A stretch of 36,942 bases of DNA. Origin: Candidatus Jacksonbacteria bacterium RIFOXYB2_FULL_44_15 (GTDB lineage: Bacteria > Patescibacteriota > Patescibacteriia > UBA9629). Shown one piece after another: positions 1 to 36,942 of the stretch; the stretch's first letter is position 1; every line of letters starts with the position of its first letter. The notes under the pieces are model-generated. The model was not told the DNA's origin and made no database searches. It saw only the letters and a list, made by a program, of their open reading frames with translations. The position numbers were made by a program, and so were the translations under genes. The stretch spans positions 1 to 36,942 of the forward strand of contig MHJY01000034.1 of NCBI GenBank assembly GCA_001818235.1. Reading direction: 5' to 3'.

Positions 1-1
1 T

Positions 2-523
2 CTGGAAGCAGGTGGCGCGACTTTTTGCGCGACCCCTGATTTGATGGCCGAGGTAATCAGAAAAGTCAAACAGATTACCAAACTGCCGCTTATTGCCAAG
101 CTTTCGCCGAATGTTACGGATATTGTGAATGTAGCTCAAACAGCCGTTAGCGCCGGTGCTGATGGCTTAACGTTGATCAACACCTTACTTGGCATGGCGA
201 TTGATGTTAAAACTCGCCGGCCGCGATTAAAGAACAATGTCGGCGGCTTGTCTGGCCCGGCGATACATCCGGTGGCTGTTGCCTGCGTTTGGAAAGTCAG
301 AAAAGCATTGCCAGATGTCCCGATTATCGGCATCGGCGGAGTGCACGATGTTGAAACAGCTATAGAGATGATCTTAGCTGGCGCGAATTTGGTGGGCATT
401 GGCACGGCCAACTTTATCAATCCTAATGTGTGCATCGAAATAATTGATGGTTTAGAAAAATATTGCGCCGAAAACGGCGTCAAAAATATCTCGGAGCTAG
501 TCGGAAAAGTACAGGAGTGGTGA
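2..523 (+). CDS. pyrD: Dihydroorotate dehydrogenase (class 1B-like), C-terminal part; 5' end outside window
   Basis: The frame is open from base 2 (LEAGGATFCATPDLMAEV...). Motifs KLSPNVTDI, GADGLTLINT, GGLSGPAIHP and IIGIGGVHDVETAIEMILAGANLVGIGTA are typical of PyrD. Confidence 0.93.
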   Translation: MEAGGATFCATPDLMAEVIRKVKQITKLPLIAKLSPNVTDIVNVAQTAVSAGADGLTLINTLLGMAIDVKTRRPRLKNNVGGLSGPAIHPVAVACVWKVRKALPDVPIIGIGGVHDVETAIEMILAGANLVGIGTANFINPNVCIEIIDGLEKYCAENGVKNISELVGKVQEW

Positions 524-580
524 GAGGAGCCCACGCGAAAGCGTGTTATAATTTCTACAAGCTTTCGTTTGGTCTCCTTT

Positions 581-632
581 AAAAAAACGAACCCCCATTT
601 TGACTAATGAATGTATGTTAGTCGATTTGGGG
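581..632 (-). terminator. Rho-independent terminator downstream of the class IV aminotransferase
   Basis: Minus strand: CCCC-AAATCGACTAA / TTAGTCAAAATGGGG stem, then GTTCGTTTTTTT. Confidence 0.6.
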
Positions 633-677
633 ATTCTTTTGTTGATAGTTTGATTTTTCAAGTAAATGTTTTTACGG

Positions 678-1613
678 TCAAATGAGGCCGCAGATTTCAT
701 TTTGGTAATCGATGTAGACACTTTGGACTGCCTTAGTCACTGGGCCAATTTGACCTCTATTAATATCCGTATCGTCAATTTTGGTAACCGGTACTATCCC
801 AGTTGATGAAGCTTTAAAAACTTCCCGCGCCGTTTTAATCTGACTCCGAGTAATAAGCATTTCTCTAAATTCAAATTGCGATAATTTTTTTTCCACAACT
901 TCAAATATTACTTGGCGAGTAATACTTGCCAGGATTCCCTGTAGTGGTGGTGTACACACTAATATCTTATCAGTACCAGCTTGTAAATGAACACTCCAGA
1001 CCGCGGCTGTACTACATTCCAATACATATTGTCTAGTAGGTTCGATTTGGGGTGAAACAAACATGACGTCGTCTATTGTCGGATATATTTTCCGCATCTG
1101 ATGGAAGCCTATGCTTGCTCCAGTGTAATTTAAGAGCTTCACACCTGGGTCTTGCCTTTGGAACGGGTAAGTGGCCACGGTAATCGCCTCTTTAGGAGGC
1201 TGCAAGTGGCTGACTGCAATATGAAGTAATCCCGGACCGGCTGGTGAGATGTGATTATCGGCTTCTGGTCCGCCGGTAATAATAACTTTTACCAAAAGGC
1301 GTTCGTTATTTCGGCTGTCAACGTCCAATAATTTTACAAAATTACGATTGACAACCGACATTATTTTTCCAGTAAGCTCATTTTCATCATAGGCAATTGG
1401 TAATCCAATGGCCCTCGTCGAAGTAAGAAGTCTGTCGACGTGGTCCTTGAGGCGAAAAACTTTTCCGTTTAAGGCAACGCATACAGTAAAGACGCCATAG
1501 CCTCGTGAAAATGCGATATCGTCCGCAGGGATGAATACTTTTGAACCGAGATAATAGACTCCATTACGGTCAATTTCGCCGGATGAAGTATATTCAGAAT
1601 AAGAATATAACAT
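678..1613 (-). CDS. Aminotransferase class IV (branched-chain / D-amino acid aminotransferase / aminodeoxychorismate lyase family)
   Basis: 311 aa. Fold-type IV features: FIPADDIAFSRGYGVFTVCVALNGKVFRLKDHVDRLLTSTRAIGL, then ...LECSTAAVWSV...PPLQGILASITRQ. Strong SD AAAGGAGG upstream of the ATG. Confidence 0.85.
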   Translation of the reverse strand: MLYSYSEYTSSGEIDRNGVYYLGSKVFIPADDIAFSRGYGVFTVCVALNGKVFRLKDHVDRLLTSTRAIGLPIAYDENELTGKIMSVVNRNFVKLLDVDSRNNERLLVKVIITGGPEADNHISPAGPGLLHIAVSHLQPPKEAITVATYPFQRQDPGVKLLNYTGASIGFHQMRKIYPTIDDVMFVSPQIEPTRQYVLECSTAAVWSVHLQAGTDKILVCTPPLQGILASITRQVIFEVVEKKLSQFEFREMLITRSQIKTAREVFKASSTGIVPVTKIDDTDINRGQIGPVTKAVQSVYIDYQNEICGLI

Positions 1614-1740
1614 GCTAATACCTCCTTTAGGTATATAAGTTTATTTTCCTGCTATTATTAGCAGGTTTGACAAAGAAATATGAAGTTATAATCGTTAATT
1701 TACTATAAATATAACTTATTGTCAATCTTGTTACGGCTAC

Positions 1741-1772
1741 AAAAAAATGACCTAGCAAAATGGTCATTTTTT
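1741..1772. terminator. Bidirectional Rho-independent terminator
   Basis: Perfect 10-bp stem AAAAATGACC / GGTCATTTTT with A- and T-runs on the two sides; sits directly after the HEPN gene. Confidence 0.75.
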
Positions 1773-1786
1773 AATCTACACTCAGT

Positions 1787-2167
1787 TTATTTTAACTGCT
1801 GGCGCACTTGCTCCATCATTTCGTAATATTTAAAAATCCGCTGATACAAAGCATCAATGGTCTGCTCGTCATAGGTGTGAACGCTTAAATTGCGATCATC
1901 TGCCATTTGTAAGGCAGTTTCGGTTTCAGTTGGAGTCAAAATTTTATAAATTTGCAGTTGCCTGATCGCGGCTTTAGGTGATTTCACGTCGTCGCCTTCA
2001 GAAAGAGAGTATAACCGCAGACATTTCCAAAATAACTCAAAACAGTATTCAAATCGCTGAATTGTAGCGTCACGAATAACTTTACTTTTTTCCATTTGCA
2101 AGACTTCTTTTAAAGTCGCAAGCGCGCTGTCCAATTGTTTTATCTTGCTCTCTAGTTTTTTATCCAT
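1787..2167 (-). CDS. HEPN-domain protein (HepT / HI0074-like nucleotidyltransferase substrate-binding family)
   Basis: 126 aa, all-helical. Contains RNLSVHTY, which matches the RX4HXY motif of HepT-type HEPN proteins. Partner MNT gene overlaps it. Confidence 0.85.
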   Translation of the reverse strand: MDKKLESKIKQLDSALATLKEVLQMEKSKVIRDATIQRFEYCFELFWKCLRLYSLSEGDDVKSPKAAIRQLQIYKILTPTETETALQMADDRNLSVHTYDEQTIDALYQRIFKYYEMMEQVRQQLK

Positions 2168-2439
2168 AACATTTTACTGTTTAAAACTTCTTTTTTAAAA
2201 TCTGGAGACACTTGGTTAAAATCGATAATATCAATTTGATACGGAAAAGTCGATTCTTCAAAATATTCCCTAAGCTCGCTAATTTGGCGGGCTGATAACT
2301 GGCCTTCTATTCCAAGATCAATATCACGAAAATTATCGCGTTCCAGGCTAGAACCGTAAATAAAAATTTTTACCGGCTCTTTTCCGATTTTTTGTTCTAT
2401 TAAAGACTTTAATTTTGTTAAGTATTGTTCTTCAATCAT
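2152..2439 (-). CDS. Minimal nucleotidyltransferase (MNT domain, MntA-like)
   Basis: 95 aa; IYGSSLERDNFRDIDLGIEG = GS-(x)-DxD nucleotidyltransferase signature. Overlaps the HEPN gene by 16 nt. Confidence 0.85.
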   Translation of the reverse strand: MIEEQYLTKLKSLIEQKIGKEPVKIFIYGSSLERDNFRDIDLGIEGQLSARQISELREYFEESTFPYQIDIIDFNQVSPDFKKEVLNSKMLWIKN

Positions 2440-2459
2440 ACTCCCATCCCCTCTTTAGA

Positions 2460-3959
2460 TCACGCATCTTTGTTCAGCGCGTCTTTAAGCATTTTTTCAA
2501 TCGTCTGCGGATCAACCCGGCCTTTGGTTTCGCGCATCACCGCGCCCAACAGAAATTTTAGGGCATTGGCTTTGCCTTTGTTAAAATCAGCCACCGCATC
2601 TGGGCTGGATTTAATGACTTTATCAATAATTTCTGTCAACTCATCGCTTTTACCGACCTGCCCCAAATTTTCCTCGGCCATAACATCGCAGGGATCTTTG
2701 CCTGTTTCCGCCATTACCGACAAAATCTGCTGGCCAGCCTTGGAAGTGATTTTATTTTCGGCGATCAAAGTTACAAATTCGGCAAAATTTTCCGGAGTTA
2801 TTTTTAGGTCGCTCCAATTATTATTGACTCGCGGCGCCAATTCGTTAATCAGCCAGTTAGCAGTTAATTTGGCCAGACGGGCGTCAAACTCCTCTTCTTT
2901 TTGTGCGACAGATTCCACCCACTCCAATACCTCAGACATCACCTGCTCCACGTAGTTAGCCAGTTCGTAATCGCGCGTTAAAATCGCGGCGTCAGCAAAA
3001 GAAAATTTATATTGATTATGGAACCGAGTGCGTTTGGCCGCCGGTAATTCGGGCAGAGATGACCGCATAGCATCAAGATCAAAAAATGACTTGGCTTTTA
3101 CTGTTTCATTCGCATTTTTTATTTTTATCGGCGGTATGTCCGGCTCTGGAAAATAGCGATAATCATGCGCTTCTTCTTTTTGCCGCTGTTCGATGGTAAT
3201 TCCCTTAGCCTCATCCCAGCCGCGGGTCTCGTGCACTTTCGGAATATGGCCTTGCTCCCAAAGCAATTTTTGCCGTTTGATTTCGTAAGCCAAAGCCCGT
3301 TCAACGGCTTTAAATGAATTTAGATTCTTGATTTCGGTTTTAGGATTAAGAGCATTCGTCCCAACCTTCCGCAACGAGATGTTGGCGTCACAGCGCAGAT
3401 GTCCCTTTTCCATGTCTGCCTCAGAAATGTCTAAAACGCGCATAATCGAGCGTAACTCGCGAAGAAAATTAGCCGCAACTCGCGGTTCGCGAATATCCGG
3501 TTCGGTGACGATTTCCATCAATGGCGTGCCGGCGCGATTATAATCCACGATGCTGTAATTTTTACCCGTTGGGTGCAATAGTTTGGCGGCGTCTTCTTCC
3601 AGATGCAAGCGGTTGATGTGAATTTGCACTCCATCAATATCCAAGTAGCCATATTTGCCAAAAGGCTGGTCATACTGGGAAATCTGATAGGCTTTAGGCA
3701 AATCAGGATAAAAATAATGCTTGCGATCAAACTTAGATTCAGCGGAGATTTCGCAGTTTAACGCCAAAGCCGTTTTAATCGACCATTCAATCGCTGTTTT
3801 GTTGGGGACAGGCAGGGTGCCGGGATGTCCGAGGCAAATTTCGCAAATACAAGAATTAATCGGTTGCAACTCGCCGCTGTTGTCGCAGGTACAAAACATT
3901 TTGGATTTGGTTTTTAATTGAACGTGAATTTCCAGTCCAATAATCGGTTCTAAATTCAT
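2460..3959 (-). CDS. gatB: Asp-tRNA(Asn)/Glu-tRNA(Gln) amidotransferase subunit B
   Basis: MNLEPIIGLEIHVQLKTKSKMFC...CLGHPGTLPVPN...YFYPDLPKAYQISQYDQPF. ORF trimmed to the MNLEP start. Confidence 0.97.
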   Translation of the reverse strand: MNLEPIIGLEIHVQLKTKSKMFCTCDNSGELQPINSCICEICLGHPGTLPVPNKTAIEWSIKTALALNCEISAESKFDRKHYFYPDLPKAYQISQYDQPFGKYGYLDIDGVQIHINRLHLEEDAAKLLHPTGKNYSIVDYNRAGTPLMEIVTEPDIREPRVAANFLRELRSIMRVLDISEADMEKGHLRCDANISLRKVGTNALNPKTEIKNLNSFKAVERALAYEIKRQKLLWEQGHIPKVHETRGWDEAKGITIEQRQKEEAHDYRYFPEPDIPPIKIKNANETVKAKSFFDLDAMRSSLPELPAAKRTRFHNQYKFSFADAAILTRDYELANYVEQVMSEVLEWVESVAQKEEEFDARLAKLTANWLINELAPRVNNNWSDLKITPENFAEFVTLIAENKITSKAGQQILSVMAETGKDPCDVMAEENLGQVGKSDELTEIIDKVIKSSPDAVADFNKGKANALKFLLGAVMRETKGRVDPQTIEKMLKDALNKDA

Positions 3960-3969
3960 AATGTATCTG

Positions 3970-4791
3970 TCAGTTTTGCAATGCCGGCGCATCACTCACA
4001 GTCGTAAGTTTTTTGGCGGAAACAATATTTTTTAGCCGAACATACAAGATCGTCATAATCAAAACTAAGAGCGGCAAGCTTAAGGTGGCAAAAATATCCA
4101 TCACTAATTTTTCCCACCATAAAGAAAAATATTCACTGCCGAGTAATTTTAGGTTGCCTGTCGCAGCGGCAATAATAAAATCCGCCAGTGATGCAAAAAT
4201 TACAAACACCGCGCCCCAGAACAATACTAAAATAGCAAAATTAAGCGTCGTAGCCAGAGGCTCTTTAAAGAATAGTGTCGCGCTGCGTTGCATGGCTTTT
4301 AGGCCGCGCAGTTTTTCCACCACAATAGCATAACCGGAAAATAAAAACAGCATCACAAAAAAACCGATCCACAGAGTATTGCCGACGGCGGCTATATTAT
4401 TTAAAGCCGGATTAGTAACATGGATGACGACGGTGAGTAAAAACGGGATACTCAGGATAATTATCGAAATAATAATTTTTACAAAAATAAAAGGAAGAAA
4501 TAATCCCCAGGCCTGGGTAAACCGTTCTTTCAAGCGCGCCGATAATCGAGCGGTCGGGTTTTCTACCAACTCCGAGCTGGCTTGAATCAGCATAATTTCT
4601 ACCAGCACGCCTATTATGCTTAATATGACCGCAAAAAAAATGATATAAATCAGTTCCAGTTTACCCAAATAGCTGTAATGCATTACAAGGCGCAACAACA
4701 AAAGCGGCACCAGTAGCGGACTAATCAGAGCCGCCCACAGGCCCAAATGTTTAAAATAAAAACGGCTAGAATTTTGCAGTAAGGTTTTCAT
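3970..4791 (-). CDS. Polytopic membrane protein of unknown function
   Basis: Several hydrophobic segments (e.g. LIYIIFFAVILSIIGVLVEIMLI, LWIGFFVMLFLFSGYAIVV). Start ATG overlaps the tmk stop. Confidence 0.7.
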   Translation of the reverse strand: MKTLLQNSSRFYFKHLGLWAALISPLLVPLLLLRLVMHYSYLGKLELIYIIFFAVILSIIGVLVEIMLIQASSELVENPTARLSARLKERFTQAWGLFLPFIFVKIIISIIILSIPFLLTVVIHVTNPALNNIAAVGNTLWIGFFVMLFLFSGYAIVVEKLRGLKAMQRSATLFFKEPLATTLNFAILVLFWGAVFVIFASLADFIIAAATGNLKLLGSEYFSLWWEKLVMDIFATLSLPLLVLIMTILYVRLKNIVSAKKLTTVSDAPALQN

Positions 4792-5429
4792 ATAAATGGG
4801 GCAGTTAAGCGCCAAAGTTGCTTGGCCACTTCTTCGCGGGATAAAATTGTGTTACCCCGATGGCAACGCAACAGGCGCCAAGTTTTATGCTGGCGGCATA
4901 ATTTTAATGCTTGATTAGCCGCCGCATTCAAATGCATAATATCCGCCTCATGAATATCCTTGGGGCGGCCTCTTTTGGTAATTAAAGTATAAGCCATCCT
5001 TGCCGGCAAGTAAAGACAGACAACCAAATCTGGCTTAGGCAAGCCTAAAATTTCGTACTCAAGATTTTCTATCCAATTTTGAAAGTCAGCTCGTTTACTG
5101 GCTGGAACTTTAATGGCTTGATGAATCAAATTGGCCGTCGTATAGCGCGCCAGGACCACCACTTTTTTTTGCTTGAGCCATTTTTGAATTTTATTTTTTG
5201 TTTGCCAGCGGTCTAAGGCATAGAGCATTGTTGCTAGGTGCGGATCAACTTGATCAATATTACCAAATTCACCGGCCAAATACTGCCTTACCATTTGACC
5301 AAAAAAATTTTGATAATGCGGGAAATCCAAAGTTTCCACGGCGTAGCCAGCTTTTTTTAAATTTTTAATGAGATATTCTGTTTGAGTTGTTTTGCCGGTG
5401 CCGTCGATGCCGTCGATGACGATGAGCAT
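4788..5429 (-). CDS. tmk: Thymidylate kinase
   Basis: MLIVIDGIDGTGKTTQTEYLIKNL (P-loop), YALDRW; dTMP kinase family. Confidence 0.92.
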   Translation of the reverse strand: MLIVIDGIDGTGKTTQTEYLIKNLKKAGYAVETLDFPHYQNFFGQMVRQYLAGEFGNIDQVDPHLATMLYALDRWQTKNKIQKWLKQKKVVVLARYTTANLIHQAIKVPASKRADFQNWIENLEYEILGLPKPDLVVCLYLPARMAYTLITKRGRPKDIHEADIMHLNAAANQALKLCRQHKTWRLLRCHRGNTILSREEVAKQLWRLTAPFI

Positions 5430-5436
5430 AAGCGAA

Positions 5437-5502
5437 AATTACAAATTCAAAATTCCAAATAACAAATAAATTTCAAATCTCAAAATTCAAAATATCAAAT
5501 TA
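5437..5502. repeat. AT-rich CAAAT-type intergenic repeat
   Basis: acaaattcaaaattccaaataacaaataaatttcaaatctcaaaattcaaaatatcaaat: iterated CAAAT/TCAAA units. Confidence 0.55.
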
Positions 5503-5928
5503 GCCAGTACTCCCAAATCCTCCACGCGACTTCTTTTTTGTCTGCGCGGTTTCTTTAAAATCAACTTTAGCGATTTTAACCAGAACTGCTTGGCCTAAGC
5601 GCTCGCCGCGCGCAACTTTAGCGTCACTATCAGTAAAGTTGTAAACTTGAAGTTTCATTTCATCTTCTGGCCCGCAGAAATCTTGATCAATAATGCCGAT
5701 GCCGTTGCGCGACGCCAAGCCTTTTTTGAGCGGCGTCGAAGAACGTGTCGCAACCAGCAACATGTAACCGGTTGGCACTTTGACGATCAAATTAGTGGGA
5801 ATCAAAACGATTGTCTGAGGCTTGACAGTCAAATCAATCCGCGAATACAAGTCAAAAGCCACGGATCCGGTGGTCTGATAAGCCGGCAAAGGCAAGGTTT
5901 TATCAATGCGAGTAATTTTGAGAGTCAT
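5500..5928 (-). CDS. dut: dUTP diphosphatase
   Basis: ATRSSTPLKKGLASRNGIGIIDQDFCG, GERLGQAVLVKI and C-terminal RGGFGSTG motif. Confidence 0.94.
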   Translation of the reverse strand: MTLKITRIDKTLPLPAYQTTGSVAFDLYSRIDLTVKPQTIVLIPTNLIVKVPTGYMLLVATRSSTPLKKGLASRNGIGIIDQDFCGPEDEMKLQVYNFTDSDAKVARGERLGQAVLVKIAKVDFKETAQTKKKSRGGFGSTG

Positions 5929-6770
5929 ACCGCAATATCAAATTTAATCGGCGGCAGGTGAGAATAATTTAACAATTTAAAATCAGCAAACTTTAATTGC
6001 CAAAATGGTTTTTTGTTTATTTTAAGGCTCGGTTTGGTGAGCGGCGTTCTTTTTACTTGCTCCTTGGCGCCAGCGAGATGATTAACATAGATGTGGCAGT
6101 CATTAATATAGTGACTAAATTCGCCCAGCTTTAAGCCGCATTCACCGGCCAGCATTTGCGTCAAAATTGCATATGAAGCCAAATTAAAAGGGATGCCCAA
6201 CATTAAATCGCCGGAGCGTTGCGTTAAATGGCAACACAGCCGTTTATCGGCAGTCACATAAAACATAAAAACAGTATGGCAGGCCGACGGCTGAACTGTT
6301 TTTTTGGGATCTCGGTCTGGCCGGTTAAAATCAGCCGGGTTCCACGCCGAAACCACCATCCGGCGGCTATAGGGATTGGTTTTCAGGTCATCAATCACTT
6401 TTTGGATTTGATTGACATGGCGGATTCTAACTGCGCCACTAGCGGGATTTTGCAGATATTGTTCCCATTTGGTCCATTGGTAGCCGTAAGTATTGCCCAG
6501 CGACCAGTTTTTTTCGGCGCTCGTCCAGGCGTCCCAAATTTTTGTTTGTCGACGTAGGCGGCGGATATGCGTCTCCCCGCTCAAAAACCATAACAATTCA
6601 TAAAGCACGGCGTCAAAATTTACTTTTTTGGTCGTTAAAAGCGGAAAACCTGAATTCAAATCAACTTTATAATGCAAACCAAAACAAGCAATCGTATCAA
6701 TGCCGGTGCGATTTTTTCGGCGCTCGCCTTTGGCTAAAACAGTTTTGATTAATTGCAGATATTCGCGCAT
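5925..6770 (-). CDS. thyA: Thymidylate synthase
   Basis: RKNRTGIDTIACFG, ELLWFLSGETHI, PSACHTVFMFYV (catalytic Cys), QRSGDLMLGIPFNLASYA. Overlaps dut by ATGA. Confidence 0.96.
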   Translation of the reverse strand: MREYLQLIKTVLAKGERRKNRTGIDTIACFGLHYKVDLNSGFPLLTTKKVNFDAVLYELLWFLSGETHIRRLRRQTKIWDAWTSAEKNWSLGNTYGYQWTKWEQYLQNPASGAVRIRHVNQIQKVIDDLKTNPYSRRMVVSAWNPADFNRPDRDPKKTVQPSACHTVFMFYVTADKRLCCHLTQRSGDLMLGIPFNLASYAILTQMLAGECGLKLGEFSHYINDCHIYVNHLAGAKEQVKRTPLTKPSLKINKKPFWQLKFADFKLLNYSHLPPIKFDIAV

Positions 6771-6798
6771 GGATATTATCAATTAATTCGGCAAATTG

Positions 6799-7389
6799 TT
6801 AAACGCCGATTAGTCCGCAGATAATTTTATCAAGCTCGCGGTAAAGATTTTCCAGTGAGCCGTTATTGTCTAATGTAAAGTCAGCCTGAGAGGCAATTTC
6901 TTTGATTTTTTGTTCTGATTCCTGGTTGTTTTGCCGGACAAATTGTTCCCAAGTGGTTGTAGAATCATCGGGATTCTCGCGCCGCTCGCCCAAGCGCTGG
7001 TGGCGCAGTTTGATATCAGACGTAACCGAGATGATGTGAAAGTTAGGAAGCTCCCGCAAATAGACGGCGTCAGAAGGTCGGCGAATGCCCTCGGTGATAA
7101 TAATTCGCTCTTTTGATTTTTTGACGTCGGCGACAATTACTTTGGACATCAAATCATCGCCAAAATTTTGTCGTAAACAAGTGGATAGCGTTTGCATGTT
7201 GTGCCGTCTATTTTCTAAATAGAGTCGCGCCAAAATATCGCGCAACATATCAGAGAAGCGATAAGTAACGGCGCCGTATTTTTCTTCCAAATATTTGGTG
7301 ACGGTCGTTTTCCCGGCGGCGATTTCTCCGATAATGCCGATAACTTGTTGAGTTACTATAGAATCGATAGAATTGTTATTGGTTTTCAT
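6799..7389 (-). CDS. P-loop nucleotide kinase-like protein (dephospho-CoA kinase / dNMP kinase-like)
   Basis: VIGIIGEIAAGKTTVTKYLEEKYGAVTYRFSDMLRDILARL: Walker A plus NMP-kinase-like region. Lies between thyA and dCMP deaminase. Confidence 0.7.
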   Translation of the reverse strand: MKTNNNSIDSIVTQQVIGIIGEIAAGKTTVTKYLEEKYGAVTYRFSDMLRDILARLYLENRRHNMQTLSTCLRQNFGDDLMSKVIVADVKKSKERIIITEGIRRPSDAVYLRELPNFHIISVTSDIKLRHQRLGERRENPDDSTTTWEQFVRQNNQESEQKIKEIASQADFTLDNNGSLENLYRELDKIICGLIGV

Positions 7390-7864
7390 AGCGTAAAATC
7401 GAGTCATCAAAATAATCCAACCGAACGCCGGCAGAACGAAACATTGAATCAGTGTCAGCACCGTCGTGATACCGGTTTTCGCAAACTACCCGTTTGATTC
7501 CGGCGTTGATAATCATTTTGGCGCAGGTAAAGCACGGCGTCATTTTGCAGTAGAGCGTCCCGCCGGCGATGGCAACGCCGATTTTAGCGGCTTGCACAAT
7601 AGCGTTTTGCTCCGCGTGAGTTGACCGGACGCAATGCTGGGTTTGGCGGCCGTCTTCGTGGGTGGTCGTTTTCATTTGGTGGCCGAGTTCGTCGCAATGT
7701 GGCAGGCCGGCCGGCGCGCCGACGTAACCGGTAACGAGGATTTGTTTGTCGCGGGCGATGACGCAACCGGACCGTCCGCGGTCGCAGGTGGCGCGTTTTC
7801 CGACGGCTCGCGCTACCTCCATAAAATATTCATCCCAACTGGGACGCAATTGTTTTTCGGGCAT
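7376..7864 (-). CDS. dCMP deaminase (ComEB-type)
   Basis: STHAEQNAI...TLYCKMTPCFTCAKMIINAGIKRVV zinc-binding deaminase motifs. Confidence 0.94.
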   Translation of the reverse strand: MPEKQLRPSWDEYFMEVARAVGKRATCDRGRSGCVIARDKQILVTGYVGAPAGLPHCDELGHQMKTTTHEDGRQTQHCVRSTHAEQNAIVQAAKIGVAIAGGTLYCKMTPCFTCAKMIINAGIKRVVCENRYHDGADTDSMFRSAGVRLDYFDDSILRYENQ

Positions 7865-7877
7865 ATTTATGAATCAG

Positions 7878-7916
7878 TTATTTAGTTAACGAGTTAAGTG
7901 GTTAACGGGTTAATAC
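7878..7916. repeat. Short degenerate tandem repeat (AGTTAACG-like units)
   Basis: tagttaacgagttaagtggttaacgggttaatacg: four successive 8-9 bp GTTAA units. Confidence 0.6.
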
Positions 7917-7929
7917 GCTAAGCATTTAG

Positions 7930-8448
7930 CTAATAGTTTATTTGATAATGTAACAGAATTTCGTCCGCACCAAGTTTTTTGAATTCCAGTAATTTTAAAT
8001 TAGCTTCGGGGATTTTGGTCGCTTCGATCAGACTTACTCCAACCCCGAATAACATGGGCGAAACGGTTAAATATAATTCGTTAACCAATTTTTCCCGAAG
8101 AAATAGCGTGTAAATCCCCCGCCCACCGCCGATAACGGCAGATGCAAAACCGCGCTTGGCTAGATTATCCAAAATTTTCTGTGGAGCGTCGGCGGTAAAT
8201 TCCAGCAAATTTAATTTAGTTTTATCCTGAAACTTTGCCGGATTAGCGGTTAAAACAATATTTAAACGGCCAGGCAATGGTTTGCCGATAGCTTGATATG
8301 TGTGCGAACCCATTATTACGACGCCGGCTTCTAAAGTTTTGTCTCTAAAAAATTTTTTATCTTGCGGCGAAGTCCACGTAACATTTTCTTCGGCGTCGCG
8401 ACTAATTTTGCCGTCGAGCGTGACGGCGGCAATTAAAATCGTTTTCAT
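7930..8448 (-). CDS. Dihydrofolate reductase / RibD C-terminal-domain family reductase
   Basis: MKTILIAAVTLDGKISRD..., VVIMGSHTYQAIGKPLPGRLNIVLT, VIGGGRGIYTLFL. Confidence 0.85.
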   Translation of the reverse strand: MKTILIAAVTLDGKISRDAEENVTWTSPQDKKFFRDKTLEAGVVIMGSHTYQAIGKPLPGRLNIVLTANPAKFQDKTKLNLLEFTADAPQKILDNLAKRGFASAVIGGGRGIYTLFLREKLVNELYLTVSPMLFGVGVSLIEATKIPEANLKLLEFKKLGADEILLHYQINY

Positions 8449-8449
8449 A

Positions 8450-9001
8450 TTAAATCGTCATAATTTCTTCTTCTTTAGTTTTACCGAGGTGGTCGATCTG
8501 GTCGGTGCAGTCTTTAGTATTTTTGTTTAATTCATCAATTTGGCGAAATTTGTCGTCTTCGCTAATGTCGCCATTTTTTTGCTGGCGTTCTATTTCTTTT
8601 TTAACATCATCTCGCAAACCTCTGGCCTTAATTCGATTTTCCTCCAGAATCATGTGCAATTTTTTTACTAATTTTCCACGCGTTTCCTGGGTCAATTCCG
8701 GCAACTTAATCCGTAATTGATCCGCTTCCAAGATGGGATTAAATTCTAAAGCACTCGTTACCAGGCTCTTTTCGATATCCTTGATAATACTTTTATCCCA
8801 AGGTTTTATCAAGAGGCTGCGCGGTTCTGGCACGCTAATTGAAGCTAATTCTTTTAGATGCAGGCGCGAACCGCCGTAAGTTTCGATGAAAATATCCTCA
8901 ACTAAAGCGGGAGTGGCGCGGGCGGTGCGAAGTTTATCCAATTCGTGTTTTAATAACTCTCCGATTGCCGTGAATTTAATTTTGTAACCAACAGTTGACA
9001 T
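8450..9001 (-). CDS. frr: Ribosome recycling factor
   Basis: LRTARATPALVEDIFIETYGG...LKELASISVPEPRSLLIKPWDKS...PELTQETRGKLVKK. Confidence 0.96.
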   Translation of the reverse strand: MSTVGYKIKFTAIGELLKHELDKLRTARATPALVEDIFIETYGGSRLHLKELASISVPEPRSLLIKPWDKSIIKDIEKSLVTSALEFNPILEADQLRIKLPELTQETRGKLVKKLHMILEENRIKARGLRDDVKKEIERQQKNGDISEDDKFRQIDELNKNTKDCTDQIDHLGKTKEEEIMTI

Positions 9002-9019
9002 ATTTTTTTTACGTTAAAC

Positions 9020-9047
9020 CGCCAATTGGTCAGTTTTACAACTGGCG
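9020..9047. repeat. Inverted repeat (hairpin) between propeller gene and frr
   Basis: CGCCAATTG ... CAACTGGCG, 8/9 complementary, 10-nt loop. Confidence 0.5.
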
Positions 9048-9086
9048 ATTTTGCGAATTAGCGAGCTAAATTTATTATTTTATGCG

Positions 9087-10145
9087 TTAGGTACTGCTGA
9101 CCCCCAGGTAGATAATGTCGGAATTTTGCGGATTTATTTCCAGGTCACTAGTTTTTTGTTTAGTCGGCAATTGATGGCAGTTCCAGTTTGTTCCGGAATC
9201 AAGACTGCGGCAAAATAGCGTCCGGGTAGCGTAGTAAATTATTTTTTCATCGGTTGAATCAAAAGCGAGCCTATATATTTTATTTTTGCCGGGCGCAGTC
9301 AGCAAATTAACCGGTTCCCATGACAAGCCGCTGTCGACTGATTTTAAAAGTCCGTATTTACTGGCTAAAAAGAGGTGGCTGGGAACGCTCGGATTAAATT
9401 TAAATTCTCCCAAATCATCGCTACCCTTATATTTTTTTAAGTTGTCGAGACGGATCCAGGTCGCTCCGCGGCTCGTTGTTTTAAAAATTCCATCGCGCTC
9501 GGTGGTAACATAAACTTCGCTGAAATCATTTGGATTCGACATGAGGCCGTTTAAATTGTTTGTTTTTAGAGTTACTATTTTTTGCCATGACTTTCCACTG
9601 TTGTCGGTCCTAAAAATATCACCTTGGCGGTTAGCGGTAAGCAGTCCGGCGCTATTTTGGTAATTTGTTGCCAAAGCCGAAAGTTTGCGATTTCGCGGCT
9701 CCAGAAAAATTATTTTCCAAGTGCGGCCGGCATCTGAACTTTCCAAAATTTGCTTTTCCGCAATAATATATAGATGTCCCTTTGCTTGATGGTCAAAAGC
9801 CAAATCGTTTATTTTTCCGGTCTTTAGTTGTTGCCAACTAGAGGCGCTATTATGGCTTACCCACAGTCCAATATTTTTTGTCAGCAGATAAACCGTCTTA
9901 TCATCAAACGGATCAATTTTCAGCGCCAGAACCTTCGCTTTACTTAAGTTTCTTTTACTGTTGCCCTGAATTTTTACCTGATGAGTAAATGTATCGCCTT
10001 GGTTTGTGGTTTTAAAAATACCGCCGCGGTTTGCCGTAAAAAAATTGTATTCCGGCTCCGGCGCGTCGGCGGCTTGAACAGGGCTAGCCAGCGAAATCGT
10101 CACCAGTACTGCCGCGATCAAAATTTTAGGAAGATGCTTTGCCAT
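9087..10145 (-). CDS. Secreted beta-propeller protein (BNR / Ycf48-like / sortilin-type repeats)
   Basis: N-terminal signal sequence (LPKILIAAVLVTISLASPVQAADA); repeated GIFKTTxxGxTW-type units (RGGIFKTTNQGDTF, DGIFKTTSRGATWIRL, YGLLKSVDSGLSWEPV, SLDSGTNW). Confidence 0.8.
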   Translation of the reverse strand: MAKHLPKILIAAVLVTISLASPVQAADAPEPEYNFFTANRGGIFKTTNQGDTFTHQVKIQGNSKRNLSKAKVLALKIDPFDDKTVYLLTKNIGLWVSHNSASSWQQLKTGKINDLAFDHQAKGHLYIIAEKQILESSDAGRTWKIIFLEPRNRKLSALATNYQNSAGLLTANRQGDIFRTDNSGKSWQKIVTLKTNNLNGLMSNPNDFSEVYVTTERDGIFKTTSRGATWIRLDNLKKYKGSDDLGEFKFNPSVPSHLFLASKYGLLKSVDSGLSWEPVNLLTAPGKNKIYRLAFDSTDEKIIYYATRTLFCRSLDSGTNWNCHQLPTKQKTSDLEINPQNSDIIYLGVSST

Positions 10146-11059
10146 AACAGTTGCGGGTTTATGTTTTTCTTTAAATTGAAGGGCAATTCAAACAGCGATT
10201 TGAGCGTTTTTAGCAGACCGGGCAGGCTATGGGTAGTGGAAATCGTTTTTAACTCACTTGTAAGATAAGTATGAATGCAAAAATCGCTTTGATTGATTTT
10301 GTGAAGCAGTATGTCGCGGATTAGACTAGTTGTTAAATCGACAAAATTATCGTCGAATGAAGCTAAATTTTCAGTTAGCCAGCTGATTTTTTGGTCAGGC
10401 GCTGATTTGAGCATTTTAATCACTTTTTTTTCCGCCTCAATTATGCCGTGAATTTTTTCGCTGTTAAAGCAGAGCGCTTGCCCAATACGCCCTTGAGCTA
10501 AATTCGTTATAAATTTTTTTTGTTCGCGCGTATAATCATCACTAAGCGCTTGCTCAATTTGATGTTGCGGCAATAACGAAAATTTAAGCATGGTCGATCG
10601 AGATAAAATGGTGGCAGGGAGGCTTTCAATATTATTGCAGATTAAAATTAAAATTGTGTCTGCCGGCGGTTCCTCCAGCATTTTTAGAAAAGCATTGACT
10701 GACTCCGAATTAAGGTATTCGGCCGGTCTTAAAATAACTACTTTGCGCGAATTATAAAACGCGGTTTGGCTGACCTTGCTTTTTAAATGCCTGATTTGTT
10801 CGATGGTTATGTCGCGGCCCTCGGGCAACGGTTCGATAACGTAAAAATCCGGATAAAGAGATTTTGCAAATGCCGCGCAATTAGAACATTGGCCGCATGG
10901 CGGTTGGTTGCCTTGGCAGATCAATCCTTTCGCAAACCACCAGGCAACCGTTGTTTTACCGACATTTTTGGGGCCGTAAAATAAATAGGCATGAGCTAAA
11001 TGTTTACTGCTCAAAGCCTTGGTTAGATATTTTACGATTGACTCATGCCCAATAATCAT
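10118..11059 (-). CDS. holB: DNA polymerase III subunit delta' / clamp-loader ATPase
   Basis: IGHESIVKYLTKALSSKHLAHAYLFYGPKNVGKTTVA; Zn module CGQCSNC; ILRPAEYLNSESVNAFLKMLEEPPADTILIL. Confidence 0.88.
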   Translation of the reverse strand: MIIGHESIVKYLTKALSSKHLAHAYLFYGPKNVGKTTVAWWFAKGLICQGNQPPCGQCSNCAAFAKSLYPDFYVIEPLPEGRDITIEQIRHLKSKVSQTAFYNSRKVVILRPAEYLNSESVNAFLKMLEEPPADTILILICNNIESLPATILSRSTMLKFSLLPQHQIEQALSDDYTREQKKFITNLAQGRIGQALCFNSEKIHGIIEAEKKVIKMLKSAPDQKISWLTENLASFDDNFVDLTTSLIRDILLHKINQSDFCIHTYLTSELKTISTTHSLPGLLKTLKSLFELPFNLKKNINPQLLWQSIFLKF

Positions 11060-11098
11060 TATAGCAAATTTTGCGCCCGGCTAGAACAAGCAAGTTGC

Positions 11099-12112
11099 CT
11101 AGCGAGTCGTTAAAATAGAGCGTTTATAAGCATCCAGATTTTCCAGGGCAATACCTGTTCCCCGCGCCACGCACAAAAGCGGTTCGTCGGCGTTATAGGC
11201 TTCTACGCCGGTGGCCTGTGTCAGCAGTTTATCAAAATTTCGCAAAAGCGAACTGCCACCGGATAACACCATTCCTTTGTCCATCACATCAGCCGACAGT
11301 TCCGGCGGTGTATTAAATAAGACGCGTTTGACGGCATTGATGATGCCTTTAAGCGGTTCTTGCAGGGCTTCCGTAACGTCGTTAGAATCGATTTTAACAA
11401 TCCGGGGAAGACCGGAAACCATATCGCGTCCCATTATTTCCATTTTTAGAGGATCTTTTAAGTACAAGGCTGAGCCGATTTTGATTTTTACCGATTCAGC
11501 CGTCCGTTCGCCGATAGCCAAATTATATTTTTTTTTGATGTGCTCGCCGATTGCCTCGTCAAATTTATTGCCGCCGATGCGAACCGAGGTGTTAGTCACG
11601 ATACTGCCCAAGGAAATTACGGCGATCTCCGATGTGCCGCCGCCCATATCGACAATCATGTGCCCGGATGCCGAGCCGATGGGAATGTTGGCGCCGATGG
11701 CGGCTGCGATTGGTTCTTTAATGATGTAAGCGGCTTTGGCGCCGGCGGCCAGCGTCGCGTCAATCACCGCGCGCCGTTCAGTAGAAGTAATGCCGGCCGG
11801 AACCGCAATCATCACTTCCGGTCGAAAAATTTTAAAGCCGCCTAAAGCCTTAGAAATAAAATAACGCAACATCGCTTCGGTCGTTTTATAATCCGCAATT
11901 ACCCCGTCTTTGAGCGGTTTTCTGGCGATAATCGTATCTGGCGTTCGGCCGATCATTTCTTTGGCTTCGTTGCCTACTGCCAGCACTTCCCCGCCTTTGG
12001 CAGTGATTGCCACCACTGACGGTTCGTTAATCACGATGCCTTTTTTGGGGATATGCACCAGCGTATAAGTGGTACCCAGATCGATTCCAATTTTTTTTTG
12101 AAATAAAGACAC
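11099..12112 (-). CDS. mreB: MreB-like actin-family protein (second paralogue), GTG start
   Basis: VSLFQKKIGIDLGTTYTLVHIPKKGIVINEPSVVAI...VDMGGGTSEIAVISLGSIV...ELSADVMDKGMVLSGGSSLL. Confidence 0.92.
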   Translation of the reverse strand: MSLFQKKIGIDLGTTYTLVHIPKKGIVINEPSVVAITAKGGEVLAVGNEAKEMIGRTPDTIIARKPLKDGVIADYKTTEAMLRYFISKALGGFKIFRPEVMIAVPAGITSTERRAVIDATLAAGAKAAYIIKEPIAAAIGANIPIGSASGHMIVDMGGGTSEIAVISLGSIVTNTSVRIGGNKFDEAIGEHIKKKYNLAIGERTAESVKIKIGSALYLKDPLKMEIMGRDMVSGLPRIVKIDSNDVTEALQEPLKGIINAVKRVLFNTPPELSADVMDKGMVLSGGSSLLRNFDKLLTQATGVEAYNADEPLLCVARGTGIALENLDAYKRSILTTR

Positions 12113-12170
12113 AAAATAAAGTCCAAATTCAAACGTCAAAACTTGTGACTATTTGATGTAAGATTTTAGC

Positions 12171-12995
12171 TTAAAAGTTTTTAATTTGTCGAGGATTGAT
12201 TACTCCCCATTTTACAAAGTATTTCCAGTGCGATTGTAAATGTATTCGGCTGGATTTATCAAAAATTCCGGTCCACCATGGTTTTTGGGCCGAGAGTCGT
12301 TTGTGATAATGAATCATTTTAACCTCGGGATAATACCAAACTTGATAGCCGGCTGATGCACACTTGCGACAAAGATCAACGTCTTCGTAGTAAAGAAAAA
12401 AACGCTGGTCAAAACCGCCGATTTTATCCCAGACTTCTTTTTTTATCAACAAACACGCGCCAACCAGCCAATCGACTTGTCGGGGGGTTTGGTAATCAAA
12501 ATATTGCATGTCATAGCGTATTAGCTCTTTTTTACCCCATGGCGTTTGACCTAAAAAAGTACGGCGATAAAGCGGGGTTAAAAATTTCGGCCAAGGATGG
12601 CAGGAAGATTGAGTCGTGAGGTCTGGATAAATAAGCTTGGGCGCAACAATCCCCCGGGAATGGTCACTGGCCAGAAAATTGTGCAGTTGCGTCAGCGAAT
12701 CGCCCAGCACGGTAATATCCGGATTGATGATTAAGATATAGGGAGCGGTAGTTTTTTCTAAAGCGAAATTATGGCCGCCGCCAAAGCCGCGGTTAGTCGC
12801 GGATACCGCCAGTTTGACTTGCGGATATAAAGGCAAAATTTTTTTTTTGATAAATTCCACACTGCCGTCCGTGGAATGATTGTCAGCGATAATAATTTCG
12901 TATTTAAGGTTAGTCGGCGATTCAACAATATTTTTAACGCACTGCTTAACCAAATTTTTGGTATTGTAGTTTAAAAGAGAAATGGCTAAATCCAT
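12171..12995 (-). CDS. Glycosyltransferase family 2
   Basis: MDLAISLLNYNTKNLVKQCV...IIIADNHSTDGS...FGGGHNFAL...ILIINPDI...FFLYYEDVDLCRK. Trimmed to the MDLAIS start. Confidence 0.88.
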   Translation of the reverse strand: MDLAISLLNYNTKNLVKQCVKNIVESPTNLKYEIIIADNHSTDGSVEFIKKKILPLYPQVKLAVSATNRGFGGGHNFALEKTTAPYILIINPDITVLGDSLTQLHNFLASDHSRGIVAPKLIYPDLTTQSSCHPWPKFLTPLYRRTFLGQTPWGKKELIRYDMQYFDYQTPRQVDWLVGACLLIKKEVWDKIGGFDQRFFLYYEDVDLCRKCASAGYQVWYYPEVKMIHYHKRLSAQKPWWTGIFDKSSRIHLQSHWKYFVKWGVINPRQIKNF

Positions 12996-13008
12996 AAATT
13001 CATTCGGC

Positions 13009-14118
13009 TTAGCGGATCCAAGGTTCGATTGTTTGCCAGGCCAAGGGTCCGGCTTTGGTTTGAAGATATTTTCTTTTGAGCCGCATTTTTGGCCAATTTT
13101 TAATAATTTCCGACCAAGCTTGCCAGAGCGTTTTCGGTTCAAATATCAACAAGTATCCAAATTTAAAAAATTCGTAGCCCAAAATTTTAGGCCAATGCTT
13201 ATACCAAATTTTTGGCGGTACGTTTTTGATTAAAAAATATATATGATTTTTATAAGAATGATAATTAATAAACTTGGATTTTCGTCGGCGATCGCGTATA
13301 AGATTGCCGGTGGCGGCGGCCGAACGGTCGTGCCAGCTTTTGGCTTTGGGTACCAAATAGCATTGTTGCCCTAAAATAACAAAACGATAAGCAAGGTCAA
13401 CGTCTTCTTTGTAGCAGAAAAAGTCGTTGTCAAAATATTCATATAAATTTTCCTGTTTTTGGTTTTTGAAAAGCTTGGGAATATGGTTAAACATCGGGAC
13501 TTTACATTCCTCAAGCGCACGGCGCCGATATACCGGTAAAGCGCCGGATGCGCCAAAAATTTTTTGCGGCTGGATCTCCCACGGTTGGGTACTTAAATGC
13601 TGGGGTAAAAGCTCTATTACTTGATGATTAGCTAAAATCTTGAGACCGAGCGAATCAATTCTATCAGTTTTGCCTAAGTCGGTCAATGCAATTTTTTCTG
13701 AATTTTCCGTTGTTTCTGCTGTCGGGAAATCCCATTGGTAAATCGCGCCGGTCGCGTCCGCGGCTTCTTGGTGGTTATCAAAAAAATTCATGATTTCTTT
13801 TAAGTAGTCGCGGTCGAGAGTTACGTCCTGATTCATCAAAAAAACATATTCGCTTTGGCTCCAATGAAGCGCTAAATTGTGGGCGCCGGCAAAGCCGAAA
13901 TTTTTGGCGTGCTTTACATATTTTGTTACGGCGGAGAGTATTTTATTTTTTGGGTTGGCTAAAAAATCGTCGACTACTTTTACGCTGTCGTCATGAGACC
14001 CATTATCAATAATCAAGACCGAAAAATCCGAGAAAGATTGCTCTTGGAGGGATTTTAAAGCGAAAGGCAAATATTTTTGGCCGTTATAGGCGACAAGATG
14101 AATTGATAATTTAGCCAT
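13009..14118 (-). CDS. Glycosyltransferase family 2
   Basis: SIHLVAYNGQKYLPFALKSL...VLIIDNGSHDDS...FGFAGAHNLAL...FLMNQDVTL...FFCYKEDVDLAYR. Confidence 0.88.
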   Translation of the reverse strand: MAKLSIHLVAYNGQKYLPFALKSLQEQSFSDFSVLIIDNGSHDDSVKVVDDFLANPKNKILSAVTKYVKHAKNFGFAGAHNLALHWSQSEYVFLMNQDVTLDRDYLKEIMNFFDNHQEAADATGAIYQWDFPTAETTENSEKIALTDLGKTDRIDSLGLKILANHQVIELLPQHLSTQPWEIQPQKIFGASGALPVYRRRALEECKVPMFNHIPKLFKNQKQENLYEYFDNDFFCYKEDVDLAYRFVILGQQCYLVPKAKSWHDRSAAATGNLIRDRRRKSKFINYHSYKNHIYFLIKNVPPKIWYKHWPKILGYEFFKFGYLLIFEPKTLWQAWSEIIKNWPKMRLKRKYLQTKAGPLAWQTIEPWIR

Positions 14119-14138
14119 TTTTTAAAAAATATTAAAAG

Positions 14139-15722
14139 TTAGCCGAGATAATCATTCCGGCGATGAAGGAGGCTGTCGGCAAGCATTAAATAGACAATTC
14201 CGAGCGGATGGTTAAGAAAAGGCGTAAAAAACTGGACCACCACAAGTGCGCTCAGCCCTAAGATTAAACCAAATGGCAGCCATGCTTGCGCGGCAACTTC
14301 GGCCGTGGAGGCGAGATTTTTTTTAATTAAAATTACTCCCCGCATTAGCACATTAGCGATTAGTGCCAGATAAGTCAACATGCCAATTAAGCCAATTTTA
14401 TACCAAATGTCCAACCAACCCCATTCAAAGGCAAAAGTGGTATAATACGGGTTTCCGGGATGGGCTTCCAAATAGCGCGGATCAGCAGTGCGATACGTTA
14501 CCGTCGCCCCAAAGCCGCGACCAAATATGAAATGCGACCTAATTTTTTCCCAAAGCGGCGGTAAAAGTTCCCAGCGGCTTGACAGCGCCGGCTCGTCGGT
14601 TTGGGTTATCCGCTCGGGCAGGGAGATTAAACTCCTAAGTCCCGGCACTTGCCCGATTGGGAAAATTAAGAGTGCGGTGATAATGGCGATTGATGATAAA
14701 CCGACCAGCATTAAACTGCGGATTGTTTGCTTTACCGATTGCCAGCTGGGATGGAGCAGTTTTTTGTAATGTATCGCGGCAATAATCAATGTCACGAAGC
14801 CCGCCAGCCAAAAAGATCGCGATAAGCTTAGGAGTAATATTGTGGCGGTGCTTGTTAAGAGCCAAAAAAAATTTGTTTCCGACGGCCGAGTGGTAGCGTT
14901 TTTTGGGTGACGCCGGAAGCACGCGATCAACTTATTCCAAAAAGTTTTCCGTTCGTTTTTAAAAAGCCAAGCCGATAAAAACATAAAAAAACCAATAAGC
15001 GCCCACAACTGGCTCTGCATAAAAATTCGGTAAAAACTATATTTGTATAGTCCGACTTCGATTAAGCGCTGGTCTCTAAACCAATGATAAAATGGTACCA
15101 GAAAACGCCAAAAAATATCTAAATGGCCGTACAGAAAAAACAAGGAGGTGGTAATCAAAAATTGTCCGGTTAATCCAGCCGCCCAGACCGACATAATTGC
15201 AATTTCATTTTTTTTATAGCGGGCCGCGGCCAAAAACGCCGGCAAAAGCAGAAAAAAGCCGAAAGCGTTGGCGTCTTGATAAAGATAGTCAAGCCGATTG
15301 CCACTAGTCAAGCCATTAATTATGCCGTAAATTAAAGCGACCGCGAGTGCCAAATACCAGAAATAGTCAGTCAAAAGTTTGGCGATGCTTTTGCGGATGG
15401 CCAGTCGAAATTTTGCGATGAAGATCGTGCGGACGCACCAGATAAAAAAAACGCTGGCGAAAAGCGCCATTCGCAGAGAAAGATTAAATCCATAAATATT
15501 AATGTCAAACAAATGGCCGTGGGAAGAAATCAAGATTTCTCCGATCAATATCAATATACCGTAGCTTAGATTACGCCAGGTTAAAACTAAAGTAATGCCG
15601 ATGAACAAACTAAATGTTATCGCGTTTAAAGCCGTTGAATAAAAACTCAAAAAAGACAAAAAATAGGCCAAAACGATCGTTCCCAAAGTTATTTTATATA
15701 GTTTTGGATTTATTTGTAGCAT
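14139..15722 (-). CDS. O-antigen ligase / polymerase-like polytopic membrane protein
   Basis: 527 aa, multiple TM segments; FGRGFGATVTYR...HPGNPYYTTFAFEWGWLDIWYKIGLIGMLTYLALI resembles the Wzy/WaaL-family loop and TM arrangement; flanked by GT2 genes. Confidence 0.72.
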   Translation of the reverse strand: MLQINPKLYKITLGTIVLAYFLSFLSFYSTALNAITFSLFIGITLVLTWRNLSYGILILIGEILISSHGHLFDINIYGFNLSLRMALFASVFFIWCVRTIFIAKFRLAIRKSIAKLLTDYFWYLALAVALIYGIINGLTSGNRLDYLYQDANAFGFFLLLPAFLAAARYKKNEIAIMSVWAAGLTGQFLITTSLFFLYGHLDIFWRFLVPFYHWFRDQRLIEVGLYKYSFYRIFMQSQLWALIGFFMFLSAWLFKNERKTFWNKLIACFRRHPKNATTRPSETNFFWLLTSTATILLLSLSRSFWLAGFVTLIIAAIHYKKLLHPSWQSVKQTIRSLMLVGLSSIAIITALLIFPIGQVPGLRSLISLPERITQTDEPALSSRWELLPPLWEKIRSHFIFGRGFGATVTYRTADPRYLEAHPGNPYYTTFAFEWGWLDIWYKIGLIGMLTYLALIANVLMRGVILIKKNLASTAEVAAQAWLPFGLILGLSALVVVQFFTPFLNHPLGIVYLMLADSLLHRRNDYLG

Positions 15723-16578
15723 CGCTAGAAAGTTTGATTAAATTTACTAAATATGTGATCCCCAAAGCGATAAAAGCGGTGCAGGCGATCAGCCAGTACT
15801 GGGTTAAAGGCGCGTGTTTGTGAAAATAAAATCGCAGACTTTTGTTCCACATTTTTTGTTTGGCAACCGACATTACTTGTTTAAAACTCTGGGCATGATG
15901 ATGAGTAATGGCCGTAATTGGAGTATACATAACCAGCCAGCCGGCGGTTTTCGCGCGGCGGCAAAAGTCAACTTCTTCGAACCAAACAAAAAAATTTTCG
16001 TCCAGAAGGCCGATCTGATCAGATAGTTTGCGATTTATCAAAAAGAAAGCTCCCATTACTTGGTCGACCGTTTGTTCCTGACGATAATCGAAATCGTTCG
16101 CAAAGTAGCGCCGGAGTGACGGTAGGCGGGGTAGCAAATGATGAATTTTTAACAAGATGCATATTTGGTCAATGAATCCGGGAAAGCGGCGGACGGAATT
16201 TTGGATTGTGCCGTCCGTATTATTCAACCGGCAGCCGCTAATTCCACAATTTTGATGATTCTTCATAAATTGCAACATCTGGCTCAAGCTGTCTTCTTTT
16301 AGTTCGGTATCCGGGTTTAAAAGTAGCAGATAATCGGCCTGCGCTTGGCGTAAGCCCTGGTTATTCGCGGCGGAAAAACCTAAATTTTTTGAATTACGAA
16401 TTAGCTTGACTTGCGGAAAATTTTCAGATATAGCATGGCAAGTAGAGTCTGTTGACGCGTTGTCTATCACAAAAAGCTCGAAGGTAATCCCCCGAGTATA
16501 TTGATAGATCGAAGCCAGACATTTTTTTAACAATGATTCGACGTTCCAGGAAACAATGATAATAGAGAGATCTACCAT
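15694..16578 (-). CDS. Glycosyltransferase family 2 with C-terminal TM segment
   Basis: DLSIIIVSWNVESLLKKCLASI...LFVIDNASTDSTC...NLGFSAANNQGL...LLLLNPDTEL...FFVWFEEVDFCRRA. Confidence 0.9.
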   Translation of the reverse strand: MVDLSIIIVSWNVESLLKKCLASIYQYTRGITFELFVIDNASTDSTCHAISENFPQVKLIRNSKNLGFSAANNQGLRQAQADYLLLLNPDTELKEDSLSQMLQFMKNHQNCGISGCRLNNTDGTIQNSVRRFPGFIDQICILLKIHHLLPRLPSLRRYFANDFDYRQEQTVDQVMGAFFLINRKLSDQIGLLDENFFVWFEEVDFCRRAKTAGWLVMYTPITAITHHHAQSFKQVMSVAKQKMWNKSLRFYFHKHAPLTQYWLIACTAFIALGITYLVNLIKLSSDATNKSKTI

Positions 16579-16593
16579 GGAAAGATTTAAATT

Positions 16594-18627
<2,034 letters not shown>

Positions 18628-18696
18628 CTAAAATTGTTATAACAAATTTTTTTTTTGCTACTTTTTTGTGCAGAAAATTCATTATTTGATATCAAT

Positions 18697-18725
18697 ATTT
18701 TACCACAGTTATTGTTCCTTGGCAA
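18697..18725 (-). promoter_or_regulatory. Candidate sigma70-type promoter for gyrB
   Basis: Minus strand TTGCCA - 17 nt - TAAAAT, about 80 nt upstream of the gyrB start. Confidence 0.45.
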
Positions 18726-18844
18726 TCGTGCGTAATAGTCAAAAAAAGCCTAATTTGCGCTTAAAATTACCTGTCTGGGATCTGGCAATGAATGAAGAAA
18801 AAGTTTGCTGAAAATTGGGTGTAAGCAATTTTGCAATTTAATAC

Positions 18845-18872
18845 AAAAACGCTCTTAGTTTGTAACCGAGCG
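18845..18872 (-). terminator. Rho-independent terminator after greA
   Basis: Minus strand CGCTC-GGTTACAAACTAA-GAGCG followed by TTTTTG, just beyond the greA stop. Confidence 0.55.
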
Positions 18873-18917
18873 CTAGATGATAATCGCATTTAATATCAAT
18901 TTATGCAATTTTGCGAA

Positions 18918-19373
18918 TTATTTTATGTCTAATATTTTGAATTTTATCCGTCCGGATGGAACATTGACCGTGACTTCATCATTCATTTTGCGGCCCAAAA
19001 AAGCCTCACCTAAGGGTGAAATGGACGATATTTTTCCTGCGGACGGGTCGGCCTCATTCATGCCGACAATTTCGTATTCGAATGTTTCGACGTCTGATTT
19101 TACTTTTATTTTTGAACCGAGATTGACGTTAGTTTTGGAGGTAGTTGGCTTGACGATCGTCGCCACTTTCATCAAAGACTCGATTTCGTTGATTCGGGCT
19201 TCGATAAAGCCTTGTTCTTCTTTAGCGGCATGATATTCGGCGTTTTCCGATAAATCGCCGAGTTCTTTGGCGTCTTTAATTTTCTCGACCACTAGGCTTC
19301 GTTTAATTTTTAGCTTAATCAATTCCGCTTCTAACTTTTTAAAGCCAGCTGGAGTTAATAGTTTTTGATCCAT
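18918..19373 (-). CDS. greA: Transcription elongation factor GreA
   Basis: LLTPAGFKKLEAELIKLK...IKDAKELGDLSENAEYHAAKEEQGFIEARI...ISPLGEAFLGRKMNDEVTV. Confidence 0.96.
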   Translation of the reverse strand: MDQKLLTPAGFKKLEAELIKLKIKRSLVVEKIKDAKELGDLSENAEYHAAKEEQGFIEARINEIESLMKVATIVKPTTSKTNVNLGSKIKVKSDVETFEYEIVGMNEADPSAGKISSISPLGEAFLGRKMNDEVTVNVPSGRIKFKILDIK

Positions 19374-19457
19374 AAAAAAAAATTTTTACTATTAACACCG
19401 GACTTCTGCCGCAGTATTTCGTTTAACTGGGTTTAAAAATTCTAGTGTTGATAGCTG

Positions 19458-21284
19458 TTATTTTTGCGTAAAATACCAATCTAAAAATTCGCGTGCCACT
19501 GGCACGGCAGAATTTGACCCATCTCCTTCCTCCATTAAAACTGTCAGCACAATTGTCGGCGCCTCCGCTGGTGCGTAGCCGGTAAACCAGCCGTGTGGTT
19601 TTTTATTTGATGCAAATTGGGCGCTGCCTGTTTTACCGGCGATGGTGACCGGCAAACTATTTAAAGATCTGGCACTGCCTAAAGTGACAGTATCACGGAG
19701 TCCCTTACGGACTATTTCTATATTTTTACTGGAAATAAAATTTTTGTCAATAACATGCACGTTGCCGGATAACAAATGCGGTTGGTATAAAGTTCCGCTG
19801 TTTGCAAAAAAAGCAGTCCACTGGGCCATTTGCAGCGGAGTTACGAGCAAATCTCCTTGTCCGATACTTAAATGATACGTATCCCCCAGATACCAAGCTT
19901 CATTTTTTTCATTTAATTTCCAGGCAGCGCTCGGAAAAAAACCGCTTGCTTCGCCCGGTAATTCAATCTGAGTTGGTTGCCCCAAATGAAATAAATTAGC
20001 ATACTTAGCAAGGCCTTCTAAGCCTAAACCAGTAATATTTTGGGCGCCGCCGCCAACCGCATAAAAATATGTGTTGACTGACCAGGCTAAAGCGCGCGTA
20101 ACATTCGTGGTGCCATGTCCGCCCGCTAACCAATCAGGGAAAAACCATTCTCCTATTCTAATTCCACCAGTTGACAGCACGGTCGTATTTTTATCCACAT
20201 TGCCTTCTTCCAGAGCACCGGCGGCGACGATCAGTTTAAAAGTCGAACCAGGTGGATATTCCCCGGCTATCGCGCGGTTAAATAATGGTTTGTTTGGGTT
20301 TTGAATTAATTCCCGATATTTGTTTTCATCAAACTGGGAAGTGAAAATATTATCATCAAAACTGGGAAGTGAAATTAAAGCTAAAATTGATCCGTCGCGC
20401 GGGTCTAACGCAATCGCCGCCGCGCGCTCGACTTTAAATTCAATCATGCGAGCGCTAAGAATTTGCGCTAATTTTTCCTGAGCTTTCAGGTCAACAGTCA
20501 AAATGATGTCTGTTCCTTTTTGCGAAGGTCGATAGTCAATTATTTTATCTTCTTTGCCCAATGAATTTACTTGCACTCTTTTTTGACCTTTTTGACCGCG
20601 CAGTTTTTGTTCAAACGCCAGTTCGATGCCGGCGGCCCCTTTGATGTCAGAAAGAGAATAGTAGTCGTCCTGCTCAAGATCTTCCGGAGAAACAAAACTA
20701 GTGTACCCTAAAATTGGCGCCAGTAGCTCTCCATAAAGGTACTGGCGTTTAAAACTTTCTTGCAAAAAAACGCCCGGCCATTCTTCGATTTCTGGAATCA
20801 GTTTAACCCCTTCTTCGTAGGTCAAATTTTTTTTAATAACGATTGGAATATAAGAGATAGTATTTAGCTTGTCCTCCAGCAGGGGGGCGGCCGAAATATC
20901 CGGGAACAAAACGCGCAACCGCGACGCAATTTGGTCAACCGGAAAACGATGCTGGTAAAGATCAATCGGCGTTGCCATTAGGGAAAAGCTTGGCGCATTA
21001 GTAACTAAGGGGTTCTGTTGACGATCATAGATGATTCCCCGCAAAGGTTTAATTTCTTTATTGCGGATCCGGTTTTCTTCCGCCAAGTTTTTAAAATCGG
21101 CGCCGGAAATAATTTGCAAATTTCCCAAGTAAAATATCAATATCGCGGTCAATAATCCGAGACCGATTTTTAACAAAGCGATTCTTTTAGAACCGTATAT
21201 TTTGCGAAGTGAATCCGGTGCGCGAGTGGAAAAAAGAAAAGCGTTGCCTTCCCATTCTCTTTGCCGGAAGCCTTTGATGAACAT
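19458..21284 (-). CDS. mrdA: Penicillin-binding protein 2 (transpeptidase)
   Basis: PLRGIIYDRQQNPLVTNAPSF; EYPPGSTFKLIVAAGALEEG (SxxK); WSVNTYFY (SxN); IAGKTGSAQF (KTG). Confidence 0.93.
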   Translation of the reverse strand: MFIKGFRQREWEGNAFLFSTRAPDSLRKIYGSKRIALLKIGLGLLTAILIFYLGNLQIISGADFKNLAEENRIRNKEIKPLRGIIYDRQQNPLVTNAPSFSLMATPIDLYQHRFPVDQIASRLRVLFPDISAAPLLEDKLNTISYIPIVIKKNLTYEEGVKLIPEIEEWPGVFLQESFKRQYLYGELLAPILGYTSFVSPEDLEQDDYYSLSDIKGAAGIELAFEQKLRGQKGQKRVQVNSLGKEDKIIDYRPSQKGTDIILTVDLKAQEKLAQILSARMIEFKVERAAAIALDPRDGSILALISLPSFDDNIFTSQFDENKYRELIQNPNKPLFNRAIAGEYPPGSTFKLIVAAGALEEGNVDKNTTVLSTGGIRIGEWFFPDWLAGGHGTTNVTRALAWSVNTYFYAVGGGAQNITGLGLEGLAKYANLFHLGQPTQIELPGEASGFFPSAAWKLNEKNEAWYLGDTYHLSIGQGDLLVTPLQMAQWTAFFANSGTLYQPHLLSGNVHVIDKNFISSKNIEIVRKGLRDTVTLGSARSLNSLPVTIAGKTGSAQFASNKKPHGWFTGYAPAEAPTIVLTVLMEEGDGSNSAVPVAREFLDWYFTQK

Positions 21285-21291
21285 ATGTGGA

Positions 21292-21786
21292 TCAAATAAA
21301 CCGTTTTCCCAGCTGTTGCTTTATGGTTTTAATCACCACAAGCGCAATAAAGGCGATAGTTGTATTTATTGCAATTAAGGTTGCCATTTCCTGTAAAGTA
21401 AAGACGTTGATTTTAAGAGTGATCAGTGTGTAAATTAAAAAATATGACAGATTGAAAGCAAGAATCAGCAAAAAAATTGAAATGTAATTTTGCCCGCTCA
21501 GAATAGTATTTTTTAATAAATAAATACTACCCAATGCCAGTAAGGCCGTCATTGAGGTAAGCCCTAGCCAGCTGTTATGATTATAGTCCGCGGCTAGACC
21601 TAAAAATATGGCAATCAGCGTTGTTTTTTCCCATCCGGCTTGCAAAAAAATCAATGTTAGCGCAATGGTGGGGGCACTAATCAAATTAAAGGGTAATTTT
21701 AAGGCGCTCCCGAAAGTATCGGCGCATAGCAACATAAAAACAACCACCACCCAATAAATAATTTGACGCATAGGCGTTAAGCGCAA
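21292..21786 (-). CDS. mreD: Rod shape-determining protein MreD-like membrane protein
   Basis: 164 aa, hydrophobic throughout; lies between mreC and mrdA. Confidence 0.75.
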   Translation of the reverse strand: MRLTPMRQIIYWVVVVFMLLCADTFGSALKLPFNLISAPTIALTLIFLQAGWEKTTLIAIFLGLAADYNHNSWLGLTSMTALLALGSIYLLKNTILSGQNYISIFLLILAFNLSYFLIYTLITLKINVFTLQEMATLIAINTTIAFIALVVIKTIKQQLGKRFI

Positions 21787-21788
21787 GA

Positions 21789-22598
21789 TTAGTTTTCCGG
21801 TGCTATTAGTACCGCGGCTACTGTGAGGTCTTCGATTATATAGGGTACTTCCACCAGCGCCGAATTGAATATTTCGTTGTCGCTTTCCTGCAATTTAATT
21901 ACGCGGCCCAGATATAAATCAGCGGGTATATTTTCTTGCAAGCCATTGGTGAGCACTTTTTGGCCGGGAATGATGTCAATGTTTCTTGGTATTAAATTGA
22001 GGACTAACGACGTTCCTTGCCGACCGTTAAGAACGCCGGCAATATTATGCTCCAGGCCTTCTAATGTAGCCAGGATATTGGTGTTATCATCAATTGATAA
22101 TTTGACGATCGATTGATACATGCCGACTGTTTCAACTTTGCCAAGCAAAATGCCGGTGCCGCTGATAACGGCCTGGCCGCTTTTAAGTCCGTTTTTTGCT
22201 CCTTTGCTGATGACGACAGTTTTTTGTAAAGCAGAATTATTTTTATAGATAATATTTGCGACTACGACGCGGTAAGCAGTTTGTTTGGGAAAATTTAATA
22301 AAGCGCGAAGTTCGATATTTTCTTTTTCCACGCTCTCGATCTCCAAAATGCGCGCTCTTAAATTATTGACTTCGTTTTGAAGTTCGCCGACGCGTTGCTG
22401 TAAGTCGGATTTGGATAAATTAGCGTTTAATAAGTAGCGATTGGTTTGGCTACTTAATTTTATGATTTCTGCATTGGTTGGAGCAAAAATTAGCGAAAAA
22501 AAGCGGTCAACAAATTTAAGAAAACCTAGGTGGTAGCTAATCAAAAAAATCCCAAATAAAGCGAGGGCGATGAGAATTTTATTGGCCTTAATATTCAT
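21789..22598 (-). CDS. mreC: Rod shape-determining protein MreC
   Basis: N-terminal TM, coiled coil, VVISKGAKNGLKSGQAVISGTGILLGKVETVG...; follows mreB. Confidence 0.88.
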   Translation of the reverse strand: MNIKANKILIALALFGIFLISYHLGFLKFVDRFFSLIFAPTNAEIIKLSSQTNRYLLNANLSKSDLQQRVGELQNEVNNLRARILEIESVEKENIELRALLNFPKQTAYRVVVANIIYKNNSALQKTVVISKGAKNGLKSGQAVISGTGILLGKVETVGMYQSIVKLSIDDNTNILATLEGLEHNIAGVLNGRQGTSLVLNLIPRNIDIIPGQKVLTNGLQENIPADLYLGRVIKLQESDNEIFNSALVEVPYIIEDLTVAAVLIAPEN

Positions 22599-22599
22599 G

Positions 22600-23646
22600 T
22601 TAATCCATCGATGAAGGCAACCTTACCCGGTGCAGCAATTCCATGTCTTCTAGGAGTAAGCCAGTCCCGCGAGCGACGGTAGTTAACGGATCATCAACAA
22701 TTGTGACCGGCACTTTAGTTTTTAGGGAAATTAGTTTATCCAACCCATGCAGTAATGCTCCGCCGCCGGCTAAATAAATGCCCCGCTCGTGAATGTCGGC
22801 GGCTAATTCTGGCGGTGTAGACTCGAGCGTGTTAATGATGTTTTCTACAATCGCGTTAATTGAAGGCAAAATCGCTTCTCGAATTTGGGCGTTGGTGATA
22901 ACGGTCTCCGTTGGTAAACCATCCAGTAAATTTCGTCCGCGAATAATATATTCATGAATTTCCTTGGTCGGCAGTACCGAACCAATTCTAATTTTTGCAT
23001 TTTCGGCGGTCGGTTCGCCGATCAAAATGTTAAAATTTTCACGGACAAAATTCAGGATACTTTCATTAAATTCATCGCCGGCGATCGGCAGAGATTTTTT
23101 GGTAACAATTCCGCCGAGGGAGATGACAGCGATTTCGGTAGTGCCGCCGCCGACATCGACAATCATAAAACCGTGGGGTTCGTGAATTGGGATGCGGGCG
23201 CCAATCGCCGCGGCCATGGGTTCTTCGATTAGAAAAACTTCCCGCGCACCGGCCGATAGCGTTGCGTCTTCCACTGCCTTGCGTTCGACTTCGGTAACCT
23301 CCATTGGTAAACCGATAATAATGCGCGGCCGCGGCACGAATGCCCGGTGTTCTTTGCGGTGAGTTTTGTTAATAAAATATTTTAGCATTTTTTCGGTGAC
23401 TTCGAAATCGGAGATAACGCCGTCACGCAGAGGTTTTATGGCGGTGATATGAGCCGGTGTTTTACCCATCATTTTTCTTGCCTCGTCGCCCACGGCTAAA
23501 ATTTCTTCGGTGCGGTTATTGATGGCCACAACTGACGGTTCATTAATAACAATGCCTTTGTCTTTAACATAAACCAAGGTATTGGCCGTACCGAGATCAA
23601 TTCCGATGTCTTTAGATAATTGTCCGAAAAGTCTGTCGAGAAACAT
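22600..23646 (-). CDS. mreB: Rod shape-determining protein MreB
   Basis: DIGIDLGTANTLVYVKDKGIVINEPSVVAIN...MIVDVGGGTTEIAVISLGGIV...GIYLAGGGALLHGLDKLI. Confidence 0.97.
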   Translation of the reverse strand: MFLDRLFGQLSKDIGIDLGTANTLVYVKDKGIVINEPSVVAINNRTEEILAVGDEARKMMGKTPAHITAIKPLRDGVISDFEVTEKMLKYFINKTHRKEHRAFVPRPRIIIGLPMEVTEVERKAVEDATLSAGAREVFLIEEPMAAAIGARIPIHEPHGFMIVDVGGGTTEIAVISLGGIVTKKSLPIAGDEFNESILNFVRENFNILIGEPTAENAKIRIGSVLPTKEIHEYIIRGRNLLDGLPTETVITNAQIREAILPSINAIVENIINTLESTPPELAADIHERGIYLAGGGALLHGLDKLISLKTKVPVTIVDDPLTTVARGTGLLLEDMELLHRVRLPSSMD

Positions 23647-23660
23647 AAATTATTCCTGGT

Positions 23661-25148
23661 TTAGGTAACTTTTGGAAAAAGCGAACTGCCGAGAGTGATT
23701 TTCTGATTTGGAATATTAAGCATGGCCGTAATTTTTTCCGCCGTTTTCGGCAAAAATGGGGCCAGCTCCCGGGCCATCAAATCAATTGCCGCAGTAACGC
23801 GGCCTAAAACCCCGATTATTTGCTCCTGTTTTACGGTGGCATCCAGCGACCATGGTTTTTCTGAGGCCAATAGCTGATCATTTTCTTTAGCCAACTGCAT
23901 AATTTCTTTTAATACGTCGTACAGTTTTAACTCTGACATGAGCGTTTGATAATGGTTCCATGCCGGTTGCTGTTTGGGTAGTTTTTGCTGGACAATCGAC
24001 CAAAAATCAGCCCAATCATTTATTTGTTTTAGACAAAGGTGAGTGGTTCTGGAAACCAAATTACCGATGCCATTAGCCAAATCAGCGTTAAATTTTTCTT
24101 TAAACCGGCTCGCCTCGATATCGCCGTCACTGCCGAACGGAAATTGCGACAAAATCAAGTAGCGCGCGCCGTCGTCGCCGTAATCATGCACCAGCTGGCT
24201 GGGATCAATTACATTTCCCAAAGTTTTACTCATTTTTTCACCGTTGATCGTAAAAAAACCATGTGCAAAAATTTGGCGGGGCAGTTGGCGCGGATCATTT
24301 TTGTAGTAGGCTAAAAGCATCGCCGGCCAAAAGAGGCAGTGAAATTTTATTATGTCCTTGGCCATTAAATGGAGGTCAGGGGGCCAAAATTTATCCAGGC
24401 CCTCGGTGCCAAGCCCTGGCGCAGAATTGTGTTGGACAGCTGTCCAGTAATTTAATAGCGCCTCCACCCAGACGTAAATAGTTTGCTCTTTATCCCAAGG
24501 CAATGGAATGCCCCATTCTACTTGTGGCCGAGAAACAGAAAAATCCTCAATCCCCTGCTTGAACAATCCCAAGACTTCTTGTTTTCTGACCGGCGGGGAA
24601 ATTTTAATTTCGTCGTTCTCAATCAATATTTTAATCTGCGGCAAATAATCGCTTAATTTAAAAAACCAATTTTTTTCGGTAACTTTTTGCGGAGGTTTTT
24701 TATGATCCGGGCAGAATCCGCGTTCATCAAGTTGCCGCTCGGTTAAAAAACTTTCACAGCCAGTGCAATAGAGGCCGCAATAATCGCCTTCGTACAAAGC
24801 GCCTTGACTTTTGAGCTGGCTGATAAATTGCTGGGCACCTTGCATGTGATAGCTATTCGTAGTTCTGATAAATTGGCTATACTCGATATTCAACTCTCGC
24901 CAGGTAGCTGCAAAAAGCGGGGCGATTTGATCGCAAAATTGTTGCGAACTCATACCGGCCGCTTGCGCCGCTTCGGCAATTTTAGCGCCATGTTCGTCAG
25001 TGCCGGTCAAAAAAAATACCGCTTCCCTGCCCAGTTGTCGCCTGTAATGGCGCGTCAGCACATCCGCGGCCAGCGTTGTGTAAGCGTGGCCAATGTGCGG
25101 TTTGGCGTTAACGTAATAGATCGGCGTTGTCAGATAAAATTTATCCAT
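23661..25148 (-). CDS. metG: Methionyl-tRNA synthetase
   Basis: FYLTTPIYYVNAKPHIGHAYTTLAADV; CTGCESFL Zn motif; GEKMSKTLGNVIDP (KMSKS). Confidence 0.96.
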   Translation of the reverse strand: MDKFYLTTPIYYVNAKPHIGHAYTTLAADVLTRHYRRQLGREAVFFLTGTDEHGAKIAEAAQAAGMSSQQFCDQIAPLFAATWRELNIEYSQFIRTTNSYHMQGAQQFISQLKSQGALYEGDYCGLYCTGCESFLTERQLDERGFCPDHKKPPQKVTEKNWFFKLSDYLPQIKILIENDEIKISPPVRKQEVLGLFKQGIEDFSVSRPQVEWGIPLPWDKEQTIYVWVEALLNYWTAVQHNSAPGLGTEGLDKFWPPDLHLMAKDIIKFHCLFWPAMLLAYYKNDPRQLPRQIFAHGFFTINGEKMSKTLGNVIDPSQLVHDYGDDGARYLILSQFPFGSDGDIEASRFKEKFNADLANGIGNLVSRTTHLCLKQINDWADFWSIVQQKLPKQQPAWNHYQTLMSELKLYDVLKEIMQLAKENDQLLASEKPWSLDATVKQEQIIGVLGRVTAAIDLMARELAPFLPKTAEKITAMLNIPNQKITLGSSLFPKVT

Positions 25149-25171
25149 ATAGGCAACTTAAACATAACAGA

Positions 25172-25195
25172 AAAAATCCTCGTTGTCGAGGTTGC
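25172..25195 (-). terminator. Rho-independent terminator downstream of the SDH-like gene
   Basis: Minus strand CCTCG-ACAA-CGAGG followed by ATTTTTTC. Confidence 0.65.
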
Positions 25196-25251
25196 ATAAA
25201 AGCACTAATAGCGGCCACTTTTGGAGTTGTTTTTGGTAAAACGTAGCTTAG

Positions 25252-26240
25252 TTATGCAATAATTTTCCAGTGAGATGATTCTATATTTACGTCAATCGTG
25301 GCCTGATTGTCTTTAATCAATTTACGAATGTGGCCACTAAAAATAAATTCATGATTAAGCGTGGCGCTTTCAATCGCGGCGCCGACATATTGGATTTTTT
25401 TAACTTCTTCTGCCTGCAATTCTTGAACCGGATTGAATGGTTGGTTTAAAAGCATGATTTTGGCATAGTTTTCGTACAAGTCCCAAATTTGTGGATTTAA
25501 TTTTTCGTCACTATTTTCTATGCTTAATCCTAAATCCAGAGCTTCATCGCGGGTAATAGGATAACCGTGAATGCAGATATCTTGGGTAAGAGCATTGCAG
25601 ATTTTTTTAATTTGCTCCTGGTCATGATTTTTTTTAAGGTGCATGAGTAGGAGTTTTTCCACGATTTGGCGAGCCATGCGAGCGGCGCGGTAAATATTGC
25701 CAATCGCCAGCGGGTGAATTTTTTCCACCAATGCTTTATAAATCTCGACCATTTGTTCGTCTTTAACGCCAGCTCTTTCTTTGGCAAACAGGAAATAGGA
25801 ATTTAGATCTTCCACGCTTATTTCCATCCCCTGTGTTTGGTTATTTGGATTTTTTGGATTAAACGGATGCCCGGTCGAAGGATCCACCGGCGACAGTTCG
25901 CCAAGCGGTCCCATCACAATTTTGTCAGCGCCAATGGCGATTAAAGTGCCAGCGCTGTGGGCGCGCGATATGGAATAATTACTTCCACTTGCTGGGCATA
26001 ACTTCTGATAAGCTTGATTAATCGGATGGGCGCAATCATATCGCCGCCGCGGGTGTACAAAAAAAGGCTGATTAATTTCTGCTTGCCGATTTTTTCCAAA
26101 TGTTGGGCGACAATCGGGATAATGTCATCCGCGATTTTTGTGGCGAATGGCTGGCGATCGCCGGTAATATAAGCAATTAACCGTGACGAGCGTGCTTGCT
26201 CAATTTGTTTGATTAGATCTGTTCTGGGTTGGTTGGTCAT
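25252..26240 (-). pseudogene. SDH-family (serine dehydrogenase proteinase / ClpP-crotonase fold) protein, split by a frameshift
   Basis: N-part ORF (25941-26240) ends ...LFLYTRGGDMIAPIRLIKLIRSYAQQVEVIIPYRAPTALAL*. The C-part, read in the other frame, continues AHSAGTLIAIGADKIVMGPLGELSPVDPSTGHPFNP. Together they make one approximately 325-aa SDH-type protein. Confidence 0.85.
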
Positions 26241-26243
26241 GAT

Positions 26244-27077
26244 TTATAAAAGCAGAATAATTAAAATTGCCGCGAGTATCAAGCGATAAAAACCGAATAT
26301 TTTTAAGCCCCAAGAATCAAGGATTTTCATCAATAATTTGATTGCCAGCCAGCCGCCAATTGCGGCCGTTACAAATCCAATTGTCAGAGTCAGCATGGGA
26401 ATAGGCGTGGCAGACCCATGTTTGGCAATTTTGATTATTTGATCGGCGCCAGCCGCCAAGATCAGCGGAATGCTGATTAAGAACGAGAACCGTGCCGCCG
26501 CTTGTTTTGTCAGATCGCAAAAAATTCCGGCGCTGATAGTCACCCCGGAACGCGAAGCCCCGGGAATAAGCGAAAAAATTTGAAAGATGCCGATCGAAAG
26601 CGCCTGCGACCATGATAATGAAGTCAACGCGTTTTGATCTTTACTTTGTTCAGTAGCGTTTACTTTTTTTTGATTGCCCACCCAATCGGCGACAATCAAC
26701 ACGACTCCCCAAAAAATTAAATTGATAATGACGATACTTTCGGAACGGAACCGCTGTTCGATTAAATCATTAAACGCAAAACCAATCAGCCCGGCCGGAA
26801 TAATTGCCAGTAAAATCAACCCGGCCAATCGCCGCTTGTCGTGATCAACTTTTTCTGTTATCACAAAAAACGATTTTAAAATCTGCCAGACGTCGCGCCG
26901 AAAATAAAAGACAACGGCAGTCAGCGTCCCCAGATGCAAAACGACGTCAAACCACAGCGGCTGTAGCGGCCAGTTAAACAGTTTCGGAATAATAATCAAA
27001 TGGCCGGAGCTTGATACCGGCAAAAATTCGGTTACGCTTTGGATCAGGGCTAAAACAAAAGCCTGTAAAATCGTCAT
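26244..27077 (-). CDS. uppP: Undecaprenyl-diphosphatase UppP/BacA
   Basis: QSVTEFLPVSSSGHLIIIPKLF...LIPGASRSGVTISAGIFCDLTKQAAARFSFLISIP. Confidence 0.95.
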   Translation of the reverse strand: MTILQAFVLALIQSVTEFLPVSSSGHLIIIPKLFNWPLQPLWFDVVLHLGTLTAVVFYFRRDVWQILKSFFVITEKVDHDKRRLAGLILLAIIPAGLIGFAFNDLIEQRFRSESIVIINLIFWGVVLIVADWVGNQKKVNATEQSKDQNALTSLSWSQALSIGIFQIFSLIPGASRSGVTISAGIFCDLTKQAAARFSFLISIPLILAAGADQIIKIAKHGSATPIPMLTLTIGFVTAAIGGWLAIKLLMKILDSWGLKIFGFYRLILAAILIILLL

Positions 27078-27080
27078 AAT

Positions 27081-28751
27081 TTATTGGCGATACATTTCTT
27101 CGATTTCGCGCTGATAATTTTTTTCTATTACCCGGCGTTTGAGTTTTAAAGTCGGCGATAACTCGTCCTCTTCCACGGAAAACGGCTTAACTAAAAGAAT
27201 GATTTTTTTTATTTGTTCATGGTCAGGAAAATCGGCTAATAACTGGTTAATTTCCGAGCGGATTAAACTGTAAGCCATCCGTTCCTGCATTTCAGTGCTA
27301 CTTTGCGCCCAGGCCGGGTCATTTTTAAAAGTATCCCAAGCCGGAGTAATAATGGCGGTAATCATTTTTCGTCCCTCGCCGATTATCATTGATTGGTTGA
27401 TATAAGGGCTGGCATCAAGGGCGCTTTCGATTTCTTCGGGCTGAACTTTTTTTCCGGTTGATAAAACAATTATATTTTTTTTGCGGCCTAAAATTTTAAT
27501 GTAACCGTCTTCGTCGATTTTCGCAAAATCACCAGTTTTAAAAAAGCCGTCCTCGGTCAGAGATTCTTTAGAAGCCAGTGGTAAGCGGTGATAATTCGCC
27601 GCGACTGACGGGCCTTTGACCAGTAATTCATTGTCAGCGGCCAGTTTTACTTCCAGATTATCAAGCGGCAAGCCGCAGGTGCCAAACCTATTTTGTTTGA
27701 GCCGGTTAGTGGAAACGACCGGGGAAGTTTCGGTTAACCCGTAACCCTCGAGAATAGCTAAACCAAAATTATGAAAGAATTTACTGATTGAGGGATCAAG
27801 CGTAGCACCGCCGGAAATGCAAAATTTGATGCGACCGCCAAAGCGTTTTTTGATTATCCGGCGCAGTAGAATATTCCCGCCCGGCAGGCCATTAACTATT
27901 TGGAAACTTTTTTTGCCGGAAATTTTTTCGTAAGCTTTCTCGAATACTCTCGGCACGCCAACCAAAATCGTCGGTTTAGCCAGTTGCAGATCAGCCGCCA
28001 GATCCCGATAATCCCCGGCGTAATAGATGGCGGCTCCTTGTGCTAAGGGCGTGTAATAGCCGGCGGTGCGCTCAAATATATGCGACAGCGGCAAAAAAGA
28101 CAAAAATCTGTCTTGCGGGCCGATAAAAATTGCCCGTGCGGACGCTTGGATGTTGCTGATTAAATTGCGATGCGAAAGCACTACTCCCTTGGGCAACCCG
28201 GTAGTTCCGGAAGTGTAAACGATGGTTGCCGTTGTTGTTGCCGGTTCATCAATTAAGCTTAGTTGCGTGGGCGCGGTTTCGGGCGGAGGTGTTTTTATAA
28301 GGTCGCGAAAATAAATAAATTTCTCCCGATCAAGCCCAAAAATTCGGTTCCGGGAGAAATAGATGATTTTTTTTAGGTTCAAGGTTTCGTGGGCCTGGTA
28401 AAGTTTTTCAAATAAATGGCTGTCGGAAATAAATAATATTTTGGCGCCGGAATCGTCGATTACATGTTTGATGTATTTCGGCTGAAAAACAGAATGAATC
28501 GGCACGGTAATCGCCCCTAATAATTGAATCGCTAAATCAGCCATTACCCATTCCGGGCGATTTTCGCTAAAAAGGGCAATTGTATCGCCGCGCGACGCGC
28601 CAAGGGTAATCAAACTGTTTTTTAATTGATAGACCGCGGATTTGAGTTGCGCAAAAGTAATGCCCTGAAATCGGTTTTTGAATTTGTAAGCGAGGGCGGT
28701 TTGTTCGGAAAATTTTCGAGTATTGTAAAATATTAATTCTGGGATAGTCAT
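27081..28751 (-). CDS. AMP-forming long-chain acyl-CoA synthetase-like protein
   Basis: TIVYTSGTTGLPKGVVLSHRNL; LSFLPLSHIFERTAGYY; GYGLTETSPVVS; FFKTGDFAKIDEDGYIKILGRKKNIIVLSTGKKVQPEEIE. Confidence 0.92.
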   Translation of the reverse strand: MTIPELIFYNTRKFSEQTALAYKFKNRFQGITFAQLKSAVYQLKNSLITLGASRGDTIALFSENRPEWVMADLAIQLLGAITVPIHSVFQPKYIKHVIDDSGAKILFISDSHLFEKLYQAHETLNLKKIIYFSRNRIFGLDREKFIYFRDLIKTPPPETAPTQLSLIDEPATTTATIVYTSGTTGLPKGVVLSHRNLISNIQASARAIFIGPQDRFLSFLPLSHIFERTAGYYTPLAQGAAIYYAGDYRDLAADLQLAKPTILVGVPRVFEKAYEKISGKKSFQIVNGLPGGNILLRRIIKKRFGGRIKFCISGGATLDPSISKFFHNFGLAILEGYGLTETSPVVSTNRLKQNRFGTCGLPLDNLEVKLAADNELLVKGPSVAANYHRLPLASKESLTEDGFFKTGDFAKIDEDGYIKILGRKKNIIVLSTGKKVQPEEIESALDASPYINQSMIIGEGRKMITAIITPAWDTFKNDPAWAQSSTEMQERMAYSLIRSEINQLLADFPDHEQIKKIILLVKPFSVEEDELSPTLKLKRRVIEKNYQREIEEMYRQ

Positions 28752-28797
28752 GCAAAAAAAACCCGATTAACCCTCCCCAGTGATATTTATTTGATGA

Positions 28798-29805
28798 TCA
28801 GCTCGATTTAATGACTAACTCCACCAAGCGATTGGTATATCCCCACTCGTTGTCGTACCAAGACATAATTTTAACCAGATCGCCGTCAATCACTTTAGTC
28901 AAAGCCAGATCAATAATGCCGGAATAAGCAGTGCGGTGAATGTCGGTCGATACCAGCGGTTCATCGGTCACGCCGATAATTCCTTGGTATCGGGCTGAGG
29001 CCGCGGCGTTTTTTAGAATTTGGTTAACTTCCGCAACAGTGGTTTTTTTTGATACCAGCATAGTGACATCAGAAATAGAGCCGACTGGTACTGGTACGCG
29101 CAGGGCTAAGCCGTCAAATTTGCCTTGGAGGTCCGGAATCACTTGGGCAGTGGCCAGCGCGGCGCCGGTCGATGTCGGCACAATGTTTATGGCCGCTGCG
29201 CGCCCGCGCCTGAGATCCTTGTGCGGTCCATCAACTAAACTTTGATCTGCCGTGTAACCGTGAATTGTGGTTAAGATTGCTTTTTTAATGCCGAGCGCCT
29301 CGTGGATAACTTGCACTGCCGGCGCGATTGAGTTGGTGGTGCAGGAGGCGCAAGATTTGAGCGGATTTTTATCGGCGGTGATATCGGTTACGCCGAGCAC
29401 GCAGGTGGAGATTCCGCCGGATGACCCCTCGTTTTTGGGCGGAGCGGACAGGATCACTTGTTTGGCGCCGGCTTGCAGATGCAAGCGCATGGTTTCTTCG
29501 GTGCGAAATATTCCGGTTGATTCGATTACCGTGTCGACTCCTAACTTGCCCCACGGCAATTTATTGGGTTCTTTTTCGGCAAACACGCTGTAAGATTTAC
29601 CGGCGACAACTATCGCGTTTTCCGTCGCCTGCACTTCTTTTTCGTATGTTCCGTAAACGCTGTCGTATTTAAGAAGATAAGCCAAGGTTTTGGTCGGGAA
29701 AAGATCGTTAATCGCCACGACTTCCAGTTCGTCTTGATGTTGCAGGGCGATTTTAAAGGCGGCGCGTCCGATTCGGCCAAAGCCGTTGATCGCAATTTTT
29801 TTCAT
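28798..29805 (-). CDS. gap: Glyceraldehyde-3-phosphate dehydrogenase, type I
   Basis: KIAINGFGRIGRAAFK; SCASCTTNSIAP; WYDNEWGYTNRLVEL. Confidence 0.97.
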   Translation of the reverse strand: MKKIAINGFGRIGRAAFKIALQHQDELEVVAINDLFPTKTLAYLLKYDSVYGTYEKEVQATENAIVVAGKSYSVFAEKEPNKLPWGKLGVDTVIESTGIFRTEETMRLHLQAGAKQVILSAPPKNEGSSGGISTCVLGVTDITADKNPLKSCASCTTNSIAPAVQVIHEALGIKKAILTTIHGYTADQSLVDGPHKDLRRGRAAAINIVPTSTGAALATAQVIPDLQGKFDGLALRVPVPVGSISDVTMLVSKKTTVAEVNQILKNAAASARYQGIIGVTDEPLVSTDIHRTAYSGIIDLALTKVIDGDLVKIMSWYDNEWGYTNRLVELVIKSS

Positions 29806-29897
29806 AATCAGGCAGTTGCTAAATTACATCCCACTAATATTTAAAAAGTTATTAGTGATGATGAATAGCTCTAAACTAAACGACTTTAAAAAATATA

Positions 29898-30050
29898 TTA
29901 TTTTTTTGGTTCACAATCGCAACAGTGCTTGCAAACTGATTTGCTGTGGCACTTTGGGCAGACATTTTCCGGTGTTAAAGGACAACCGCAGTCGCAAGTA
30001 CCAGCGGTCGCGGCGCAAGAAGCGCAGTTGCCGCTACAGGAATTACTCAT
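29898..30050 (-). CDS. 50-aa cysteine-rich mini-protein (12 Cys); not in supplied ORF track
   Basis: My translation of the minus strand: MSNSCSGNCASCAATAGTCDCGCPLTPENVCPKCHSKSVCKHCCDCEPKK*. Clean ATG-to-TAA frame in an otherwise empty intergenic region. Confidence 0.7.
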   Translation of the reverse strand: MSNSCSGNCASCAATAGTCDCGCPLTPENVCPKCHSKSVCKHCCDCEPKK

Positions 30051-30071
30051 AAGTTATATTCATGGCTTTGA

Positions 30072-30102
30072 TTGCCAGCCTCAAAAAAATATTTGCCGGC
30101 AA
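30072..30102. repeat. Inverted repeat upstream of the Cys-rich mini-gene
   Basis: TTGCCAGC ... GCCGGCAA, 7/8 complementary. Confidence 0.45.
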
Positions 30103-30141
30103 ACATGCCTTGGTTATAATTATTTTAAGGTCAAAAACAAT

Positions 30142-30669
30142 TTAATAGCCGTGTTTTTGCCGGCTGTTAAAAAACAGATAAAGAATTAGGATAACCAAGA
30201 TTAGAAAAAGCGTGACTGCCAGTCCGAGTAAAAATGATTTATTTTGCACCGCGAGCGCACTGGTAGCGTTGCCGCCGCCGATAATCACCGGATTTAGCGC
30301 CAGTTCGACTCGTCGGACGTCTGGATTTTCGGCGACCGATAAAATTTTGTCCGGAAAAATTTTAGCCTCAAAAGTGTCGCGATTTTTTTTTGTAATCAGG
30401 CCATCCTCGGCAGGCATCGCGTAGCGCAAGTCGTTGACGTAGATATTCACCGGCAAATGGCCAGCCTCCAGATTGATGCCGACATCGGCAATAGCGGCTG
30501 ATTGGTTGGGCGCGGTTAAAATTTCGTAGAGCAGTGCATCAATTTTTTCGCGCTGGCGGGCCTGGCCCACTCGCGTACCAAAACTGTCCGTTTGTGCTGA
30601 TGCCACTCCAAAACAACAATAAAACGAGATGATCGCGAGTATTGCGAAGTAATAACTTTTTTTACTCAT
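30142..30669 (-). CDS. Secreted or anchored protein of unknown function (N-terminal signal, C-terminal TM)
   Basis: 175 aa; YYFAILAIISFYCCFGVASAQ signal-like start and FLLGLAVTLFLILVILILYLFF TM near the end. Confidence 0.7.
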   Translation of the reverse strand: MSKKSYYFAILAIISFYCCFGVASAQTDSFGTRVGQARQREKIDALLYEILTAPNQSAAIADVGINLEAGHLPVNIYVNDLRYAMPAEDGLITKKNRDTFEAKIFPDKILSVAENPDVRRVELALNPVIIGGGNATSALAVQNKSFLLGLAVTLFLILVILILYLFFNSRQKHGY

Positions 30670-30680
30670 GAAAAGAAGGC

Positions 30681-31376
30681 TTAAGAAACCATTGTGCCCA
30701 AGGCTGGGCTATCCAACAATTTTTTTAGTGAGCCAGGTTCGAATTTATAGACCAGTATTTTTAATTTGTTCTCCTGCGCCAGAATAAAAGCCGTTTGATC
30801 CATCACTCCTAATTTTTTTTCGAGCGCTTCCTCGTAGCTAAGTTTTTCGTAGCGCTTGGCGCGCGGATTTTTTTGCGGATCTTCGGCGTAAACTCCGGCC
30901 ACGTCAGTCGCTTTTATCAGCAAATCCGCCTTAATTTCCAAAGCGCGCAAAACAGCGGTCGTATCAGTGGAAAAGAAAGGATTGCCGGTGCCGCCGGTAA
31001 TAATCACAACTTTTTTGTTGCTGAGAAGTGAACGCGCTTTAAAAGCGTCAAATTGGCGCGCTGTGCCGGGTATTTCGAACGAGCACATAATGCGCGTGTC
31101 GATTCCCTTGGAATTTAGAACTTCCAATAAAGCGAGTGAATTGGGAATCGTGGACATCAAGCCGATTTTATCGGCCGCCACTTGATCAAAATTGCGCGGC
31201 CTACTGCGTCCGCGAAAAATGTTACCGGCACCGTTAACAATCGCCACTTCTACGCCTTCTTTGTGGATACTGATTATTTCTTCGGCGATTTTGTCGATGG
31301 CCGAAAAATCCAAACCCTGTCCCATGGGGTCGCTAAAAGAGTTCCCGGAGATTTTGAGCAGTAAACGTTGATACAT
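30681..31376 (-). CDS. pyrH: UMP kinase
   Basis: RLLLKISGNSFSD...VAIVNGAGNIFRG...VVIITGGTGNPFFSTDTTAVLRALEIKADLLIKATDVAGVYAEDP. Confidence 0.95.
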   Translation of the reverse strand: MYQRLLLKISGNSFSDPMGQGLDFSAIDKIAEEIISIHKEGVEVAIVNGAGNIFRGRSRPRNFDQVAADKIGLMSTIPNSLALLEVLNSKGIDTRIMCSFEIPGTARQFDAFKARSLLSNKKVVIITGGTGNPFFSTDTTAVLRALEIKADLLIKATDVAGVYAEDPQKNPRAKRYEKLSYEEALEKKLGVMDQTAFILAQENKLKILVYKFEPGSLKKLLDSPALGTMVS

Positions 31377-31384
31377 ATTATTAA

Positions 31385-31430
31385 CTCAAATTTTAAATAT
31401 CAAATTAAGATTTGAGATTTAATTTTTGAG
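31385..31430. repeat. AT-rich palindromic intergenic element
   Basis: CTCAAATTTTAAATATCAAAT-TAAG-ATTTGAGATTTAATTTTTGAG: 21-bp arms with 3 mismatches and a 4-nt loop. Confidence 0.65.
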
Positions 31431-31436
31431 CGTTTT

Positions 31437-32018
31437 TTACAATTCTAAACGGACAAATTGCCCGACCTCGATTTTTTCGCCGATTTTTTGAATTTTTTGA
31501 TTGATCAAATCTTCAACCGTAATTTTATCTTCTTTGATGAAAGGCTGTTTAATCAAGCAAACGCGTTCGTAGAATTTCTGGAGTTTGCCTTCCAAAATCT
31601 TCTCGATCATTTTTTTCGGTTTGCCTTCCTTCAGTAATTTTTCCGTTTCGATTTCCCGTTCCTTGGCGATAACTTCCGCCGGAACGTCTAGGGGTGAGCG
31701 GTACGTCGGGTTCATCGCGGTGATGTGCATTGCCAAGTCTTTGGCTAAATCGCGGAATTCTTGATTGAGGGCGACAAAATCTGTTTCGCATTTTACGACG
31801 ACTAACGCCGCGACTTTGCCGTTGCAGTGGAGATAACTGCCGATTAAGCCTTCAACGGTTTCGCGGCAGCTTTTTTTATCAGCGATCTGCGCGCCTTTTT
31901 TGCGCAACAACGCAATGGCTTCTTCAAAATCACCGTTGGCTTGGTCTAAACAGGACTTGCAATCGCCGATGCTGGCGCCGGTTTTTTCTCGGAGTTCTTT
32001 AATTTGATTTAAATCCAT
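31437..32018 (-). CDS. tsf: Translation elongation factor Ts
   Basis: IKELREKTGASIGDCKSCLDQANGDFEEAIALLRKKG; VVVKCETDFVALNQEF. Confidence 0.95.
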   Translation of the reverse strand: MDLNQIKELREKTGASIGDCKSCLDQANGDFEEAIALLRKKGAQIADKKSCRETVEGLIGSYLHCNGKVAALVVVKCETDFVALNQEFRDLAKDLAMHITAMNPTYRSPLDVPAEVIAKEREIETEKLLKEGKPKKMIEKILEGKLQKFYERVCLIKQPFIKEDKITVEDLINQKIQKIGEKIEVGQFVRLEL

Positions 32019-32038
32019 ATTATATTGGAAAAATAACC

Positions 32039-32779
32039 TTAAATTTTTACCGTAGATTGTGCTATATTTTCCGCTTTAATTATTTTTGATTGCGGGGTAT
32101 TTTGTTTGGCTTCGATCACCGCAGACTTGATTACGTTGATTAAAAGTTCCAACGATTTAACCGCGTCGTCGTTGGCCGGAATTGGATGAGAGATCTTGCG
32201 GATATTAACATTGGTGTCGGTAAGCGCGATAACCGGTATATTTTTGAGGTTAGCTTCGCGCAAAGCTGTTTTATTTTCTTTGCAATCGGCAATAAACAGC
32301 GCGTCCGGTGTTTTGTCTAAATTTACCAGTCCACTATAAAGCAAGTCCAGTTTTTTAAGCATGTGCTCCAGCACGACCCTTTCTTTTTTGGTGTATTTGG
32401 ACCATTCGCCTTTTTCTTTTTCGTCGCGGGTTTTTCTTAATTTAAGAATTTGTTTTTTGATGATCGGCCAATTGGTAATTGTGCCGCCAATCCATTTGCC
32501 GCCGATATAAGGCATATTCATTTCGAGTGCGGCTTTCCGGATCAGCTCGCTGGCTTGCTCTTTGGCGCCGACAAAAAGAATTACGCCATTTTTGGCGATA
32601 ATCTGGTTAATAAACTTAATGGCCTCTTCCAACGCGCTTAGTGTTTGCGCTAAATCAATAATGTGAACGCCTTTGCGTTCTCCAAAAATAAACTTTTCCA
32701 TCGATGGATGCCATTTGGCGGTTTTATGTCCGAAATGAACACCGCTTTTTAGAAGCTCGGTGATTTCTGGTAATTGCAT
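32039..32779 (-). CDS. rpsB: 30S ribosomal protein S2
   Basis: MQLPEITELLKSGVHFGHKTAKWHPSMEKFIFGERKGVHIIDLAQT; WIGGTITNWPII. Start placed at the ATG (32779); the upstream ORF start is TTG. Confidence 0.95.
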   Translation of the reverse strand: MQLPEITELLKSGVHFGHKTAKWHPSMEKFIFGERKGVHIIDLAQTLSALEEAIKFINQIIAKNGVILFVGAKEQASELIRKAALEMNMPYIGGKWIGGTITNWPIIKKQILKLRKTRDEKEKGEWSKYTKKERVVLEHMLKKLDLLYSGLVNLDKTPDALFIADCKENKTALREANLKNIPVIALTDTNVNIRKISHPIPANDDAVKSLELLINVIKSAVIEAKQNTPQSKIIKAENIAQSTVKI

Positions 32780-32834
32780 ATTTTTTAAATCAACTCTCAA
32801 ATTTACTTATTTTAAGAAACTTAAGCGCCGATTT

Positions 32835-32905
32835 CCTCCACTCTTCTCGTCTTGTCAGCAAGCCCGTAGTCCGGGAATCCCGCCGCAATCAAAGAGTGTG
32901 TGAGA
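32835..32905 (-). promoter_or_regulatory. Structured 5' leader candidate upstream of rpsB
   Basis: CACTCTT/AAGAGTG closing stem enclosing CGGG-ATT-CCCG and CTTG-CTGA-CAAG hairpins; GC-rich within an AT-rich intergenic region. Confidence 0.4.
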
Positions 32906-32953
32906 TTATTTAGTTAGTTAAATATTAGCGAATCATACAGCAATTTTTTGGTT

Positions 32954-32982
32954 TTGACAAGAGCGTTATAATTTGTTATCAT
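32954..32982 (+). promoter_or_regulatory. sigma70-type promoter for rpmE
   Basis: TTGACA - 17 nt - TATCAT, about 60 nt upstream of the rpmE ATG. Confidence 0.6.
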
Positions 32983-33041
32983 AAGCTGGTTAATGGGGAT
33001 TGGTGATTAATTTTTAAGTCCTAATTCCTGCTTTATTAATT

Positions 33042-33362
33042 ATGAAAAAAGACATTCATCCAGTTTATTATCCGAAAGCCAAAATCATTTGTTCCTGCGG
33101 CGCGCAACTCGAAGTAGGTTCAACGGTTGAGGTAGTGCATGTCGAGTTATGCTCAGCTTGCCACCCGCTTTACACCGGTAAAGCCAAATTGGTTGATGCG
33201 GCCGGCCGCGTAGAGCGGTTTCGCGCTCGGGCCGCCAAGACCGAAGCCTTGCAGGCGACCATCAAGAAGAGCCCAAAAACCAAAACGGTCAAAAAGACAA
33301 CCAAGAAACCAAAACCCTCTGTGAAAAAAGTGTCTGACATCAAAAAGAAAGCCGCAAAATAG
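33042..33362 (+). CDS. rpmE: 50S ribosomal protein L31, Cys-containing type, with extended basic C-terminus
   Basis: [28 protein letters not shown]...[28 protein letters not shown], then a Lys/Thr/Pro-rich tail. Confidence 0.95.
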
Positions 33363-33376
33363 GCTTTCTTTTTTTT
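33342..33376. terminator. Rho-independent terminator overlapping the rpmE 3' end (likely bidirectional)
   Basis: AAAAAGAAAGCC GCAAAATA GGCTTTCTTTTTTTT; rpmE stop codon lies in the loop/stem. Confidence 0.8.
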
Positions 33377-33403
33377 GTGCCAAAGCTACAATTTTCGACA
33401 AAA

Positions 33404-33544
33404 TCAAACTGTTTTCGCCAAGTAGGAAGCCATTACTAATAACAGACCGCCGACAAAAATAATTACTAAAATTATCGGCAAAAAATCTTTGGCTTCCTTT
33501 TTGGTTTCCGTGTTTAGCGGAAAATATTTTTTGAGCAAACTCAT
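33404..33544 (-). CDS. 46-aa single-TM mini-protein downstream of rpmG (SecE-position; identity uncertain)
   Basis: MSLLKKYFPLNTETKKEAKDFLPIILVIIFVGGLLLVMASYLAKTV; ATG overlaps the rpmG TGA (ATGA). Confidence 0.55.
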   Translation of the reverse strand: MSLLKKYFPLNTETKKEAKDFLPIILVIIFVGGLLLVMASYLAKTV

Positions 33545-33702
33545 TTGGCTTGTTTGTGGGGAGTATGTTTGCGGCAATGCATGCAAAATTTGTTCAACTC
33601 CAATTTTTTTTCTTTTTTAAGGCTGTTGAAAGTAGTGTAATTCTTGTTCTGGCAGACGCTGCATTCCAGCCAAACCAGTTTTTCTTTAGCTTTTTTAGCC
33701 AT
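33541..33702 (-). CDS. rpmG: 50S ribosomal protein L33; not in supplied ORF track
   Basis: My translation: MAKKAKEKLVWLECSVCQNKNYTTFNSLKKEKKLELNKFCMHCRKHTPHKQAK*; paired CxxC motifs typical of L33. Confidence 0.9.
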   Translation of the reverse strand: MAKKAKEKLVWLECSVCQNKNYTTFNSLKKEKKLELNKFCMHCRKHTPHKQAK

Positions 33703-33710
33703 AGGGTTCA

Positions 33711-33758
33711 AAAAATGAAGCAGAAAATATGTAATTAAAACACCATCTTTTGCTTCAA
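33711..33758 (-). promoter_or_regulatory. Hairpin plus T-run upstream of rpmG (possible attenuator)
   Basis: Minus strand TGAAGCA ... TGCTTCA followed by TTTTTT, ending about 9 nt before the rpmG ATG. Confidence 0.4.
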
Positions 33759-33895
33759 AAAGTTTCGATAGTTAAATATTACCGGAATACGGGTAAAATG
33801 TCAATTTTTTGGGCTTGGTATTGACTTTTAACTCGATTTATTATAGTTTTTAAACAGCATCAATCGTGTTTTGACAATTTAAAGGAGGAAGAGAA

Positions 33896-35359
33896 ATGTA
33901 TTTATCAGGAGGTTACGACCTTGGGAGTTCTTCAGTAAAATTTACCATTGTTGATCTTGAAACCGGGCAGGTTGTTGCTTCTGCGACATCTCCGTGTGAT
34001 GGTTCTTCTATGGGTATAAGCTCACCGCATTCGGGATGGGCTGAACAGAATCCAACATTGTGGTGGGACAATATTAAAAAGGCAACAGCAATGGTTGCGC
34101 AGACAGTGGATTTAAAAGAGGTTCAAAGCATTGGGCTAGCCTACCAAATGCACGGTTTGGTTAGCGTAAATGAAAAGGTTCAAGTTCTACGCCCAGCCAT
34201 AATTTGGTGCGACAGTCGGGCAACGCTTTATGGTGATGGAATCGCGAAGAAACTCGGAGCAGAATATTGCTTAACTAATTTGCGAAACATTTCACCAGGA
34301 AATTTTACTGCAAGTAAACTCGCCTGGGTCAGAGACAATGAGCCGTTAATTTATAAGCAAATAGCTAGGTTTATGTTGCCAGGAGACTATGTAGCATTGC
34401 GCATGACCGGTAATTGTTATACGACTCGTTCTGGTTTGTCCGAGATGATGCTTTGCGATTTCGAAAATCAACAACTAGCCGTACCAGTATTAGATGGCTT
34501 TGGTATTGATGCGACTTTAGTACCAAGCCTGGTACCTACCTTTGGACGGCAAGGCGCATTGCGAGCGGACATTGCATCAGAACTAGGTTTTAGTACAAGG
34601 GCAGAGGTCTGCTATCGCGCTGGTGATCAGCCAAATAACGCGTTTTCTCTAAAGGTTCTTAATCCTGGAGAAGTCGCTGTTACAGCGGGGACATCGGGCG
34701 TAGTTTTTGCTGTCGGCGAAGCAGCTCAAGCCGATCAATTTGGTCGGGTCAATACGTTCTTGCACGTAAATGATTATCAGGGCGTTCTGATGTGTATTAA
34801 TGGTTGTGGGTCGCTGTTTAGTTGGCTGCAAAAATATAAGCCATACTCGTTTATGGATTATGAAGCCGGTAAGATTTCGATTGGCTCTGACGGGCTATAT
34901 ATGCTTCCCTACGGAAATGGCGCTGAGCGGACATTAAAAAATGCGAATCTTGGCGCAACTATTAACGGTCTCGATTTCAATCGGCACGGGCTTTCGCACA
35001 CTTGTCGGGCGGCTCTGGAGAGCATTGCTTTTGCATTTAAGTACGGCATGAACATTATGTCAAACGACATGAAGATGTCACTTAATACCGTACGCGCGGG
35101 GAAAGCGAATATGTTCAAGAGTGCAGTTTTTGCCCAAATATTTGCTGACGTTACCGGTTGCGTGGTAGAAGTCTTTAACACTGACGGTTCAGTCGGAGCT
35201 GCACTCGCTGCGGGTGTAGGTTACGGTTATTTTAGTACCATTGATAATGCTTTTACCAATCTTAAGCCGGTAGCTGTTTATGAACCGATAGCGGAGAATA
35301 GCCGCACTTATGAAACCGTTTACGGTTCATGGTTGGAGTTACTAAACAAAATGTTATAA
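33896..35359 (+). CDS. xylB: FGGY-family carbohydrate kinase, xylulokinase-like
   Basis: GGYDLGSSSVKFTIVDLETGQVV; WAEQNPTLWWDNI; YQMHGLVSVNE; AIIWCDSRA; GEVAVTAGTSGVVFAV; AGKANMFKSAVFAQIFADVTGCVVEVFNTDGSVGAALAAG. SD AAAGGAGG. Confidence 0.9.
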   Translation: MYLSGGYDLGSSSVKFTIVDLETGQVVASATSPCDGSSMGISSPHSGWAEQNPTLWWDNIKKATAMVAQTVDLKEVQSIGLAYQMHGLVSVNEKVQVLRPAIIWCDSRATLYGDGIAKKLGAEYCLTNLRNISPGNFTASKLAWVRDNEPLIYKQIARFMLPGDYVALRMTGNCYTTRSGLSEMMLCDFENQQLAVPVLDGFGIDATLVPSLVPTFGRQGALRADIASELGFSTRAEVCYRAGDQPNNAFSLKVLNPGEVAVTAGTSGVVFAVGEAAQADQFGRVNTFLHVNDYQGVLMCINGCGSLFSWLQKYKPYSFMDYEAGKISIGSDGLYMLPYGNGAERTLKNANLGATINGLDFNRHGLSHTCRAALESIAFAFKYGMNIMSNDMKMSLNTVRAGKANMFKSAVFAQIFADVTGCVVEVFNTDGSVGAALAAGVGYGYFSTIDNAFTNLKPVAVYEPIAENSRTYETVYGSWLELLNKML

Positions 35360-35500
35360 CTAAATTTGAGCAAGTAATTTTTTTTCGATTGATGCTAATC
35401 GGTGTGATATTTTTGTCGCGCATTTGTAAATCAAATGTTGCCCAAAAAATTCTCACCTTTTTTGTTTGCGTCGTTGAAAATAACTAAATCATACTATTTT

Positions 35501-35602
35501 GTCATCCCGAGCTTGTCGAGGTCAGCCTCGCCGGCAGGCAGGGATCCCTTATCTGCGCCAAAAGCGATTCCTCGACTCCGCTTCGCTACGCTCGGAATGA
35601 CA
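35501..35602. repeat. 102-bp palindromic interspersed repeat, copy A (intergenic)
   Basis: gtcatcccgagcttgtcgagg...ctcgactccgcttcgctacgctcggaatgaca; near-identical to the reverse complement of 36496-36597. Confidence 0.9.
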
Positions 35603-35634
35603 ATTCACGGTTGGTCTAGCGAAGGCGAACAAAA

Positions 35635-36942
35635 TTAGACAAGCCCAATTCTCCCCCGCAACTTGCGATGATAATTAACCGCAAAGCGGTGGGCTTCGTC
35701 GCGCACCCGAATCAAAAGCAGTTGATTTTGTTTGATGCGAGCGCGGTTGCGTAAAGTCATCGGCCCGAAAATCAATTCCACTTTTTTGCGCGTTGGCCCT
35801 TTGGCGATGCCGACAATTGGAATTTTGGGGCAGATCTCAACTGCCGCGTTAACCTGGCCGCGTCCCCCATCAATCAAAATCAAATCTGGCATTGGCCAGT
35901 CGCTATGCTTTAAGCGACGCTGGAGTATTTCCTGAATCATGGCTGGATCATTGGCGCTAGGCACGGTTTTTATTTTAAATCGTCGATACTGGCTTTTATT
36001 CGGCTCGCCTTGTTCAAAGACCACCAGACTGCCGGTCGCAAATAAACCACTGATATTGGAGATATCGTAGCCCTCAATGCGTTGCCAAACAGAGCTCAAA
36101 TCGCTCGGGCGTTTTAGTAAATGCACGTCTTGAATATGCTCGAGATAATAAATTTGATTGCGCAAAATCATTGCCTGTTCAAATTTTTGCTCGTCGCTCA
36201 AACGCCGCATTTCGGCGATCAACTTTTTCATCACTAATTTTTTTTTACCTCGGAAAAATAAAATCAAATTGCGGATAATCTTGCCGTATTCAATGGCGCT
36301 TATTTCTCCGGTGCAAACCCCGGGGCATTGGCCAAGATGATGGTAGAAGCAGGATTGCATTGATGCCGTTTGACCTTGATTACAGTAAGGAAAAATCCGG
36401 CGCATCATTTTTAAAATCGAGGTGACGATGTCGCGGTTTAAAAACGGGCCGAATTGGGCGCGAAACATTTTTTTTTCGTAGACTGTCCGAGAATTGTCAT
36501 TCCGAGCGTAGCGAAGCGGAGTCGAGGAATCTCTTTTGGCGCAGATAAGGGATCCCTGCCCTGCCGGCAGGCGGGCCTCGACTTCGCTCGGGATGACAAA
36601 TTCGTATTTTTGCTTATTCCCGGACACTCTGAGGTTAGGAGGGGTCGGTTTTAAATCACTGCCGCGCTTGATTAACACTTTTGGAAATTTTTCTTTGGTG
36701 ATGACGATGTACAGAAAACTGCGGTCATCTTTTTGTAAAATGTTATACTGGGGTTTGTATTTTTTGATCAGCTCGGCTTCCAAAATCGTCGCTTCTAAAA
36801 CCGAATCAGTCAGCTGAAAGCTGATTTTCGCGATTTCCTGTACCAAACGAGTGGTTTTGGTATCATGAGCGCCCACCAAATATGAATTTACCCGTTTTTT
36901 CAGGGAGCTGGCTTTGCCGACATAAATCACTGTCTGGCGCGC
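35635..36942 (-). CDS. uvrC: Excinuclease ABC subunit C (partial, N-terminus beyond window)
   Basis: VIYVGKASSLKKRVNSYL (GIY-YIG domain), FGPFL, CFYHHLGQCPGVCTGEIS, IEGYDISNISG, LILIDGGRGQVNAA, RDEAHRFAVNYHRKLR. Confidence 0.96.
   Translation of the reverse strand, partial: ARQTVIYVGKASSLKKRVNSYLVGAHDTKTTRLVQEIAKISFQLTDSVLEATILEAELIKKYKPQYNILQKDDRSFLYIVITKEKFPKVLIKRGSDLKPTPPNLRVSGNKQKYEFVIPSEVEARLPAGQGSLICAKRDSSTPLRYARNDNSRTVYEKKMFRAQFGPFLNRDIVTSILKMMRRIFPYCNQGQTASMQSCFYHHLGQCPGVCTGEISAIEYGKIIRNLILFFRGKKKLVMKKLIAEMRRLSDEQKFEQAMILRNQIYYLEHIQDVHLLKRPSDLSSVWQRIEGYDISNISGLFATGSLVVFEQGEPNKSQYRRFKIKTVPSANDPAMIQEILQRRLKHSDWPMPDLILIDGGRGQVNAAVEICPKIPIVGIAKGPTRKKVELIFGPMTLRNRARIKQNQLLLIRVRDEAHRFAVNYHRKLRGRIGLV
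36496..36597. repeat. 102-bp palindromic interspersed repeat, copy B, in frame inside uvrC
   Basis: gtcattccgagcgtagcgaagcggagtcgagg...cctcgacttcgctcgggatgac; translated within UvrC as VIPSEVEARLPAGQGSLICAKRDSSTPLRYARND. Confidence 0.9.

Follow-up and report, generated by a model that had tools for sequence, protein, structure and literature searches.

The closest described systems are the CGTC-tagged REPs, which carry an unpaired CGTC (or TGTC/CCTC) tag, an 8-9 bp stem starting with AT, a loop of 4-5 nt and a CCA-like tail; the tag is often TGTC, the units form head-to-head dimers, and in H. neapolitanus such dimers lie inside a larger palindrome (Di Nocera et al., 2013; PMC3733652). Intragenic in-frame copies have been listed, many of them in repair genes, those for excinuclease ABC proteins among them, no dedicated transposase was found, and RPE-4 and RPE-6 of R. 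conorii belong to these repeats (PMC3733652). The in-frame inserts made by Rickettsia palindromic elements (RPEs; Ogata 2000/2002) have been summarized, and an RPE-containing guanylate kinase of R. conorii is active (PMC2229807). For Patescibacteria/CPR our literature search yielded no report of inserts of this type, although this does not show that there are none, and the matches to a search with a DNA word from the core of the element described here look unrelated by title.

The window analysed here is one whole contig (C34; 36,942 nucleotides) of the genome of Candidatus Jacksonbacteria bacterium RIFOXYB2_FULL_44_15 (G000), which comprises 1.25 Mb in 54 contigs. At its end lies uvrC (35635..36942, minus strand), a short-type gene of 435 codons assigned by open reading frame and Pfam, which ends after the RNase H domain and has lost its 5' end at the contig end, about 310 bp beyond the insert. 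Pfam domains flank the insert on both sides, namely the GIY-YIG domain (PF01541; 36742..36933, residues 4-67), the UVR motif that contacts UvrB (PF02151; 36142..36234, residues 237-267) and the RNase H-like nuclease domain (UvrC_RNaseH, PF08459; 35677..36102, residues 281-422), the last also with matches to solved structures, all on the minus strand. The frame runs over all 435 codons with neither stop nor frameshift, confirming that the insert is read through, as the first-pass annotation had claimed.

That annotation had described a palindrome of 102 bp with the ends GTCATTCCGAGC...GCTCGGGATGAC at 36496..36597, inserted in frame as exactly 34 codons between the GIY-YIG domain and the FGPF motif. 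Palindrome, reading frame and position were borne out, but 102 bp is the length of the core only, a head-to-head pair of TGTC-tagged palindromes on the minus strand, which is bracketed by outer inverted repeats (AGACTGTCCGAGAA/TTCYCGGACASTCT). In the sense of uvrC, the complete element (36479..36631, minus strand; about 153 bp or 51 codons) consists of an upstream outer repeat (CAGAGTGTCCGGGAAT; 36616..36631), a one-sided spacer (AAGCAAAAATACGAATTT; 36598..36615), which other copies conserve as AAGCAAAAACGTCAATTT, the core, and a downstream outer repeat (ATTCTCGGACAGTCTA; 36479..36494); just outside the core, AGACTGTCCGAGAAT (36480, plus strand) and AGAGTGTCCGGGAAT (36630, minus strand) form this second, outer inverted repeat. 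The element extends from the third base of codon 104 to the second base of codon 155, with ends accurate to 1-2 bp. From FPKV to FGPF the UvrC linker measures 82 residues, whereas the usual length is 20-21 in bacteria and 26-31 among the closer short UvrCs; subtracting 51 residues leaves 31, within the range of the latter, while subtracting 34 leaves 48. Since the outer inverted repeats belong to the element, and since all 51 codons are extra in the alignment with UvrC of relatives, the insert is about 51 codons long rather than 34. The identity of the insert as a repeat, its boundaries to within 1-2 bp, its in-frame insertion and the native length of the linker without it are established. No empty-site relative was found at the DNA level, G001 of the same family having only 56-62% protein identity, hence no precise excision boundary can be given.

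The 153-nt insert folds along its whole length into a single long hairpin, in which the outer repeats pair across and the spacer is mostly bulged out on one side (as RNA -64.8 kcal/mol vs. -44.1 for shuffles, z -6.1; as DNA z -5.7). That so stable a hairpin (-65 kcal/mol) would form in the mRNA might favor removal of the insert after transcription or translation, in the manner of an intron or intein, or its bypass. However, an Rfam search of the window and the region returned no match to an intron or any other family, the copies vary in length and sequence, and no protein-splicing motifs were seen in the 51 amino acids; removal is also not needed, because the insert is in frame and free of stops, and we regard it as highly improbable.

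Compared by its described features, the core resembles the CGTC-REP superfamily: both have a terminal tag, head-to-head dimers, many copies and in-frame genic copies, excinuclease genes included, and part of the halves also have a stem starting with AT. In contrast to CGTC REPs, the stem of the window element has 5 bp closed by tandem G.A mismatches, its tail is mostly CCC or CTC and not CCA, the outer AGACTGTCCGAGAA repeats are absent from the description by Di Nocera et al. (2013), and Patescibacteria are not among the phyla covered there. With RPEs it shares a palindrome of 100-150 bp, in-frame insertion in conserved housekeeping genes, an open frame and a presumed selfish nature, in a different phylum and without evidence of common descent with RPE-1; the likeness to Rickettsia palindromic elements suggested in the first-pass annotation is supported by the occurrence of in-frame palindromes in conserved genes as well as between genes. 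Like bacterial MITEs (NEMIS/Correia, RUP, ERIC), the element is non-autonomous, hairpin-forming, about 150 bp long and bounded by terminal inverted repeats, but no consistent target-site duplication and, in the searches described below, no cognate transposase was found.

The insert had been taken for a repeat, not native UvrC sequence, on account of a near-identical copy outside the gene, and both points stand, as the element is dispersed genome-wide and the UvrC alignment marks the stretch as extra. The second core copy (35501..35601, plus strand; 92% identical, BLASTN E 9e-35) is inverted relative to the first and begins about 34 bp beyond the uvrC stop, in convergent intergenic space, with a degenerate right outer repeat and no left one. 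The two window copies, inverted about 0.9 kb apart, could recombine and thereby invert the 3' part of uvrC. A BLASTN copy count, as proposed at first pass, gave 79 core matches in the genome, and further genic insertions came to light among the copies. The half-site GTCATYCCGAGC occurs 123 times with at most one mismatch, compared with 0 for a reversed-pattern control, which is far beyond chance and corresponds to about 60 elements. From the stretches around the copies, 44 paired cores (88 halves) were read, head-to-head with their tags outward and most of them directional, with GTCATCCC at one end and GGAATGAC at the other. Of the 88 halves, 87 carry the tag TGTC and one CGTC; the tail is mostly CCC or CTC, and the stem pattern ATYCC..GGRAT with GA..RA inside occurs in 36 halves, many halves having extra hairpins. 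Copies differ in length and sequence, and the core loop region accommodates additional small hairpins, and even repeats of other kinds; in three copies (L159, L168, L173) the loop itself is filled by another repeat, of the AATTTTCAATTTAC type. The outer AGACTGTCCGAGAA repeats and the asymmetric AAGCAAAAACGTCAATTT spacer are confined to a subset of copies, with a position-wise outer-repeat match at both ends in 8 of the 44 cores, shifted ends in others, and one or both repeats missing in many.

The element is presumably mobile. Inspection of the flanks of the copies gave no consistent target-site duplication, and a search with the element ends, which did not cover every transposase type, revealed no obvious element with a gene inside. 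Two single Y1_Tnp (HUH) genes (L175 and L176, at C45:17068 and C23:3260; open frames of 205 and 198 aa) were considered as mobilizers and rejected, there being no element copies within about 1.5 kb of either. The second of them (C23:3260) lies between genes resembling mutS and mutL. Other tagged palindromes are present in the same genome (L062 58-179, L010), with GTCATTGCGAGC...GGCAATC and a dRS3-like TTCCCGCTTTCGCGGGAATGACA.

A second in-frame copy in a conserved gene was found in miaB (L012 1449-1598; core at G000:C5:86296-86445), between the UPF0004 and Radical_SAM domains, with the orientation and frame that it also has in uvrC (NKQK..FVIPS...ARNDN..R). The match to the miaB profile breaks at 120/134, its two parts being 234 bp apart, and the inter-domain region of the protein has 131 residues, compared with 38-113, mostly 54-74, in relatives. 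In a GT2 glycosyltransferase gene (L061 1501-1632; G000:C47:14061-14192), the insert is a 132-bp core that lacks outer repeats and is in frame but oppositely oriented; the remaining copies are mainly outside conserved genes. The uvrC and miaB copies, of 153 and 201 bp, are both multiples of three and open in a shared frame, which is closed in 4 of 6 other near-complete copies; this pattern is what random insertion followed by selection for intact genes would leave. A coding frame evolved in the element itself was also considered and rejected, as 11 open frames in 8 near-complete copies, where 7.3 are expected from shuffles, are no good evidence for it.

The miaB copy also bears on whether the assembly joined two sequences chimerically through the repeat. 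Repeats break assemblies, this one is fragmented, and the contig ends so close beyond the insert; however, the same element is in frame in miaB, and the two flanks read as parts of a single UvrC without a change of frame, G001 and G040 being the closest relatives of each, so that an artefact is extremely unlikely.

Very probably, the insert is a tolerated passenger in the UvrC linker. A non-autonomous palindromic element, in which a larger inverted repeat encloses a head-to-head pair of TGTC-tagged, REP-like hairpins, would have transposed or been copied into the variable linker that leads from the GIY-YIG domain to the Cys-rich/FGPF segment; because the length of this copy is a multiple of three and one frame is open, the gene would have stayed translatable and been retained by selection. 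The insert would then be translated as a flexible loop of 51 residues. In the AlphaFold model its pLDDT is about 38-52, compared with 93 and 78 for the two preceding blocks and 83-87 after the insert, the GIY-YIG part being only moderately confident (60-77). The insert, considered at first pass as a possible surface loop, is modelled with low confidence as a disordered one; most likely it is a flexible loop outside both catalytic centres.

The first-pass annotation had left two outcomes, tolerance or loss of function, of which the first is favored. A young pseudogene inactivated by the insert would fit the large size of the insert, its proximity to a catalytic domain and the small, symbiont-like genome, and it has been speculated that REP-tagged repair genes are mutator marks (Di Nocera et al., 2013; PMC3733652). 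Against this, the reading frame is undamaged, and the residues invariant in a 36-member UvrC alignment, which include nuclease-domain residues of both halves, are all kept, albeit by construction; at the level of sequence, the catalytic and family-invariant residues of UvrC are intact. The gene is the sole full UvrC match in the host genome, uvrB is present, cut by a contig end, and so is uvrA (L275/L276, G000:C6). UvrC genes with comparable inserts have moreover been kept in other lineages. Loss of function is disfavored because of the retained invariant residues and the presence of uvrA and uvrB, and we consider it improbable; the effect of the passenger on repair would be nearly neutral. 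Compared with its family profile, uvrA is missing about 120 positions (127-251).

Outside the host genome, the complete element did not turn up in any of 56 genomes, and only 4 of these gave short matches to the core, so that the complete form looks lineage-specific. The UvrC linkers of G025 and G048 contain other DNA, unrelated to the window element and dispersed in those genomes (10 matches in G025 and 4 in G048, including the query itself, one in G048 being 99% identical over 67 bp). With the window element, this makes at least three unrelated repeat families that have separately entered this one linker. In both of these UvrCs (L053 in G025, L041 in G048), the RNase H domain contains a further insert, ahead of PDL. 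In G031 (L051, L268), UvrC carries four palindromic in-frame inserts at sites other than the linker, one of which belongs to a repeat with 42 matches in the G031 genome, another of them in its uvrB; several more such inserts occur in UvrB of G048 and G031 (e.g., PSPGLRPPSPLGRGEGEG in UvrC/UvrB of G031). Among 32 MiaB proteins, palindromic inserts are present in that of G000 and in L241, with L242 as a weaker case. What recurs is a kind of insert, not one element.

These repeated independent inserts in UvrC/UvrB of G025, G048, G031 and G000, together with the REPs reported in excinuclease genes of several species (PMC3733652), could point to co-option, with UvrB/UvrC as preferred targets and the insert tuning UvrC activity or expression. 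However, miaB and the glycosyltransferase gene are targets as well, the MiaB protein of another genome (L241) also has a palindromic insert, and loops and linkers are enough to explain the insertions, so that co-option appears quite improbable. A broader proposal, that unrelated palindromic repeats land preferentially and repeatedly in uvrB and uvrC of Patescibacteria and that the inserts are more than tolerated passengers, is unlikely; if true, it could reflect an interaction of hairpin DNA with nucleotide excision repair, or selection for a weakened UvrBC. Some of the relatives had been selected because their linkers were long or their matches split, and we therefore do not claim that uvr genes are preferred.

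Protein-coding palindromic repeats, known from Rickettsia, Wolbachia and some REP-rich bacteria, are thus extended to Patescibacteria, a group with small and otherwise streamlined genomes. Whether the insert is a neutral passenger or alters repair is now a testable question, peptides of the VIPSEVE..ARNDN type in predicted proteins should be read as repeat-derived, and it is the recurrence in UvrB/UvrC that deserves further attention. In G038, UvrB (L231) has about 290 and about 92 extra residues, which resemble a candidate intein or homing-endonuclease insertion.
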